NCBI RefSeq assembly: GCF_000685295.1
Contig: NZ_ARYL01000001.1
Location: forward strand, 248,001-312,000
Direction: 5' to 3'
DNA from: Hyphomonas oceanitis SCH89
Lineage (GTDB): Bacteria; Pseudomonadota; Alphaproteobacteria; Caulobacterales; Hyphomonadaceae
DNA: 64,000 bases
Positions 1 through 64,000 of this stretch are shown here, one piece after another (positions within the stretch are counted from its first letter, which is position 1; every line of letters begins with the position of its first letter). The notes under the pieces were generated by a model, which worked only from the letters and a program-made list of their open reading frames with translations, had not been told where the DNA came from and searched no databases. The translations under genes were made by a program, and so were the position numbers.

Positions 1-62
1 TCCACGAGATGCGCTCAACCGAATATTTCGCCGAGGCACATAAACAGGTCACCGACGTCTGA
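1..62 (+). CDS. 3' end of an unidentified gene (partial)
   Basis: An open frame enters from the left edge (first full codon at base 3) and ends with TGA at 60-62, giving a C-terminus that reads HEMRSTEYFAEAHKQVTDV. It overlaps the stop of the convergent LysR gene by 14 bases. The tail alone is too short for me to name a family. It is called a gene end because the reading frame is open, compositionally normal and placed as a convergent neighbour would be. Confidence 0.4.
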   Translation, partial: HEMRSTEYFAEAHKQVTDV

Positions 63-996
63 CCGGCCGGCCTGCAGGCCGTAGCGCCTCTGACTCAAGA
101 ATATCCATCGCCACATCGCGGAAGACAAGGCCAAGCGCTTCAATATCCCGGCCTAGCGGCGAGCCTGTGCGCCAGATCAGGCTGACATCACGGGTCGCCA
201 GCAGATGGCGCAGCGGCCGCACGACCTGGCCGGGGTCACGCTGCGCTTCAACGACGGCGTAAAGATTGGGCAGGATGGCAACGCCGGCCCCCATGGCTGA
301 CATCTGCCTCACAGCGTCCAGCGACGTACCTTCATATTCCGTACTGACATGCGCGCCCGCTGCATCGGCGAGCATCTGGATCACGACGCTGAGCCGGTGA
401 CCGAAACCAAGGCTGAGCAATTCCCTGCCCTGCAAGGCACTGATATCAACCGGACCTTCGCCTTGCGAGAGCTCATCATCGGACGCGGCACATATGAAAA
501 GTGTCTCCTGGAACAGCGACATGCTTTCGCTATTCACATGGTCTTCCGGCGTCGAGATGATCATGTCGAGGCGGCCGTCATTGAGCTTCTCCTCCAGGTC
601 GATCGTGCGCTCCTCACGGACGCTCATGCGCAGGTCCGAGAACAGGCGGTGGAGTTCCTTCACAGCGCTCGGCAGCAGGTAGGGCCCGATTGTCGGCACC
701 GTGCCGAGACGGTAGCGGCCGGCGACACGCCCTTCGGTTTGCCGGGCAACGGTCTTCAGGTCTTCCAGCTGTGTGAGGATTACGCGTGCGCGCCTAACCA
801 CTTCCTCTCCCGTGGGCGTCATGATCGCGCCATTGCGCCCGCGTTCGATCAGCACGGCGCCCAGTTGCGCCTCGGCCGCAGCGATCTGGGCCGACAGGCT
901 GGGCTGAGAGACGTTGAGGGTTTTCGCCGCCTCGTGGAATTTTCCGGTCTCGGCCACGGCGACGATATACTGTAATTGCCGCAACGTAGGACGCAT
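49..996 (-). CDS. OxyR-like LysR-family transcriptional regulator lacking the redox cysteines
   Basis: A 315-residue LysR regulator. The N-terminal winged HTH is at about residues 2-60 (KFHEAAKTLNVSQPSLSAQI), followed by a periplasmic-binding-like effector domain. The effector domain follows OxyR closely (TSLDAVRQMSAMGAGVAILP). At the OxyR peroxidatic-cysteine position, where E. coli has GHC, this protein reads GHR (Arg201), and the resolving-cysteine position is Ala210. The only cysteine near is C169. So the fold is OxyR-type but peroxide sensing by the classical disulfide is not possible. An ATAG-N7-CTAT box lies 33 bp upstream of the start, suggesting autoregulation. Family assignment is secure; the effector is unknown. 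Confidence 0.85.
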   Translation of the reverse strand: MRPTLRQLQYIVAVAETGKFHEAAKTLNVSQPSLSAQIAAAEAQLGAVLIERGRNGAIMTPTGEEVVRRARVILTQLEDLKTVARQTEGRVAGRYRLGTVPTIGPYLLPSAVKELHRLFSDLRMSVREERTIDLEEKLNDGRLDMIISTPEDHVNSESMSLFQETLFICAASDDELSQGEGPVDISALQGRELLSLGFGHRLSVVIQMLADAAGAHVSTEYEGTSLDAVRQMSAMGAGVAILPNLYAVVEAQRDPGQVVRPLRHLLATRDVSLIWRTGSPLGRDIEALGLVFRDVAMDILESEALRPAGRPVRRR

Positions 997-1028
997 CAGG
1001 GTTTCCTTTGGTTGAAGCCGACACTTTG

Positions 1029-1065
1029 ATAGACTTTGACTATCGAAACAAGAGTGTTTTCGTAT
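1029..1065. promoter_or_regulatory. OxyR-type operator (four half-sites, 11-bp phasing)
   Basis: ATAG at 1029-1032 and CTAT at 1040-1043 form an inverted repeat with a 7-bp spacer. At the same 11-bp phasing come AGAG (1051) and GTAT (1062), each one mismatch from ATAG and CTAT. This is the layout of the OxyR tetramer consensus. The site lies between the divergent LysR gene and the carbonic anhydrase gene, closer to the former, so autoregulation is the simplest reading. Confidence 0.6.
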
Positions 1066-1284
1066 TGGAACTATGTATTGGAAGCCCCGAAATACCGACT
1101 GTGCGAACGAACCGGAGCGTCCCTTTAGTGCCAGCGACAGACCTTAAAAGCCGAAGTGCTTGCCGCTGCTACAGCGAGGTAACCCGCTCAGCTGTGGATC
1201 CGCCGCGCGATACCTGAGACGCCCACCGCGTCATACCTGACATCCTATCCAGCTTTCCTCCCACGCATCGAAAAGGAGTTTCGC

Positions 1285-1953
1285 ATGCCACGCTTTGCTG
1301 CGGGCGTCGTCCGCTTCCAGAATAACGTTTATCCCGGTAAACAGGACCTGTTTGAAGAACTTAGCCAGGGCCAGTCGCCCGAAGCACTGTTCATCACCTG
1401 CTCCGACAGCCGTATCGAAACGGCAATGATTACCCAAACCGAACCCGGTCAATTGTTCCACGCGCGCAATGCCGGGAATATCGTTCCACCACATACCGAG
1501 CATACCGGCGGCATGACAGCGGCCATCGAGTATGCAGTAGCAGTTCTGAGAGTGCCGCATATCGTCGTGTGCGGACATACTGGCTGCGGTGCCATGAATG
1601 GCGCGATGCACCCGGATGGCCTTGAAGGGCTGGACCATGTTCGCAAATGGCTGGCCTATTCCAAGTCAGCAGTCGATATCGTCGACGAGCTGGCTCCGAA
1701 CGGCACACCGGAAGACCGGATGCAGATGCTTATCGAGCAGAACGTTCTCGTCCAGCTGCAGCACCTGCGTACGCATCCAAGCGTCGCGCGTCGCCTCGCC
1801 AAGGGCGATCTCGAACTGCACGGATGGGTCTACGACATCCGCACAGGCGACGTGTCCGCCTTCGACGCCAACCAAAACACATTCATCCGGGTAGATGCGC
1901 ATTATGCCAGCCAGATTGCCGAACTTGCCGGCGATCACGACTGCGCGGCCTGA
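1285..1953 (+). CDS. Beta-class carbonic anhydrase
   Basis: A 222-residue beta-carbonic anhydrase interconverting CO2 and bicarbonate in the cytoplasm. Zinc ligands and the catalytic dyad are visible: CSDSR (C39, D41, R43) and GHTGCGA (H98, C101). The size matches the family. The start has a good ribosome site (AAGGAG, 1273-1278). The SulP transporter begins 24 bases after the stop, so the two are probably one transcript supplying and interconverting bicarbonate. Similar to E. coli Can/CynT; the subclass cannot be fixed from sequence alone. Confidence 0.95.
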   Translation: MPRFAAGVVRFQNNVYPGKQDLFEELSQGQSPEALFITCSDSRIETAMITQTEPGQLFHARNAGNIVPPHTEHTGGMTAAIEYAVAVLRVPHIVVCGHTGCGAMNGAMHPDGLEGLDHVRKWLAYSKSAVDIVDELAPNGTPEDRMQMLIEQNVLVQLQHLRTHPSVARRLAKGDLELHGWVYDIRTGDVSAFDANQNTFIRVDAHYASQIAELAGDHDCAA

Positions 1954-1976
1954 CCCCCAGACAACGGAAAAAGTCT

Positions 1977-3629
1977 ATGACAACACCCCAGACAGGGGCG
2001 CAGCCGAAAGGCGCGCCCTATTTTGACCTTTCGAATCTGAAGGGTGACCTGTTCGGCGGCTTGACCGCCGGCATCGTCGCCCTTCCCCTCGCGCTCGCCT
2101 TCGGTGAAGCCTCAGGCGCCGGCCCCATTGCCGGCCTCTGGGGCGCCATTTTTGTTGGCTTCTTTGCTGCCTTGTTTGGCGGCACCGGATCCCAAGTCTC
2201 AGGCCCGACCGGCCCCATGGTCGTCGTCTTTGCCGGTCTCTATGCCGCGCTCGGCGGCAACCCTGCACTCGTCTTTGGCGCCGTTATCCTTGCGGGCCTC
2301 ATGCAGATCCTGCTCGGCTTCATGCGCTTCGGCCAATATGTGAAACTGGTGCCCTACCCGGTCATCTCAGGCTTCATGAGCGGTATCGGTGTAATCATCA
2401 TCGCCCTCCAGCTTGCCCGTCTCTTCGGTCATGAACCGGATGGCGGGGGCACGATTCCGGCCTTCACGGCCGTGCCCGGCGCGCTGATGGACCCTAACTT
2501 CATTGCCGTCGGGATTGCCCTTCTGACGCTTGGCATCGTGTTCAGCTGGCCGAAGAAGTTTGCCGCCTATGTGCCCGGCCCGTTGGCCGCGCTCGTGATC
2601 GGCACGCTGGTCAGCATCGCCATCCCGGGTGCTCCGCTCCTCGGTGACATCCCGACGGGCTTCCCAAGCTTCGTACTGCCGGCCGTCAATGTGGACTCCG
2701 CCCTCATCGTCATCAAGGCGGCCTTCATTCTCGCCGTGCTCGGCTCAATCGACAGCTTGCTGACGTCACTTGTCGCAGACAACATGACCCGCACGCGTCA
2801 CCAGTCGAACAAGGAACTGATCGGTCAGGGCATCGGTAACGCCCTTGGCGGCTTCTTCGGTGCCATTCCCGGCGCCGGCGCAACCATGCGCACTGTGATC
2901 AACATCCGGTCCGGTGGCCGCACGCGCATCTCCGGCATGACACACGCCCTCGTGCTGCTGGCGATCGTCATAAGCCTTGGCCCGCTTGCCGCGAAGATTC
3001 CGCATGCGGTTTTGGCCGGTATCCTGGTAAAGGTCGGTGTCGATACGATCGACTTCTCCTACCTGAAGCGCGCCCATAAAGGGCCTCGCTGGGACTTGGG
3101 CCTCATGGTGCTCGTGCTTGGGCTCACCGTGTTCGTCGACCTGATCACGGCTGTGGCAGTTGGCGTGGTGCTCGCAGCGCTCGCCTTCATCAAGAACCTT
3201 GCCGATGATCAGATCAAAGCCGTTCAGGAAGACGAACCACGCCTCTCCACCGAAGAAGAGACGCAGATCCTGTCACGCTCAGGCGGCCGGGTAATGATGT
3301 TCGACTTTGGCGGACCACTCAGCTTTGGTGCGGCGGCTGACCTCGGCCACCATGTCCGCAGCAAGGCGAGTGACAAAGTGGAGATCATCATTCTCGACTT
3401 TTCCCGTGTCCCTTTCATCGATGTCTCGGCGGTCAGGGCCGTAGAAACCATCGTCGAGGACGCAGCAGACTCCGGCAAGCAGGTTTATGTCACCGGCTTG
3501 AACGAGTCTGTCGGACAAGTGCTGCATCAATTCGCCACCGGCCTGCCCGGGAGCAAGGAAAAGCAGTTCGACACGCGTCTTGATGCGCTCAAGGCAGCGG
3601 TGACGAGGTTGGAACCAAGTCGGGCATAG
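1977..3629 (+). CDS. SulP-family anion transporter with STAS domain (BicA/sulfate type)
   Basis: A 550-residue inner-membrane SulP protein: many hydrophobic segments through about residue 400, then a cytoplasmic STAS domain (about 430-540; IIILDFSRVPFIDVSAVRA). The N-terminal FGGLTAGIVALPLALAFGEA is the SulP signature. The chosen ATG (1977) is preceded by a modest GGA; a longer frame reaching back to 1647 would overlap the carbonic anhydrase and is rejected. Pairing with carbonic anhydrase suggests bicarbonate (BicA-like) rather than sulfate uptake, but substrate is inferred from context only. A terminator follows at 3663. Confidence 0.92.
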   Translation: MTTPQTGAQPKGAPYFDLSNLKGDLFGGLTAGIVALPLALAFGEASGAGPIAGLWGAIFVGFFAALFGGTGSQVSGPTGPMVVVFAGLYAALGGNPALVFGAVILAGLMQILLGFMRFGQYVKLVPYPVISGFMSGIGVIIIALQLARLFGHEPDGGGTIPAFTAVPGALMDPNFIAVGIALLTLGIVFSWPKKFAAYVPGPLAALVIGTLVSIAIPGAPLLGDIPTGFPSFVLPAVNVDSALIVIKAAFILAVLGSIDSLLTSLVADNMTRTRHQSNKELIGQGIGNALGGFFGAIPGAGATMRTVINIRSGGRTRISGMTHALVLLAIVISLGPLAAKIPHAVLAGILVKVGVDTIDFSYLKRAHKGPRWDLGLMVLVLGLTVFVDLITAVAVGVVLAALAFIKNLADDQIKAVQEDEPRLSTEEETQILSRSGGRVMMFDFGGPLSFGAAADLGHHVRSKASDKVEIIILDFSRVPFIDVSAVRAVETIVEDAADSGKQVYVTGLNESVGQVLHQFATGLPGSKEKQFDTRLDALKAAVTRLEPSRA

Positions 3630-3662
3630 AGTTCCGGTACGTTAACCAACAAACCCCGTAAC

Positions 3663-3699
3663 TGCCCCGCTCTTCCCCCCCGGAGCGGGGCATTTTTTT
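3663..3699 (+). terminator. Rho-independent terminator after the SulP gene
   Basis: A perfect 10-bp stem, TGCCCCGCTC (3663-3672) with GAGCGGGGCA (3683-3692), is followed by seven T (3693-3699). It ends the carbonic anhydrase-SulP transcript and isolates rpoH. Confidence 0.9.
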
Positions 3700-3874
3700 G
3701 CCCACGCCACCTTCACAGGAAGGCCGTATTTCCTATTTATGCTGCAGCGCGATGACATACATGCGCATTTCCGGGGAATACGTCGCCGCAAAGCGGGGCT
3801 AAGAACACACTCGGAACACCTAAACGGGAACCATTGCTGCAGGTGCGGGATAGGTTCCAAAAGGAGGATTTATA

Positions 3875-4789
3875 ATGGCCAACCCAGTTTCTGCACGTAG
3901 TTCGGTCGCCCTCAGCCCCGAACAGGGCCTCAGCCGGTATCTCAGCGAAATCCGCAAGTTCCCGATGCTCGAGAAGAACGAAGAATTCATGCTCGCCCGC
4001 AAGTGGCTCGAGAATGATGACACGGAAGCCGCCGAAAAGATGGTGACCTCCCACCTTCGCCTCGTGGCGAAGATCGCGATGGGCTATCGCGGTTATGGCT
4101 TGCCAATGGCTGAAGTGATTTCGGAAGGCAATGTCGGCCTCATGCAGGCGGTGAAGAAATTCGACCCCGAAAAAGGCTTCCGCCTGGCGACCTATGCCAT
4201 GTGGTGGATCCGCGCTGCGATCCAGGAATATATCCTGCGCTCGTGGAGCCTCGTGAAACTCGGCACGACGGCCGCCCAGAAGAAGCTGTTCTTCAACCTG
4301 CGCCGCCTGAAAGGCGAGATGAAAGCCCTCGACGAAGGCGACCTTCGCCCTGAACAGGCGCGCCTGATCGCCGAAAAACTGAACGTCACTGAGGCGGAAG
4401 TCTTCTCGATGAACGGCCGTATGTCAGGCTCCGATGCCTCGCTGAACGTACCCATGGGCACTGATGGCGACATGGAATGGCAGGACTGGCTGGCCGATGA
4501 TGACCAGGGCCAGGCCGAGAATTTCGCGGATCGTCAGGAATATGACGCCCGCATGGACCTGCTCGGCAATGCCATGCAAGACCTCAACGAGCGCGAGCGG
4601 CACATCCTCACCGAGCGCCGCCTGTCTGAGGAGCCAAAGACGCTCGAAGAACTCTCGGAAACGTACAATGTCAGCCGTGAGCGCATCCGGCAGATCGAGG
4701 TGCGGGCGTTCGAGAAACTGCAAAAGGCCATGAAGCGCATGGCCAAGGAACAGGGCATGCCGACAGCCGCAGGCGCCGTGGCAAATTAA
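3875..4789 (+). CDS. rpoH: RNA polymerase heat-shock sigma factor RpoH (sigma-32)
   Basis: A 304-residue group-3 sigma-70 family protein. Region 1.2/2 (LSRYLSEIRKFPML, then AKIAMGYRGYGLPMAEVISEG) and region 2.4 (FRLATYAMWWIRAAIQEYI) are present. The RpoH box QKKLFFNLRRLK near residues 135-146 separates it from other sigma factors. Region 4 ends in SRERIRQIEVRAFEKL. The start has a strong AAAGGAGG ribosome site. It directs transcription of chaperone and protease genes. It sits alone behind a terminator, with a 175-bp upstream region for its own promoters. Confidence 0.97.
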   Translation: MANPVSARSSVALSPEQGLSRYLSEIRKFPMLEKNEEFMLARKWLENDDTEAAEKMVTSHLRLVAKIAMGYRGYGLPMAEVISEGNVGLMQAVKKFDPEKGFRLATYAMWWIRAAIQEYILRSWSLVKLGTTAAQKKLFFNLRRLKGEMKALDEGDLRPEQARLIAEKLNVTEAEVFSMNGRMSGSDASLNVPMGTDGDMEWQDWLADDDQGQAENFADRQEYDARMDLLGNAMQDLNERERHILTERRLSEEPKTLEELSETYNVSRERIRQIEVRAFEKLQKAMKRMAKEQGMPTAAGAVAN

Positions 4790-4791
4790 GC

Positions 4792-5382
4792 TTACTCTTC
4801 GGCAGCCGGGTCCATTGGGGCTTCGGCTGCCGCTTGAGGCGCCTCTGGGACCATCTTGTCGGCCTGCTCAGCCTTGTCGAGCAGCACGGATTGGTCGCTA
4901 TAGGCCACATTGAAGCCGATAATCTTCCAGGCCTCTTCTTCCCTCACCCATTGTACCGTGACGCGGCCCGGCGATTTTTCCGATACGACAGACATGGCAC
5001 AGTCGGCGAACGTGCCTGATTTCGCCGCATCCGTGTTTGCGGCACTCCTGATCGTGCAATTCGGAGCCGAGAATTCAGTGACAGCGCCATACTGGCGAAT
5101 ATAGCGGTCGGTATCGTCGACAGCTTTCTGGGAAATCTCGATCCGGCGAGAGTAAATCGGGTCGCTGGCCGGCGGCAATCCGTCAGCCATGAATTGCCTG
5201 ACAATCTCATCCGTTGCGGCACTGCGGGCACTGACCGCCTTGAAAGCCTTGATGCCACCATTGACGCATGTGCCGAGCACAATGGCTGCAAGGATGAGCG
5301 AGCCAACGATCCAGTACACCTTGCGGGACTTGCGCGGTGCCGGCGATTGCTCATAAGGCTTCGGTCCAGCCGTATCGGTCAT
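4792..5382 (-). CDS. Membrane-anchored hypothetical protein
   Basis: 196 residues from the ATG at 5382. A short polar N-terminus is followed by one strongly hydrophobic segment (about residues 25-43, VYWIVGSLILAAIVLGTCV) and a soluble, presumably periplasmic, domain with two cysteines (about C110 and C128) that could form a disulfide. The C-terminus is Ala/Pro/Glu-rich. The domain (ITIEISQ... VTVQWVREEEAWKIIGFNVAYS-like pattern) suggests an NTF2/DUF4019-like alpha+beta fold, but I do not recognise the family. It converges on rpoH with only 2 bases between the stops. Confidence 0.7.
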   Translation of the reverse strand: MTDTAGPKPYEQSPAPRKSRKVYWIVGSLILAAIVLGTCVNGGIKAFKAVSARSAATDEIVRQFMADGLPPASDPIYSRRIEISQKAVDDTDRYIRQYGAVTEFSAPNCTIRSAANTDAAKSGTFADCAMSVVSEKSPGRVTVQWVREEEAWKIIGFNVAYSDQSVLLDKAEQADKMVPEAPQAAAEAPMDPAAEE

Positions 5383-5426
5383 GCAAGCGCCCCCCCTTTT
5401 CCCGTCTTCAGGACAGAACCAACCAG

Positions 5427-6260
5427 ATGTTACCTGATCAGGCAATACGCATTCTGGTTGCAAACGACCCTCGGGTCGCGCCCTACACGTCCATTCGCGA
5501 AAAGGACCTGACATCAGGCCATGGGGGGCGGTTCATCGTCGAAGGCAAAGTCACACTCGAAACGCTGCTACGTCGTGGCCGCTTTGCTGTCGAAAGCCTC
5601 TTCCTGTGCGAAACACGGCTGGAGCCGCTGGCCGATATTCTGGCCCATGTCCCCGCAAATGTGCCAGTCTATGTCGCCCCGCAGGACGTGATGGATGCGG
5701 TCGCGGGCTTCCCCATGCACCGGGGCGTTCTGGCCTGCGGCATGAAGGGCGACACGGCTGCAGATGCAGCCCTCGCCCTGAGCGAAGTCGCGCAGCGATC
5801 CCCCCTCCCCACAACCTTGCTGATGCTGTCCGACCTGTCCAATCACGACAATGTCGGCGCCTGCTTCCGCAATGCGGCCGCGTTTGGCGCCGATGCCGTC
5901 CTGCTCGACGCGCAATGCTGCGACCCGCTTTATCGCAAGGCCATCCGCGTCTCGTCAGGATCGACCCTGTGGCTGCCCTTCGCCCATGGCGGCAGCGGTG
6001 CGGAGATGATGCGGGCGGCGCGGGATGCCGGCTATACGGTCTGGGCGATGACGCCGCGCGCCGATGCCGCGCCGCTCGCCTCCCTCCCCGTGCCGGACAA
6101 GCTCGCTGTCCTGCTCGGCGCCGAGGGGCCGGGCCTGCCGGACGATCTTATCGCATCAGCCGTTCCGGTGCGCATCCCCATGTCGGGGGGCTTTGACAGC
6201 ATTAACGTGGCAACGGCCGGGGCTGTCGCCTTGGCGCACGTTTTCGCCGCCAGAGCCTGA
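5427..6260 (+). CDS. TrmH/SpoU-family RNA 2'-O-methyltransferase
   Basis: 277 residues from ATG 5427. The SPOUT knot motifs are intact: motif 1 NVGACFRNAAAFG, motif 2 LLGAEGPGL, motif 3 IPMSGGFDSINVATAGAVAL. The N-terminal ~100 residues form the substrate-RNA-binding part (FIVEGKVTLETLLRR). It transfers methyl from SAM to a ribose 2'-OH in tRNA or rRNA; the target nucleotide cannot be told from the sequence. The start lies 44 bp from the divergent membrane-protein gene. Confidence 0.93.
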   Translation: MLPDQAIRILVANDPRVAPYTSIREKDLTSGHGGRFIVEGKVTLETLLRRGRFAVESLFLCETRLEPLADILAHVPANVPVYVAPQDVMDAVAGFPMHRGVLACGMKGDTAADAALALSEVAQRSPLPTTLLMLSDLSNHDNVGACFRNAAAFGADAVLLDAQCCDPLYRKAIRVSSGSTLWLPFAHGGSGAEMMRAARDAGYTVWAMTPRADAAPLASLPVPDKLAVLLGAEGPGLPDDLIASAVPVRIPMSGGFDSINVATAGAVALAHVFAARA

Positions 6261-6293
6261 AAAGAAAACGCCCCCTCCAAACCGGAGAGGGCG
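6261..6293 (-). terminator. Terminator of the sulfate-assimilation operon
   Basis: Inverted repeat CGCCCCCTCC (6269-6278) / GGAGAGGGCG (6284-6293). Read on the minus strand the stem is followed by TTTTCTTT, so it terminates the operon ending with cysH. It lacks a T-run on the plus strand. Confidence 0.8.
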
Positions 6294-6335
6294 CTGCGGG
6301 AATGCGTGGTGTGACGCCCCACCCGTAGTGTTGGT

Positions 6336-7079
6336 TTAGAACACCCGAGGGCGCTCGTTCTTGTCAACATGCAGGCCGCACTCAGTCTTGGCCTGACCCG
6401 CCCAGCGACCGGCGCGTACGTCTTCGCCTTCAGCAACAGGCTTGGTGCACGGCCAGCAGCCAATCGATGGATAGCCCTGCGAGACCAGCGGATGACGCGG
6501 CAGATTACGCTGCTTGATCATCAGCTCGACATCTTCCGGCGTCCAGTTAGCCAGCGGGTTCACCTTGTAGCGGCCATTCGCGAATTCGAAGACCGGCAGC
6601 GACATGCGGGCACCGCCATGGAAGCGCTTGCGGCCCGTGATCCAGGCGGAGAAGCCTTCAAGGGCCGGCTCCAGCGGGCGCACCTTGCGCAGGGCGCAGC
6701 AGGCATCGGTATCGGTTTTCCAGAGATCGTTCTTCGGGTCGAGCACCTTGCGCTCTGTCTCCGACGGCGGGATCGAACGCACGCCAGTCAGGCCGAGCCG
6801 TTCAATCACTTCATCGCGGTGATCAAGCGTTTGCGGAAAATGCATGCCGGTATCGAGGAACACGATCGGCAGCGAAGGGTCGACATCGGCAATCAGGGCC
6901 AGCATGGCGACGCTTTCGGCACCAAAGCTCGACACGTAGGTCAGGCTCTCAGGCCACTCACGCACCATCGCAACGCGCAGGACCGTCTGTGCTGACGCAT
7001 CGCGCAGCTCGGTATTAAGACGTTCCAGGCGGATCTCGGGCGCTTCAGCGTTCCGAGCGATGATGTCACCATAAGGCAT
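6336..7079 (-). CDS. cysH: Assimilatory adenylyl-sulfate (APS) reductase
   Basis: 247 residues. It reduces activated sulfate to sulfite with thioredoxin. The cysteine pattern CC (127-128), CWPC (208, 211) plus catalytic ECGLH (C234) holds a [4Fe-4S] cluster, marking the APS-using rather than the PAPS-using class. The PP-loop-like SSFGAESVAML is at about residue 50. It is the last gene of the cys operon, 6 bp after DUF934, followed by a terminator. No ATP sulfurylase or APS kinase genes lie in the window. Confidence 0.95.
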   Translation of the reverse strand: MPYGDIIARNAEAPEIRLERLNTELRDASAQTVLRVAMVREWPESLTYVSSFGAESVAMLALIADVDPSLPIVFLDTGMHFPQTLDHRDEVIERLGLTGVRSIPPSETERKVLDPKNDLWKTDTDACCALRKVRPLEPALEGFSAWITGRKRFHGGARMSLPVFEFANGRYKVNPLANWTPEDVELMIKQRNLPRHPLVSQGYPSIGCWPCTKPVAEGEDVRAGRWAGQAKTECGLHVDKNERPRVF

Positions 7080-7085
7080 GTGGCT

Positions 7086-7574
7086 CTAGTTTCCGTGTCT
7101 CTTGCGGAACACCGGCACCCGACCGCCCGCAGCGGGCTGGTAGACTTCGGAATATTCCTTCAATGCGTCTACCACTTCAGATAGGGCAGCACGGGATGTC
7201 TCGTAAGCATCGATGCCTGAACGGTTCATATAGAATAACTGATCCCGCAGGACGTGGCCCACCGCGCGCAGCTCGCCTTCATAGCCAAAGCGGCGGCGCA
7301 GGAGCTGGGCCTGGCTGAAGCCGCGGCCGTCCGTATATTTCGGGAAAGCGATCTCGATTAGCTGTATTTGCTGCAGGTATGGCTCCAGAAGCGCCGCATC
7401 GTCATCAGGCGCAAGGCGCACGCCGACCTGCGTATTACGCTCAGCCAGGGTCGAGGCCTCAGCAAGGAAACGTGCCAGCGGAACCGTGAAGCAACCGCCT
7501 TCGGATAGCTCTGCTTCACCGTCAACATAGGCCCAGATATCGTCGATTTCGGCGCCATTCTTAATCAGCGGCAT
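7086..7574 (-). CDS. DUF934 family protein of the sulfate-assimilation operon
   Basis: 162 residues from ATG 7574, chosen because AAGGAAG lies just upstream; a start at 7598 would lengthen it by 8 residues. The family (DUF934) is regularly found between sulfite reductase and cysH in proteobacteria and is thought to assist sulfite reduction, but no activity is established. FSQAQLLRRRFGYEGELRAVG and DQLFYMNRSGIDAY are family-like segments. It overlaps the sulfite reductase stop by 14 bp, indicating translational coupling. Confidence 0.88.
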   Translation of the reverse strand: MPLIKNGAEIDDIWAYVDGEAELSEGGCFTVPLARFLAEASTLAERNTQVGVRLAPDDDAALLEPYLQQIQLIEIAFPKYTDGRGFSQAQLLRRRFGYEGELRAVGHVLRDQLFYMNRSGIDAYETSRAALSEVVDALKEYSEVYQPAAGGRVPVFRKRHGN

Positions 7575-9219
7575 AGAGGGCTTCCTTGAATGGGTCATGG
7601 CCGATGCGGCCCAGTGTGTCGATAAACAGCTCGTCCTTGCCGCTGCGCAGCTCGCGGTAGCGGTCTACAACGCGCTTGAGGGCGCCGGGAACGTCTTCGG
7701 ATTTGAGGCCGGGGCCGGCGATATCGCCAATCGCGGCCTTCTCGTCGGCGCGGCCGCCAAAGGTGATCTGATAGAATTCCTCACCCTTCTTGTCGACGCC
7801 GAGGATGCCGATATGGCCAACATGGTGGTGTCCGCAGGCATTGATACAGCCTGAGATATTGATGTGCAGGCGGCCGATATCTTCCTGATAGTCAGGATCA
7901 GCAAACACCTGTTGCACGGCCTGCCCAACTGGAATCGAACGGGCATTGGCGAGGTTGCAATAGTCGAGGCCCGGGCAGACGATCAGGTCGGTGATCAGGC
8001 TCTCGTTCGGCGTCGCAAGGCCCGCCGCGTCCAGCTCTGCATGCAGAGCTGGCAGGTCGTCCAAGGCAACATGCGCGAGGATAATATTCTGCGCGTGGCT
8101 GACGCGAATATCGTCCTGGCCATAGGTCTCGGCCAGATTCGCGATGATCTCCATCTGCGCGTCGGTCGCATCGCCAGCGAGGCCACCAATCGGCTTCAGG
8201 CTGACCGTGACGGACGTGTAGCCCGGCGTGACGTGCGGATGCAGGTTCGTGCGCGCCCAGCGGGCGAAGACCTTATCGCTCGCCTTGGCCGCCTCGAACG
8301 CGTCCGACGTGTCAGGCTTCGTCGCCAGCTCAGGCGGCGCGAAATAGGCGTGTATACGGTCGATCTCTGCCTGCGGCAGGTCGATCTTCTCATGGCTGCG
8401 CTGAGCGGCAAATTCCGCTTCAACCTGCCGCGTGAACTCTTCCTCGCCAAGTTCATTCACGAGGATCTTGATGCGTGCCTTGTACTTGTTGTCCCGGCGA
8501 CCGTGCAGGTTGTAGACGCGCATGATCGCTTCGAGATAATCGAGCAACCGGTCTTCCGGCACGAACTCGTTGACCAGCGCAGCAATGTGCGGCGTACGCC
8601 CCTGCCCCCCGCCGACATGCACTTCAAAGCCGCGCAGGCCATCACGCTCACGCATGTGAAGGCCAATGTCATGTACGCGGATCGCCGCGCGATCATGCGC
8701 GGCGCCGGTGACGGCGATCTTGAACTTGCGTGGCAGGAAGGCGAATTCCGGATGGAAGGTCGACCATTGGCGGATGATCTCGCACCAGGGGCGCGGGTCC
8801 ATGATCTCGTCGCGCGCGGCGCCGGCATAATGGTCCGACGTCGTATTGCGGATACAGTTGCCGCTGGTCTGGATGGCGTGCATCTCGACCTCGGCCAGCA
8901 GGGCCAGCACGTCCGGAATATCCTTCAGGGCCACCCAGTTGAACTGGATGTTCTGGCGTGTGGTGAAGTGGCCGTAATTGCGGTCATACTCACGGGCGAT
9001 GCGCGCCAGCATGCGCATCTGGCGTGCGCTCAGCTGGCCATAGGGAATGGCCACGCGCAACATGTAAGCGTGGAGCTGGAGATAGACGCCGTTCTGCAGG
9101 CGCAGCGGCTTGAACTCGTCTTCCAGCAATTCGCCCGACAGGCGGCGCTCGACCTGCCCGCGGAACTGGGCGACGCGTTCCTTGACGATCTGCGCGTCGA
9201 ATTCGTCATATCTATACAT
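7561..9219 (-). CDS. Nitrite/sulfite reductase (siroheme, [4Fe-4S])
   Basis: 552 residues. Two ferredoxin-like half-domains with siroheme/cluster ligands CPGLDYC (C415, C421) and SGCINAC (C458, C462). The six-electron reduction of sulfite to sulfide is favoured over nitrite because of the operon partners (cysG, cysH, DUF934). NCIRNTTSDHYAGAA is the siroheme-binding N-terminal signature. It overlaps the GST gene by 8 bp upstream and DUF934 by 14 bp downstream. No separate flavoprotein CysJ is encoded here, so electrons probably come from ferredoxin. Confidence 0.95.
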   Translation of the reverse strand: MYRYDEFDAQIVKERVAQFRGQVERRLSGELLEDEFKPLRLQNGVYLQLHAYMLRVAIPYGQLSARQMRMLARIAREYDRNYGHFTTRQNIQFNWVALKDIPDVLALLAEVEMHAIQTSGNCIRNTTSDHYAGAARDEIMDPRPWCEIIRQWSTFHPEFAFLPRKFKIAVTGAAHDRAAIRVHDIGLHMRERDGLRGFEVHVGGGQGRTPHIAALVNEFVPEDRLLDYLEAIMRVYNLHGRRDNKYKARIKILVNELGEEEFTRQVEAEFAAQRSHEKIDLPQAEIDRIHAYFAPPELATKPDTSDAFEAAKASDKVFARWARTNLHPHVTPGYTSVTVSLKPIGGLAGDATDAQMEIIANLAETYGQDDIRVSHAQNIILAHVALDDLPALHAELDAAGLATPNESLITDLIVCPGLDYCNLANARSIPVGQAVQQVFADPDYQEDIGRLHINISGCINACGHHHVGHIGILGVDKKGEEFYQITFGGRADEKAAIGDIAGPGLKSEDVPGALKRVVDRYRELRSGKDELFIDTLGRIGHDPFKEALYAAD

Positions 9220-9823
9220 GGGTGACCTCGTGAAGGTGTGGCAGGCCGAGTTCTAGCTCGCAGCGGGCGACCCAGGCGTGCACGGCAGGAAATTCGTTCA
9301 GGTCAAAGCCGCCTTCGTGCGCGAGGCGCGTATAGGCGAGCAGGGAAATGTCGGCGAGCGTCAGGGCCTCTCCCCCGGCGATCCAGTCGCTGGAGATGAG
9401 CGCCATTTCCATCCGGCCAAGCGCACGGCGGCCCTTGGCCATCAAGTCCGCATCGATCTCGTCGTCTGACTTTTTCAGGTAGAGCTTCTGGAAACGGCGC
9501 ACGGCAATCGTCGGCTCGTGGGAATACTGCTCCCAGAACATCCACTCGAACATCTTGGCCCGCTCGAACGCGTCGGCCGGGATCAGGTCAGAGCCCTCGG
9601 CAAGATGCAGGATGATGGCGTTGGACTGGGCCAGTGTACGGCCATTGTCGAACTGAACGACCGGGACCTGGCCAAACGGGTTCAGCGCGAGGAATTCATC
9701 CGTCCGGCTCTCGCCCTTGAGAATGTCGATCTCGATCCATTCATGCGGAAGAGACAGCTGCGTCGCCACCCATTTCACTTTCAGGCAGTTGCCCGAAATG
9801 GAATCGCCAAAGATGCGGATCAT
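9212..9823 (-). CDS. Glutathione S-transferase family protein
   Basis: 203 residues: thioredoxin-like N-terminal domain (GDSISGNCLKVKW; LNPFGQVPVVQ; AQSNAIILHLAEGS) and a helical C-terminal domain (ADISLLAYTRLAHEGGF). Ser8/Ser10/Cys13 at the N-terminal active-site loop are the possible glutathione-activating residues. It lies inside the cys operon with 4- and 8-bp overlaps on either side and an GGAG ribosome site. This placement suggests glutathione-linked handling of sulfite or a reactive sulfur intermediate; that is inference. Confidence 0.92.
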   Translation of the reverse strand: MIRIFGDSISGNCLKVKWVATQLSLPHEWIEIDILKGESRTDEFLALNPFGQVPVVQFDNGRTLAQSNAIILHLAEGSDLIPADAFERAKMFEWMFWEQYSHEPTIAVRRFQKLYLKKSDDEIDADLMAKGRRALGRMEMALISSDWIAGGEALTLADISLLAYTRLAHEGGFDLNEFPAVHAWVARCELELGLPHLHEVTHV

Positions 9824-10125
9824 GCCTTGTCTCCATAGGCTACGGTCGGGCCGTTGGCGCGGATGGATTCGCGCAGGGTTTCCCGGCCAGTAATGCCGCC
9901 GGTCTCGGTGACTTCCATGAAATAGGGATCGGTGATGATCGCTTCCTGCTTCGCAGCGGCGGCGAGGCGTTCCTCGGCCTCTTCGCCCGTAAAGGCTGCG
10001 ATCTGCGCGGTGTCAGTTGTCCAGCCTCCATCGGCCTTCAGCCAGACAGTGCGACCAGTGGCGGTCTCCCACGCGGTGATGGATTTTGGCGTTTCGGGCT
10101 TCAGCTTGGGGCGAACGGAGCTCAT
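9820..10125 (-). CDS. DUF2849 domain-containing protein
   Basis: 101 residues, no membrane segment or signal. Conserved features typical of DUF2849: an N-terminal strand pair (AWETATGRTVWLKADGGW), an acidic middle and PYFMEVTETGGI near residue 72. The family occurs in alphaproteobacterial cys operons between cysG and sulfite reductase; its role is unknown. It shares 4-bp ATGA-type overlaps with cysG and GST. Confidence 0.88.
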   Translation of the reverse strand: MSSVRPKLKPETPKSITAWETATGRTVWLKADGGWTTDTAQIAAFTGEEAEERLAAAAKQEAIITDPYFMEVTETGGITGRETLRESIRANGPTVAYGDKA

Positions 10126-11513
10126 GCGACATGTTCCTTGAAGGCTTGGGCAATGGCTTCTGCAGGCAGGCCAGCCACTTCGCCGATGACGAGCAGCGCG
10201 GGGCCCTTGATGCCGGCGCGCTGGATGAGGTGGGGGAGTTCAGCGAGCGTGCCGAACACACGGATTTCATTGTCGCGCGTGCCATTCTCGATGACCGCAA
10301 CAGGGGTCGATGGGGCACGCCCCGCCGCGATGATCTTCTCCGCAATCGTCGCCGATGTACCGACACCCATGAACACGACAACTGTCTGCGCAGGCCGGGC
10401 AAGCGAGACCCAGTCAAGATCCGGCACGCCGCCTGCCCGGGCGTGGCCAGTCACAAACGTAAGGCTTTGCGCATGGTCGCGATGGGTCAGCGGCAGACCT
10501 GCAGCCGCAGCGCAGCCAAGCGCCGAGGAGATACCGGGAACGACCGTGGCCGCGACACCCGCCGCGCGTACCGCTTCCAGCTCTTCCCCGCCCCGGCCAA
10601 AGATGAACGGGTCGCCGCCCTTGAGGCGCACGACGCGCTTGCCCTCCTGCGCCGAGGCGATCAGCAGCTCGTGGATCGTTTCCTGCGGCACCGAATGGTC
10701 GCCCTTGGACTTGCCGACCGGCACGCGGTCGGCGTCGCGGCGAATGAGGGAGAGAATTTCGTCGCTGACGAGACGGTCATAATAAACAATGTCGGCTTCC
10801 TGGATCAGGCGCAGCGCTTTCAATGTCATCAGTTCAGGGTCGCCGGGTCCTGCTCCCACAATATGCACGATGCCTTCGGCCGCTGCGCCTGACTGCAATT
10901 GCGCGCGCATGGCGGCTTCGGCGCCCTCAAGATCGCCGGCATAGGCGAGGTCTGCCGTTGGGCCGGTCAGCGCGGTTTCCCAGAACCGACGGCGCGCCTT
11001 GCTGTCGGTGATCGCGGCTTTCACATCCGGGCGCAAACGGCTGGCAAGCGCGGCCAGGTCGCCGATACGTTTCGGCAGCAGCGCTTCGAGTTTCTCGCGA
11101 ATGGACTTGGCGAGGACAGGCGCCGACCCGTTGGTGCCGATCGCGGCGACCACATCGCCCCGGTCAATGATCGAGGGAACGGTGAAATCGCAAAGTTCCG
11201 GATGGTCGACCACGTTCAGCGGCACACCGTACTGCCGCGCCATGGTGATCGCCTTTTCCGCATTGGCATCGAGACGGTTCGCGACAATGGCAAAGCGCGC
11301 CACATCCAGCGCCGGTCCGGCATGTTCCGGCGGCGCGATCGTGATGCGGCCCGCGAATTCCTCTGCGAAACCGGCGTCAATTTTCGAGACAATGACGGTA
11401 ATTCGGGCCGGTGTCGCAGCCAGAAGGCGAACCTTGCGACGGGCTTCTTCCCCGCCTCCGAAAACAACAACGGATGCATTATCAAGGTTGAAGAAGGCCG
11501 GAAACTGGCGCAT
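10122..11513 (-). CDS. cysG: Siroheme synthase (multifunctional CysG)
   Basis: 463 residues from ATG 11513. The N-terminal CysG-B part (VVVFGGGEEARRKVRLL, Rossmann fold; about 1-210) performs precorrin-2 dehydrogenation and iron chelation. The C-terminal SUMT part (GAGPGDPELMTLKALRLI; RLKGGDPFIFGRGGEE; VVPGISSALG) methylates uroporphyrinogen III. It makes the siroheme needed by the sulfite reductase encoded downstream. First gene of the operon. An upstream TTG (11558) would extend it by 15 residues, but homologues begin at MRQFPAF-like sequence. Confidence 0.95.
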   Translation of the reverse strand: MRQFPAFFNLDNASVVVFGGGEEARRKVRLLAATPARITVIVSKIDAGFAEEFAGRITIAPPEHAGPALDVARFAIVANRLDANAEKAITMARQYGVPLNVVDHPELCDFTVPSIIDRGDVVAAIGTNGSAPVLAKSIREKLEALLPKRIGDLAALASRLRPDVKAAITDSKARRRFWETALTGPTADLAYAGDLEGAEAAMRAQLQSGAAAEGIVHIVGAGPGDPELMTLKALRLIQEADIVYYDRLVSDEILSLIRRDADRVPVGKSKGDHSVPQETIHELLIASAQEGKRVVRLKGGDPFIFGRGGEELEAVRAAGVAATVVPGISSALGCAAAAGLPLTHRDHAQSLTFVTGHARAGGVPDLDWVSLARPAQTVVVFMGVGTSATIAEKIIAAGRAPSTPVAVIENGTRDNEIRVFGTLAELPHLIQRAGIKGPALLVIGEVAGLPAEAIAQAFKEHVA

Positions 11514-11540
11514 GCGAAGGCCACTCTTGTTTAGTATTGC

Positions 11541-11550
11541 TGATCGATCA
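11541..11550. promoter_or_regulatory. 10-bp palindrome between cysG and the divergent LysR gene
   Basis: TGATCGATCA is a perfect palindrome 28 bp upstream of the cysG ATG, in the only non-coding stretch (11514-11622) of this divergent pair. A regulator site is plausible but 10 bp is short and could be chance. Confidence 0.25.
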
Positions 11551-11622
11551 AAGGTCAAATTGGCTATTGACGGCTCAGGCGCAACCGTGAACCCCTACAG
11601 CGAGCCTTTAGAGTTACTATTC

Positions 11623-12555
11623 ATGTCCGATCCAAACGACCGACTACCGCCCCTGAACGCCCTGCGCGCCTTTGAAGCGGCCGCCAGACGCCTGTCATTC
11701 ACACAGGCGGCCGACGAACTCAATGTCACGCCAGGGGCGATTTCACAACAGATTCGGCAGCTGGAAGACTATGCCGGAACGCCGCTTTTCAAGCGTACGG
11801 GCCGTTCCGTCTTGCTGACGGATGCCGCGCAGGCCAGCCTGCCGCTGGTGCGCGAAGCATTTGAGCGCATATCCGAAGCCGGACGCATCATGCAGGCGCC
11901 TGCCCGCAAGGGACGCGTCATGGTCTCCTGCGCACCCAGCTTTGCGGCCAAGTGGCTGGCCCCCAAACTCGACGGTTTCCACCGTGAACACCCCGATACC
12001 GAGGCGTGGATCTCGGCCGACATGGGCCTTACCGACTTCACCATGGCCGATGCCGATTTCGCCATACGCTATGGACGGGGCAATTATGACGGCCTGAAAT
12101 CAGAAAAGCTGCTCGACGAGACCGTTCTGCCGGTCTGCTCCCCTTCCCTGCTGGAAGGCCCTGATGCGATCCGCCGTCCGGAAGACCTGCGTCACCACAC
12201 ACTCCTGCATGATGAAAGCAGCGAGAACGATCCGTCCTGTCCTGACTGGGCGAGCTGGCTGCGCGCACGCCGCGTCGAAGGCGTCGACGGCGCACGCGGG
12301 CCGCGTTTCAACCAGGCCATTCTCGTCATCGAATCCGCCGCTGCCGGTCGCGGCGTTGCGCTGGCCAAGCAGGCAATTGCCGCAGCAGATCTGGCCTCAG
12401 GCCGACTTGTCGCCCCCTTCGCAGACGGGTCAACGCTGATCGATTTCGGCTATTGGCTGGTCTGGCCCAAAGGGCGCCACTTGTCGCCAGACGTGCGTGA
12501 CTTCATGAAATGGGTGAAGACCGAAGCCACCAAGGGCGAGATCGTCGGCGTCTAG
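11623..12555 (+). CDS. LysR-family regulator (GcvA-like)
   Basis: 310 residues from ATG 11623. The N-terminal HTH (LSFTQAADELNVTPGAISQQIRQ read as two motifs, about residues 20-45) and the PLNALRAFEAAARRLSF start are typical of the GcvA group. The effector domain follows (FAAKWLAPKLDGFHREHPD). It is transcribed divergently from the cys operon across 109 bp, so it may control sulfate assimilation, where no CysB is visible; this is inferred from position. GcvA itself acts on glycine cleavage, so the name is only a subfamily label. Confidence 0.9.
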   Translation: MSDPNDRLPPLNALRAFEAAARRLSFTQAADELNVTPGAISQQIRQLEDYAGTPLFKRTGRSVLLTDAAQASLPLVREAFERISEAGRIMQAPARKGRVMVSCAPSFAAKWLAPKLDGFHREHPDTEAWISADMGLTDFTMADADFAIRYGRGNYDGLKSEKLLDETVLPVCSPSLLEGPDAIRRPEDLRHHTLLHDESSENDPSCPDWASWLRARRVEGVDGARGPRFNQAILVIESAAAGRGVALAKQAIAAADLASGRLVAPFADGSTLIDFGYWLVWPKGRHLSPDVRDFMKWVKTEATKGEIVGV

Positions 12556-14630
12556 GAGGCGTTGGCGCCTGCAGCAGCATCCAGCAGCAGGTAGGCAGCA
12601 AGGCGCGGGCTCGCATTGCGGCTGGTCTTCTGCGTCTGTTCGAGTGCGTTGAGCGCGTCTTCCTCTTCCAGCGAGATGAACTCGCGGGCGAGCTGTAGCA
12701 GGTCCCGGTCACTGCGCAGGCGCTGGGTCACGCGCTCCACCTGACGCCCGGCATTATCCATGATTGCGGCGCGACGCTCCCGATCGCCCTGGCGGGCCGC
12801 TTCGGCAATCTTGCGCTTGGCCTTCGGACGGAAGGCTTCCGGCAACAGGATGCCGGAGGTCTGCAGGCGCTGGATCATTTCGTCGGCAATTTCTTCGCGA
12901 TCTGTCGGCGTCGCAGCAGGTTCATCGCGGCTCATATCGGAAATGATGTCTCGCCAGCCCATGTCGCTGCTCGACTGCAATGACCGGCCGGGAGATGGCA
13001 CGAGCGCGCCGCTACTGGCTTGCGCGCCAGGCACATCTGTTGCCCGCCGCGCAGGTGTCGCCGGCTTGGCTGGTTCGTTGTCATCGAAGCGGCGACGCAA
13101 CATTGGCGGATTGGAGTCGGCCGGGCCAGCATCGTGCACGGGCGCCTCAGGTGCCTTGATATCCTTGTCTTTTTCCTTCTCCACGTCTGCACCGAGGCTG
13201 GCAGAGGCCAGCAGGTCTGCGGCGGCGTCGAAGAGTTCGTCTTCCATGCTCGGACGCGGCGCTGCCCGTGTCGGAGCCGAACGCGATGGCAGTGGGGCGG
13301 CCGGGCCGAAAGAGTCTGCAGCAGGATGCGCGTGGCCATTCGTATAGCCGTTGACAGCGCCATTGCCATTTGCGTGGCCGTTCATGCGCGGGGGTTCAGG
13401 GGGCGCAGCGGGTGGCTTGACGGGTGGGCTTGCGGTCGCGGCGGGGGGCGTCTCGGACCATTCCCGGACCGTTTCGGGGGCTTTTGCGGGCGTTGCAGGC
13501 AAACTCGGCGCCGATGACGTCGCCCCGAGGCGCCGGTTCATCATGTCCGTCTCGGCGCGTGCCGCATTGCCGGCGGCGCGGACGGCGACGGCAGCCTGCT
13601 CGCCGGCTTCACGCAGGCGGGCGAGCGCGCTGGCGGCTTCCTCAGCCGCGGCGCGGGTCGACTGGTTGATCTCGCGATTGGCAAAGCGGGCACCATCAAG
13701 CGCCGAGGACACAGCATCCTTCAACGCGTCGCCGGTGGTCGAGGCGGCGGCAGCGGCGATCTCCCCTGCCCTCACGGCGGCGTCGACGAGCTTGCGGGAC
13801 TGTTCAAGTTTCTCTTCAACGCGGCTGACGGCGAATGTGAGCGTTTCGGTGCGAACAGAGGCATCGCGGGCGAGGCCGTCCAGATCGATCAGCTTGGCGG
13901 CGAGCGACTCGCCAGCGACCGTCATGCCATGCAGGCGCGCGTCGAGCGCTTCATCGGCGCGGGCGACTTCATCACCGGCCATGCGGGCCGCATTGACCAT
14001 CTGCTGGGCCTGACGCGGGATCGCTTCGTTCATGGATTCGATCTGCGCCCGCAAGTCACGGGCGAGGCCCTCAAGCGCCGTCCGCTCGGACGCAAGACGC
14101 TGGGCAAGGTCGCGTGCATTGTCGGCGCTGGCATAGGCCACTGATTCCAGCCGCATCCGCTCGTCGCCAATCTCGCCGGACATGGCCTTCATCGCCGAGA
14201 TCGCGTGCGCCATGGCGCGGTCGACCTCGGAGGCAGACTGTTTCATCTGCTCGGCAATCGTGATGCCTTCAGTACCGGCCTCACGCGCGGGCGAGAGCAG
14301 ACGAATGGCCGCTTCCATCACGAGGGCATTGGAGGCAGAGGCGCGGCGATTGGTGCGCGCCATGAAGCCGGCCATGATGATGATCATGCCCGGAATGAGC
14401 GCGGCGAGGCCACCAGCAAGTAGAATGGCCGGTGGCTGGGCCAGCAGGGCATCAAGGCCGACAAAGCCGAGCACGCCTGCCGCAACAGCGACGAACCAGA
14501 GCACACCTATGAGGAATCCCGTGACGACCATCCAGCCGCCACCATGCCGGGCGTACTCGAAGTTTTCCGACGCCTCTTGCCTGGCCAGGAGATCCCGGCC
14601 GGACGGGCGAGCTGAAGGCGTATCCGTCAT
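12552..14630 (-). CDS. Two-TM coiled-coil protein, TipN-like polarity factor candidate
   Basis: 692 residues. Two transmembrane segments (about residues 33-58 and 68-90) are followed by a long Ala/Glu/Arg-rich coiled coil (about 95-370), a Pro/Ala-rich linker with Asn-Gly repeats (NGHANGNGAVNGYTNGHA, about 425-445), and a conserved-looking helical C-terminal domain (EEIADEMIQRLQTSGI to the end). This architecture matches Caulobacter TipN, a birth-scar marker that places the new pole. Homology is inferred from layout, not from a strong motif. It overlaps the LysR stop by 4 bp (convergent). Confidence 0.55.
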   Translation of the reverse strand: MTDTPSARPSGRDLLARQEASENFEYARHGGGWMVVTGFLIGVLWFVAVAAGVLGFVGLDALLAQPPAILLAGGLAALIPGMIIIMAGFMARTNRRASASNALVMEAAIRLLSPAREAGTEGITIAEQMKQSASEVDRAMAHAISAMKAMSGEIGDERMRLESVAYASADNARDLAQRLASERTALEGLARDLRAQIESMNEAIPRQAQQMVNAARMAGDEVARADEALDARLHGMTVAGESLAAKLIDLDGLARDASVRTETLTFAVSRVEEKLEQSRKLVDAAVRAGEIAAAAASTTGDALKDAVSSALDGARFANREINQSTRAAAEEAASALARLREAGEQAAVAVRAAGNAARAETDMMNRRLGATSSAPSLPATPAKAPETVREWSETPPAATASPPVKPPAAPPEPPRMNGHANGNGAVNGYTNGHAHPAADSFGPAAPLPSRSAPTRAAPRPSMEDELFDAAADLLASASLGADVEKEKDKDIKAPEAPVHDAGPADSNPPMLRRRFDDNEPAKPATPARRATDVPGAQASSGALVPSPGRSLQSSSDMGWRDIISDMSRDEPAATPTDREEIADEMIQRLQTSGILLPEAFRPKAKRKIAEAARQGDRERRAAIMDNAGRQVERVTQRLRSDRDLLQLAREFISLEEEDALNALEQTQKTSRNASPRLAAYLLLDAAAGANAS

Positions 14631-14707
14631 GTTGGAACTATACCGCGACAATAAGCCTGCGGCGAGGCCGGAATACAGGCTTTTTCGGGGCCCGGCAGGC
14701 CGCCGCC

Positions 14708-14863
14708 CTAACCCAGCATACTGACAACAACAGGCTCTGCCTGCGATGTCTCGGCGCTTTCATCAGGCTCTGATGGCGCGAATTCGAGCCCCAGCCAGGC
14801 CAAAATGCCTGCAAGGACAAGGTTCCGGATGAACACAGCGATGCCGATCATGATAGTCCCCAT
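14708..14863 (-). CDS. Small membrane protein, 51 residues
   Basis: A short frame from ATG 14863 to TAG 14708: MGTIMIGIAVFIRNLVLAG, then an ILAWLGLEF hydrophobic stretch and an acidic Glu/Ser/Asp tail. One membrane helix of about 22 residues is likely. It lies just upstream of the TipN-like gene on the same strand. No good ribosome site precedes the first ATG; the ATG at 14851 is an alternative. Support is the hydrophobic/acidic pattern and location only. Confidence 0.35.
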   Translation of the reverse strand: MGTIMIGIAVFIRNLVLAGILAWLGLEFAPSEPDESAETSQAEPVVVSMLG

Positions 14864-15033
14864 AAACGTGGGGCGACTCTCAGGCCCCGGATGAAGGCTC
14901 TATCATACAGCGAAAGGGCTTTTCCGCCAATCGATAAATCTTCGTAAGGGTTCGTGAACAGACCGACGGATTGCGTTAACCTTTGAGGAAAGATGATCGT
15001 GAGAGAGTGCGAGAGCGCTTCCGGAGTCTGCCC

Positions 15034-15426
15034 ATGACCGATACTGCCCCTGCCCCGCTTGCCCTGCTTGACCGGGACCATCTGAGCGCCATGACAGGCG
15101 GCGACCAGTCACTGGCGGTCGAAGTGATCGAGATTTTCAGGCATCAGGCGGAGATATGGTCGCGCCTGCTCGACCCCATGGCGGATGCCTCGCAATGGGC
15201 CGATGCCGCCCATACGCTCAAGGGCGCCAGCCTGGGCATTGGTGCCTTGCGTCTTGCCTCCATCTGCGAAAAGGCCGAGCGCCTCGGGCGGGGCGAGGCC
15301 ACGCCCAGTCGCACGGCCGCCGCCGTCATGCTGGGGGATGTGAAGGACATCTTGGGCGACACGCTGGAGGCGGTCGCGAGGGCCGCTTACGAACTGGCGT
15401 CGCCGGGGCCGAAACGGGCGTCATAG
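15034..15426 (+). CDS. Histidine phosphotransfer (Hpt) domain protein
   Basis: 130 residues from ATG 15034 (CCGGAG 8 bp upstream). The Hpt motif AHTLKGASLGIGA carries the phospho-accepting His60 in a four-helix bundle. It has no kinase domain, so it would relay phosphate between a hybrid kinase and a response regulator; a soluble hybrid kinase is encoded at 46305-47795 but linkage is speculative. The 3' end overlaps the convergent chorismate mutase gene by 40 bp. Confidence 0.9.
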   Translation: MTDTAPAPLALLDRDHLSAMTGGDQSLAVEVIEIFRHQAEIWSRLLDPMADASQWADAAHTLKGASLGIGALRLASICEKAERLGRGEATPSRTAAAVMLGDVKDILGDTLEAVARAAYELASPGPKRAS

Positions 15427-15731
15427 CTGCCGAATTCATAAGCGATGCAGCGGTCGATCAGCGTGCGCCAGACAGGCTCCGCGATGGCCGGTGACAGGCC
15501 TGCCTCGGCACTGGCAGCCAGCACCTTGGTCACGACATCCTCAATGCGGGGACGGTCATGTACGATCTTGCGGTCACCCTTGATACGGGCGGCAGCGTCC
15601 ATGAAGGACTGGCGCTCAGCCAGGATTTCCACAAGCAGGCGGTCGATCCGGTCGATCTCGTAGCGGACCTGTTCCATGGTCTCGCTCGTCTCGGCCGTAT
15701 GATGGCGCTGGTCGGATGTATAGGTCGTCAT
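15387..15731 (-). CDS. Chorismate mutase (AroQ class)
   Basis: 114 residues, all-helical AroQ type. Core: YEIDRIDRLLVEILAERQSF, KGDRKIVHDRPRIEDVV, PVWRTLIDRCIAYE. It converts chorismate to prephenate for Phe/Tyr synthesis. Met19 (15677) is an alternative start that would trim the polar N-terminus and match the usual family length of about 95. It converges on and overlaps the Hpt gene. Confidence 0.92.
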   Translation of the reverse strand: MTTYTSDQRHHTAETSETMEQVRYEIDRIDRLLVEILAERQSFMDAAARIKGDRKIVHDRPRIEDVVTKVLAASAEAGLSPAIAEPVWRTLIDRCIAYEFGSYDARFGPGDASS

Positions 15732-15832
15732 GGGCTTTGCCCCGTCTGGCTAAGTGCTGCCCGTTACATGGGGATGGCACGGGCGGCAAGGGAGACAGGT
15801 GCGACAGGCAATCGCGGGCATTGCGCAGGACA

Positions 15833-15855
15833 GAAATGTAACTATGTTACATTTC
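15833..15855. promoter_or_regulatory. Perfect 10+3+10 inverted repeat, probable operator
   Basis: GAAATGTAAC (15833-15842), TAT, GTTACATTTC (15846-15855). The repeat ends 22 bp before the methyltransferase ATG and lies between it and the divergent chorismate mutase gene. The TGTAAC/GTTACA core with short spacer is typical of dimeric TetR-type operators. No terminator T-run follows, so an operator is more likely than a terminator. Confidence 0.65.
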
Positions 15856-15877
15856 CTTGCCCTTACCCGGAGATTCC

Positions 15878-16576
15878 ATGTCCCAACTCGATCCCACCCT
15901 CATGTTCGACAAGGCGCACGCCGAAAAATATGACACCAAATTCGCTCGCGCAGAACCATTCCGCGATGTGATCCATCTCGTCACAGACCTTGCATTCGCG
16001 TCCCTGCCGGATGACGCCAATATCCTTGTCGTCGGTGCCGGAACGGGATCGGAAATCATCGCGCTCGCAGCCCGCCATCCCGGCTGGCACTTCACGGCTG
16101 TGGACCCGGCCGGGGCCATGCTGGACGTGTTCCGGAAGAAGGCTGAGGCTGCAGGAATTCTTGACCGCTGCACGATCCATGTCGGCTATATAGAAAGCCT
16201 TGGCGGCGCGCCCCTGCATGATGCCGCCACGAGCCTGCTCGTCTCACATTTCCTGCAGACCGATGCGTCGCGGGGCGCCTTCTTCGCGGAGATTGCCGCG
16301 CGCCTGAAACCCGGCGCCCTGCTGGTCAATGCCGACCTTGCCGCCGACATGACCGACAAGGCCAGCGGACGGCTCTATGCGACATGGGAACAGATGCTGC
16401 GGGAGACGGGCGCAGACGCGGAAGGACTCGACAATTACCGCGCAGGCTTCGGGCGCGATTTCGCGGTCCACACCCCCGCTGCCGTCGAAGCGCTGATTGC
16501 ACAGAACGGATTCGAGCGCCCCTCCCCTCTGGTGCAAACACTTCTGATGCGCACCTGGCTGACAGCGAAGACCTGA
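15878..16576 (+). CDS. SAM-dependent class I methyltransferase
   Basis: 232 residues from ATG 15878 (CCGGAG just upstream). SAM-binding motif I is ILVVGAGTGSEIIALA (about residue 50), with acidic loop TAVDPAG and post-motif LKPGALLVNADL. Resembles UbiE/tRNA carboxymethyl-type small-molecule methyltransferases, but the substrate is not evident. A strong palindrome sits in its promoter region, so it is probably controlled by a dedicated repressor encoded elsewhere. Confidence 0.9.
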   Translation: MSQLDPTLMFDKAHAEKYDTKFARAEPFRDVIHLVTDLAFASLPDDANILVVGAGTGSEIIALAARHPGWHFTAVDPAGAMLDVFRKKAEAAGILDRCTIHVGYIESLGGAPLHDAATSLLVSHFLQTDASRGAFFAEIAARLKPGALLVNADLAADMTDKASGRLYATWEQMLRETGADAEGLDNYRAGFGRDFAVHTPAAVEALIAQNGFERPSPLVQTLLMRTWLTAKT

Positions 16577-16622
16577 TCCGCCCATGCTTGAAATCATCTG
16601 CAACCCTTGGTAAGCGGACGAT

Positions 16623-16712
16623 ATGCACACGATGAACACTCTCCAGCAGCAACAACAGGTCCGGATTTCCGGGCGGAGCGGGCGTGTGCATGCCGAAAGG
16701 GCCCCTGACTGA
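16623..16712 (+). CDS. Putative leader peptide with five consecutive Gln codons
   Basis: A 29-codon frame starting MHTMNTLQQQQQVR, ending TGA at 16710-16712. It is followed 28 bp later by an intrinsic terminator and then by a structural gene. The run CAG CAG CAA CAA CAG would stall ribosomes under glutaminyl-tRNA shortage, the logic of an attenuator. The frame is enclosed by a 9-bp inverted repeat, ATGCACACG (16623-16631) / CGTGTGCAT (16683-16691). No clear ribosome site is seen; function is inferred from arrangement. Confidence 0.4.
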   Translation: MHTMNTLQQQQQVRISGRSGRVHAERAPD

Positions 16713-16740
16713 ACCCCAGCAGGACCAGCCCCGGACCCAC

Positions 16741-16774
16741 AAGCCTCGCCACCGCCGGCGGGGCTTTTGTTTTT
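16741..16774 (+). terminator. Intrinsic terminator, possibly an attenuator
   Basis: Stem AAGCCTCGCC (16741-16750) / GGCGGGGCTT (16757-16766) with one G-U pair and a 6-nt loop, followed by TTGTTTTT. It lies 35 bp before the ATG at 16810, i.e. between a short leader frame and the gene. GGGCGG at 16671-16676 could pair with CCGCC in the terminator, offering an alternative fold. Confidence 0.75.
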
Positions 16775-16809
16775 CCGGGACCCTGCCGGCCTCAGAATGG
16801 ACACTGAAA

Positions 16810-17238
16810 ATGACCTTTACATCCGATACCGAGATTGAACGCATCGCCCGCGGCCTTGTCGACCGCACCCTGCCCAAGGCGGAATGGACCCATGCTGGGC
16901 ATTTCGCGGCCGCGCTTTGGCTGGTCCGCGCCGACTTCGAGGCCGCGCAGCGCGACATGCCGGGCATGATCCGCGCCTATAATGAATCCGTAGGCGGGAT
17001 AAATTCCGACACGGAAGGCTATCATGAGACCATCACGCAGGCCTCGCTGCGGGCGGCGCGCCTGTCACTGACCAAAGCTGCGGCTGACACGCCGCTCCAC
17101 TTTGTGCTGAAGGATCTGATGGCGGGCGAATTCGGCAAGCCCGACTGGCTGCTGACCTATTGGTCGAAGCCGGTCCTGTTCTCGGTGGCCGCGCGGCGGG
17201 AATGGGTGGCGCCGGACCTGCAGCCCCTTCCCTTCTAG
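16810..17238 (+). CDS. Conserved hypothetical protein
   Basis: 142 residues, soluble, helical. Recognisable motifs include WTHAGHFAAALWLVR and the block VGGINSDTEGYHETIT, both with histidines that look like ligand or catalytic positions. I know no function for the family. The ATG at 16810 is 35 bp after a terminator-like hairpin; longer starts would run through the hairpin and are unlikely. Its expression may depend on read-through of that structure. Confidence 0.75.
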   Translation: MTFTSDTEIERIARGLVDRTLPKAEWTHAGHFAAALWLVRADFEAAQRDMPGMIRAYNESVGGINSDTEGYHETITQASLRAARLSLTKAAADTPLHFVLKDLMAGEFGKPDWLLTYWSKPVLFSVAARREWVAPDLQPLPF

Positions 17239-17242
17239 ATGC

Positions 17243-17503
17243 CTAGACCGGCGGGGCGCGCCGGAAGGACAGCACGGCCTTGACCAGCCCGTAAAGGCTG
17301 ATCAGGGCCCAGCAGCCCTCCATGAGGGCCGCCGAGAGATTGAAGTCGAAAGCGAGCGACACGAGGATCGCGACCGAACCGAACAGGTTCAGCGCCGAAT
17401 AGAGCCGCGAGCGCGATTCAATTCGCTCCGCCTGCAGCAGCAGGTAGGCCAGAAGGGTCAGAACGACGCCAACAATGCCGATGGCGTCGAACAGGCTGAC
17501 CAT
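17243..17503 (-). CDS. CBU_0592-type small membrane protein
   Basis: 86 residues with three hydrophobic segments (about 8-24, 38-53, 55-78) and a charged loop QAERIESRSRLYS between the first two, the pattern of the CBU_0592 family of small integral membrane proteins. Function unknown. It lies 6 bp after the sucB stop on the same strand and may be the last cistron of the suc operon. Confidence 0.8.
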   Translation of the reverse strand: MVSLFDAIGIVGVVLTLLAYLLLQAERIESRSRLYSALNLFGSVAILVSLAFDFNLSAALMEGCWALISLYGLVKAVLSFRRAPPV

Positions 17504-17509
17504 CAGGGA

Positions 17510-19042
17510 CTAGACTTCCAGCAGCATGCGTTCCGGATCTTCCAGCGCTTCCTTGACGCGAACGAGGAAGGTGACCGCTTCCTTGCCGTCAACAATGCGG
17601 TGGTCGTAGCTGAGCGCAAGATACATCATCGGACGGATCACGACCTGGCCATTGATCGCAACCGGGCGGTTCTCGATACGGTGCATGCCGAGCACGCCGG
17701 ACTGCGGGGGGTTCAGGATCGGTGTCGACATCAGCGAGCCATAGATGCCGCCATTCGAGATGGTGAACGTGCCGCCCTGCATGTCGCCGATCGTGAGATC
17801 GCCGTCACGGGCGCGCTTGCCGAGGTCGGCAATGTATTTCTCGATACCGGCTAGCGAGAGGTCATCGCTGTCGCGCACGACCGGCACAACGAGGCCCTTG
17901 TCGGTGCCGACGGCAACGCCGATGTCGTAATAGTTCTTGTAGATGATGTCGGTGCCGTCGATCTCGGCATTGACGGCCGGGACTTCCTTCAGCGCGTTGA
18001 CGCAGGCCTTCACGAAGAAGCTCATGAAGCCGAGCTTGATGCCGTGCTTGGCGACGAAGCTGTCCTGATGCTTCTTCCGCAGGTCCATGATGGCGCCCAT
18101 GTCCACGTCATTGAACGTGGTCAGCATGGCGGCGCTGTCCTGGGCCTCTTTCAGGCGGCGGGCGATGGTCTGGCGCAGGCGGGTCATGCGGACACGCTCT
18201 TCGCGGGGACCAATGTCGCGTGGTGCGTGGGATTCGGTCACGGCATTGGAGGATGAGGCCTTCGACGCGGCATTGTTCACATAGTCCAAGGCATCGGCCT
18301 TGGTGGCGCGGCCATCGCGGCCGGAGCCCGGGATGTTAGACGGGTCCACACCGGCTTCGGTCGAGATGCGGCGCACGGATGGCGACACGGGCGCGCCTTC
18401 GGTGGCGGCCCTGGCAGCTGGCGGCGGCGGGGAAGCCGGGCTGGCAGAGGGTGCGGAAGCGGCACCTCCCGCGCTGATGCGCGCGATGACGGAGCCGGGC
18501 GTTACGCCGTCGCCTTCGCTGGCGACGAGTTCGGCGATGACGCCATCAGCAGGCGACGGCACTTCGAGCGCGACCTTGTCGGTCTCGATCTCGGCAATCG
18601 TCTCGTCTTTCTTGACGCTGTCGCCGACCTTTTTCAGGAAGGTCGAGAGCGTGCCCTCGGCGACGCTTTCGCCCATGGCAGGCACGACGACATCGGTCAT
18701 CTTGCCGCCGGACGCTGCAGGGGCCGCCTCTTCCTTGGCAGCGGGCTTGGAGTCCTTGGCGGGCGCAGAAGCCTCGGCCTTGGCAGGGGCAGCCTTGCCC
18801 GCGCTGCCACCGGCATTCACGCGGCCGAGCAGTGCGCCGATTTCCACCGTGTCACCCTCTTTCGCGACGATGTCGGAGAGGACGCCGTCTTCGGGGGCGG
18901 AGACTTCGACGGAAACCTTGTCGGTTTCCAGTTCGACGAGCACGTCGTCGCGCTTGACGCTGTCACCGGCCGATTTGAGCCATTGGCCGACGGTGGCTTC
19001 GGTGACGCTCTCGCCGAGTGTAGGGACTGTAATGTCGGTCAT
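17510..19042 (-). CDS. sucB: 2-oxoglutarate dehydrogenase E2, dihydrolipoyl succinyltransferase
   Basis: 510 residues. Two lipoyl domains are present (about 1-78 and 113-190; each with an ETDKV lipoyl-lysine motif, K43 and about K157), separated by an Ala/Pro/Lys linker. A peripheral-subunit-binding domain ([18 protein letters not shown], about 230-265) and the acyltransferase core with YDHRIVDG catalytic His/Asp follow. Many proteobacterial SucB proteins have one lipoyl domain, so the duplication is notable. Follows sucA by 37 bp. Confidence 0.95.
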
Positions 19043-19079
19043 GTTTTAAGGTCCGTATTGGAATATCTGGAAAGGGCGA

Positions 19080-22000
19080 TCAGATGGCGACGATCTTGTC
19101 GTCGACCGGATCGGGGCCGAGGGCCGCGTTGATGAAGGCGGCCATTTCGGCCTTGTGCTTGGACATGAGGCCCGTCGCGGTCGCGGCCGAAGGCGGACGA
19201 CCGGCATAGCGCGGACGCGGGTTCTTCGAACCGATCTGGCCGGCGCACCATTCAATCTCGTCACGGATGAAGGTCCAGCCGCCCATGTTGCGTGGCTCTT
19301 CCTGGCACCAGACCAGTTCGGCGCCGGGGAAACGCTTCAGCTCGGTCATGATCGAGCGGCGTGGCACCGGATAGAACTGTTCGATCCGCATCAGGTAGAC
19401 ATCGTCCATACCGGCTTCCTCGCGGGCTTCGAACAGGTCGTAATAGACCTTGCCCGAACACATCACGACGCGGCGGATCTTGTTGTCCTTGGCCAGCTTC
19501 ACCTTGCCTTCGCGGCCCGGCGTCTCGGCATCGTCCCACAGGATGCGGTGGAACGAGGACTTCGTCGTCATGTCATCCAGCGCTGATGTCGCCAGCTTGT
19601 GACGCAGCAGCGATTTCGGTGTCATGATGATCAGCGGCTTGCGGAAGTCGCGGTGAATCTGGCGACGGATGGCGTGGAAATAGTTCGCCGGGGTCGTCAG
19701 GTTGCACACCTGCATATTGTCTTCCGCGCACATCTGCAGGAAGCGCTCGAGGCGGGCGGAAGAGTGCTCCGGCCCCTGCCCTTCATAGCCATGCGGCAGA
19801 AGGCAGACGAGGCCCGACATGCGCAGCCATTTGCGCTCGGCCGACGAGATGAACTGGTCGAAGAAGACCTGCGCGCCGTTCGCGAAGTCGCCGAACTGGG
19901 CTTCCCACAGGGTCAGCGTGTTCGGGTCGGCCAGCGAATAGCCATATTCATAGCCAAGCACCGCTTCCTCGGAGAGAAGCGAGTCGATGACTTCATAATG
20001 GGCCTGCTTGTCGCTGATATGGTTCAGCGGCGTGTAGCGCTCGCCCGACGTCTGGTCGACGAAATGGCTGTGGCGTTGCGAGAACGTGCCGCGGCCAACG
20101 TCCTGGCCCGACAGGCGGACCGGGAAGCCCTCTTCCAGCAGCGTGCCGAAGGCGAGATGCTCGGCGGTTGCCCAGTCGAGGCCCTCGCCTTTGGAAATCG
20201 CCGTGGCACGACCTTCGATGACGCGGGTCAGCGTCTTGTGGATCTCGATATCGTCCGGAACGGTCGTCAGCGTCTTGCCGAGTTCCTGCAGGCGCTTCTT
20301 GGAAACGCCGGTCTTGCCGCGACGCTCATCGTCTTCCGGCAGGCCAAGGCCTTTCCATTCGCCGTCCAGCCAGTCGGCTTTCTTGGCCTGGAATTTCTTG
20401 CTCTTCTCGAACTCGGCATCGAGATAGTTCTCGAAATCGCTGACCTGCTTGTCGAGCTCCTCGGCTGTCAGGATACCTTCGCTGACGAGGCGCTGGCCGT
20501 AGATTTCGCGGGTCGAGGGGTGGCCCTTGATCTCGTTATACATGACCGGTTGGGTGAACATGGGCTCGTCGCCCTCGTTGTGCCCGAAGCGGCGGTAGCA
20601 GAACATGTCGATAACCACGTCCTTGGCAAATTTCTGCCGGAACTCGGTCGCAACCTTGGCTGCATAGGTGACGGCCTCAGGGTCGTCGCCATTGACGTGG
20701 AAGATCGGTGCCTGAACCATCAGCGCAACATCCGACGGATAAGGCGACGAGCGCGAATACATCGGGCTGGTCGTGAAGCCGATCTGGTTGTTGACGATGA
20801 AGTGGATCGTGCCGCCCGTGCGGTAGCCCGAGAGGCCCGACAAAGCGAAGCATTCAGCCACAACGCCCTGCCCCGCAAAGGCGGCGTCGCCGTGCAGCAG
20901 CAATGGCAGCACTTTCGTGCGCACCAGCTCGCCGGTTTCACGGTGAAGCATTTCCTGCTTGGAGCGCGACTTGCCGAGCACGACCGGGTCGACCGCTTCA
21001 AGGTGAGACGGGTTGGCGTTCATCGACAGGTGAACATGATTGTCGTCGAAGGTGCGATCTGACGAGGCACCGAGGTGGTATTTCACGTCGCCGGAGCCGA
21101 ACTGGTCGGCGCCTTGCGTGTTGCCGCCCTGGAATTCGAAGAAGATCTGCTCGTAAGGCTTGCCCATGACGGCCGCCAGCATGTTGAGGCGGCCCCGGTG
21201 GGGCATGCCGACAACGATTTCCTCGACACCGAGGGCGCCGCCGCGCTTGATAATCTGTTCCAGCGCCGGGACAGCCGCTTCACCGCCATCAAGGCCGAAA
21301 CGCTTGGTGCCGGGATAGCGCTTGTGCAGGAAGCGCTCGAATGTTTCCGCCTCGATCAGCTTCGCGAGGATCGCTTTCTTGCCTTCGGTCGTGAAGGCAA
21401 CGCCCTTGTCCGGGCCTTCGATACGTTCCTGCAGCCAGGATTTCTCGGCCGGATCTGAAATGTGCATGAACTCGATGCCGAGCGTCGAGCAATAGGTGCG
21501 GCGCAGGATGTCGAGCATCTCGCGCACGGTCGCGTATTCGAGGCCGAGATAGAAATCGATGAAGATGCGGCGTTCCATGTCGGCTTCGGTGAAGCCATAG
21601 GTCTCGGGGTTCAGTTCCGGCTGCGCGCCGAAATCCTCAAGACCGAGCGGATCGAGCTTGGCGGCCAGGTGGCCACGCATCCGGTAGGCGCGGATCATCA
21701 TGATCGCGCGGATGGAATCCTTGACCGACTGGGCGATGTCGGCTTCCGACGCGGTTGGCTTGTCGGCCTTGATCTTCTTCTCGATACGCGGATCGAGCCC
21801 GGTCCAGTTACCGTCAAAGGCGGCGACTTCGTCACCCTTCTTCTGCAACGGCCAGTCGGCGCGTTTCCAGCTGGCGCCGGCGGCGTTCAGCGCAGAATTG
21901 TTTGGATTGTCGTCAAGCTCTTCAAAGAAAGCCTGCCAGCTTTCCGGCACCGACGAAGGGTCGCGCGAATAAGCTGCCTGCATCTGCTCGAGCCACTGGG

Positions 22001-22088
22001 CCGAACCGCCATATAGGAAAGCCGTGTCGAGCATCGCCGCATTGCCTTTGCTGCGCGCGCCATTCACCGGGCTGCCGTCGTCTGCCAT
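19080..22088 (-). CDS. sucA: 2-oxoglutarate dehydrogenase E1 (thiamine diphosphate)
   Basis: 1002 residues from ATG 22088, which has a clear GAGGACGGAAG ribosome site; ATGs at 22124/22121 lack one. N-terminal AFLYGGSAQWLEQMQAAY is the E2-binding tail of SucA. ThDP-binding and active-site regions are recognisable (MPHRGRLNMLAAVMGKP; GDAAFAGQGVVAE; NNQIGFTT). It decarboxylates 2-oxoglutarate in the TCA cycle. Operon order sucC-sucD-sucA-sucB. Confidence 0.96.
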   Translation of the reverse strand: MADDGSPVNGARSKGNAAMLDTAFLYGGSAQWLEQMQAAYSRDPSSVPESWQAFFEELDDNPNNSALNAAGASWKRADWPLQKKGDEVAAFDGNWTGLDPRIEKKIKADKPTASEADIAQSVKDSIRAIMMIRAYRMRGHLAAKLDPLGLEDFGAQPELNPETYGFTEADMERRIFIDFYLGLEYATVREMLDILRRTYCSTLGIEFMHISDPAEKSWLQERIEGPDKGVAFTTEGKKAILAKLIEAETFERFLHKRYPGTKRFGLDGGEAAVPALEQIIKRGGALGVEEIVVGMPHRGRLNMLAAVMGKPYEQIFFEFQGGNTQGADQFGSGDVKYHLGASSDRTFDDNHVHLSMNANPSHLEAVDPVVLGKSRSKQEMLHRETGELVRTKVLPLLLHGDAAFAGQGVVAECFALSGLSGYRTGGTIHFIVNNQIGFTTSPMYSRSSPYPSDVALMVQAPIFHVNGDDPEAVTYAAKVATEFRQKFAKDVVIDMFCYRRFGHNEGDEPMFTQPVMYNEIKGHPSTREIYGQRLVSEGILTAEELDKQVSDFENYLDAEFEKSKKFQAKKADWLDGEWKGLGLPEDDERRGKTGVSKKRLQELGKTLTTVPDDIEIHKTLTRVIEGRATAISKGEGLDWATAEHLAFGTLLEEGFPVRLSGQDVGRGTFSQRHSHFVDQTSGERYTPLNHISDKQAHYEVIDSLLSEEAVLGYEYGYSLADPNTLTLWEAQFGDFANGAQVFFDQFISSAERKWLRMSGLVCLLPHGYEGQGPEHSSARLERFLQMCAEDNMQVCNLTTPANYFHAIRRQIHRDFRKPLIIMTPKSLLRHKLATSALDDMTTKSSFHRILWDDAETPGREGKVKLAKDNKIRRVVMCSGKVYYDLFEAREEAGMDDVYLMRIEQFYPVPRRSIMTELKRFPGAELVWCQEEPRNMGGWTFIRDEIEWCAGQIGSKNPRPRYAGRPPSAATATGLMSKHKAEMAAFINAALGPDPVDDKIVAI

Positions 22089-22248
22089 GTCTTCCGTCCT
22101 CTGGACCAAATCGTTCCCCATCATATAGGAACGAAACCTTGCTGTGTTCCTGTCACCAGGAACTTTTTGCAGGACGGCCGACGCGGTCAGAACCTGGCCT
22201 CGCCAGACGGGCCAACCGGCCGCCCTGGCTCATACAATTCAGGGCGAC

Positions 22249-23151
22249 TTAGCCCTTCAGCACCTCGACCATGGTCGTGCCAAGGCGTGCAGGTGATGGC
22301 GACACGCGGATACCCGCAGCCTCCATCGCAGCAATCTTGCTTTCTGCATCGCCCTTGCCACCGGACACGATCGCGCCTGCATGGCCCATCGTGCGGCCTT
22401 TTGGCGCCGTGCGACCGGCGATGAAGCCGACCATCGGTTTCTTGCGGCCTTTCTTGGCCTCATCGATGAGGAACTGGGCTGCGTCTTCTTCTGCGCTGCC
22501 GCCAATTTCACCAATCATGATGATGGACTTTGTTTCGTCATCGGCAAGGAACATTTCCAGCATGTCGATGAATTCCGTGCCTTTGACCGGATCGCCGCCA
22601 ATGCCGACAGCCGTTGTCTGGCCAAGCCCCACCTGGGTGGTCTGGAACACGGCTTCATAGGTCAGGGTGCCGGAGCGCGAAACGACGCCGACAGAGCCCT
22701 TCTTAAAGATGGAGCCCGGCATGATGCCGATCTTGCACTCATTGGCGGTGATGATGCCGGGGCAGTTCGGACCGATCAGGCGCGACTTGGATTTCGCGAG
22801 CTTCGCCTTGACGCGAACCATGTCGAGCACAGGCACGCCTTCGGTGATGCAGACGATCAGCGGGATTTCCGCGTCGATGGCTTCTTCAATGGCTGCAGCA
22901 GCGCCGGCTGGCGGGACGTAGACAACGGACGCGGTGGCGCCGGTCTTTTCCTTGCCTTCAGCGACAGTCGAGAAGATCGGCAGTTCGGTGCCGTTGTCGG
23001 CTTTCCACATTTCGCCACCCTTTTTCGGGTGAATGCCGCCAACCATCTTGGTGCCGTAATAAGCCAGGCCCTGATTGGTGTGGAACGAACCGGTATTGCC
23101 GGTCATGCCCTGCGTCAGGATCTTGGTATTGTTATCGATAAGAATGGACAT
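22249..23151 (-). CDS. sucD: Succinyl-CoA synthetase alpha subunit
   Basis: 300 residues. N-terminal CoA-binding Rossmann domain ([18 protein letters not shown]) and the phosphohistidine segment [14 protein letters not shown]. Forms the alpha2beta2 or alpha-beta enzyme with SucC, making ATP or GTP from succinyl-CoA. It starts 9 bp after the sucC stop. Confidence 0.97.
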
Positions 23152-23160
23152 GAGTATTCC

Positions 23161-24348
23161 TTAGCCGCGAACCGCGTTGACAATTTTCTGGGCCGCGTCG
23201 TCGAGATCGTCGGCGGAGATGACGTTGAGACCGGAGTCGGCGATGATTTTCTTGCCGAGTTCCACGTTCGTGCCTTCGAGGCGAACGACCAGCGGAACAG
23301 CGAGGTTCGTTTCCTTCACGGCCGCGATCACGCCTTCGGCAATGACGTCACATTTCATGATGCCGCCGAAGATGTTCACGAGGATGCCCTTCACGTTCGG
23401 GTCCTTCATGATGATCTTGAACGCAGCAGCCACTTTCTCCTTGCCGGCGCCGCCGCCGACGTCACAGAAGTTCGCTGGCTCTTCACCGTAGAGCTTGATG
23501 ATGTCCATGGTGGCCATGGCGAGGCCTGCGCCGTTGACCATGCAGCCGATCGTGCCGTCGAGGGCGATATAGGCGAGGTCCCATTCAGAGGCCTCGATTT
23601 CCTTCTCGTCTTCTTCGGTCTTGTCGCGCAGCTCGATGATGTCCGGGTGACGGAACAGGGCGTTGCCGTCGAACGAGACTTTCGCGTCGAGCACGCGCAG
23701 GTGGCCGTTCTCCATCACGATCAGAGGGTTGACCTCCAGCATCGCCATGTCCTTCTCGGTGAAGGCTTTGTAGAGGATCGGGAAGAGTTTCATGCCGTCG
23801 GTGCGGGCTGTGCCCTCCAGCTTCAGCGCATCGCAGAGCTTCGAGGCATCGTCTTCGGTCACGCCGCCATCAACTGGCAGGGTCATGATCTTCTCAGGCG
23901 TATCGTGGGCAACCGCTTCGATATCCATGCCGCCTTCGGTCGAGACGACGAAAGCCACCTTGCCGGATTCACGGTCAACGAGGATCGAGAGATAAAGCTC
24001 GCGGTCAATGTCGGCGCCGTCTTCGATATAGAGGCGGTTGACCTGCTTGCCGCTTGCGCTGGTCTGGGCGGTCACGAGGTGATGGCCGAGCATCTCTTTG
24101 GCGTGGGCCAGGACGTCTTCCTTCGTGAAAGCAAGGCGTACGCCGCCTTTTTCACCGGCTTCGGCTTCCACGAACTTGCCCTTGCCGCGTCCGCCTGCAT
24201 GGATCTGGCTTTTCACCACCCAAAGCGGCCCTGGCAGCGTATCGACCGCCTTCTGGACGTCGTCGAGGGAGAGGACCGGTACGCCTTCGGCAACGGGAGC
24301 GCCGAAGGATTTCAGCACCGCTTTTGCCTGGTATTCGTGAATATTCAT
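23161..24348 (-). CDS. sucC: Succinyl-CoA synthetase beta subunit (ADP/GDP-forming)
   Basis: 395 residues with the ATP-grasp N-terminal domain ([34 protein letters not shown]) and the CoA-ligase C-terminal domain ([30 protein letters not shown]). First gene of the suc operon. The upstream 24349-24472 gap is the only candidate region for the operon promoter in this strand. Confidence 0.97.
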
Positions 24349-24472
24349 ATGGAATGCCCTGATGGTTGCGTCGCGTGCGAGAAGGCCGCGTGCCGCCCCG
24401 CTATTGGTTGGGGCTGTATAACAGGCTTATTCGTGCCGACAACTGGCTGGGTACGCGTATCTGGATGCAGCT

Positions 24473-25717
24473 TCAGGCCTCAAGTTCCGGATTGCGCGGG
24501 TCAAGCTCTACCGAGGCGAGCGATGTTGGCGTTATCGGGCTCCACTCTTCCTGCTGGGCTTCCGTGGGGGCCGCCCGCTGCTTCACGCGCAGCACCATCA
24601 GGCCTGCCAGTACCAGCAGCAGCACGCCTGCCAGTCCGAACAGGCCGACCCGGTCGGCCATGCGCATCGCCGTGCCCGACATTAGCGGCCCGACAATGGA
24701 CCCCGCCGCCCAGACGAAGAGCAGCCCGGACATGACCTGCGGCACCCGGCCGCGCGGCGTGCGGTCAATCGCATGCGCCACACAGAGGCCATAGAAAGAC
24801 AGGGCCCCTGCCCCCCAGACGGTGAGCACGGCAATCACGCCGATCTCGCCAAGCGCGACACCGAAAATGGCGATCAGCAATGACGCGATGCCAGACATTG
24901 TGCACATGCCGGCAATAACGAGGCGCCGCTCAATACGGTCGGAAAGCACACCCGCGGGCCATTGCAGCACAAGGCCGCCGAGCCAGGCTGCCGCGCCAGC
25001 AATGGCCACAGCCGCCGTGCCGCCACCCGCCAGCTTGAACCCTTCGAAATAGATCGGCAGCAGGGCCAGCGTGCCGGTATTGATCACCCCCGCCAGGAAC
25101 ACGCCAATCACGGCAGCCGGGGCAATACGGAACAGCTCGGCCACGGGCATCGACTTGCGATCCGGCGGCGACGGCTCCTTCTGCCGGGTCAGGCAGACCG
25201 GCACCAGCGCCAGCGTCAGGAAAAGCGCGGCCCAGACATAGGCCCGGCTGTCGAGCGGCGACATGCCGGCCACAAAGAAAGGCCCGATCATCAGCGAGAG
25301 CTTGGCGCCCGTATGGTAGATGCCCATGACATTGCCGCGCGACTTGTCGGGCACGGCCTCGCCCATCCAACTCTCGATACTGGTGAACATGTAGGCAAAG
25401 GCGACGCCCTGCACGAGACGCGCAATCGCCCAGAAGCCGGCATCATGCCAGAGCGACAGCGCCAGCACGGCAACGGCGTTCATCGCGGAAGCCGCCGCAA
25501 ACAGGCGGATATTGCCGACCTGCCCCAGCATGCGCGGCGCCGACCAGGCACCGATCATGTAGCCGGCCGCATTGAAGCCGGCGATCACACCGATGGCCTG
25601 CGGCCCCGTTCCCATCGCCTCAAGGCCGAGCGGCGTCAGCATGCTCAGCAGTCCTCCCGCGATCTGGACGATCATGACGGAAAGAATCAGGACGAATACG
25701 TTACGGGTGTCAGACAT
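24473..25717 (-). CDS. Major facilitator superfamily transporter (YcaD-like)
   Basis: 414 residues, twelve predicted membrane helices in two halves. The inter-helix motif GVLSDRIERR between helices 8 and 9 and GYMIGAWSAPRMLGQVG between 2 and 3 mark MFS. The long polar tail (after about residue 375) is cytoplasmic. Substrate not identifiable. A single-gene unit between the suc operon and a PhoD-like phosphatase gene. Confidence 0.9.
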   Translation of the reverse strand: MSDTRNVFVLILSVMIVQIAGGLLSMLTPLGLEAMGTGPQAIGVIAGFNAAGYMIGAWSAPRMLGQVGNIRLFAAASAMNAVAVLALSLWHDAGFWAIARLVQGVAFAYMFTSIESWMGEAVPDKSRGNVMGIYHTGAKLSLMIGPFFVAGMSPLDSRAYVWAALFLTLALVPVCLTRQKEPSPPDRKSMPVAELFRIAPAAVIGVFLAGVINTGTLALLPIYFEGFKLAGGGTAAVAIAGAAAWLGGLVLQWPAGVLSDRIERRLVIAGMCTMSGIASLLIAIFGVALGEIGVIAVLTVWGAGALSFYGLCVAHAIDRTPRGRVPQVMSGLLFVWAAGSIVGPLMSGTAMRMADRVGLFGLAGVLLLVLAGLMVLRVKQRAAPTEAQQEEWSPITPTSLASVELDPRNPELEA

Positions 25718-25756
25718 CGACTTCCTGGTGGCGGGCGGGCTTGTCCCGCGCCTTTA

Positions 25757-26926
25757 TCATTTGAATTTGACCGTGGTCTCCTCAACGGTCGCGCCATCAT
25801 CGGCCTTGATCGACAATGCAGCCGTGCCGGTTTCCCAATCAATATCAATCGCCCCGAAATTTTCCGGAGCATATCCAGCGCCGATCTGGGCGATGTCCAT
25901 CTCGTCCGTCGTGTCGGAGAAGGAGGCATTGAGTGAGGACGCGGTCAGCTCATAGGCCGGATAGTCCAGAACGCCCTCCTTGCGATAGAGGAAAGCTGCA
26001 TGTCGATCGCCTGATACGAACACGACACCCTTGGCCCCGGTCTCGCCTATCAGGCCATAGAGCCGCGACTGTTCGAGCGGCAGGCGCGACCAGGACTCAT
26101 AGCCCTGCCCGTCGGTCGGCACGACCTGCACCGACGACACGATGAGGCGCAGGTCAGCCGGCTGCTGCAACTGGTTTTCCAGCCAGGTCCACTGGTCAGT
26201 GCCGAGCATGTCCTGACGCACATCCGCCGAGGGCACATAGCGTTCCTTGCCCTTCGCACCATATTCGTCCGTGCGCGTCAGCAGTGTGCGGAAGAAGCGC
26301 GTGTCCAGCATGATGATCTGGGTGCGCTTGCCCTCAGGCCCGAACGTGCGGGCATAATAGGTGCCCGGCCATGCGCCCACATCCTGCTTCTCGAGGCCCC
26401 AGAACCGCTCGTGAATGCGCTCGGAGAGGCGCCGGAACGGAAAATCCTTGCCGCCATCATTTGCGCCGTAATCATGATCGTCCCAGGCCACCATCATCGG
26501 ATGGGCGGCGCGTACGGCCTGAAAATCCGGCCGCGCAGCCAGATCGCGGAAACTCTCGCGCAATTCGTCCAGCTCAGCCTGATTGCTGAGCACCTGCTTG
26601 CCGTCCATGTCGCCATAAACATTGTCGCCCATCATCAGGAAGAGGTCGGCCTTCTCTTTCGCGATCTCCTCAAGCGCAGGTGCTTCGGCCGCCTCCTCGT
26701 TCAGGCAGGACGCGACCAAAAGGCGCGTGATCGGCTGGTCGGCGGGCGGAAGCGGCAGGCCTTTTGGCGCGCGCGGGAAGAAATCATCCGGCAGTGTGCG
26801 GTAATAAGCTTCCAGCGCCTCTTCGGGGCTGGCGGATAAACGTGTAAGGCCGGGGATCGAAATCGGACCCGGCGCCTGACACGCCGCAAGACCAATCAAG
26901 CCGGCCAGGACCATTGCGCGCTTCAT
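25757..26926 (-). CDS. PhoD-like metallophosphoesterase lipoprotein
   Basis: 389 residues. Signal peptide with lipobox LAAC (Cys16) predicts an outer- or inner-membrane-anchored exported lipoprotein. Metal-binding motifs of alkaline phosphatase D are present: FLMMGDNVYGD, MVAWDDHDYGAND, FVSGDRHAAF. It would hydrolyse phosphate mono- or diesters in the envelope. Related proteins also include phospholipase D-like members, so exact substrate is open. Followed 39 bp later by the MFS gene on the same strand. Confidence 0.9.
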   Translation of the reverse strand: MKRAMVLAGLIGLAACQAPGPISIPGLTRLSASPEEALEAYYRTLPDDFFPRAPKGLPLPPADQPITRLLVASCLNEEAAEAPALEEIAKEKADLFLMMGDNVYGDMDGKQVLSNQAELDELRESFRDLAARPDFQAVRAAHPMMVAWDDHDYGANDGGKDFPFRRLSERIHERFWGLEKQDVGAWPGTYYARTFGPEGKRTQIIMLDTRFFRTLLTRTDEYGAKGKERYVPSADVRQDMLGTDQWTWLENQLQQPADLRLIVSSVQVVPTDGQGYESWSRLPLEQSRLYGLIGETGAKGVVFVSGDRHAAFLYRKEGVLDYPAYELTASSLNASFSDTTDEMDIAQIGAGYAPENFGAIDIDWETGTAALSIKADDGATVEETTVKFK

Positions 26927-27001
26927 GTCTGCCTCCCGCCTTTCTGACGTATTGCCAATATGTGTAGCGGGGTTCTGCTGCTGCAGTAAGGCAAGAATGG
27001 A

Positions 27002-27556
27002 TCAAACACCGAAGAAAATTGACCACATCATCCTACCGGGCAGGAAGGTGAACAGACCGGCCACAATCATGCCACCCAGGAACATATTCGTCATGTGCTT
27101 GCGGTGGGCCTTGATGTCATGCCGCCGCGCCGCCGCCACGGCCATTGGCAGGACAATCACCGACCAGGCGGAAAGCGCATGGATGAAGCTGAAATGGTCG
27201 CCATTCAGCCCTGTCAGGAAAAACGAGCTGATGGCGGTGACGGCCATCGTCACCACCCAGGTATAGCCAAGCACACGGTGCAGGCGCCTACCCTTCGTGT
27301 AAGACAGCAGGAACACCCCGATGGCGAGCGAACTCAGCGCGCCTGCGACATGGGCCTTCAGCACCCAGGGAGACCGCATCAGCGGCGAGACATCCAGGCG
27401 GAAACGGATCGGCGGACTACCAGCGGCTTCCAGCATCATGCGGCTGATCAGAAGATAGGCGATGACCGCGATGATCAGGACGATCCAGGTCTTGTTGCGC
27501 CGGATCTGGTCACGGAACGGACGGCGATGGGTCCGGGAGGGGGCAGGCTGTGTCAT
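27002..27556 (-). CDS. DUF2306 integral membrane protein
   Basis: 184 residues from ATG 27556, with ribosome site AAGGAG 6 bp upstream. Four or five hydrophobic segments, with a histidine cluster in KAHVAG, LHRVLGY, IHALSAW and KAHRKHM that resembles heme- or quinone-associated membrane proteins of the DUF2306 family. Function unknown. Divergent from a LytTR regulator, a pairing that suggests the regulator controls it. Confidence 0.85.
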   Translation of the reverse strand: MTQPAPSRTHRRPFRDQIRRNKTWIVLIIAVIAYLLISRMMLEAAGSPPIRFRLDVSPLMRSPWVLKAHVAGALSSLAIGVFLLSYTKGRRLHRVLGYTWVVTMAVTAISSFFLTGLNGDHFSFIHALSAWSVIVLPMAVAAARRHDIKAHRKHMTNMFLGGMIVAGLFTFLPGRMMWSIFFGV

Positions 27557-27648
27557 GGGAAACTCCTTGGGGCGGGTTGTGACCAACACCTCTCCCCTTC
27601 CCCGCATGCCCGCCACCGCGTTTGCACGGAGTGACTGGAATCCTGCGT

Positions 27649-27687
27649 GAAATGCAGTCAGAACAGTTCACGAAGCGCGAAATGCAG
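27649..27687. promoter_or_regulatory. 9-bp direct repeat upstream of the LytTR gene
   Basis: GAAATGCAG occurs at 27649-27657 and again at 27679-27687, spaced 30 bp (about three helical turns). LytTR proteins bind tandem 9-bp direct repeats, normally about 21 bp apart. The repeats lie between the divergent DUF2306 and LytTR genes and the second copy overlaps the ribosome site of the latter. Confidence 0.4.
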
Positions 27688-27703
27688 GAGGATTCTTCAG
27701 CCG

Positions 27704-28444
27704 ATGACGGGCCGCCTGACCCCCTTCCTGCGAACGGCCGCCATCTTTATCGGCGTATCCTTGGCGTTCACATGGTTTGGCGTCTACGACACGGGCGGCT
27801 CCTTCACGCTACGGCTGTTTATGTGGCTGATCACCATGTGCGTCGGGGGCGCAGCGGCGATCTGGGCCATTCCGGCCACGTTCGAGCGCTACCTTGCAGA
27901 ACAGCATGTTGCGCTGAGGGTTGGCGTAGCGGCGGCCCTGATCGCGGTTCCGGTGACGATCTCGCTCGTCGCCTTTTTCCTGGCGCTGGGCGGGTATTTC
28001 AGCGCGACCGGCCTCCTCATCCAATACGTCTATGTCTACGCTGTCTGCCTTGTCATGGTGGCGAGCGGTGTTGTCGTAGCGCAGGCAAGGCGCGCCCCGC
28101 CGCTCGGCGCCGCCGAGGCCTCCGACGCGCGGGCCACATTCCTTGAGCGCCTGCCGGTCAAATATCGCGGCGCAGCGATTTGGGCGATTTCCTCTGAAGA
28201 CCACTACCTGCGCATCCACACCGATCGCGGCGAGGAACTGATCCTGATGCGGCTCGCCGATGCGATGCGGGAACTGGCAGGTGCCGGCGGGCTTCAGGTG
28301 CACCGGTCATGGTGGGTGGCAACAGACGGCGTTGCCGATACGCGCCGCGAGGACGGCAAGCTATGGCTGGTGCTCAAATCCGGCAAGGAAGCACCCGTCT
28401 CGCGCACCTTCCTGTCGGCAGTGAAAGAGGCGAACCTCGCCTAG
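27704..28444 (+). CDS. Membrane-bound LytTR-domain transcriptional regulator
   Basis: 246 residues from ATG 27704 (AGGAGG 12 bp upstream). Four hydrophobic helices occupy about residues 10-125. The C-terminal LytTR domain (about 145-246) has the diagnostic AISSEDHYLRIHT and LQVHRSWWVAT segments. It has no receiver domain, so the membrane part is the probable sensor. The final 4 bp overlap the convergent TAXI gene. Confidence 0.9.
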   Translation: MTGRLTPFLRTAAIFIGVSLAFTWFGVYDTGGSFTLRLFMWLITMCVGGAAAIWAIPATFERYLAEQHVALRVGVAAALIAVPVTISLVAFFLALGGYFSATGLLIQYVYVYAVCLVMVASGVVVAQARRAPPLGAAEASDARATFLERLPVKYRGAAIWAISSEDHYLRIHTDRGEELILMRLADAMRELAGAGGLQVHRSWWVATDGVADTRREDGKLWLVLKSGKEAPVSRTFLSAVKEANLA

Positions 28445-29742
28445 ATACCAAGCCCGGGCGTTGGCCGCGTGTTCATCACGAGATGCTTCACGAACTCGAC
28501 ATGGTTGCGCAGGCGGTAAAGGTCGTCGGTATAGGAGAGCGGCACATCCATCTCGCCGATCTCGACCTGCAGGTCTTCCAGCGCATCGGTAATCTCTACC
28601 CGCTCTTCCTTGCTCGGCATCGCCCGGCCGCGCGCTTCAAGATCGCGCAGGTCCTTGTACCAGATGTAGATCTTGCGGCGCACACGCCAGCGATAGATCG
28701 GCGGCGCCACCCTTACGAGCGGGAACATCAACGTCAGCAGCGGGATGGCCAGAATCCAGGCCCGGTCCAGAAAGTTCGCGACGTCGAAAGAGAAATAGCG
28801 GCGCAGGAAGGACGGGCCATTCTCATAATAGCGCTCAGCCTGACGGCTGACTGGCAGATCGGTCCAGTTCGGATCCGGAAAGACGCCCGCAGGGGCCAGA
28901 ATGCTGCCGTCCTGGTGGATCGCATTCGCGGAATCGACCAGCAGTGCCTCAATGGCCGGGTGGAGCGATTTAGCCACAACCAGCTGCGCCACCGGGGCGA
29001 CCAGAGGCACGTCCCGCGCCGGAATGTCCGCCCCGATATCCACCACACCACGGAGCAACGTCACCGCCGCCAGCGCGGGCTGGCGCCGTGACAGCGCCTC
29101 GGACCGCTCAAAAGACAAAAGGGAAATGCCGGGCGCCCGCAGCAGCGTCTGCACATAAGGCGCGTCCGGTGATGCAGCAAAACCCGCCGCATCAATCTGA
29201 CCGGCAATCAGGGCATCGGCTGCCGGCGTGCCTGAAAGTGTATTGCGTGAGGCCTCCGGCCATGTCCCGTCAAACTCGTCCTGCAATTCAACGCCAAGGA
29301 TACGCGTGCCGGACCCGAGCGGGCCAATGGCAAAGCGCTTCGATCTCAGGTCGCCAAATGAGGTGACGCCCGCCTCTTCGCGCACGAACACCCAGAAAGG
29401 CTCATGAAAAAGACCGCCCAGCGAGCGCAGCATGGCCGCATCGCCCGGCTTTGCCAGCCCGCCCTGCACCAGCGCGACATCCACCTGCCCCTCATCCAGC
29501 AGGCGCAAATTCTCCACCGAACCCGCCGTCTGGACCAGCTCGACCTCTATCCCCTGCTCGTCCAGCAGGCGCTGATAGCGTTCAGCAAAGGCGTAATATG
29601 CCCCGCCCTGCGCGCCAGCGGCAAACTTGATGTGTTTCGGCGGCGCCGGGTCCATCAGCATCAGCGTGACGAAGACACCAAGCAAGGCCACCAGCACGAA
29701 CGGCCAGTAAACCTTCAGGAAGTCCTTTACGGCCGTGACCAT
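28441..29742 (-). CDS. TAXI-family TRAP solute-binding protein with membrane anchors
   Basis: 433 residues from ATG 29742. An N-terminal membrane anchor (about 12-30) precedes the TAXI binding domain (FAAGAQGGAYYAFAERYQRL). A second hydrophobic segment near residue 330 (DRAWILAIPLLTLMFPLV) leads to a cytoplasmic tail with acidic and helical character (EERVEITDALEDLQVEIGEMD). Ordinary TAXI proteins are about 330 residues and free in the periplasm. No TRAP permease genes are nearby, so this membrane-spanning form may sense rather than transport. Confidence 0.88.
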   Translation of the reverse strand: MVTAVKDFLKVYWPFVLVALLGVFVTLMLMDPAPPKHIKFAAGAQGGAYYAFAERYQRLLDEQGIEVELVQTAGSVENLRLLDEGQVDVALVQGGLAKPGDAAMLRSLGGLFHEPFWVFVREEAGVTSFGDLRSKRFAIGPLGSGTRILGVELQDEFDGTWPEASRNTLSGTPAADALIAGQIDAAGFAASPDAPYVQTLLRAPGISLLSFERSEALSRRQPALAAVTLLRGVVDIGADIPARDVPLVAPVAQLVVAKSLHPAIEALLVDSANAIHQDGSILAPAGVFPDPNWTDLPVSRQAERYYENGPSFLRRYFSFDVANFLDRAWILAIPLLTLMFPLVRVAPPIYRWRVRRKIYIWYKDLRDLEARGRAMPSKEERVEITDALEDLQVEIGEMDVPLSYTDDLYRLRNHVEFVKHLVMNTRPTPGLGI

Positions 29743-29936
29743 CTGCGTCCCATTTTCTGTCCGAAATGTCCCGCGACAAGGTCTAGGGCGACACGGACGC
29801 CGGATCAATCGCGCACGCGGGCCTGCCCTTAAAATGCCCCATACGTGCCACGCATGGAACCTATTCCGTTTAGAATGTGTTCATCAGGCAGACACGTCCC
29901 CATTTGGGACACTGGCGAGACACAAGGGTGATACAA

Positions 29937-30050
29937 ATGGGTCAGGCAAATGTGATTGCGAAGGTCGTTTCTGTAGCGACTCTTGGGATTCTCGCGACGG
30001 CGCTTTTGATGATGGCGCTCGCCCCTAATCCATCGCTCTACGCCGGCTGA
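29937..30050 (+). CDS. 37-residue small membrane protein
   Basis: ATG 29937 to TGA 30048-30050: MGQANVIAKVVSVATLGI then LATALLMMALAP and a short polar end. One membrane helix. AAGGGTG lies 6-12 bp upstream of the ATG, a fair ribosome site. It is followed by a long hairpin at 30157-30207. Too small for homology judgement. Confidence 0.5.
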   Translation: MGQANVIAKVVSVATLGILATALLMMALAPNPSLYAG

Positions 30051-30156
30051 TTTTTTCCTGATTATTTTGGAACCAAAATCGGGCGTTGTACGTAAACACT
30101 CTCAGATGGCCAGTAAGTCCCTCCCGACTGAACCCTCCCAAGCGCTGGACATCTAT

Positions 30157-30207
30157 AAAGAGACCTTGAAGCTGCGTCCCCCCACCTTTCAGCTTCGAGG
30201 TCTCTTT
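30157..30207. terminator. Long bidirectional terminator hairpin
   Basis: An 18-bp stem (30157-30174 with 30190-30207, one G-U pair) with a 15-nt C-rich loop. T-rich flanks on both strands (TTTTACTCTT on plus; TTTATAG on minus) suit termination of both the small plus-strand gene and rlmH. Confidence 0.75.
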
Positions 30208-30231
30208 TACTCTTCCCTCAAAACCTAAGCT

Positions 30232-30696
30232 TCAGGCCTTGTGATAAGGCATTCCTGCCAGAATCGACATGGCACGGTAGACCTGTTCGGCCAGCATCGC
30301 CTTGACCAGCCGATGCGGCCAGGTCTGCGCCCCGAAAGCCATGATATCAGGCACGGCGCGCCGCACGGCGTCGCCATAGCCCTCTGCCCCGCCAATCAGG
30401 AAGACAAGATCCGGCACGCCCTGGTCGCGCAGGCGGCCCAGCTGGCTCGCGAAATCCTGCGAAGTCACGTTACGGCCAAACTCGTCGAGACGGATGACAT
30501 TGGCGCCGGCTGGTATCTTCGCGAGGATACGCTCGGCCTCGGTATCCAGACCGCCACCGCTCGCGACTTCAATTTCCTCGATGCCACGGAAACCGAGGCT
30601 GCGCGCAATCGGCAGCGCCCGTTTGACATATTCATCGAACAGGTCGCGTTCGGCGCCTGATTTCAGGCGGCCGACGGACAGGAGCGTCAGGCGCAT
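30232..30696 (-). CDS. rlmH: 23S rRNA pseudouridine-1915 N3-methyltransferase
   Basis: 154 residues, SPOUT superfamily. LTLLSVGRLKSGAERDLFDEY start, VFLIGGAEGYGDAVR SAM-binding knot and TWPHRLVKAMLAEQVYRAM end are diagnostic. It methylates m3-pseudouridine 1915 in ribosome helix 69. It starts 6 bp after rsfS, a common pairing. Confidence 0.97.
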   Translation of the reverse strand: MRLTLLSVGRLKSGAERDLFDEYVKRALPIARSLGFRGIEEIEVASGGGLDTEAERILAKIPAGANVIRLDEFGRNVTSQDFASQLGRLRDQGVPDLVFLIGGAEGYGDAVRRAVPDIMAFGAQTWPHRLVKAMLAEQVYRAMSILAGMPYHKA

Positions 30697-30702
30697 AGGC
30701 GC

Positions 30703-31041
30703 CTAGTGCTGCGTGGCGCGATGGGCACTCGTGTCGGAGGCCCAGATCTTTTCGAGATTGTAGAATTCACGCACTTCCGGCCGGAAGAGGTGAACGATCA
30801 CGTCGCCGGTATCGATCAGCACCCAGTCAGCATTGGGCATGCCTTCGACATTGGCCGGGCGGCCGGTCAGCTTTTTCACCGTATGGGAAAGATGGTCTGC
30901 AAGCGCGGCGACATGCCGGCCGGAACGGCCTGACGCAATGATCATGAAATCGGCGAGGGAAGATTTTCCGTCCAGGTCAATGAACAGGAGGTCTTCAGCC
31001 TTGTCATCCTCAAGGGCCTTGGCAAGAGCCTCGGCAACCAA
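30703..31041 (-). CDS. rsfS: Ribosomal silencing factor RsfS
   Basis: 112 residues from TTG 31041. The core LADFMIIASGRSGRHVAALADHL and DWVLIDTGDVIVHLF is the RsfS signature; it binds uL14 and blocks subunit joining. No in-frame ATG exists upstream before a stop. A CTG at 31101 lies 9 bp after AAGAAGGA (31111-31118) and would add 20 residues (LTSSAPRTLPAKSATIDDIR), as in longer homologues. The true start is therefore probably a non-ATG codon. Confidence 0.93.
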   Translation of the reverse strand: MVAEALAKALEDDKAEDLLFIDLDGKSSLADFMIIASGRSGRHVAALADHLSHTVKKLTGRPANVEGMPNADWVLIDTGDVIVHLFRPEVREFYNLEKIWASDTSAHRATQH

Positions 31042-31302
31042 GCGGATGTCGTCAATCGTGGCACTCTTTGCGGGCAGTGTCCGCGGGGCGCTGGAAGTCA
31101 GGGTCTCAATTCCTTCTTGTATCTATGGTGGGACTTTAACATGCCTGCCGAGGCACAGCCAGCCCAAACACTCAGGCCCGTCACACATGCGCCCAAACAC
31201 AGTGTGAACTGCAATTTACTTGGAGACTGCCAGAATTTCGCCGTAAGTCTGGAACAGTGTCATTCCGACGTCCCCGGACCACCAGCCACTGGAGTGTGTA
31301 GA

Positions 31303-31986
31303 ATGAACCTGCGACTTGCCGCCGCCGCCCTTGCCCTTGTCCTGCCTCTGGGAGGATGCGCTGTTGCGGCCGTCGGCGCCGCCAGCGCTGTTGGCCTCGC
31401 TGCCGCGAAAGACAAGACGCTGGGCGAGTCCGTGGACGACACGACCGCTTCCACCGAAATCAAGACCAAGCTGCTGGCCGAAAGCCTGAACCGCTTCGGC
31501 GAGGTTGATGTCGAAGTGAATAACGGCCTCGTCCTGCTCTCCGGCCGGGTCGATGATCCGACTGACCGCGTACAGGCCGAAGGCATCGCATGGACGTCGA
31601 CACGGGTCATGGACGTTGCCAACGAGATCAAGATCGAGCCCGCAGGCGGCTTTATGGCCAACATGTCTGACGAGCTGATCTCCAGCCGCGTGCGCGCCCG
31701 CCTGATCGGATCGAGCACGGTAAAAAGCCTCAACTACAATATCGAGACCTATGACGGCGTGGTCTACCTGATGGGCACGGCCCGCACGGCTGACGAACTG
31801 AAACGCGCCGCTGAAGAGGCCAGCGTGGTCGGCGGCGTGCGCCAGGTCGTCTCCTATGTGCGCATCCGTGAGCTGGTCCAGCGCCCGGCCGCGCCGACAA
31901 CGCAGGCCGCCCCCTCTTACAATCCGACGCCGAGCCCTACATATGGAACCGAGACCGATGCCGAATTGCTCGGAGTGAGTTACTGA
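31303..31986 (+). CDS. BON-domain outer-membrane lipoprotein
   Basis: 227 residues from ATG 31303 (GGAG upstream). Signal peptide with lipobox PLGGC (Cys19). Two BON domains follow (about 45-115 and 120-195; VNNGLVLLSGRVDDPTDR and YDGVVYLMGTARTADE), then a Pro/Thr tail. BON proteins bind lipid interfaces; in gamma-proteobacteria DolP (YraP) aids outer-membrane integrity. It is divergent from rsfS. Confidence 0.9.
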   Translation: MNLRLAAAALALVLPLGGCAVAAVGAASAVGLAAAKDKTLGESVDDTTASTEIKTKLLAESLNRFGEVDVEVNNGLVLLSGRVDDPTDRVQAEGIAWTSTRVMDVANEIKIEPAGGFMANMSDELISSRVRARLIGSSTVKSLNYNIETYDGVVYLMGTARTADELKRAAEEASVVGGVRQVVSYVRIRELVQRPAAPTTQAAPSYNPTPSPTYGTETDAELLGVSY

Positions 31987-32041
31987 CAGGGCCGGTGCGC
32001 CACTAAAGCCGCCGCCCGCATGAAATGGGAGCGGGCGCCAC

Positions 32042-32992
32042 ATGGCATTGCGTGTCGGGATCCAGATGGATCCACTGGAAAACGTCAAGATCGACGGTGA
32101 TACCACCTTTGCGCTGGCGGAAGTCGCCCAGGCGCGCGGGGCGGAACTCTTTGTCTACGGGCCGGACCAGATGTCCTATGAGCAGGGCCGGGTCACGGCC
32201 TGGGCCCGCCCGGCAAAGGTGCAGCGTGTGCGCGAGACACCGGGGGTCTTTGGCGACCCGGTCAAGCTCGACCTTGCAAAGGATGTCGACGTCATCCTGA
32301 TGCGTCAGGACCCGCCCTTTGACCTCAACTATATCACCGCCTGCCACCTGCTGGAGCTGATCTCCGGCGAAACACTCGTTGTGAACGATCCCGAAGGCGT
32401 GCGGTCGAGCCCCGAGAAAATCTTTCCCCTCCTCCACCCCGAAATCATGCCACCGACGCTGGTGACGCGGGAGATGAGGGACATCCTGGCCTTCCGCGAC
32501 AAGCACAAGGATATCATCGTCAAGCCGATCTACGGCCATGGCGGTGCAGGCGTGTTCCGCCTCAAGCCTGACGATTCCAACCTGGATTCCCTGCTCGAAG
32601 TCTTTTTTACCCGCTCGCGCGAACCCGTCATGGTGCAGGCTTTCCTTCCGGCCGTCAGCGAGGGCGACAAGCGAATCATCCTGATCGACGGCGAGCCCGT
32701 CGGCGCGATCAACCGGCGCCCGATGAGCGGACAGGTCCGGTCAAACCTGGTCGTCGGCGGGACGGCCGAGAAATCCGATCTCAGCGATGCCGACATGCGC
32801 ATTTGCGAAACAATTGGCCCTGAACTCAAGCGCCGTGGGCTGATCCTCACCGGTATTGACGTCATCGGCGGGCGCCTCACGGAAGTGAACGTCACCTCGC
32901 CAACCGGCGTGCAGGCCATCAAGTCCCTTTCCGGCATTGATAGTGCCGCCATTTTCTGGGACGTTGTGCAACAGAAGCTTGCGGACCGCTGA
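32042..32992 (+). CDS. gshB: Glutathione synthetase
   Basis: 316 residues, ATP-grasp. LRVGIQMDPLENVKIDGDTT start, MRQDPPFDLNYI and glycine-rich loop GHGGAGVFRLKP are typical; EVNVTSPTG near the C-terminus is the metal-binding end. It adds glycine to gamma-glutamylcysteine. Start ATG 32042, 56 bp after the BON gene stop on the same strand. Confidence 0.96.
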   Translation: MALRVGIQMDPLENVKIDGDTTFALAEVAQARGAELFVYGPDQMSYEQGRVTAWARPAKVQRVRETPGVFGDPVKLDLAKDVDVILMRQDPPFDLNYITACHLLELISGETLVVNDPEGVRSSPEKIFPLLHPEIMPPTLVTREMRDILAFRDKHKDIIVKPIYGHGGAGVFRLKPDDSNLDSLLEVFFTRSREPVMVQAFLPAVSEGDKRIILIDGEPVGAINRRPMSGQVRSNLVVGGTAEKSDLSDADMRICETIGPELKRRGLILTGIDVIGGRLTEVNVTSPTGVQAIKSLSGIDSAAIFWDVVQQKLADR

Positions 32993-33014
32993 TGGCCGCT
33001 GCAAGATCAGGTGC

Positions 33015-33392
33015 ATGAACATGAAATCGATCACTGCTTTCGCCCTCGCCTCCCTTGTTCTCGCCGGCACGGCCTGCTCGCAAGGCTCCGACAGCGCAGA
33101 CGTCCAGACGGTTTCGACGGATGAAAACGCGGCAGGCTCGTTCAATCTGAACCTCCCGAGCCCGACCACAGGCGAGACCACATCGTCCGGCGGCTCCATG
33201 AACCTTAATCTCGGCGGCAGCAGCGAATCCCGCCTGATCGGTTCCGGCACGTTCGGCGGCGGTGATTTCGGCGGCGATCCCAGTGTTGACCTTAACCTGA
33301 ACCTGGATTCCGAGGCTGCCCTGCTCGACTCGGAAGCAGCCCAATCCAGCTCGCAGGATGACGGCATCATCCGTCTTGAACCCAAGAAATAG
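33015..33392 (+). CDS. Small exported protein with repeated LNL motifs
   Basis: 125 residues from ATG 33015. Signal peptide ends in LVLAGTACSQG; the cysteine suggests a lipoprotein but the residue at -3 is Gly, an atypical lipobox. The mature part is Ser/Gly/Asp-rich with the motif FNLNLP, MNLNLG, VDLNLNLD repeated three times. No family recognised. It starts 22 bp after gshB. Confidence 0.6.
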   Translation: MNMKSITAFALASLVLAGTACSQGSDSADVQTVSTDENAAGSFNLNLPSPTTGETTSSGGSMNLNLGGSSESRLIGSGTFGGGDFGGDPSVDLNLNLDSEAALLDSEAAQSSSQDDGIIRLEPKK

Positions 33393-33590
33393 GCAAAAAC
33401 GCCTTTTCAGGCTGTTTTCCCTCTATCGTTGACTGGAATTACAGTTCCAAGCGACGGAAAGACGTGCGCCGGTCGTTTATCTGGCAGGCGCGTTGCAACG
33501 CTCCGAAATAAAAAGGCCCATGCGCCCGGCCCCCTCCAGGTTGGCCGGACGTGTTGACCATGACCCTGATGCGAGAGCGAGTGCAGTCCA

Positions 33591-35093
33591 TTGATCCGCA
33601 AGATTAACCCGAAACTTCTGTATGGCCTCGGTGCCCTCGTGGCCCTGTTCCTTGTCTGGGCCCTGTTCCTGCGCGGACCGGGCAAAGCCGCAGCGGGCGA
33701 CTTCACGGTAGAGACGGCCGCTGTCGACACCGGGGATGTTGCCCGTCTTGTAACCGCTTCCGGCGCCGTGCGCGCGCTGACGACGGTCGAGGTGGGCTCG
33801 CAGGTTTCCGGCCAGATCATCGAGCTCGACGCCGACTTCAATTCCGAGGTCAAGGAAGGCGAGATCATCGCCCGCATTGACCCGCAAACGTTCGAAAGCC
33901 GCGTGGCCTCGGCGCAGGCCGACATTGCCAGCGCCCGCGCCAGCCTCGATGTGCAAAAGGCCAATATTGCGTCGGCAGAAGCCAGCTATGCGCAATCCGA
34001 AAAAGAATACGAGCGGGTCAAATCGCTCTTCGCGCAAGACGCGATTGCCCGCTCATCGCTTGAGGATGCCGAGCGCACCCTCGCCGTGTCCAAGGCGTCG
34101 CTCGATGTATCACGCGCCCAGCTGCGCTCGTCCGAGGCCACACTGACCCAGCGCCAGGCCTCATTGAAATCGGCACAGCTCGATCTTGACCGCACCATCA
34201 TCCGCTCCCCCATTGACGGCGTGGTCATCGAACGCTCCGTCGATGTCGGCCAGACCGTCGCGGCCTCTTTCTCTGCGCCTATCCTCTTCCAGATCGCCCA
34301 GGATCTTGGCGATATCCGGATCGACGCAGCGGTCGTTGAGTCCGACATTGGCGGCATTGATGCCGGCGACCCGGCCACGTTCAAGGTCGATGCCTACCCG
34401 ACCGAAACCTTCAAGGGCACCGTTGAACAGGTCCGCCTTGCCTCTGAAACCCTCTCCAACGTTGTCACCTATACGGTCGTCATCGCCGCCGAAAACCGCT
34501 CCGGCCGACTGCTGCCGGGCATGACGGCCAACGTGGAAATCACCGCTGAAAAGCGTGAAGGCGTGCTGCGCATTCCTGAAGCGGCCGTCCGCTTCCGCCC
34601 ACCGAGCGAGGGCGTGACCGTCATCTCGTCCGAAACCGGCAGTGACCAGGCGCCGCGCAGTGGCGGCGGGCGGCCCGGCGGCCCGGGCGGCAACCCGGCT
34701 GATGCCCTCCTCGCTGGCCTCGACCTCGAGCCTGCCCGCAAGGAAAAGATCCAGAATGAGATGAAAGCCGAGTTCGAAAAGGTTCGCGCCAGCATGGGCG
34801 AGGCCGGCGCCACATTCGACCGCTCCGGCATGCGCGAGAAGATCCAGTCCCGCATGGACAAGGTGCTGCGCGACAATCTCAGCCGCGAAGAACTCGCCGT
34901 GGTGCAGAAAAAGATCAATGAGCGCACGACGCAGACCCGCATCGACCTCTACCAGCCGGTCGGCGACGGCACGCTGAGAACCGTGCCCGTCACCATCGGC
35001 CTGTCAGACGGTCAGTATGCCGAGATCACCCGCGGCGCGGAGGAAGGCGATGTCTTCATCACGCGCCTGACCGTCGCGGCGACAGGCAACTGA
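33591..35093 (+). CDS. MacA-like periplasmic adaptor (HlyD/RND membrane-fusion) protein
   Basis: 500 residues from TTG 33591; an in-frame TGA at 33567 and no ATG between make the rare start likely. N-terminal membrane anchor (about 8-27), biotinyl-lipoyl domain (TVEVGSQVSGQIIELDADF), long coiled hairpin (about 105-190), beta-barrel. About 110 extra residues (about 345-455: Gly-rich spacer followed by charged helices) interrupt the C-terminal barrel/membrane-proximal region. First gene of a four-gene exporter operon; 2 bp before the ATPase gene. Confidence 0.92.
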   Translation: MIRKINPKLLYGLGALVALFLVWALFLRGPGKAAAGDFTVETAAVDTGDVARLVTASGAVRALTTVEVGSQVSGQIIELDADFNSEVKEGEIIARIDPQTFESRVASAQADIASARASLDVQKANIASAEASYAQSEKEYERVKSLFAQDAIARSSLEDAERTLAVSKASLDVSRAQLRSSEATLTQRQASLKSAQLDLDRTIIRSPIDGVVIERSVDVGQTVAASFSAPILFQIAQDLGDIRIDAAVVESDIGGIDAGDPATFKVDAYPTETFKGTVEQVRLASETLSNVVTYTVVIAAENRSGRLLPGMTANVEITAEKREGVLRIPEAAVRFRPPSEGVTVISSETGSDQAPRSGGGRPGGPGGNPADALLAGLDLEPARKEKIQNEMKAEFEKVRASMGEAGATFDRSGMREKIQSRMDKVLRDNLSREELAVVQKKINERTTQTRIDLYQPVGDGTLRTVPVTIGLSDGQYAEITRGAEEGDVFITRLTVAATGN

Positions 35094-35095
35094 GC

Positions 35096-35797
35096 ATGAC
35101 CGCAGAGGCGACACCCCTCATTTCATGCCGCGACCTGAGCAAGGTCTACCGCATGGGCACGCAGGACGTTTTCGCCCTGCGCGGCGTCAATGTGGATTTC
35201 GTCGAAGGCGAGATGACCGCGATCATGGGCCCGTCGGGCTCCGGCAAGTCCACACTGATGAACCTGATCGGCGCGCTCGATGTGCCGACCAGCGGCGAGC
35301 TGCTGATCAAGGGTCGGCCACTATCAAAGCTCAGCCGCGACGAGCTTGCAGACCTGCGCAACGAGACGATCGGCTTTGTCTTCCAGCAGTTCAACCTGCT
35401 GAACCGCGCGACCGCCCTCGCCAATGTGAAACTCCCCCTCATGTATGCCCGCACACCCGTGGCAGACCCCATTGCCCGGGCCCGCGAATGCCTCGAAATG
35501 GTCGGCCTTGGCACACGCATGGACCACCGCCCGATGCAATTGTCCGGCGGCCAGCAACAGCGCGTGGCGATTGCCCGCGCGCTTGCCGGGCGCCCGTCCC
35601 TCCTGCTCGCCGACGAACCGACCGGCGCGCTCGACACGAAAACCTCAGAGGAAATCATGGACCTGCTGACAGGCCTCTCCAGCGAAGGCATCACCGTCGT
35701 GCTGGTCACGCACGAGCCTGAAGTGGCCGCCTATGCGACGCGCCAGATCCATTTCCGCGACGGCCAGATCGAACGGGACGAGAGACGCGCATCATGA
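35096..35797 (+). CDS. MacB-type ABC exporter ATP-binding subunit
   Basis: 233 residues: Walker A GPSGSGKST, Q-loop FVFQQFNLL, signature LSGGQQQRVAIARAL, Walker B LLLADEPTGALD, H-loop VTHEP. It belongs to the LolD/MacB class that powers mechanotransmission from the cytoplasm. It overlaps the permease gene by 4 bp. In E. coli MacB these are one polypeptide; here they are separate. Confidence 0.95.
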   Translation: MTAEATPLISCRDLSKVYRMGTQDVFALRGVNVDFVEGEMTAIMGPSGSGKSTLMNLIGALDVPTSGELLIKGRPLSKLSRDELADLRNETIGFVFQQFNLLNRATALANVKLPLMYARTPVADPIARARECLEMVGLGTRMDHRPMQLSGGQQQRVAIARALAGRPSLLLADEPTGALDTKTSEEIMDLLTGLSSEGITVVLVTHEPEVAAYATRQIHFRDGQIERDERRAS

Positions 35798-37026
35798 AGT
35801 TCGGTGTCGCCTTCCAGTCAGCCCTTGAGGCGCTGATCTCAAATCCCCTGCGCAGTTTCCTCACCATGCTGGGCATCATGATCGGCGTCGCCTCAGTCAT
35901 GGCCATGATGGCGATCAGCGAAGGCGCGGCCAAGCAGGTCGACGCCCAGATCGCCCAGCTCGGCGCCAGCAACCTCACCATCTTCCCCGGTGCATCACGC
36001 GGCGGGCCGCGCTCTGGTGGCGGCGCCTCGGACCAGCCCTTTACCGAATCCGATGTCGAACAGATCAAGCAGGAGCCTTTTGTGACGGCAGTTGCCGCAC
36101 GCATCTCCGGCTCCGTCATGGTCGTCTCCGGCGAGGACAACTGGTCGACCAGCCTGCAGGGCACCAATACCGATTATTTCGTCACCCAATCGCTGAAAAC
36201 CAGCGAGGGACGCCTGTTCGACGACCGCGAAGCCAGCTCCGGCGCCGCCGTGGCCGTTATTGGCAAGACCGTTGCCGACGCGCTGTTCGAGGGAACAAAC
36301 CCGGTCGGGCAGACGATCCGCGTCAACAATGTGCCGGTCGAAGTAATCGGCGTGCTCGTCACGCGCGGCCAGTCATCCGGGCCGGGCGGTGACCGCGACG
36401 ATATCGTCATCGTGCCCATCAGCACGGCCCGTAACCGTATCCTTGGTGGGAATGCCACCGTCGCGCGCTATGTCGGCAGCATGGAAGTCGGCATTGCAGA
36501 CGGATACGACATGACAACGGCCCAGGAACAACTCGAAACCCGTTTGCGCGAAATCCGCCGCATCGCGCCCGGCGGGACAGATGATTTCCGCGTGTTCAAC
36601 ATTGCAGACTTCGTCCGCGCCCGCTCCAGCACGCAGGCGACCTTCGGCGTCCTGCTGGCCTTCACCGCTGCCGTCTCGCTCATCGTCGGCGGTGTCGGCG
36701 TGATGAACATCATGCTCGTATCGGTCACCGAGCGCACCCGCGAGATCGGCCTGCGCATGGCCATCGGCGCGCGCGGCATCGATATACTCGGGCAATTCCT
36801 GGCCGAAGCGCTGGCGCTCTGCCTGCTCGGGGGCCTGATCGGGTCTGCCTTGGGCGTGGGCGCTGCAAAGCTTGCAGCGAAACTCGGGGAGTTCCCTGTT
36901 GAGATTTCCCCGCGTATTGCCATCATAGCCATTGGCGCATCAGCTCTGATTGGCCTGTTCTTCGGATTCTTCCCCGCCCGGCAGGCGGCGCGGCTCAACC
37001 CAATCGAGGCCCTACGACATGAATAA
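35794..37026 (+). CDS. MacB-type ABC exporter permease
   Basis: 410 residues. One N-terminal membrane helix, a large periplasmic MacB_PCD domain (about 45-250), then three C-terminal helices in an FtsX fold (SLIVGGVGVMNIMLVSVTERTREIGLRMA). It works with the ATPase and adaptor to pass substrates from periplasm to the outer-membrane channel. Gly/Ser-rich loop near residue 70. Overlaps the next gene by 8 bp. Confidence 0.95.
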   Translation: MKFGVAFQSALEALISNPLRSFLTMLGIMIGVASVMAMMAISEGAAKQVDAQIAQLGASNLTIFPGASRGGPRSGGGASDQPFTESDVEQIKQEPFVTAVAARISGSVMVVSGEDNWSTSLQGTNTDYFVTQSLKTSEGRLFDDREASSGAAVAVIGKTVADALFEGTNPVGQTIRVNNVPVEVIGVLVTRGQSSGPGGDRDDIVIVPISTARNRILGGNATVARYVGSMEVGIADGYDMTTAQEQLETRLREIRRIAPGGTDDFRVFNIADFVRARSSTQATFGVLLAFTAAVSLIVGGVGVMNIMLVSVTERTREIGLRMAIGARGIDILGQFLAEALALCLLGGLIGSALGVGAAKLAAKLGEFPVEISPRIAIIAIGASALIGLFFGFFPARQAARLNPIEALRHE

Positions 37027-38407
37027 GCTCTCCCCTGCCCTTGCGCTGGTCCTTCTGGCCACGGCCGTCCCGTCCTGCGCCTCCAGCCGCAGTCAGACGT
37101 CGCCCGAACCGTTGATCACGCAGGAAGCAACAGCGCTAAACGCGCCCGAACGCTGGGCCTTCGGGCCAGAGACGGATGGCGAAGTGGCCGCCGGCTGGTC
37201 CGAGATCATCAAGGATGACGCCCTCCTTGCGCTGATGGACGAGGCGCTCGCCGCCAATCCGGGCCTGCGGGCCAGCGCCGAAAGCGTGCGCCGCTCCGAA
37301 GCCTTCCTGCGCCAGTCACGCTCGGGCCTCCTGCCCAGCCTCGGTGCCAGTGCCGGCGCCTCGGGCTCCTCGCCCTTTGAGGATGCCGACCTGTCGGAAA
37401 ACTATAACCTCGGCGTCAGCGCGAGCTGGGAAGCTGATCTCTGGGGCGCCATCAGCTCGGATATCCTCGCCTCCGAATATGATCTCGTCAGCACCGAAGC
37501 AGTTTACCGGTCGAGCCGCGAAGCCCTGGCCGCCGCCGTCGCCCGCGCCTATGTCGTGGCCATTGATGCAGGCAATGCCGTCGCACTCTCCCAAGCTACA
37601 CTTACTGCGCAGGAAGAAACGCTGCGTATCGTCAATGTGCGGTACGAACTTGGCGCCGCCGACCGGCGCGAACAGGTGCTTGCCGAATCCGATATCGCCA
37701 GCGCGCGCGACTCCCTCGAACAGGCGCTGGCTGCGCAACGCAGCGCCGTGCGCGCACTGGAAGTCCTGCTCGGTCGCTATCCTGACGGCACGCTCCCTAT
37801 TCCCGATACACTGCCTGCCGTGACCGATGTCGTCATTGCCGGCCAGCCGGCCGATCTCCTGCGCCGCAGGCCTGACATTGTTGCCGCTGAATCCTCTGTC
37901 CGCTCCGCCTTTGCAAATACGGCCATCGCGCGTACCGGGCGTTGGCCCAGCCTGTCGCTGTCCGGCGGCGTCTCCAGTGCGACGTCCGACCTTGGCGACC
38001 TCGTCGATCCGGCAGCGCTCGCCCTCTCCCTCGGCATCCGGCTCGCCGGAACGCTGTTTGATGGCGGCCTGACCACGGCGCGTATTGATGCGGCTGAATC
38101 GAACGGGCGCATTGCGCTCGCCAATTACGGGTCCACCGTGCTGGACGCCTATGCCGATGTCGAAGGCCGACTGGATGATGTCCAGACACTGCGCAACCGC
38201 GCAGGCTATGTCGAGACAGCTGCGGAGAATGCACGCGAAACATTGCGCCTTGCCGAGATCCAGTATCGCGAAGGCGCCATCGACCTTCTCGATGTCCTGA
38301 CATTCCGCCAACGAAGCTTTCAGGCAGACCGGACACTGCTGTCGCTGCGGCGGGCACAAATCGAATCCCGCATCACGCTTTATCTGGCCCTTGGAGGGGC
38401 CATTTAA
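37019..38407 (+). CDS. NodT-type outer-membrane efflux lipoprotein (TolC family)
   Basis: 462 residues from ATG 37019. Lipobox AVPSC (Cys20). Two OEP repeats with long helical hairpins; RRPDIVAAESSVRSAFANT is the RND/NodT-type signature. It forms the outer-membrane channel for the MacA/MacB genes upstream. Likely substrates are antimicrobial or siderophore-like peptides, but nothing in the window identifies them. Confidence 0.94.
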   Translation: MNKLSPALALVLLATAVPSCASSRSQTSPEPLITQEATALNAPERWAFGPETDGEVAAGWSEIIKDDALLALMDEALAANPGLRASAESVRRSEAFLRQSRSGLLPSLGASAGASGSSPFEDADLSENYNLGVSASWEADLWGAISSDILASEYDLVSTEAVYRSSREALAAAVARAYVVAIDAGNAVALSQATLTAQEETLRIVNVRYELGAADRREQVLAESDIASARDSLEQALAAQRSAVRALEVLLGRYPDGTLPIPDTLPAVTDVVIAGQPADLLRRRPDIVAAESSVRSAFANTAIARTGRWPSLSLSGGVSSATSDLGDLVDPAALALSLGIRLAGTLFDGGLTTARIDAAESNGRIALANYGSTVLDAYADVEGRLDDVQTLRNRAGYVETAAENARETLRLAEIQYREGAIDLLDVLTFRQRSFQADRTLLSLRRAQIESRITLYLALGGAI

Positions 38408-38564
38408 AACATGAGCACTTTCACAACTATCATTCAAAAATCCCTATAGGGATCGCTCGCGAGGCGCAAAAACGCGACGTATTGCCGCTTAATGCCGCTT
38501 TTATGTAACAAATCTGCCGAACACGCTTGTCCTCTATAACATATGCTAGATAGTGGGTTTTATA

Positions 38565-38966
38565 ATGTTGAAATCAGAGAATAATTCCGGCCACGATGCC
38601 CGAAAGCCAACTGATGCAGATCGCTTCGTTGGCCAGCAATTGCGTCAGGGACGCCGCGAAATGGGCCTTACCCAAGATGGGTTGGCCCAAATCCTTGGCG
38701 TTACCTTCCAGCAAATCCAAAAATATGAGGCTGGTCACAGCCGCATGTCAGCAGGTCGCCTCCGGGAGGTGGCGATTGCGCTAAAAAAGCCCATTAGCTT
38801 TTTCTACGAGCCCTTTGAATCGACGGGCCGCAAGTCGCATGCCGCAGAGACACGCCTTCGGGTCAAGGATCTCCGGCGCGACGCAAAGAAGCTGATCGAC
38901 CAGATTGGTGACGCCGACGACCTGCAGGTCGCCGTGCGCCTTTTGCAGGCCCTCGAGACAAACTGA
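38565..38966 (+). CDS. XRE-family HTH regulator
   Basis: 133 residues. XRE/Cro HTH at about residues 24-75 (GLTQDGLAQILGVTFQQIQKYE is split by the recognition helix), then a helical tail similar to many alphaproteobacterial single-domain regulators. ATG 38565 is preferred; a GTG at 38553 would add four residues. The upstream 38408-38564 stretch is AT-richer than surroundings and probably holds its promoter. Confidence 0.9.
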   Translation: MLKSENNSGHDARKPTDADRFVGQQLRQGRREMGLTQDGLAQILGVTFQQIQKYEAGHSRMSAGRLREVAIALKKPISFFYEPFESTGRKSHAAETRLRVKDLRRDAKKLIDQIGDADDLQVAVRLLQALETN

Positions 38967-38987
38967 CGTCAGACGCGATCGTTACCG

Positions 38988-39239
38988 TCAGGCTGACGCA
39001 ATACCGACACCGGCAGCCATAAGGCGGGATTCAAGCAGCCACCTATAGGCCGCTGCATAGGCGGCGCCGAGGGTGGTTTCCAGCTCATGGGACGTATTCG
39101 GGTCGGTCGCACCAGCGTCGCCAACAATGCGGATCACGCTCGCAAGGCGGTCCACGGTCTGTCGGGCACTCTCCAGCTCAATCCGTATCTGCGCACGGCA
39201 GACAGGTATTTCTGTTGAATTTCCTGACTTGTTGGACAT
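38988..39239 (-). CDS. Small hypothetical protein
   Basis: 83 residues, all-helical, no membrane segment: IELESARQTVDRLASVIRI followed by AAYAAAYRWLLESRLMA. A strong GGAGG ribosome site lies 7 bp before ATG 39239. Family not recognised. It converges on the XRE gene with 21 bp between. Confidence 0.6.
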   Translation of the reverse strand: MSNKSGNSTEIPVCRAQIRIELESARQTVDRLASVIRIVGDAGATDPNTSHELETTLGAAYAAAYRWLLESRLMAAGVGIASA

Positions 39240-39385
39240 CGTGACACCTCCATGTAACTGGCATTCCCGGAGTGCGGCACCCTTCAGGCGCCCCTCACAG
39301 GAACCCCTGCCGACGACGCAATAGTCGCCAGCTGGAAATTACATTAGTGTCATGATGGCTCGCGTCCAATAAATTCAAAGATTGC

Positions 39386-42097
39386 TTATATTTTTTTTGT
39401 TTCCGCTATCATTTTGTATACGATATCCAGCGCATCGCGCGGTGTCAGGGCATCAGGATCCACATCTGCAAGAATACGGAGCAATTCAGAGTCTGCCTCA
39501 GGCGGATCAAAGGATTCGGCGGACGGAGCATCTTCTGCAAAAGCAGCAAAAAGCGGCAAGCTCTCGGCGGCAGCGGGATCAGCTTCAAGCCGCTTCAATA
39601 TCTGAGCTGCACGCGCGACGGCCCGTTTGGGCAGGCCGGCAAGGCGCGCCACCTGCACGCCATAGGAGCGATCAGCCGGCCCCGCTTGCACCTCGTGCAG
39701 GAAGACAAGATCATTCTTCCACTCACGCGCCCGGAGGGAGGCGTTTGCTGCGCCGGGCAGGTCTTCAGCGAGCTGCGTCAGCTCATGGTAATGCGTGGCA
39801 AAGAGGGCCCGGCAGGCATTGACGCCATGCAGATGCTCCACCGCCGCCCAGGCAATGGCAAGGCCATCATAGGTCGACGTGCCCCGGCCGACTTCGTCCA
39901 GGATAACGAAACTGTCGGGCGTCGCCTGCGTCAGGATCGCGGCTGTCTCCACCATCTCGACCATGAAGGTCGACCGGCCGCGCGCGAGATCGTCCGACGC
40001 ACCGACGCGCGAGAACACCCGGTCTGCAAGGCCCAGCGTAATGGATCGGGCGGGCACGAAGCAGCCCGCCTGCGCCAGGATCACCGCCAGCGCGGCCTGC
40101 CGCAGATAAGTCGATTTACCCGCCATGTTCGGGCCAGTGACCAGCAGAAGGCGCGGCGCCCCCTCCCCGCCCGCATCAAGCGACAGGTCATTGGCGGTAA
40201 AGCCCTTGCCGTCACGCCTGAGCGCCGCTTCGACCACTGGATGCCGCAGGCCAACAGCGGCAAATTCCGGCGCATCGGCAATCACTGGCCGCACCGCATC
40301 GCACTCGACCGCCCACGCCGCATTGGCCGCCGCAACATCGAGATCGGCCAGCGCACCAGCGGATACGGCCAGCGCTTCATTGAGGTCATCAACACGGCCA
40401 CAGAATTCATCAAACAGCGCCGTCTCGCGGCCCTTGGATTCTTCCTCCGCCCGCGAAATGCGCCCTGCAAGGTCTGACAGCTCACGCGTCGAGAAACGCA
40501 CATTACCGGCCAGCGTCTGGCGATGGATGAATGTCTCCGACAAGGGCGGCGCCAGCAGCGCCTCGCCATGTCGGGCCGGCACATCAATGAAATAGCCGAG
40601 CACATTGTTGAACTTGATCTTCAGCGCCGAAATGCCGGTCTCACTGGCATACCGCGCCTGCAGTTCCGCAATGATCCGGCGACTGTCATCCCGCAGCCCG
40701 CGTGCTTCATCCAGCGCTGCGTCCCAGCCCGGTGCAATGAAGCCGCCATCGCGCGCCAGCATGGGCAGGCTTTCGTTCAGCGCACGTCCAAGGTCTGCAG
40801 CGAAGGTCTCCAGCGCTGGCGCATTGTCCAGTAACAGCTTCTCGACGGCCCCCGCGAGCCGGGCGGTCAATCCGCCATCCATCGCAGAGAGGCCACGCGC
40901 AGCAGCATCCCCGGCTGCAAGGGCCCGGCCAATGGCCTGCAGGTCACGCGGGCCACCGCGCCCAAGACGCAGCCTCAGGCGCGCGCGTTCGATATCAGGC
41001 GCCGCCTTCAGCCGGGCGCGCAAACGCTCCAGCATGTCGGCATCATCGACCAGCCAGGCCACAGCCTCCAGCCGCGATTCGATCTCGGAACGGTCCAGGG
41101 ATGGACGCGAAAGATGCGTCGCCAGCAGGCGCGCGCCCGGGGCGGTCACCGTCCGGTCGATCGTGCCCAACAACGACCCGTCCCGGCCACCGCTCATCGA
41201 ACGGTCGATCTCGAGGCTGGCGCGCGTGGCAGGGTCGATCGCGACATGCCCCCTTACCGGCGGTCTTTGTGGCGCATCCAGCCTGATATCCGCCCCGGCC
41301 TGCGTCAGCTTTACATAATCAAGCAAGAGCCCGATCGCCGACAGCTCCGCCTTGCTGAAATCACCAAAGGCTTCCAGCGCCGCCACGTCGAACGTTTCCT
41401 TCAGCAGGTCCTCGCCGGACTTGGGCGTCGCGGCGCGCGCGGGCCGCTCGGTCAGCGGGGCACGCGATGCCTCGGCCGCCGCCGCAATCGCCGGTCGGTC
41501 CATATCGCCGCTACTGACCAGCAATTCATTCAGCGGCCAGCCGAGCAGCATGTCCGCCAACGCACCCGGCAGGACCGGGGCGACATCAAACCGGCCTGTC
41601 GACACATCACAGACCGCTATCGCCGCTTCCGTGCCGCCCTTGGCAAGCGCAATGGCGGCCAATGCCTGCCCCTGCCGCGCGGGAAGCAGCGAATCCTCGG
41701 TCAGCGTGCCGGGTGTGACAATGCGGACAATGTCGCGATTGACGATGGACTTCGACCCACGCTTCTTGGCTTCGGCCGGGCTCTCGGTCTGCTCGCACAC
41801 GGCGACACGCGCACCGGACTTGATCAACCGTGCCAGATAGCCCTCGGCGGCGTGATAAGGCACGCCCGCCATAGGAATTGGTTTACCATTGTATTCCCCG
41901 CGAGCTGTCAGCGTAATATCGAGGATTCGGGCTGCTTCGACCGCGTCATCGAAGAAAAGCTCATAGAAATCGCCCATTCGGAAGAACAGGAGTGCTTCAG
42001 GATGGCGCTCCTTGATACCGAGATATTGCGCCATGAAAGGCGTCGGCTCGCTGCCCTTGGCAGCGGCCTGTTTCGAAGGGGGAGCAGTGTCAGCCAT
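39386..42097 (-). CDS. mutS: DNA mismatch repair protein MutS
   Basis: 903 residues from ATG 42097. Mismatch-recognition motif [14 protein letters not shown] (Phe-x-Glu wedge in GDFYE), connector and lever domains, ATPase with Walker [27 protein letters not shown] and the C-terminal HTH. It detects mismatches and recruits MutL. An alternative TTG/GTG further upstream (42145) is less likely. Shares the 180-bp intergenic region with divergent maeB. Confidence 0.97.
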
Positions 42098-42277
42098 GGT
42101 GGCGGACGCTAGCGCCTCGCCAGTAGATTCGCAAAGCGTTCGCACTGCGATTGGCCATCAAATCGCCTGATTACGTGACCACATGGTCCACATTTGCGGT
42201 TGGCACGCTTGGCCACGGGGCCTAGGGTCGACCGCTAGCGTTCATTCTCACTCGTTAGCATCGGACTACCCCTCTCC

Positions 42278-44554
42278 ATGACCTCCAAGCGTCCTAGCTT
42301 CACTGATCAGGAAGCACTCGATTTCCATTCCAAACCGACACCCGGCAAAATCTCCATGGCGCCAACAAAGCCCATGGGAACGCAGCGCGACCTGTCGCTG
42401 GCCTACAGCCCCGGTGTTGCGATTCCGGTACTGGCAATCGCGGAAGACATCGACAAGGCCTATGACTACACGTCCAAGGGCAACATGGTCGCGGTCATTT
42501 CCAACGGCACCGCGATCCTCGGCCTCGGAAACCTCGGCCACATGGCCTCCAAGCCGGTCATGGAAGGCAAGTCCGTCCTGTTCAAACGCTTCGCCGATAT
42601 CGACAGTATCGATGTCGAAGTGAACACGACCGATGCCGAAGACTTCATCCGCACCGTCCGTAACATTGGCGACACATGGGGCGGCATCAACCTCGAGGAT
42701 ATCGGTTCGCCCGATTGTTTCATCATCGAGAGCCGCCTGCGCGAAGAGCTCGATATTCCGGTCTTCCATGATGACCAGCACGGCACAGCCATCATCGCCG
42801 CCGCCGGCATCATCAATGCGTGCCACATCACGGGCCGCGAACTGAAGGACCTGAAGGTTGCCGTCTCGGGTGCCGGCGCGGCCGGCCTCTCGGTCGCAGG
42901 TCTGATCCGTCATCTCGGCGTCAAGGCCGAGAATATCCTGATGTGCGACTCCACCGGCGTGGTCTATGAAGGCCGCACCGACAAGATGGACCAGTTCAAG
43001 TCTGCGTTTGCGGTGAAAACCTCCAAGCGCACGCTGGCGGAAGCCTGTGAAGGCGCCGATTGCCTCCTCGGCCTCTCGGCCAAGGGTGCTGTCTCCAAGG
43101 CCATGGTCAAATCCATGGCCAAGAACCCGATCATCTTCGCCATGGCGAACCCGGATCCCGAAATCACGCCCGAAGAGATCAAGTCGGTGCGTGACGATGC
43201 GATCATCGCGACAGGCCGCTCGGACTACCCGAACCAGGTCAACAACGTCCTCGGCTTCCCTTACATCTTCCGCGGCGCGCTCGACGTGCGCGCAAGAAGC
43301 ATCAATGAGGAAATGAAGGTCGCTGCCGCCCGCGCGCTGGCTGAGCTGGCACGGGAAGACGTGCCGGATGAAGTGGCCGCTGCCTATCACGGTGCGCGCC
43401 CGAGCTTTGGCCGTGAATACATCATCCCGACCCCGTTCGATCCGCGCCTGATCAGCTTCATTCCGCCTTTCGTGGCGCAGGCCGCCATGGACACAGGCGT
43501 TGCCCGCAAGCCGATTGCCGACATGGACGCCTACCGCGCCTCGCTGGCCCAGCGCGCCGATCCGGCTGCCGCCTTTATCCAGGGTGTTCAGGCCCGCGCT
43601 CGCGACGTGCAGCGCCGCATCGTGTTTGCAGAGGGGGAAGAGCCCGCCGTCGTGCGCGCCGCTTTCAGCTTCAAGAACCAGGGCCTTGGCCATCCGATCC
43701 TGATCGGCCGCGAAGCCCAGGTCGAGCGGACGATGGAACAGATGGGCGTGCCGGCCGGTACGCTGGAAATCATCAATGCCCGCCTCTCCGACAACAATCC
43801 CATCTACACAGACTTCCTCTATGCCCGCCTGCAGCGCGATGGCTACCTGAAGCGCGACGTACAACGTCTCGTGAACCAGGACCGGAACATCTTCGGCTGC
43901 TGCATGCTGAAGAATGGCGATGCTGATGGCATGGTCACCGGCGTGACCCGGAATTACGACGTGGCCCTCAGCGATTCCCGCCTGGTGCTCGACGCGCTGC
44001 CGGGCAAGGCGCTGATTGGCATGTCCATGGTCATCAACCGCGGCCGCACCGTGTTCATCGCCGATACAAGCGTGACCGAACTGCCGCAGGGCGATGACCT
44101 TGCGAATATCGCACTGGAAGCCGCCGCCGCCGTGCGCGCCATGGGCTTTGTCCCGCGTGTTGCCTTCCTCTCCTACTCCACCTTCGGCAACCCGATGGGC
44201 GAGCGCGGCGAGAAAGTGCGTGAGGCCGTCGCCATTCTCGACGAGATGGGCGATGTCGACTTCGAATACGAAGGCGACATGAACGCCGATATCGCGCTCA
44301 ACCCGGGCCATTCCCTGCTCTATCCGTTCTCGCGCCTGAAGGGCCCTGCCAACGTGCTGGTCATGCCGGCGATCCACGCCGCGTCGATCTCGACCAAGCT
44401 GCTGGAATCCATGAGCCGCGCGACCGTGATTGGCCCGATGCTGCTCGGCCTTGAAAAGCCGGTGCAGATTGCCTCACTCGGCGCAACGGTTGGCGATATC
44501 GTCAATCTCGCGACGATTGCCGCCTATGACGTGGACCGCGTCCACCCAGACTAG
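42278..44554 (+). CDS. maeB: NADP-dependent malic enzyme with phosphotransacetylase-like domain
   Basis: 758 residues. The malic-enzyme part (about 1-430) has [27 protein letters not shown] and [14 protein letters not shown]; the C-terminal part (about 440-758) is PTA-like ([14 protein letters not shown]), normally regulatory in MaeB. It decarboxylates malate to pyruvate, making NADPH. Start ATG 42278 follows a 180-bp promoter region shared with mutS. Confidence 0.95.
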
Positions 44555-44556
44555 GC

Positions 44557-46308
44557 CTAGTCGTCCTGATCCAGAACAAGGCTCGTGGCATGACTGGTGT
44601 CACGGGCCTGACGGATCCATTCAAAGATCGACAGCACGACGGCGACACCGCCGAGCCAGAACGTGATCATGAAGACTGAATAATAGCCCTGCCGCTCAAT
44701 GATCTCGCCGAGCCATGGCCGTCCCAGCGTTCCGATCAGCATGGTGAGCGACGCCAGCAGCGCATATTGCACAGCCGCAAAGCGCGGGTTCACCACCGAC
44801 GTCAGGTAGGCCGTGATCGCCACCAGCGCGAAACCACCCGCAAGGTTCTCGGCAAAAATGGTGACCATCAGGCGCGCCATGCGCTGGCCCTGGTCTGCGG
44901 CGACAACATCGGGTGAAAGCTTCGCCGCCCAGTCCGCCAGCGCGCTGAGCGGTGGGCCGAGATGAGATACCTGCAGGAAACTGTCGAGCACGACGGCGCC
45001 CGCTGCGAGGTCTGCATAGAGCAGGTTCGTCGCCGCTGCGACAACGCCACCGACGAAGAAGACCGGCATACGGCCAAGGACGGCAATTAGAACAGCCCCC
45101 AGCAACGACCCGAGAATGGTCGCAATGACACCAAAGAACTTCGACGCAATGGCCACATCGTCCAGCGAATGGCCGAGCGCACCGAACTGGTCTCCCAGAT
45201 AGAACGGATACGCAAAAGCGCCCCACACGGCATCGGTAAAGCGATAGGTCAGCGCCAAAAGCAGGACCAGAACAGCGCCCCATTTGAGGCGCGAGATCAG
45301 CTCCATAAGCGGGTCAAAGATCGCCCGGAAGAGATTGCGCAGCACGGAATCCGCGCGCGTCTCATTGGCAATACGCACTGGCGTTTCAGCTGCCTGCGCC
45401 CCGAATCGGAAGACGAGAATGGCTGACACGATCGCTGGCACAAGCACGGTCAGCCCGACAATCCATGGGCCTTCCGAGCGCACAAATGTACCGCCGGAGG
45501 GCGGCGTCGCCGAGAACAGGGCCTGCATCACGAAAGTGAGGATCATGACAAAGCCGATCAGCCAACCGATCGACACGACTGTCACGGCAGGTACGGCCAC
45601 ACCGCGCTGTAGGCTGGGCAGGAAGGACAGCCGGTCAGCATTGGGCTTTTTCGAACTGGCCGGTTCCGGCGCAATGATGCTGCCGATCATCGACAAAGCG
45701 AGTACGAAGGCGACCATCAGGAAGGTAACCGTCCAGCCCGCACGCGCTGCCACCAGCAGCGCAATGAAACCGGAGATAAAGCCCGCCGACTTGTAGCCGA
45801 ACTGGTAGAGGGCGGACATGAGGTCCTTGTCTTCATCGGACCGGGCGACCTCGATGCGCCAGGCATCCAGCACGATGTCATGCGTCGGTGAGATCAGCGC
45901 AATGGCCAGCGCAATCAGCGCAACAAGGCCGATATTGGCCGCCGGGTTCGTGAAGGCGAAAATGGCAATCAGGATGACCATGACGCCCTGCAACAGCAGG
46001 AGCCATGACCGCCGCCCCCCAAGAAATCCGGTGATCGGCGCAGGCCGGGCCGTCTGGAAGATTGGCGCCCAGAGATATTTGAAGGAATAGCCGAGCGTAA
46101 GCAGGGATAGCGTGCCGATCGTTGACGGCGTGATCCCGAGCTTAGTGAGCCAGGCATTCAGCAGGCCCAGCGTAACGCCCATTGGCAGGCCCGCCGCGAA
46201 GGCGAACAGGGCCATCGCGGCCATGCGCCTGTCGCGCAGGGCCTTGAGGGCGCGCACAGCGCGGGGCGGTTTTTTCAGCGGCGGAGGTGGGATCGCCGCT
46301 TCGCTCAT
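44557..46308 (-). CDS. ampG: AmpG-family muropeptide MFS permease
   Basis: 583 residues, about 14 membrane segments. AmpG features: GLPMGVTLGLLNAWLTKLGI at the N-terminus, YSFKYLWAPIFQ, and ALISPTHDIVLDAWRIE. It imports anhydromuropeptides for wall recycling and can influence beta-lactamase induction. Longer than the E. coli protein (491) mainly in a central loop. It overlaps the hybrid kinase stop by 4 bp; its own stop is 2 bp from maeB. Confidence 0.92.
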   Translation of the reverse strand: MSEAAIPPPPLKKPPRAVRALKALRDRRMAAMALFAFAAGLPMGVTLGLLNAWLTKLGITPSTIGTLSLLTLGYSFKYLWAPIFQTARPAPITGFLGGRRSWLLLLQGVMVILIAIFAFTNPAANIGLVALIALAIALISPTHDIVLDAWRIEVARSDEDKDLMSALYQFGYKSAGFISGFIALLVAARAGWTVTFLMVAFVLALSMIGSIIAPEPASSKKPNADRLSFLPSLQRGVAVPAVTVVSIGWLIGFVMILTFVMQALFSATPPSGGTFVRSEGPWIVGLTVLVPAIVSAILVFRFGAQAAETPVRIANETRADSVLRNLFRAIFDPLMELISRLKWGAVLVLLLALTYRFTDAVWGAFAYPFYLGDQFGALGHSLDDVAIASKFFGVIATILGSLLGAVLIAVLGRMPVFFVGGVVAAATNLLYADLAAGAVVLDSFLQVSHLGPPLSALADWAAKLSPDVVAADQGQRMARLMVTIFAENLAGGFALVAITAYLTSVVNPRFAAVQYALLASLTMLIGTLGRPWLGEIIERQGYYSVFMITFWLGGVAVVLSIFEWIRQARDTSHATSLVLDQDD

Positions 46309-47795
46309 GCGGCGCCTGCGGCGGGACGTTTCGGGCTCGTCCAGCGGATGGCCAGCATGCGCAGGGATTCAGCGTCCAGCGGCTTGGCCACGACCTTGTC
46401 AGCGCCCGCAGCCACGGCGCGACGCTCGATATCGGAATTCACCTCGGCGGAAACCGCAATGATCGGCACGCGTGAGCCCCCTGCCCTTAGCTGGCGCATG
46501 GCCTCGAAGCCATCCATCACGGGCATACGCAGATCCATCAGGATGAGTGCGGGGTTCATATTGCCTGCGGCCTCCAGTGCCTCACTGCCTGTAGACGCGA
46601 CTGTGACGGTAAATCCCGCCGATTCCAAGGCGCGGCGTGCAATCAGCGCGTTGACCGGGTTGTCATCCGCAATCAGGACGTGGCCGGCGCCGGTCTGCGC
46701 CTCTTCCTCTTCATGCGCCTCGCCGCCTGCGCGCACGAGAAAGATACGTTCCGCCAGAGATGATGTGCGTAGCGGGCGCACGAGCCAGCCGACGCAGCCC
46801 AGCAAGCGAAACCGTGGCAGCGCGCCACGGTCTTCCGGTCGCAGGACGACCAGCGCAGGCGCCATTTTGGCATAGGCCCGAACGGTCGCTTCCGGCAGGT
46901 CGGCGCCGATCAGCATGACATCAACGCCTTCCGGCAGCTGGCCGCGTGACGGATCAACGAGGATTGGTGCGGCGTTGACCTCCTCAAGCGCAGCGGCAAT
47001 GGAAAGGCTCGTGACAAGCGGCAGGCCAACAAGACCCACACGGCCACCGAGGTTCACATGGGTCGCATCGGGATCCACACCGGTGCGCGCAAGCGGCAGG
47101 AAAACAGAGAACGCCGTGCCCACGCCCGGCAGGCTGTGCACATCGATGCGGCCGCCCAGCAGATCTGTCAGACGCTTGGTGATGGCAAGGCCAAGGCCGA
47201 CGCCGCCATCCTTGTAGGCATCCGCGCGGCCAGCCTGGTGGAAGGCCTCGAACAGGTGCGCGAGATCGTCCTTTGCGATGCCGGGGCCGGTGTCGATGAT
47301 GCGGAATTCGAGTCCGTTCTCGAGGGCCGTTATGTCCAGAAGGACGCCGCCCTTCTCCGTAAACTTCAGCGCATTACCGACCAGGTTGAACAGGATCTGC
47401 CGGATGCGGCCCGAGTCGCCCGAATAGGTCGGCATGGGCAGTTGCGATTTGCGGGTGGCCAGGTCGAGCCCGGCGGCATGAGCGCGGGGGCTCAGCAATT
47501 CGATTACTTCACGGCCGAGCTGGGCGGGGCAGAAGCTTTCGGCTTCCAGCTCCACGGCGGAAGCATCGAGCCGGGCATAGTCGAGCACATTGTTCAGGAG
47601 TTCGAGCAGGCGGGCGCCGCTTTGCTTGATGACTTCGGCATATTCGCGCTGGGAGGGCTGGAGATCGGTTTCAAGCAGCAGCGACACGGTACCGAGAATG
47701 CCGTTGAGGGGCGTGCGAATCTCGTGGCTCGCCGTGGCGAGGAAGGTTTCCTCGGGCGAAGGGGACGATTTGGGCGTGTCGGATGCGTCAGTCAT
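46305..47795 (-). CDS. Soluble hybrid histidine kinase/response regulator
   Basis: 496 residues from ATG 47795. HisKA (SHEIRTPLNGI, phospho-His24), HATPase_c (N box LFNLVGNALKF; DTGPGIAKDD; GGVGLGLAITKRL), then a middle region of about 110 residues that looks like a receiver fold without the phosphoacceptor Asp pattern, then a true receiver (LILMDLRMPVMDG). No membrane or sensor domain, so it is cytoplasmic. The upstream sequence lacks a ribosome site; a TTG at 47816 is an alternative start. Confidence 0.9.
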   Translation of the reverse strand: MTDASDTPKSSPSPEETFLATASHEIRTPLNGILGTVSLLLETDLQPSQREYAEVIKQSGARLLELLNNVLDYARLDASAVELEAESFCPAQLGREVIELLSPRAHAAGLDLATRKSQLPMPTYSGDSGRIRQILFNLVGNALKFTEKGGVLLDITALENGLEFRIIDTGPGIAKDDLAHLFEAFHQAGRADAYKDGGVGLGLAITKRLTDLLGGRIDVHSLPGVGTAFSVFLPLARTGVDPDATHVNLGGRVGLVGLPLVTSLSIAAALEEVNAAPILVDPSRGQLPEGVDVMLIGADLPEATVRAYAKMAPALVVLRPEDRGALPRFRLLGCVGWLVRPLRTSSLAERIFLVRAGGEAHEEEEAQTGAGHVLIADDNPVNALIARRALESAGFTVTVASTGSEALEAAGNMNPALILMDLRMPVMDGFEAMRQLRAGGSRVPIIAVSAEVNSDIERRAVAAGADKVVAKPLDAESLRMLAIRWTSPKRPAAGAA

Positions 47796-47840
47796 AGGGA
47801 GGAACCCTAGGTTCAAGGCTTTAGCATTCGTTTAATGCGC

Positions 47841-49388
47841 CTAGCGCGCGAGGGCATCGGCCTGGACGCCTTCGGCCTGCCCCGGCGCGCGGCGGCGATA
47901 GGTGAGCGCCTCGGCAATGTGGAGACGGCGCACGCCCGTGGCACCATCGAGATCTGCAATGGTTCGGGCGACTTTGAGGACGCGGTGATAGCCGCGCGCG
48001 GTGAGCTGGAGCTTGACAGCGGCATCGGCAAGCAGGGCCGCGCCGGGGGCATCGGGCGCGGCGAGGCGCTCAATGTCGCCGGTGGGCGCATCGGCATTGA
48101 CGGGGCGGCGTTTGTCGCTGGTGATCTCGCCGAAGCGTTCCGTCTGGATATCGCGCGCCTTCCGGACGCGGGCCTTGACCTCAGCCGTGCCTTCGGCGGC
48201 GGGCGGCAAAGCCAGATCGACGGCCGTAACGGGGGGCGTGTCATAGTAGAGATCGATGCGATCAAGGAACGGACCGGATAGGCGCGACTGGTAGGTTTGG
48301 GCACATTTCGGCCCATTCGTGCAGGCCGCTGCGCCCGGGCCGCCCCCGCAGCGGCAAGGGTTCATGGCGGCGACGAGCTGGAAGCGGGCGGGATAGCGCA
48401 CATGGCGATTGGCGCGGGCGACGACGGCTTCGCCCTCCTCCAGTGGCTGGCGGAGGCTGTCGAGCACATGGGCCGGAAATTCGGGCAGTTCGTCGAGGAA
48501 GAGGATGCCGTGATGGGCGAGCGAAACCTCGCCGGGCTTGGCCTTGATGCCGCCGCCGACAAGGGCGGCCATGGAGGCCGAATGGTGCGGCGCGCGGAAG
48601 GGCCTTGTGCGCGAGAGGCGCCCGCGTTCGAGGAGGCCCGCGATGGACTGGATCTGCGAGACTTCCAGCAGTTCGCGCGCCGAGAGCGGCGGCAGGAGGC
48701 CCGGCAGGCGCTGCGCGAGCATGGACTTCCCGGACCCCGGCGGGCCGCAGAAGAGGAGGTTGTGCCCCCCCGCAGCGGCAATTTCGAGGACGCGTTTGGC
48801 CCCTTCCTGGCCCTTTACGTCCCGCAGGTCGGGCCCGGCAGGCGGCTCGGCCAGCACACCGGCGGCGGGCGGGCCGATGACGGCGCGGCCGGTGAAATGA
48901 TTGATCAGGGCGATAAGGCTCGGCGCGGCGAGGACGCTGCCGCCGGCCCAGGCGGCTTCCCCGCCGCAGGGGGCCGGGCAGATCAGTTTCAGGTCCAGCG
49001 CCTCGGCGGCCATGGCGGCGGGCAGCACGCCGAGCGTTTCGCCGAGGCGTCCATCGAGCGACAGTTCGCCTATGGCCGCGTGGCCTTCCAGCATGTCGGG
49101 CGGGATGACGCCCATGATGGCCAGTATGGAGAGCGCAATGGCGAGATCGTAATGACTGCCCTCCTTGGGCAGGTCTGCCGGAGCGAGATTTACGATGACG
49201 CGCTTGGGCGGCATGGCGAGGCCCAGCGCGGCCAACGCCGCGCGCACCCGCTCGCGGCTCTCGGTCACCGCCTTGTCGCCAAGGCCGACAATGTTGAAGG
49301 CCGGCTGGCCGCCCGTCAGCTGAACCTGCACATCGACAGGCTGCGCCTCAACGCCCTCGAACGCGAATGTCGTGATGCGGCAAACCAT
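47841..49388 (-). CDS. YifB/ComM-family AAA+ ATPase (Mg-chelatase-like)
   Basis: 515 residues: N-terminal Lon-protease-like ChlI domain (VQLTGGQPAFNIVGLGDKAV), AAA+ core with Walker A GPPGSGKSM and Walker B ILFLDELPEF, and Mg_chelatase C-terminal domain (LQLTARGYHRVLKVARTIADL). ComM homologues are branch-migration helicases used in natural transformation. A zinc-type CRCGGG segment lies near the arginine-finger region. Confidence 0.95.
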   Translation of the reverse strand: MVCRITTFAFEGVEAQPVDVQVQLTGGQPAFNIVGLGDKAVTESRERVRAALAALGLAMPPKRVIVNLAPADLPKEGSHYDLAIALSILAIMGVIPPDMLEGHAAIGELSLDGRLGETLGVLPAAMAAEALDLKLICPAPCGGEAAWAGGSVLAAPSLIALINHFTGRAVIGPPAAGVLAEPPAGPDLRDVKGQEGAKRVLEIAAAGGHNLLFCGPPGSGKSMLAQRLPGLLPPLSARELLEVSQIQSIAGLLERGRLSRTRPFRAPHHSASMAALVGGGIKAKPGEVSLAHHGILFLDELPEFPAHVLDSLRQPLEEGEAVVARANRHVRYPARFQLVAAMNPCRCGGGPGAAACTNGPKCAQTYQSRLSGPFLDRIDLYYDTPPVTAVDLALPPAAEGTAEVKARVRKARDIQTERFGEITSDKRRPVNADAPTGDIERLAAPDAPGAALLADAAVKLQLTARGYHRVLKVARTIADLDGATGVRRLHIAEALTYRRRAPGQAEGVQADALAR

Positions 49389-49459
49389 GTGCGCCTTTCC
49401 CCGTCAGCGGGAAAAGCGTTAACACACGTTAACGAACAAAGGAAGAACGAATTTGGGGC

Positions 49460-49542
49460 GTAGGGTGCATGCACGCCAAAGGCTGCAATGCACATTTCAC
49501 GTGGCAGAGGCGGTGCATTGCGCTGCGCTTAATACACCCTAC
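49460..49542. repeat. Nested inverted-repeat element (GTAGGGTG...CACCCTAC)
   Basis: Outer arms GTAGGGTGCAT (49460-49470) and ATACACCCTAC (49532-49542) match with one mismatch. Inner arms GCAATGCAC (49485-49493) and GTGCATTGC (49513-49521) are perfect. The whole 83-bp stretch can fold into one long cruciform. Similar GTAGGGTG-ended palindromic intergenic repeats are widespread in bacteria, so this is probably one copy of a dispersed repeat. No second copy was noticed in the window. Confidence 0.6.
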
Positions 49543-49621
49543 AGAGATGCAAAACATTGCTCCAATAAGGCATTCAACCAAACAGCACCCAAAGCCGGAC
49601 AGAGCGCCCGAAGAAGCGATA

Positions 49622-50563
49622 TCAACGCGAGGCGGCAGGAACCGGGATCGTCGATTCCGGCAGGTCCATGACGAAGGCTGCGCCTGTCGCGAAGCCAGAC
49701 AGGATCCGGTAGGCCAGAACACCCTCCTTCAATGCGAGAATTTCGATTTCGGCACCATCGTATTTGATCCTTGTCGGGAAGGCCTGATCGGCCTTGATGA
49801 CAACCGGATCGGCTTGAATGGGCACCGGCTGATCGCCCGACAAATAGACTGGCTTGATTTGCGCCCCGTCTTCAGTGGACAGGAACCTCAACGCGATATT
49901 CGGCATGCCGGACTTTTCCGAAACCGTGGACTCAATTGCCCGAAACCGCGCAGGTTCGGAAACCTCGTAGGTCAGCTGCGGATCCCACCTAAAGAGCTTC
50001 TGGTAGGGTCCGGACGCTGCGGAGACGCCGATATTGTCTGACACAAAGAAAAAGACCGACGATGACCGCGCGCCAAGATCCTGTGCGACTTTGGACAGGT
50101 CAATCTTGCCGGCGATCTTCTCAAGCACAAAGCACACCTTGCCCGACCCCTTGGCGCCCGGATTCAATCTCGGTGTCCACTCCGCCGGGCGATCGAACGA
50201 ACAGGCGACCAAGGCGTTTTCCTTTCCGACGCTGACGGCCGGATAAAAGGTCAGACCTTCTGTCAGTTCGACTGAGCGCGCCTGGACAGCCAGGCTGACA
50301 TCGCCGGTCGGCGTAACGGTATTCTCGAGGACCATGACCGCGACGCTCTGTACTAATTGGCGCAGGATGACCTCGCCCGACTTTGCTGTCCTGATTGTCG
50401 ATTCCAGCGGCGCATCCAGATCCGCGATAAGGGATGGGTCGACGGATTGTGTCGCGCCCAAAGGATAGACCTGGTCCGGTGTAAGCGAAACACAAGCGGA
50501 CAAGACGGCACCGGCCAGGCAAAGGCCGATGAAATGAAAAGCATTCGATATGGGATAGGTCAT
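49622..50563 (-). CDS. Hypothetical outer-membrane lipoprotein
   Basis: 313 residues with a signal peptide and lipobox VLSAC (Cys24). The mature part has two cysteines near residues 120 and 145 that may form a disulfide, and a beta-rich repeat-like C-terminus. No family recognised. Its start is directly adjacent to the upstream lipoprotein gene's stop, so the two are one transcript. Confidence 0.75.
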   Translation of the reverse strand: MTYPISNAFHFIGLCLAGAVLSACVSLTPDQVYPLGATQSVDPSLIADLDAPLESTIRTAKSGEVILRQLVQSVAVMVLENTVTPTGDVSLAVQARSVELTEGLTFYPAVSVGKENALVACSFDRPAEWTPRLNPGAKGSGKVCFVLEKIAGKIDLSKVAQDLGARSSSVFFFVSDNIGVSAASGPYQKLFRWDPQLTYEVSEPARFRAIESTVSEKSGMPNIALRFLSTEDGAQIKPVYLSGDQPVPIQADPVVIKADQAFPTRIKYDGAEIEILALKEGVLAYRILSGFATGAAFVMDLPESTIPVPAASR

Positions 50564-51381
50564 CAGTCTGTCTCCCCCGGAACGTCAAGATTTTCTGGCT
50601 TGTTTTCTACATTGGCGATCGCGGCCGCAATGGCGGCCTTGTCCGCATCATCCGGCGGGACATCGCTACCGGCTTGCCGAAGCCGGTTCACAACGATTGT
50701 TCCTGGCTCGGCAACGCTGCACGGCTCGGAGAAAAAGCCGCGAGGGGTCTTCGTCCAATGCGTTTCCAGCGCGGGATAAACGACGCGGGGGGCGCCTTTC
50801 AGGTCGGGATAGTTCTGCCGTGTCTGCTCGAACTGGGCGAGGACATCTGCTTCCGAAAACTTCGCGGACACGCGCGTTACGGTTCCCGGGGGATAGGCAT
50901 CGCGAGACGAGAGGATATTGATCCCGGGCTGGATTTCGAATGTCGCCGCGCCGTCATTCCGGCACAGCGACGCCGTTCCGGAGGAAACGCCGTTGAATGT
51001 ATTCCACGTGACATAGCTGGCCACGTAAGTGCCGGGCTCGACCTTCTTGATCAGAAAATTGATTTCGTCATGGAGCACCCAAAAGGATGACTTTCCCCCT
51101 TCGGGGCGCTTCATCTTGTCGCCAACTCCCCAGACGGCGAAGCCCAAAGTGACTTCGTCACCCACGAATTCACGCTTGTCCTCCGTCAGGCGCTGAAACT
51201 GATATCCGCCAGCGGTGGCAATCGGGCCGATGGCGAAAATCAGTATTGCCTCATCCGCCGCATTGCTGGTGATTGCCGCCTGTCCGGGAGCGCTTTCATC
51301 CAGCCCAAGGCCGATATTTGTAGGCGCCGTTGCACACCCGGCCAGCAAAACTGCCAAGGCGAAACCCACAATTGTTCTCAT
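50563..51381 (-). CDS. Hypothetical lipoprotein, first gene of a pair
   Basis: 272 residues, lipobox LLAGC (Cys16). Beta-rich (FWVLHDEINFLIKKVEPGTYVASY), resembling proteins with a DUF2846-like/Ig-type fold that export an outer-membrane-anchored domain. Stop and next start overlap by one base. Both proteins may interact at the envelope. Function unknown. Confidence 0.75.
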   Translation of the reverse strand: MRTIVGFALAVLLAGCATAPTNIGLGLDESAPGQAAITSNAADEAILIFAIGPIATAGGYQFQRLTEDKREFVGDEVTLGFAVWGVGDKMKRPEGGKSSFWVLHDEINFLIKKVEPGTYVASYVTWNTFNGVSSGTASLCRNDGAATFEIQPGINILSSRDAYPPGTVTRVSAKFSEADVLAQFEQTRQNYPDLKGAPRVVYPALETHWTKTPRGFFSEPCSVAEPGTIVVNRLRQAGSDVPPDDADKAAIAAAIANVENKPENLDVPGETD

Positions 51382-51847
51382 GATGACCCCTCTTCACGCC
51401 TCCCAGGTAAAGCCCGGCACTGATCTACCCAAATCAACATGCCGCGCATTTAGCTAACGCCTCAGCCGAGAAAACGCGCAAGATGTTTCTTGCTCCAGTC
51501 CGATTTAATTCCAACACGGACCTCGCCGGTGAAACCCAGCACCAAAAGCCGGACAGGGCGCTGCCCTTCCGGTTTTGCTTTGCTTGCAAGGTCCTTGCGG
51601 ATGGGCGGCGGCGCCGCCTGGGGCAAGGCTGGTAGTTCAAGTGTAATTGGATGGTGTTGCGCCCTGCCGTGCACAGCTGGTCGCCGTCCCATCCGCGCGG
51701 GGCAGGCAAAATGCCCCGGACCCTGTCGCCCGAGGGGATCCGGCGACGGATGAAAGTATAGGCGCATTGTGGCGGGGGCGGAGAGACGCGGGCGATTTTG
51801 CCGGAGGCGCAGCAGGTTGCAGCGCGGATTGTGTGGGAGAGGCGGCT
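51382..51847. other. Gap between lipoprotein gene and dusA
   Basis: No gene is supported here. A minus-strand frame at 51462-51767 (101 residues, Pro/Arg-rich, no ribosome site) is the best candidate, but it has no recognisable domain. The segment 51382-51461 is probably the promoter of the lipoprotein pair. Confidence 0.4.
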
Positions 51848-52849
51848 TCAGACTTCGGTGAGATTGACCGCATGCCCCGTGATCGCTTCGACGGCAGCGT
51901 CGAGCACGTCGAGCCCTGCGCCGGGCTTGGGCGCGCGCTCTGACAGGACACGGCGCCAGGCGCGGGCCCCGGGCTGGCCATTGAACAGGCCAAGCATGTG
52001 GCGCGTCATGGCGTGGAGGCCTGTGCCGCGTTCGAGCTGGTCGGCCATATAGGGCATATAGGCGATGATCGCGTCATGGGCCGAGACAATCGGGGCGCCT
52101 GCCCAGCCGAAAGCTGCGTCGACCTCGCCCAGCAGTGACGGGTTCTGGTAGGCCGCGCGGCCGAGCATGACGCCATCGAAGACTTTCAGGTGGGTGCGGC
52201 ATTCCTCGATCGTGGTGATGCCGCCATTCAGCGTGATGGAAAGGTGCGGGCGCTCTGCTTTCAGGTCTGCGACGAGGCCATAGTCGAGCGGGGGGATGTC
52301 GCGGTTTTCCTTGGGGCTGAGGCCTTTCAGCCAGGCCTTGCGGGCATGGACGGTGAAATGCGTGCAGCCCCCGGCGGAGACCTTGTCGATGAAGGTGAAG
52401 AGGGTTTCGCGGGCGGGCATGTCGTCGATGGCGATGCGGCATTTGACGGTGATGGGCAGGTCTGGCTCGGCTGCGCGCATGGCAGCGACGCAGTCTGCCA
52501 CGAGGTCAGGCTCTGCCATGAGGCAGGCGCCGAAGCTGCCGGACTGGACGCGCGAGGAGGGGCAGCCGCAATTGAGGTTGATCTCTTCATAGCCCCAGCT
52601 GGCGCCGATGCTGGTGGCGCGTGCCAGTTTGGCTGGGTCAGAGCCGCCGAGCTGGAGCGCGGTGGGGTGGTTGTTGGGGTCCTGACGCAGCAGGCGGTCG
52701 GGGTCGCCATGGATGACGGCGTCGGCGGTGACCATCTCGGAATAGAGCAGCGCACTTTTCGTCAGGCAGCGATGGAAGGCGCGGCAATGCGCGTCGGTCC
52801 AGTCCATCATAGGTGCGACAGAAAATCTATGTACTTGATTTTTATTCAT
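51848..52849 (-). CDS. dusA: tRNA-dihydrouridine synthase A
   Basis: 333 residues, TIM barrel with FMN (RFSVAPMMDWTDAHCR; LNCGCPSSRVQSGSFGA; ITVKCRIAIDD; LNGGITT). It reduces uridine 20/20a in tRNA. Codons 1-13 (MNKNQVHRFSVAP) are AT-rich while the rest is GC-rich, showing that the 5' end was replaced when a mobile element integrated. The reading frame is intact, so the element restores the gene, as known for dusA insertions. Confidence 0.96.
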   Translation of the reverse strand: MNKNQVHRFSVAPMMDWTDAHCRAFHRCLTKSALLYSEMVTADAVIHGDPDRLLRQDPNNHPTALQLGGSDPAKLARATSIGASWGYEEINLNCGCPSSRVQSGSFGACLMAEPDLVADCVAAMRAAEPDLPITVKCRIAIDDMPARETLFTFIDKVSAGGCTHFTVHARKAWLKGLSPKENRDIPPLDYGLVADLKAERPHLSITLNGGITTIEECRTHLKVFDGVMLGRAAYQNPSLLGEVDAAFGWAGAPIVSAHDAIIAYMPYMADQLERGTGLHAMTRHMLGLFNGQPGARAWRRVLSERAPKPGAGLDVLDAAVEAITGHAVNLTEV

Positions 52850-52850
52850 T
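52790..52850. repeat. Probable attL: integration junction at the dusA 5' end
   Basis: Codon usage of dusA changes sharply near 52810 between codons 13 and 16 (AT-rich on the element side). The segment around GTCCAGTCCATCATAGGTGC (52799-52818) is the conserved dusA sequence where phages and genomic islands recombine. The second copy (attR) must lie beyond the window. Confidence 0.65.
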
Positions 52851-52882
52851 TTTTCAGTAGTTTCAAAGGACTATAACGAGAA

Positions 52883-52958
52883 CGTGTGCAATTCGTGTGC
52901 ACTGATTTGCACGCGTTTGTACCGGTTTTGATCCCTCTGTGCACACGGAGCGCACACG
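52883..52958. promoter_or_regulatory. Cluster of CGTGTGCA-type repeats upstream of the integrase
   Basis: CGTGTGCA at 52883 and 52894 (11-bp phasing), TGCACG at 52908, TGTGCACACG at 52938 and GCACACG at 52952 in inverse orientation. All lie between the att junction and the integrase ATG. They may be arm-type integrase sites or a repressor operator array. Confidence 0.5.
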
Positions 52959-52960
52959 AA

Positions 52961-54019
52961 ATGTCGTCAATCACGAAGCTTCCTTCCGGCAATTGGCGGG
53001 CACAGGTCCGCCGCAAAGGACGGTATGTCTCCCAGTCATTCCTGCGCCGCAAGGACGCCGAAGAATGGGCACTCAAAATGGAGCGCCGGGTGGACCGTGG
53101 AGAAAGCGTCTCCAAGCACCGCCCGGACCTTATAAACACGGTTGCCGATCTCGTCGATCTCCACATTGCCGACATGCTGGATGTACGCAAACCGCTGCGC
53201 CGTTCGAAGGCATACTCCCTGAACAAGCTGAGAGACGATATCGGCCACTTACGCCTTAACCAGATTGAGCGAGAGAGGATCATCGAGTTCGCAAGGGATC
53301 GCCGGAGCGAAGGTGCCGGCCCCGTCACCATTGCCATGGACATCTCCTACCTGAAGACCATCATGCTGCATGCGACCGCTGTTCACGGCGTGCCCCTTCA
53401 AGTCGAACAAGTTGATCTTGCGCGGGTGGCTCTCTTCCGGCTCGGCCTTGTCGGAAAGGGCCGTGAGCGTGACCGGCGCCCGACACAGGAAGAACTCGAC
53501 CAACTCATTGCTCACTTCGAATCCAATGAACGCCTGAAGTCACCCATGGCCCGGATCGTAAAGTTCGCGATCGCTACCGCGATGCGCCAGTCAGAAATCT
53601 GCTCAATCGAATGGTCGGACATTGATGAGCGCAAGCGTACGGTTCTTGTCCGCGACCGCAAGGACCCTCGCAACAAGGATGGAAACGACCAGCGTGTGCC
53701 GCTTGTCGACCTGGCGGGATATGACGCGTGGGCATTGCTTGCAGAACAGCGCGCATCCCGGCCCACCAAGGGCCGGATATTCCCATACAATCCGCGTTCG
53801 ATTGGCACAGCGTTCCGCCGCGCCTGCCAGGAACTAGAGATTGAAGACCTGCACTTTCACGATCTTCGACATGAAGGGACCAGCCGACTGTTCGAAGCGG
53901 GTCTCCAGATCGAACAGGTTGCGCTCGTGACAGGCCACAAGGACTGGAAAATGCTGAAGCGATACACCCATCTCAGTGCGGACATGATCGTCAATTTTGC
54001 GCGCGGCCGGAGTGCCTAA
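52961..54019 (+). CDS. int: Tyrosine recombinase/integrase
   Basis: 352 residues from ATG 52961 (GGAG 52947-52950). Arm-binding and core-binding domains occupy about 1-165; catalytic domain has Arg209 (ATAMRQSEICSIEW), Lys234, HDLR (H300, R303), His326 (TGHKDWKMLKRY) and Tyr335. All active residues are intact, so it is likely functional. It recombines the element into dusA, whose 5' end lies just to the left. Confidence 0.95.
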   Translation: MSSITKLPSGNWRAQVRRKGRYVSQSFLRRKDAEEWALKMERRVDRGESVSKHRPDLINTVADLVDLHIADMLDVRKPLRRSKAYSLNKLRDDIGHLRLNQIERERIIEFARDRRSEGAGPVTIAMDISYLKTIMLHATAVHGVPLQVEQVDLARVALFRLGLVGKGRERDRRPTQEELDQLIAHFESNERLKSPMARIVKFAIATAMRQSEICSIEWSDIDERKRTVLVRDRKDPRNKDGNDQRVPLVDLAGYDAWALLAEQRASRPTKGRIFPYNPRSIGTAFRRACQELEIEDLHFHDLRHEGTSRLFEAGLQIEQVALVTGHKDWKMLKRYTHLSADMIVNFARGRSA

Positions 54020-54027
54020 TCGCTAAA

Positions 54028-54441
54028 CTAGTCCAGATCGTCATGTTCCAACGGAATGCGATCCGCCAAGGAACCCTGCCCGGATACTTTTCGGGCAACC
54101 TGTTCGATGAAGAAGTCAAACCGGCGCTGCCCGAGCGCATGAGCCGCATCACGGTCCCCTTCCGGAATCGGATCTGTGCGCGTGAGCCAATAGAAGACGT
54201 AATGTGCGAGTGTTTCCATCGTCAGAGTGACGTCTCGCTCAATCTTGCCCTGCCGCGCATCGAAGGCATCCATGCGGCCGATAAGTCGCGCTTCCAGCCC
54301 CCGATCCTCTTCCGGGAACAGGAACTGCTGCAGTGCGGCTTCCAAGATCGCTGTTTTCGTCACGCCTGGACGTTCCGCTGCTGCGCAGAGCGCATCGTTC
54401 AGTTTGGGTGACAGTCTCAGATTGGCGCGCGGTTTGGGCAT
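54028..54441 (-). CDS. CopG/TraY-like conjugation accessory protein
   Basis: 137 residues with an N-terminal ribbon-helix-helix-like region (ANLRLSPKLNDALCAAAERPGVTKTAILEAALQ). Such proteins sit immediately after traG in alphaproteobacterial elements; they may bind the origin of transfer. ATG is 2 bp after the traG stop. In typical ICEs trbB follows, but here the convergent integrase does. Confidence 0.8.
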   Translation of the reverse strand: MPKPRANLRLSPKLNDALCAAAERPGVTKTAILEAALQQFLFPEEDRGLEARLIGRMDAFDARQGKIERDVTLTMETLAHYVFYWLTRTDPIPEGDRDAAHALGQRRFDFFIEQVARKVSGQGSLADRIPLEHDDLD

Positions 54442-54443
54442 AA

Positions 54444-56396
54444 TCAGAAATCCGGCAGCATGTCTTTGTCGCCGCGATCCATGGCGACGGCGCGGCGAAC
54501 CGCGTCCAGGTGATCGGCATCACCGGCATCCTGTGTATCTTCCAGATCCGGCTGTTCATCGCTGGCGACGTCCTTGCTGCGCAGTTCGGGAGCCAAGGCA
54601 AGTTCCGGAACAGTTTCCAAACCGCCATCCGAGCGCTCACCGCCACTTCGCCGACTACCGTCGCCCTTCGCATCAGCCAGAGAGGTATCGCTCCATTCAT
54701 CATACGAAGAGCGTAGACTAAGTTGTCTGGGCGCGGGGGGAATGACACGATCAACAAAACTCCGATCGGCGTAGTATCGAAGCTTTTGCGCCCTGACGGG
54801 TGGTGCACCGGACACCATGACCAGTTCGTCAGCCGCCGGCAGCTGCATAATTTCGCCGGGCGTGAGAAGCGGTCGGCTCGTCTCCTGCCGCGAGACCATC
54901 ATGTGAGCCAGCCATGGCGCCAGCCTGTGCCCCGCATAGTTTTTTTGCGCGCGCAGCTCTGTCGCCGTTCCGAGCGCCTCTGAAACCCGTTTGGCGGTCC
55001 GCTCATCATTCGTCGCAAAAGCGATGCGTACGTGACAGTTGTCCAAGATCGAATTGTTGGGACCGTAGGCCTTTTCTATCTGGTTCAGGGATTGCGCAAT
55101 CAGGTAGGCCCGGATGCCGAACCCCGCGATGAACGCCAAAGTCTGCTCAAAGAAGTCGAGTCGCCCGAGCGCCGGAAACTCATCCAGCATCAGGAGCAAT
55201 TTGCGTCGTGCCGGGTCCGGCTTTTCTTCTGTCAACCTTCGTCCGATCTGGTTGAGTAGCAAGCGCATAAGAGGCTTGGTGCGCGACAGATCTGATGGCG
55301 GACACACTAGGTAGAGCGAAACAGGCCGGTCCGCACCGACAAGATCAGCAATGCGCCAATCACTTGCACCCGTGACAGTCGCGACGACCGGATCCTGATA
55401 GAGATCCAGAAAACTGAGCGCTGTCGACAAGACACCCGAGCGCTCGTTCTCCGATTTGTTCAGCAGTGACCTGGCCGTCTGTGCGACAACTGGATGCACA
55501 GAACGTCCCTTGTGCCGCGTGCTCATCATTGCGGTGAGAGTCGCCTCAAAGCTCCGCTTTGGATCAGACAAGAAGCGGGCACACCCCGACAGCGTCTTGT
55601 CCGTCTCAGCGTAGAGGACATGAAGGATAGTTCCGACAAGGAGTGCATGTCCGGTCTTTTCCCAGTGGTTGCGCCGTTCGAGACTGCCTTCGGGATCAAC
55701 CAGAATATCGGCAATGTTCTGCACATCGCGCACTTCCCGTTCGCCCCGCCGCACATCGAGCAGGGGATTGTAACGCGGTGACGAGGGATCGGTCGGATCG
55801 AACCTGATGCAGGTGCTGAATAGCGCTCGCCAGCCCGAGGTCAGGTCCCAATTCTCTCCCTTGATATCGTGAATGACCGCGCTGCCGGTCCAGGACAGGA
55901 GCGTCGGGATCACCAGCCCCACCCCCTTCCCCGACCGCGTGGGCGCAAAGGCCATGACATGCTCAGGCCCTGCATGCCTCAAATACCGCCCCTTCCACCG
56001 GCCGAGAAAAACTCCAGCGTCCGAGAAGAGACCGGCTGATTTCATCTCCTGAACCAACGCCCAGCGCGCCGACCCGTAGGTAGTGACATTCCGCTCATGT
56101 CGGCTGCGCATCACCGATCCGATGACTGCCGCCAGGATACCCAGACCGCCTCCACTTAGCGCAATCAGTCCTGCCCGGTTAAACACATCCGGCGCATAGG
56201 CCTCATAGGCATACCACCACTGATAAATCCGCCAGGGTTTGTAGACAGGTAGATCTACCACTACGAACCAGGGCCGCCCCAGAGCGGCCTGAAAATCCAG
56301 CGCCTCCGCTGCCCATTGCGTAGCTGCCCAAGTCGCACCAACAACTATCGCAAGAACGCCAACGATCTGACCCAGAAGGATTTTCGTGGGTGACAA
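54444..56396 (-). CDS. traG: VirD4/TraG-type type IV coupling protein
   Basis: 650 residues from TTG 56396: CTAGGAG lies 7 bp upstream and the product begins (M)SPTKILLGQ as homologues do; a GTG at 56441 adds 15 unlikely residues. Two N-terminal membrane helices, then Walker A APTRSGKGVG (about residues 151-160) and Walker B LLLMLDEFPALG. It couples relaxosome DNA to a type IV secretion channel. The C-terminus is acidic and Ser/Gly-rich. Confidence 0.94.
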   Translation of the reverse strand: MSPTKILLGQIVGVLAIVVGATWAATQWAAEALDFQAALGRPWFVVVDLPVYKPWRIYQWWYAYEAYAPDVFNRAGLIALSGGGLGILAAVIGSVMRSRHERNVTTYGSARWALVQEMKSAGLFSDAGVFLGRWKGRYLRHAGPEHVMAFAPTRSGKGVGLVIPTLLSWTGSAVIHDIKGENWDLTSGWRALFSTCIRFDPTDPSSPRYNPLLDVRRGEREVRDVQNIADILVDPEGSLERRNHWEKTGHALLVGTILHVLYAETDKTLSGCARFLSDPKRSFEATLTAMMSTRHKGRSVHPVVAQTARSLLNKSENERSGVLSTALSFLDLYQDPVVATVTGASDWRIADLVGADRPVSLYLVCPPSDLSRTKPLMRLLLNQIGRRLTEEKPDPARRKLLLMLDEFPALGRLDFFEQTLAFIAGFGIRAYLIAQSLNQIEKAYGPNNSILDNCHVRIAFATNDERTAKRVSEALGTATELRAQKNYAGHRLAPWLAHMMVSRQETSRPLLTPGEIMQLPAADELVMVSGAPPVRAQKLRYYADRSFVDRVIPPAPRQLSLRSSYDEWSDTSLADAKGDGSRRSGGERSDGGLETVPELALAPELRSKDVASDEQPDLEDTQDAGDADHLDAVRRAVAMDRGDKDMLPDF

Positions 56397-56729
56397 TGGA
56401 AGGCTCCTAGCAAGTGGGCTGGAGCATGACGTGCACGGCACAACCTGAATAGTGGCGCTCGAAGCCTATTCCGGCAAACCAATGCATTAGGACAACGCCG
56501 GAACGCTCTACTCCTTAATTGTCCAAACTTGAGTTTCAGAGCTAAGAAAGGTCACACCCTCGTGATAACCGGGGGACCAGCGGATCGCAGATCAGTGGGC
56601 TCAGCTTGAACCACATACAAGTCTCTTATGTCGTGCTGGCGGCACAAAAGGAGTCCATTTCAGAATCAAACCCGGAACGTTAAATCCCAATAAATCCAAG
56701 CACAAAATTCCCATTGATTCTCGGTACAA
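56397..56729. other. Non-coding gap between traG and the glycosylase gene
   Basis: 333 bp of AT-richer DNA with no convincing frame. It should hold the traG promoter (leftward) and the promoter of the plus-strand glycosylase gene. Apart from a GCGGCACAAAAGGAGTCC segment near 56641, which has a ribosome-site-like AAAGGAG but no following start, I see nothing distinct. Confidence 0.4.
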
Positions 56730-57518
56730 ATGATGATTCGCACGGCTATGGATCATTCAAATTATTTGCAATCTGCTTGGGCACACACCGGTGCAGAATT
56801 AGTGGCTATTAATCTGCCGGGACCCGAAGTCGAGCTCCTTCCTGGTGTGGTCTGGGGCCGAGCAGAGGACTTGCTCACCGCAGCGTTCTGGAAATACCAA
56901 GTCCAGATGCAACGAGAAGCAGAACGATATACACAATTCAAGTTGGGGCGGTCGCTGCTCGAAGAAGTAGCAGTATGTTTGCTCGGAGGGTATGGAATGC
57001 CCGCTGAGTTGGGGCTGGCTGCGTTTGAGAGGCTAAAAAGTGGTTGCTTGTTGGATGGGCGAGCATCGCCTGAAGCAATTGAAGATGCGCTCTCCGAACC
57101 GTTTCTAGTAACAGGTAAGGCTCGCAAATATCGCTTCATCAGGCAAAAGTCGCGGTACCTATCCGCAGCCTTGTCGAGTCTAGCGTCTCGCGATGTTCCA
57201 AAGGAGGCAGTGGCGCTACGCGATCATTTAACTTCCATGAACGGCATTGGCCCTAAAACAGCCTCCTGGATAGTAAGAAATCATCTTGGATCGGATGATA
57301 TTGCGATTCTTGACGTTCATATCATCCGTGCAGGAAAGCATATGGGTATCTACGATGGTAGCGCTGACCCTAATCGTCACTACTACCTCATGGAAAGCAA
57401 GTTTTTGGAGTTTTGCACTGCGATTGAAGAGCCCGCGAGCCTCGTAGATGCCATCATGTGGGACTACATGCGCCGGCTCGGTCGCGTTGCCCGAATAAGC
57501 GAAGAAGTGGTGCACTGA
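56730..57518 (+). CDS. 8-oxoguanine DNA glycosylase/AP lyase-like (HhH-GPD) protein
   Basis: 262 residues. Helix-hairpin-helix MNGIGPKTASWIVRNHLG holds Lys176 at the Schiff-base lysine position of OGG1, and AILDVH carries Asp195, the catalytic aspartate. These are the marks of Ogg-type base-excision enzymes. ATG 56748 is an alternative start; no clear ribosome site precedes either. Codons are AT-richer than the core. It ends 7 bp from the oppositely oriented SagB-like gene, so it is convergent with the cargo operon. Confidence 0.88.
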   Translation: MMIRTAMDHSNYLQSAWAHTGAELVAINLPGPEVELLPGVVWGRAEDLLTAAFWKYQVQMQREAERYTQFKLGRSLLEEVAVCLLGGYGMPAELGLAAFERLKSGCLLDGRASPEAIEDALSEPFLVTGKARKYRFIRQKSRYLSAALSSLASRDVPKEAVALRDHLTSMNGIGPKTASWIVRNHLGSDDIAILDVHIIRAGKHMGIYDGSADPNRHYYLMESKFLEFCTAIEEPASLVDAIMWDYMRRLGRVARISEEVVH

Positions 57519-57525
57519 ACACGGG

Positions 57526-58197
57526 TCAACGTCCGAAAACCGCTAAACCGAGTGCCGCAAAATCCTCGTGTGGTGGCCCCAAGGACTGCAGCGCCCCCGT
57601 GCCAAGCTGCCCGAGTGGGCAAAAGCCGTAACCGTACGCGTGAGCTGCGAGTGAGCAAGACTGCAACGCCGCTCCGGCATCTCGCCAGAGGAGCGATTCC
57701 GCTTCACGATAGTGAGACGACACAACCCGGCGATCACCAGCAAGTAAAATTACGTGTCCTTTGGCGTTCGCTTGAATGGCCAGAGCTTCTGTGACGGCCT
57801 CTTCTAAACCTGCCGGGTTCAGTACCTTTAGCGTAACAAATTTGTTCGGGCGATCACAATACAAGATCGGAGCGTCGACGTCTGGTCCAGACAGAATAAT
57901 TACATCGATTGGATGCAATGCGCCAGCTGAGATAAATGCCTTTCGGGCTAGTCCAGAGAGTGCATTTTTTCCCATCAGTTGCGGCGCGAAGAGGTGTTGA
58001 ATGAACCCACGTGTTTCTCGTAGCGACACTGGGTCGAATACTCGCCGCGTCCGACGGGCCGTAAAAACGTCGTCGAAATACCTGTCCGTTGAAAACGGCA
58101 CGCGCACGCTGAGAAGTTCAGAAGAGGCTTCCCATCCTGATTTCTCAACGATCCGAGTTACGTTGCCTCGAGGCGTTGGTTCAGTAGGCGGACCCAT
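57526..58197 (-). CDS. SagB/nitroreductase-like FMN oxidoreductase
   Basis: 223 residues. SagB-type motifs: RRTRRVF, SAGALHPIDVIIL, and WRDAGAALQSCSLAAHAYGYGFCPLG at the FMN site. Related enzymes oxidise thiazoline/oxazoline rings or reduce nitro groups; nothing here fixes a substrate. The product starts MGPPTE, with Gly exposed after Met removal. ATG overlaps the QueC-like stop by 17 bp with GGAGG 8 bp upstream. Last gene of the four-gene operon. Confidence 0.83.
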   Translation of the reverse strand: MGPPTEPTPRGNVTRIVEKSGWEASSELLSVRVPFSTDRYFDDVFTARRTRRVFDPVSLRETRGFIQHLFAPQLMGKNALSGLARKAFISAGALHPIDVIILSGPDVDAPILYCDRPNKFVTLKVLNPAGLEEAVTEALAIQANAKGHVILLAGDRRVVSSHYREAESLLWRDAGAALQSCSLAAHAYGYGFCPLGQLGTGALQSLGPPHEDFAALGLAVFGR

Positions 58198-58777
58198 TCA
58201 CCGCCTCCATCGTATCATAATGTTTTCGACAACCACGACAGAAACCACAGGCAAACTCAGCGACATGGCATGAATGCGACCAAGCCAAAATATCCATAGG
58301 CACTTTAGATGTCCGCACCAGCTCAACAGCATCAAAACCGATAGCAGGTGCTTCAACAGCCAATTCTCCTTCTTGAAGTGCAAATAGTTCGTTCATGGCA
58401 TCGACAAAGACCCGAGTCCCGTCGGCATGAAAGCCATCTGACTTTAGCGCACCGATCATCATTCGATTCACACCCTCCGCGTGACATCGCATTGCTGCGA
58501 CGGTGAGAAGGAATTGATTTCGGTAGGGCCACCATTCGCTTGCAGGTGCGCCCGATACCGGTGGTTGGTCAGATAGGTCGCCGCTTCCAAGTGCGGCGAT
58601 GTCCACTGTCAATATCTGATGTTCGATGCCCAGGCTCGAACAAACAGCCGATGCGGCTCTGATTTCACCAGGAGCGGGCCTCTGGCCGTAGTCTATAGTA
58701 ATGGCAATATTTGGCATCTTCCAATACGCGATTGAAACAGAGTCCATTCCTCCGGATAGGAGCAGAGCCGTCTTCAT
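58181..58777 (-). CDS. QueC-like 7-deazaguanine synthase homologue
   Basis: 198 residues from ATG 58777, which overlaps the upstream stop as ATGA. PP-loop LLSGGMDS (residues 6-13), YRNQFLLTVAAMR (substrate/dimer region of QueC) and four Zn-binding cysteines C170, C177, C180, C183 (HSCHVAEFACGFCRGC). Canonical QueC makes preQ0 from 7-carboxy-7-deazaguanine with ATP. No QueD, QueE or TGT is present, and the enzyme is shorter than typical QueC (about 230), so a distinct ligation reaction is likely. Third gene of the operon. Confidence 0.87.
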   Translation of the reverse strand: MKTALLLSGGMDSVSIAYWKMPNIAITIDYGQRPAPGEIRAASAVCSSLGIEHQILTVDIAALGSGDLSDQPPVSGAPASEWWPYRNQFLLTVAAMRCHAEGVNRMMIGALKSDGFHADGTRVFVDAMNELFALQEGELAVEAPAIGFDAVELVRTSKVPMDILAWSHSCHVAEFACGFCRGCRKHYDTMEAVNGSAY

Positions 58778-59970
58778 ACCCGCCACGCCAATAAATGCAG
58801 AGCACTGATGAAATCCTGATGAATGGTGCAGCCAGCGCCAACCGGCAACTTCATGTCGACATCTCTAACATTCTGCGCAACGCAGAATACAGGCGTCTTT
58901 TCTCGAACCGCATAGCCAATTTCAAATAGGGTTCCGGGGCTTGAACCATTCAAAATCGCGAAGACAGCGTCGCACGTCTCTAATCCTTCTAAGTCCAGCC
59001 GAACCACTTTTTCAGCAGGTCCTCGACCGACATCGTGAACAGGACTGAAAACTTCCATGCCCATCTGCCTCATGATTGAACGGGCTTCGTTTATGAGAAT
59101 TCGCTGTCCGAGTTCTCGAAAGGGACCAGCTAGGTATATGCGCCCCTTGTTCAAAATTACCGGGTCACGAACATGAGCGTCAGCATCTTCAGGCGAAATC
59201 ATTGGGAGCGCGCGGGTTTCGACATAACTTGCCACTGCATTTGAGGCATAGCGGGCGGCATCAACAGGTTCTGAACGCTCTATCGCCCAAGCATAAGCAA
59301 ATGCAGCAACGAAGACATCCCCCGAGCCGATCGTAAAGACAGAGTGCGCTTTGTAGGCCGGGACTTCGCCGAGCACGCCTTTTCGGCCAATGACAATCGC
59401 CCCCGATAATCCGTTTTTCACAACGACGAGCTCGGCATTCTCGCTTTCTAACACCGCTTTCGCTGCTACCTCGCCTCGAAGGCCAGACAATTTTTCAATC
59501 TCATGGGCGTTGGCAACAATCACAAGCCGCTCAGCTTCACCTCCCGTGTGTCGAAACCCTACTGGACTAGTAGGTGATTGAGGGTCGTATACGCACATGC
59601 CTGCGCGGACCTTGGGAACACATTCCATCATGCCAAACGAAACCGCTATGTCAGCTTCGACCTCAAATGGTGAACGGCGAGCGATTGCATCTGGTGAAGG
59701 ACTGATAGCGGGATCAGCCAAGCAGTGTATGTAATCAAATCCAATAAGCTGATCGCCTGGATGCGAAAAAGTTTGAATCCCAAACGCATCAAGATTGGCT
59801 AGTATCCGATCCGCACGGTCATCACTCGGAAGGACTGTGTGTAGTCTGACAGTGTCTACATGATCCGACAATGCCGCCGCCGCACGACCTGCCGACCCGA
59901 ATATCTGATTCCATTCCGGAAAAGCGCAACGTTCTCCATAGACACCGCCAACGACATCAATTTGTGTCAT
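58774..59970 (-). CDS. PfkB-type kinase fused to nucleoside 2-deoxyribosyltransferase
   Basis: 398 residues. Residues 1-265 are a ribokinase/PfkB domain ending in the anion-hole motif TIGSGDVFVAAFAYAW (catalytic Asp218). Residues 276-398 are a nucleoside 2-deoxyribosyltransferase-like domain (RIYLAGPF 277-284; CDAVFAILNGSSPGTLFEIGYA with Glu350 as predicted nucleophile). It could phosphorylate a nucleoside or sugar and cleave or transfer its base. ATG overlaps the small-protein stop and TGA overlaps the QueC-like start (both ATGA). Second gene of the operon. Confidence 0.85.
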   Translation of the reverse strand: MTQIDVVGGVYGERCAFPEWNQIFGSAGRAAAALSDHVDTVRLHTVLPSDDRADRILANLDAFGIQTFSHPGDQLIGFDYIHCLADPAISPSPDAIARRSPFEVEADIAVSFGMMECVPKVRAGMCVYDPQSPTSPVGFRHTGGEAERLVIVANAHEIEKLSGLRGEVAAKAVLESENAELVVVKNGLSGAIVIGRKGVLGEVPAYKAHSVFTIGSGDVFVAAFAYAWAIERSEPVDAARYASNAVASYVETRALPMISPEDADAHVRDPVILNKGRIYLAGPFRELGQRILINEARSIMRQMGMEVFSPVHDVGRGPAEKVVRLDLEGLETCDAVFAILNGSSPGTLFEIGYAVREKTPVFCVAQNVRDVDMKLPVGAGCTIHQDFISALHLLAWRV

Positions 59971-60317
59971 GCCGGACGGATCTCAATATCCACACGACCG
60001 CCCACAACTGATTTGACCTCGGCCTCGTAGGAGTAACCGCTCTCGAGGCACGCGATAATGTCAATTAGTTTTGGGGAAGTGATTGCCCCCGCTACAAGAC
60101 CGGCCGCGGTCTTTGCCACAACACGCTTACGCGGAGTTGTTTCAAGCTCGATATGCAGGATATCCATTGCAGAAAGAGCCGAAACGACCGCCGCGACTGG
60201 CGAGTTCAGTGCCGTTAACTCGACGATAGCGCACTTGTCGTTCTCTCCGCCTCCACCCCCCCCGGTCGGCGCACGCCAATCATCGCTGCTACTTCCACTG
60301 CCTCCGCCTCCAGACAT
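59967..60317 (-). CDS. Gly-rich small protein of the cargo operon
   Basis: 116 residues. Residues 1-24 are Gly/Ser-rich (MSGGGGSGSSSDDWRAPTGG then GGGG), disordered; the rest is a compact alpha/beta domain with Cys29 and Cys90. The pattern from residue 35 to the end (RVVAKTAAGLVAGAI ... VKSVVGGRVDIEIRP) faintly resembles a HIRAN-like small beta-barrel. An excellent ribosome site, TAGGAGGT, precedes ATG 60317. First gene of the operon. I do not recognise its function. Confidence 0.75.
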   Translation of the reverse strand: MSGGGGSGSSSDDWRAPTGGGGGGENDKCAIVELTALNSPVAAVVSALSAMDILHIELETTPRKRVVAKTAAGLVAGAITSPKLIDIIACLESGYSYEAEVKSVVGGRVDIEIRPA

Positions 60318-60460
60318 GTTTACCTCCTAAACTGTAAAGTTATCGGTACTTCTACCTCAAGGTGTCCCGATTCGGAAGATTTTTTGGTATCCGGTCAGGT
60401 GCTTAGGTGATGAGGCGCGATCTAAACCGCTGGAAACATAGACACCACGAATTGTAGTCT

Positions 60461-60475
60461 GACAGTTCAACTGTC
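60461..60475. promoter_or_regulatory. Perfect palindromic operator of the cargo operon
   Basis: GACAGTTCAACTGTC reads the same on both strands apart from the central base (7+1+7). It lies 11-25 bp downstream of the -10 box, where a repressor would block initiation. Confidence 0.65.
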
Positions 60476-60486
60476 TTCTGCTCGAA

Positions 60487-60515
60487 ATTATCTGCAAACT
60501 TCGTCCCTCAAACAA
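60487..60515 (-). promoter_or_regulatory. Sigma70-type promoter of the cargo operon
   Basis: On the minus strand TTGTTT (-35, 60515-60510), exactly 17 bp, then GATAAT (-10, 60492-60487; five of six bases match TATAAT). It drives the Gly-rich small protein gene and the three coupled genes, leaving a leader of about 160 nt. Confidence 0.6.
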
Positions 60516-60596
60516 TTGGGTATTGCTTCGTGCTAAAAAAGTAATGTCTATTTACACTGTCGCTACCGGCCATGATGGTTGTCGCTCAACAATCAG

Positions 60597-62540
60597 CTAG
60601 CGTGTAAGGCCTTTTGTTCGGGAGAGAGCTGTCGAATACTCCAACCCTCGCGCCGTTTGATACACCGCGATTTCCCGTCCGAGCTGCTGGACCAATTGTC
60701 GTCGCCAAGGCACAAGCACAAACTCCTTCCCATTCCCGACCACCGCCATCCTCCCTTGCGCCAAGTCGACGGTCGTCTGCATCGTCCCGCGAAAGCTGCC
60801 CCCAGGCTGAAGCTCAGCCGCGCCCTGCCCCGTTCGCCGCGCCACATCTTTCGACGCCGTGAGTAATTCCTCCATTTTCAACTTAACCAATACTTCTTCC
60901 GAGACCCGTGCCTCACTCTGCGCCAGCACCCCCTGCCCGCGCAAAAAGTTCAGCCGCGCCCGTCTCTTGGCCGCCAATTCAACCTGTCCCATTCTCCCGT
61001 CTGAAGCATCGTCGAGCGCATCGAGCCAGGTCGCCCCCGGATTCTCCAACTGTTCACGGACACTGATCCAGGATCGAACTACGATCTGAGCACCGCCTGC
61101 GCGTGTTCGTTCGTAACCACCTGCACGTTCTAAGAAATCTGCTCCAACTGACCACGACCCATCCGAACTCCGGATCACCACTCTTGCCCGCCTCAGCGCC
61201 TCCAGCCGCCGCTTGTGCGCGAGTCGATAGGCGGCGCTCGATCCCGGCTCCGCCGCAGCATGCAGCGCGTCAGAATAGATTCCGCCTGACCGCTCCGCGA
61301 TCCTCGCTATTGTTCGATCTGACGCACGCGGCTCGCTAATCGCGGTCGACACTTCGACAATCGCCCCTTTCGGCGGCATGCTTCCGGCACCAAGCCCGGC
61401 TGCATCAACATGCCAGGTCCCGCCATCGAACTCCCGCACGAGCAAATATCGCGTATCGCGCAATTCATCGGCTGGGCCTGATGCAATCACTTCTCCAAGA
61501 ACGGGGCCCGTGCCCGGCGCCCTCGTCTCGAACATCTTCAGGTCATCGATCCGCGCCTGCGTGTGGGACGCTGACAAGGTCCGGATAATATCCCCCCTGC
61601 GGCCCATCTGCCGAAGCGTATCGGCCCACCCCTGCTCCATCTGGTATTGACCGGCACTCATCCGCGATGCGAGCCGGAGACCTTCAAGATGCTTCAGCCG
61701 GGCAAGTTTGAGCGACCGCTGGAACCGGTCCGCACTCGTAGAGGGTGGCGGGATCGCGACAATCCCCTCACGCGCCTCGCTCAGCAGTTGACGATCAATC
61801 CCTGTAAATCTGTCCTGGCTGATCTCGCTCTGACGGGCTCGCATGATTTCAAGATCTCGGCGTGGGCCGAGCGTTTGGGTAACGATATCCTCCGCCTGCC
61901 GCCGCAGGCCTTGTGTCAGGTATTCGCGGGCGATGATCAGATCGCGTCCGAGCTGGTCCTTGCCCCGAATGACGATATGCGTGTGAGGATGGCCGGTATT
62001 GTGATGATCGACAGCCAACCAGTCGAGGCGCGTTCCGAGATCACTTTCCATCCGGTCCATTAGCTGACGCATGTTTGATTTGAGATCACCCATCTGGTCG
62101 CCGTCTTCCGGCGATACGATGATCCGAAATTGGTGGCGGTCGCTTTCGCTACGTTCAAGGAATTCCCGCGCCCCAATTCCCTCTTCCCGTGAGGAGTACA
62201 ATTCACCGCCACGCCCGTCCCGATCTACGCCGTCACGCTGGAGATATTTGAGATGGGCGTTGAAGACCGCGCGCCCGGCGCCGGATTTCGACCGGGCGAT
62301 ATGCACTTTGACCATGACACGCCGCATGCGGTGCCCGGGCAGCCGCAGGCCTCGGACAGACGCCATGCGTCCGGCCACCGCGCCGCGCCCATATCGGCTT
62401 CCGGTAAAGCCTGGCTTTCCCTTCGGTTTCGCAAGGCGGGCAGCAACCTTCGCGACACGCTGCCGGAACCGCTTGCCACCTGCGGCGCCCACATCCCGGA
62501 TACGTCCCAGGCGCGGCGTGAAATCGTCCTCGGCGCTCAT
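60597..62540 (-). CDS. DUF3363/VirD2-type relaxase (mobilization nuclease)
   Basis: 647 residues. The N-terminal relaxase has the three-His metal motif HHNTGHPHTHIVI (about residues 178-190) and an Arg/Lys-rich leader. The DUF3363 region follows. It nicks oriT and pilots the strand into the conjugation channel, partner of the TraG coupling protein. Normally the relaxase gene is followed directly by traG; here a 4-kb cargo intervenes. TraF-like peptidase lies upstream. Confidence 0.93.
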   Translation of the reverse strand: MSAEDDFTPRLGRIRDVGAAGGKRFRQRVAKVAARLAKPKGKPGFTGSRYGRGAVAGRMASVRGLRLPGHRMRRVMVKVHIARSKSGAGRAVFNAHLKYLQRDGVDRDGRGGELYSSREEGIGAREFLERSESDRHQFRIIVSPEDGDQMGDLKSNMRQLMDRMESDLGTRLDWLAVDHHNTGHPHTHIVIRGKDQLGRDLIIAREYLTQGLRRQAEDIVTQTLGPRRDLEIMRARQSEISQDRFTGIDRQLLSEAREGIVAIPPPSTSADRFQRSLKLARLKHLEGLRLASRMSAGQYQMEQGWADTLRQMGRRGDIIRTLSASHTQARIDDLKMFETRAPGTGPVLGEVIASGPADELRDTRYLLVREFDGGTWHVDAAGLGAGSMPPKGAIVEVSTAISEPRASDRTIARIAERSGGIYSDALHAAAEPGSSAAYRLAHKRRLEALRRARVVIRSSDGSWSVGADFLERAGGYERTRAGGAQIVVRSWISVREQLENPGATWLDALDDASDGRMGQVELAAKRRARLNFLRGQGVLAQSEARVSEEVLVKLKMEELLTASKDVARRTGQGAAELQPGGSFRGTMQTTVDLAQGRMAVVGNGKEFVLVPWRRQLVQQLGREIAVYQTARGLEYSTALSRTKGLTR

Positions 62541-62750
62541 CGCCTGTGCACCTGCTGACTCGCCGTCGATTCAGGCAACTCAGTCAATCCTGTGCCCCTC
62601 GAAAACCTGCAAGAGGCACCGAAAATCAGATGTGCAGACAAGGCACTAACCAGCGGTTGGTGCCACAGCTTTAATCTTGCCCTACCGGGTCCGCTCTCCA
62701 GATCCTTGCTCACGCTAGCATCGCCTTGACCCCGCTTGCGCCGGGTTAGC

Positions 62751-63248
62751 CTAATTCGTTTTCCAGAGGAGGACGGCAACGCCGTCCAGGTCTTCGCGTT
62801 TTGTCGGGCCGAAGTATCGGCCATCAAGCGAGCGCGGATGCGGATTTAGGAGAAATACGTCATCGTCTTTCAACACGACGCAGCCACTCCACGCTGGCAA
62901 TTCGCGGCCCAGATGATCGACAGACAGTGCTGTCGCGACGTGCTTTGCGTTCACAGAAATGAGGTCCCCATGCCTGCAGACTTCATCGCCGGGCGTGGCG
63001 GCAATCTGCTTGATCAGTGGCCAGTCCTGCCCAACAAATCCCTTCGCCTCGGCCCATTCCGCTTCACCGCTTCTGGCTGAGATAACGACCCATCGCCCGT
63101 GGGTGAAGGGGGCGTCACTCAGCCAGTAGAGGCCTTCCGGCGCGCTAGCGGTGCGGTTCCAGATCAGCCTTGCCTGAGGATCGAACATGAAACCGGTCAG
63201 GCTGACCAGAACGGCACCGGAGGCGACAATCGCCGACGCTTTTCTCAT
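62751..63248 (-). CDS. traF: TraF-like S26 signal peptidase
   Basis: 165 residues. N-terminal membrane anchor (about 5-20), catalytic Ser36 in ASAPEGLYWL and Lys80 in IKQIAATPGD, the S26 dyad. In conjugative elements TraF matures the pilin TrbC. Its presence next to the relaxase is typical. It ends 210 bp before the relaxase and overlaps the HTH gene by 4 bp. Confidence 0.9.
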   Translation of the reverse strand: MRKASAIVASGAVLVSLTGFMFDPQARLIWNRTASAPEGLYWLSDAPFTHGRWVVISARSGEAEWAEAKGFVGQDWPLIKQIAATPGDEVCRHGDLISVNAKHVATALSVDHLGRELPAWSGCVVLKDDDVFLLNPHPRSLDGRYFGPTKREDLDGVAVLLWKTN

Positions 63249-63487
63249 TTCGTGCGCTGAACACGTGAGGAGGTTGACGAGAACATCTGCGCTTCCGACC
63301 AGGCGAGAAGGCTTGCCCTTGTGTAGAAAACGCGGGTGCCGTGCTTGCGATAGATCGGCCCGCGTCCTTCGCAGCGATAATGGTCGAGCGTCGACCGCTT
63401 CAGCCGCAGGAATGCGGCTGCTTCCACAACGTTGAAAAGGTCATTGTCATTGGCCGCCATGGGCAGCGTCTTGTCCTGTTTATTCAT
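63245..63487 (-). CDS. Excisionase-like HTH DNA-binding protein
   Basis: 80 residues from ATG 63487 (AAAGGAGATACCG upstream). MerR/excisionase-type winged HTH: LFNVVEAAAFLRLKRSTLDHYR, then FYTRASLLAW. In similar elements it precedes traF and may act in regulation or excision. Overlaps the traF start by 4 bp. Confidence 0.85.
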   Translation of the reverse strand: MNKQDKTLPMAANDNDLFNVVEAAAFLRLKRSTLDHYRCEGRGPIYRKHGTRVFYTRASLLAWSEAQMFSSTSSRVQRTK

Positions 63488-63613
63488 CGGTATCTCCTTT
63501 CCTGAGGTTTTGTCCGATGCGATCAGAATGCCGCTTGCTGCGCCGATTTTGAGAGGAAAAATGCGCCCCCGCAATTTTTCCCCGCCGAGTTTACCATGCC
63601 GCAGGCACGCGTA

Positions 63614-63644
63614 AGCCGCCCCGGAGAAGATCTCCGGAGCGGCT
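63614..63644 (-). terminator. Hairpin after the DUF736 gene
   Basis: AGCCGCCCCGGAGA (63614-63627) with TCTCCGGAGCGGCT (63631-63644), one mismatch, 3-nt loop. It lies 22 bp after the DUF736 stop on the minus strand; only two T follow, so it is a weak intrinsic terminator or mRNA stabiliser. Confidence 0.5.
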
Positions 63645-63665
63645 CTGTGGCGATGAAATTGAGGC

Positions 63666-63989
63666 CTAGTCCCGCGGGTTCCAGAGGATCACGTGCCGGC
63701 CTTTCTTGCCTTTGACCGGGGCGAGATTTGCGTAGATCTTGCGCGGGCCGATCTGCGGGTCTGCAAGGGTGATCGAGACATAATCGCGTCCCGATGCTTT
63801 CGCCTTGCGCATCCAGCCGCCGCCGATTTCTGTCGCGGTGTCTCCGGCGAAGATGCGGTAGTCTGGCTGGCCGTCTGCGGCCTTCTCACCATTCTTCTCG
63901 ATGCGGATGGGGCTCGTGAGGTTCATCATTGCGAGGGCGCCTTCGAAGCCGGTTTTGGTCTCAGAGACATATCCGAGTGCGTTTGCCAT
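63666..63989 (-). CDS. DUF736 domain-containing protein
   Basis: 107 residues. DUF736 features: LGYVSETKTGFEGAL start, IGGGWMRKAKASGRDYVSITLADP. The family is a hallmark of alphaproteobacterial integrative elements, usually near the relaxase operon; role unknown. The ATG (63987-63989) lies close to the window end, so its upstream region is not fully visible. Confidence 0.92.
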   Translation of the reverse strand: MANALGYVSETKTGFEGALAMMNLTSPIRIEKNGEKAADGQPDYRIFAGDTATEIGGGWMRKAKASGRDYVSITLADPQIGPRKIYANLAPVKGKKGRHVILWNPRD

Positions 63990-64000
63990 TGTGTCGTTCC

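Follow-up and report, generated by a model that had tools for sequence, protein, structure and literature searches.

What is the function of a compact set of five genes carried between the relaxase and the coupling protein of a conjugative element? The question arises from the window studied here (the whole stretch of 64,000 nt of Hyphomonas oceanitis SCH89, positions 248,001–312,000 of NZ_ARYL01000001.1, forward strand), in which an earlier note had described four overlapping minus-strand genes and a convergent Ogg-like glycosylase. All five open reading frames are found where that note had placed them and, as it had also proposed, the cassette is cargo in a variable site of the element, between the relaxase and the type IV coupling protein:

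54444..56441, minus strand: type IV coupling protein (T4CP), flank of the cargo site
56730..60317: the five-gene cassette as a whole
56730..57518, plus strand: OGG-like HhH-GPD glycosylase (OGG)
57526..58197, minus strand: SagB-like FMN oxidoreductase
58181..58777, minus strand: QueC-like, QueC-family ATP-dependent enzyme (“Cluster 4”), 198 aa from ATG
58774..59970, minus strand: PfkB-NDT, fusion of a PfkB-type kinase and a nucleoside deoxyribosyltransferase (NDT)
58777..59148, minus strand: NDT domain of PfkB-NDT, about residues 275–398
59967..60317, minus strand: GLY, 116 aa, Gly/Ser-rich tail and small conserved domain, proposed nucleobase acceptor (Ser2)
60234..60317, minus strand: GLY N-terminal tail, residues 1–28, to the first conserved Cys
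60597..62540, minus strand: DUF3363/VirD2-type relaxase, flank of the cargo site

By their ORF coordinates, ATGA overlaps join GLY to PfkB-NDT and PfkB-NDT to the QueC-like gene, which in turn shares 17 nt with the SagB-like gene; the latter and the OGG-like gene are convergent with a gap of 7 nt. An alternative GTG start of the QueC-like gene lies at 58786. The Pfam domains of the cassette are PF06508 (2e-24), PF05014 (1e-15), PF00294 (2.7e-15), PF22175 (Ogg-HhH, 1.2e-13) and PF00881 (3.7e-5). No plausible gene beyond the five was seen in the relaxase–T4CP interval, and the absence of a CD-NTase, TGT, QatA-type ATPase and TatD, remarked on previously, holds for that interval.

The five genes form a recurrent unit. 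They occur all together in 82 of 100 loci from many bacterial phyla (GLY in 94, PfkB-NDT in 97, the SagB-like gene in 87 and OGG in 86), and the order GLY, PfkB-NDT, QueC, SagB-like is kept across phyla; the genome loci were the best 80 of 271 relatives of the cluster in a one-per-species genome collection, a sample that leans toward close kin, and L009 and L086 are one record whereas L008 and L009 are near copies. Pairwise distance matrices of the five proteins correlated with r of 0.66–0.82 (81 loci, shared species history uncorrected), and for each protein pair 0 of 500 permutations gave a value as high as that observed. With the order kept across phyla and the distance matrices correlated, the co-occurrence is beyond chance, and the conserved neighbourhood that the earlier note had suggested looking for does exist. 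Three haloarchaeal plasmids carry a three-gene form, and haloarchaeal and some other loci keep GLY, PfkB-NDT and QueC, with OGG and the SagB-like gene missing. GLY is missing from L050 and L051 although both lie away from contig ends, with no convincing trace of it, and PfkB-NDT is shortened in one of them and was not found in the other; they look like decayed loci. The cassette was found in 2 of 385 genomes of its class, its own genome counted, and occurs on plasmids. Megablast of a plasmid collection with the region gave no match, and a phage collection gave 85 records, all below 60% identity; the phage records among the matches listed (20) show about 30% identity and are QueC-like wherever annotated.

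The defence-island context of the cassette is strong. Matches to 183 PADLOC families were obtained among 124 cassette-neighbour proteins (of 468 ORFs within 4.5 kb, core genes and methylase excluded) compared to 3 families among 124 control proteins (of 279 ORFs within about 10 kb around the ordinary queC of carrier genomes), both scans being made with ORFs of 150–900 aa. Recurrence beside known defence genes, also put forward beforehand as a check, is borne out by this difference.

Part of the cassette is already in print. The main text of PMC13329287 assigns the QueC/PfkB-PF05014 pair to “Cluster 4” of the QueC family PF06508 and interprets it as purine salvage. Judged by sequence, the QueC-like gene of the window is a Cluster 4 member: it carries the C-terminal CH(x)5CxxCxGCxK (C173 H174 ... 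C180 xx C183 x G C186 x K188), and the PfkB-PF05014 neighbour is present in the window and in 97 of 100 loci. For the cluster motif YGQ(x)6E the window protein has Y33 G34 Q35 ... E41, counted as YGQ(x)5E. A word search of the same main text for nitroreductase, SagB, glycosylase and TIR came back empty, and “glycine” occurs there a single time, in connection with QatB; literature searches found no published account of GLY, the SagB-like protein and OGG together with the QueC/PfkB-NDT pair. The word “undescribed”, used of the operon in the earlier note, has to be given up for this pair, given that main text, and on those searches may stand for the other three genes alongside it.

The catalytic-type residues of the cassette enzymes are conserved. 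The QueC-like profile matched QueC (1.1e-14) and Cap9 (4.5e-14; 9nto) in the PDB, and the Tyr-x-Asp base-recognition residues of both align with His-x-Asp: the Asp aligned with their guanine-edge Asp is kept in 101/101 proteins, the neighbouring Tyr is replaced by His in 99/101, and each of the four Zn-type Cys is kept in 100/101. Catalytic-type Glu and Asp of the NDT are conserved in 97/99, catalytic-type Lys and Asp of the OGG-like protein in 86/87, and one FMN-site Arg and the catalytic-type Tyr of the SagB-like protein in 87/87. Among PDB sequences the SagB-like protein is matched best by two thiazoline oxidases, CyaGox and BmdC, its Tyr aligning with BmdC Tyr260 by count (a two-residue numbering offset in the chain), and its score against the NCBIfam SagB domain TIGR03605 (23.2 bits) is below the cut-off of 78.4. 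With the SagB/CyaGox/BmdC azoline oxidases it shares a profile match over the catalytic domain, the FMN-phosphate Arg region and the catalytic-type Tyr; unlike them, the window protein (about 223 aa) stands alone, in an interval without an NRPS or YcaO gene.

Searches of Pfam, PADLOC, NCBIfam and PDB sequences at E ≤ 1, and of PHROG at E ≤ 0.01, all left GLY itself without a match. Its small C-terminal domain has an invariant Cys, Gly and Cys (alignments A3 and A4) and is, apart from the almost fixed first residues, its only conserved part, the tail being variable in length and content. With starts chosen solely by Shine-Dalgarno score, the N-termini of 95 GLY ORFs read MSG in 87, MSS in 3, MGG in 2 and MTG in 1; from tail composition alone, counted with starts picked by motif, the chance of SG is 0.044. 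The GLY of L106 begins MGG and that of L013 MCGGG, and in L107 one GLY has no start yielding MSG.

These features recall two known immune systems. Type IV CBASS includes an OGG-like protein too, and it resembles the cassette in having a QueC-like enzyme, Cap9, and a partner with a small-residue/Gly N-terminus that the start of GLY matches in part: the CD-NTase, modified by the QueC-type enzyme, begins MGGS, compared with MSG in 87/95 GLY proteins and MGG in 2/95 plus L106, so that residue 2 is Ser in most GLY proteins. QatB of the Qat system, a substrate by proposal, begins MGTS. The cassette differs in lacking a CD-NTase and the TGT-like Cap10, with GLY, PfkB-NDT and the SagB-like protein instead; the base-reading Asp is common to Cap9 and the cassette enzyme, whereas the Tyr beside it is His in the cassette. 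In qatABCD there is likewise a QueC-family enzyme with a flexible-tailed partner bearing a conserved N-terminal motif, but the cassette has no QatA ATPase or QatD TatD nuclease, its QueC-like protein (198 aa) has no QatC N- or C-terminal extensions, and the Asp that it keeps is lost in QatC (Thr at both Tyr-x-Asp positions). Kinship of the cassette to QueC-based immunity is supported by these comparisons, and the best reading appears to be a further lineage of base-to-N-terminus immune systems beside type IV CBASS and Qat.

With moderate confidence, the cassette is proposed to be a mobile module for defence against phages or mobile elements that acts by linking a guanine-type base to the N-terminus of a protein. 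Methionine aminopeptidase would expose Ser2 of GLY, and the QueC-like enzyme would adenylate a carboxylate-bearing guanine-like base (7-carboxy-7-deazaguanine or a relative) and couple this base to the amino group of Ser2, in the way that Cap9 modifies the CD-NTase. Among the least certain steps, the SagB-like FMN enzyme, where present, would oxidise the conjugate, PfkB-NDT would bind or modify the tethered base (sugar, then phosphate) in the role of the TGT-like Cap10, and the target of OGG would be either DNA or the base carried by GLY; the trigger is equally uncertain. Once modified, GLY would serve as sensor or effector. The earlier note had envisaged a new defence or modification system that builds or cleaves a modified purine; the defence-island context agrees with it, but the free purine gives way to a base joined to a protein N-terminus as the more likely product, because the GLY tail resembles the known or proposed protein substrates of the QueC family. 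If this is right, attachment of nucleobases to N-termini would be a general immune chemistry rather than a peculiarity of type IV CBASS and Qat; the partner proteins (CD-NTase, QatB, GLY, TIR) would be interchangeable, and the kinase and glycosylase partners would gain a role. The His in place of the base-stacking Tyr of QueC and Cap9, and the deviating GLY starts of L107 and L013, were counted against conjugation.

A rhizobial operon forms a bridge between the cassette and those systems. It encodes a PfkB homologue with a degenerate NDT, a TIR-TGT fusion (PADLOC TGT, 1.8e-22), OGG, a QueC (PADLOC QueC, 7.2e-29) that groups outside Cluster 4, and a TIR/ThsB-like protein beginning MGGGS in all five rhizobial loci seen. 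The operon is found in L109 and L110 and in parts in L114–L116, the PfkB being seen in L109 and L110 only, as the other three loci are too short. Cassette and rhizobial operon share homologous PfkB, OGG and QueC proteins as well as a partner with a tail, whereas the rhizobial operon has TIR in place of GLY, a TGT and a degenerate NDT; no SagB-like gene occurs in its annotated neighbourhood, and no published account of this PfkB/TIR-TGT/OGG/QueC/TIR(MGGG) arrangement was seen among the literature matches listed. It lets the roles of TGT and NDT be compared, and the NDT domain may plausibly be the stand-in for the “missing” TGT of the cassette.

Other readings account for parts of these data. 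The published one, purine salvage, would have the QueC-like enzyme and PfkB-NDT recycle a purine with the other proteins as accessories, and both enzymes do come from nucleobase-handling families. Salvage was nevertheless rejected as the main reading, and is held to be very improbable, because of the distribution (rare and plasmid- or island-borne) and the neighbourhood (PADLOC-rich against the control); a VUT transporter, the one transporter type searched, is near in just 6 of 100 loci, and a TIR-containing relative exists. Should the defence reading be true, a cluster filed under purine salvage becomes a testable immune system. A RiPP-like pathway, in which the SagB-like enzyme would form azoles in the Gly/Ser-rich stretch of GLY, a precursor peptide in this view, and so yield a toxin or signal, fits that enzyme's azoline-oxidase matches and the tail composition, but is highly unlikely: only the first GLY residues are almost fixed in an otherwise variable tail, the other conserved part is C-terminal, the SagB-like gene is missing in 13 of 100 loci, and no YcaO or export gene was named among the annotated neighbours at the loci inspected.

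A route through DNA bases, in which a modified purine nucleotide enters or marks DNA and OGG protects self or excises it from phage DNA, perhaps with a nearby Dam-type methylase or Mrr-type nuclease as partner, draws on the conserved OGG Lys and Asp, on the nucleoside-type enzymes NDT and PfkB, on a DNA adenine methylase in 31 of the 59 loci with a convergent OGG and on dGTPase-like genes, which in 24 of 100 loci lie no more than 8 kb away. It is improbable, since it leaves the almost fixed MSG of GLY and the MGGG of the rhizobial TIR protein unexplained, and OGG and the SagB-like protein are absent from the haloarchaeal and some other loci that keep GLY, PfkB-NDT and QueC. NDT proteins occur as retron effectors, and the NDT could instead destroy a nucleotide such as NAD+ once triggered, with GLY and QueC as regulator; the degenerate rhizobial NDT, found where TIR proteins appear, would allow such an effector swap, but that operon gains a TGT domain as well, the swap may rather be NDT for TGT, and an effector role is unlikely.

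For the preferred base-to-GLY conjugation, the identity of the base is constrained by the carrier genomes. Canonical QueC is absent in 9 of 50 (no PF06508 match above 100.7 bits, whereas the other 41 have one of at least 184 bits), hand-picked from 79, with follow-up subsets of 15 and 10 taken from these 50. Three of the nine are also without QueD and yet have complete cassettes, which weakens the case for 7-carboxy-7-deazaguanine, as it may be unavailable there. A query with the QueE of the cassette's own genome was discarded as too insensitive, having missed G386, in which canonical QueC is present.

The SagB-like protein offers a further clue to the product. Its matches to thiazoline oxidases suggest that the base-linked serine of GLY might become an oxazole. 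In canonical QueC, a second ATP step turns the amide into a nitrile. A more elaborate scheme, which is doubtful, would run from a Ser2-deazaguanine amide to an oxazoline (a second ATP step of the QueC-like enzyme activating the amide for ring closure by the Ser hydroxyl), to an oxazole (by the SagB-like enzyme) and on to a sugar and phosphate added by NDT and PfkB, the nucleotide-analogue N-terminus being an immune signal or polymerase trap; were it true, a new protein modification would be predicted, possibly an oxazole-linked base. It draws on the kinship to thiazoline oxidases and on an association between the SagB-like gene and GLY residue 2, which is Ser or Thr in 84/84 GLY ORFs of loci with that gene and Gly or Cys in 4/13 of loci without it (Fisher p 2e-4, the exceptions being about two independent clades; table compiled manually, with L107 and L060, the latter having no scorable GLY start, excluded, L106 and L108 added, L096 read from a TTG start and L013 from its annotated start).

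All five genes of the cassette (window 56730-60317) lie exactly where the earlier note had placed them. Four are transcribed in the order GLY (a small first-gene protein, here of 116 aa with a tail rich in Gly and Ser), PfkB-NDT (a PfkB-type kinase fused to a nucleoside deoxyribosyltransferase domain), a QueC-family gene and a SagB-like flavoprotein gene; the OGG-like glycosylase gene is on the opposite strand, its end 7 nt from the four-gene row. The genome holds a single cassette-type QueC-like gene and encodes canonical QueC and QueD separately. Across one-per-species genomes, a profile built from 13 QueC-like relatives matched 271 stretches encoding such a protein. Keeping the best 80 gave 79 loci; together with the window, 14 plasmid loci and 6 viral contigs that also matched, they form a set of 100 loci (L009 and L086 are the same record). 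Within this set, with genome loci from the best 80 of 271, iterated profiles found PfkB-NDT in 97 loci, GLY in 94, SagB-like in 87, OGG in 86 and a DNA adenine methylase in 32, and the complete five-gene core was present in 82 of the 100 (71 of the 79 genome loci). Four of the six GLY-less loci start at or near a contig edge and two appear decayed. In 59 loci OGG lies downstream and convergent to the other genes; in 25 it is encoded upstream on their strand. Over 81 loci, the distance matrices of the five proteins correlated with r of 0.66–0.82, which fits joint inheritance; the values include shared species history. The five genes are thus a conserved system, and the recurrence that the earlier note proposed to look for was found. 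Judged by their record titles, the loci come from Pseudomonadota, Bacteroidota, Verrucomicrobiota, Myxococcota, Acidobacteriota, Spirochaetota, Campylobacterota and Cyanobacteria. Three haloarchaeal plasmids have GLY, PfkB-NDT and QueC, and in their compared stretches SagB-like and OGG gave no match. The cassette is rare within its own class (2 of 385 genomes, the window's own counted). A tandem pair of cassettes about 6 kb apart occurs in L078. The divergent cassette of Azospirillum brasilense (L107) has OGG and no SagB-like match, and its other strand carries a second GLY and a partial PfkB-NDT gene crossing the stretch edge.

The cassette is situated amid defence genes, as the same proposal had envisaged. 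A PADLOC scan (E ≤ 1e-15) covered 124 of 468 ORFs that neighbour the genome loci and matched 183 families, a count of families in which several models may match one protein; among the 25 matches listed are Gabija, prokaryotic Argonaute, Hachiman, type I and IV restriction, PD-Lambda-1, Druantia, dGTPase and AriA. The difference from the control is large: there, 124 of the 279 ORFs surrounding canonical queC were scanned, from 20 carrier genomes, and 3 families matched, QueC itself being one of them. Of the 100 loci (genome loci from the best 80 of 271), 24 have a dGTPase-like gene no more than 8 kb from the cassette; in L007 it stands directly behind QueC, the usual SagB-like place.

In the window, the five genes occupy the interval between the relaxase and the type IV coupling protein, and an integrase and a Dus gene adjoin the element:

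51848-52849, minus strand, Dus gene, directly beside the integrase
52886-54019, plus strand, phage-integrase family integrase, directly beside the Dus gene

This pair (51848-54019) suggests insertion at a dus gene. Past the window, the contig runs on for 161 bases. The relaxase was matched in 85 of 299 genomes of its order, and the junction was compared in 19 relatives fetched as loci (L118-L136). The coupling protein starts approximately 50–80 bp past the relaxase in 11 (from tblastn ends) and different cargo lies between them in the other 8, so that the cargo site recognized by the earlier note is borne out. This cargo is an RND-type efflux block in four relatives (the family was tested in L138 only, the other three blocks having similar beginnings) and a single Fic, GmrSD, GGDEF or GIY-YIG gene in the remaining four. 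Taken over L118-L136 and L137-L144, the cargo at this junction varies within the window's order. Two Rhodobacterales plasmids, which are near copies of one another, also have a cassette of the same kind adjoining a coupling protein. The cassette is cargo of the relaxase/coupling-protein element.

The heart of the proposed reading is a parallel at the N-terminus of GLY. With starts picked by Shine-Dalgarno score alone, the 95 GLY ORFs begin with MSG (87), MSS (3), MGG (2) or MTG (1); in L013 the script picked an internal GTG where the annotated start gives MCGGG, and in L096 the chosen start gives MEEVLSGSG and a TTG alternative MSGSG. L060 had no scorable start, and none of the possible starts of one GLY of L107 gives MSG. 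With starts chosen by motif, the tail varies in content and places 6 to 188 residues (median 22) ahead of the first Cys. Haloarchaeal GLY proteins (L013, L014 and L106) have the conserved domain in two copies and begin MCGGG, MGGGS and MGGGG. Type IV CBASS CD-NTases begin with MGGS, the site modified by the QueC-like Cap9, and QatB begins with MGTS, its Gly2 being required for defence (PMC13279940). Because the GLY start resembles both, GLY may likewise be conjugated at its N-terminus.

The enzymes keep catalytic-type residues. QueC-like proteins conserve SGGxDS, RN and four Cys in 100–101 of 101 sequences, as well as the Asp aligned to the guanine-edge-reading Asp of QueC and Cap9 (101/101), and the stacking Tyr is replaced by His in 99 of 101. 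The PfkB Asp and the NDT Glu and Asp are conserved in 97 of 99 sequences, and 86 of 87 OGG proteins retain their Lys and Asp. SagB-like proteins score under the NCBIfam SagB cut-off; in the PDB they match CyaGox (3.8e-18) and BmdC (6.7e-12) best, with McbC at 0.003. By manual count, their invariant Tyr aligns with BmdC Tyr260, described as a conserved active-site Tyr (PMC8795117). In a possible route to an oxazole, extrapolated from the two-step reaction of QueC (PMC13329287), the Ser hydroxyl of GLY would close on an ATP-activated amide. All 84 GLY ORFs counted from loci with the SagB-like gene have Ser or Thr as residue 2, whereas 4 of 13 from loci lacking it have Gly or Cys there; since nine of these 13 keep Ser and only about two clades carry the contrast, this is a lead.

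On two rhizobial plasmids, the PfkB gene is followed in turn by a TIR-TGT fusion gene, OGG, QueC and the gene of a small TIR protein:

L109:2706-7068, PfkB/TIR-TGT/OGG/QueC/TIR operon
L110:2658-7069, PfkB/TIR-TGT/OGG/QueC/TIR operon

The kinase of L109 aligns from end to end with the window family (290 bits), and its NDT residues are mostly missing. The small TIR protein begins with MGGGS in both plasmids and in three further genomes (L114-L116; 3 of 385 of the window's class), short loci showing part of TIR-TGT, OGG and QueC, with the kinase position outside their view. From its place in the row and this start, the TIR protein holds the position of the CD-NTase in type IV CBASS, which is absent from the row, and of GLY in the window cassette, from which the operon also differs in having TGT where NDT has decayed. 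The operon seems to be a type IV CBASS relative based on TIR. A tree of 51 sequences, drawn without Cap9 and QatC, unites Cluster 4 (the QueC subgroup that includes the window protein) in a single group (100/100), and the TIR-linked QueC proteins branch outside it, a placement open to long-branch effects.

The earlier note had called the operon undescribed. This does not hold for the QueC/PfkB-PF05014 pair, since PMC13329287 names Cluster 4 and this partner and suggests purine salvage. Among the literature matches listed, a scope that leaves out bioRxiv and most subscription journals, no title or abstract describes the five-gene cassette. We call the cassette a candidate further lineage of QueC-based immunity with new partner proteins. 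As to its substrate, canonical QueC is encoded in 41 of 50 carrier genomes; of the nine others, six have a QueD-family match and three have none, and tgt was present in all ten genomes examined, these three included. Because three carriers lack both QueC and a QueD match, the base may be other than 7-carboxy-7-deazaguanine unless those cassettes are idle or externally fed. A VUT-family gene or homologue lies near the cassette in L008 (7308-7847), L009, L086, L044, L053 and L031, two of these six loci being one record; in L008 and L009 its annotation is queuosine salvage.
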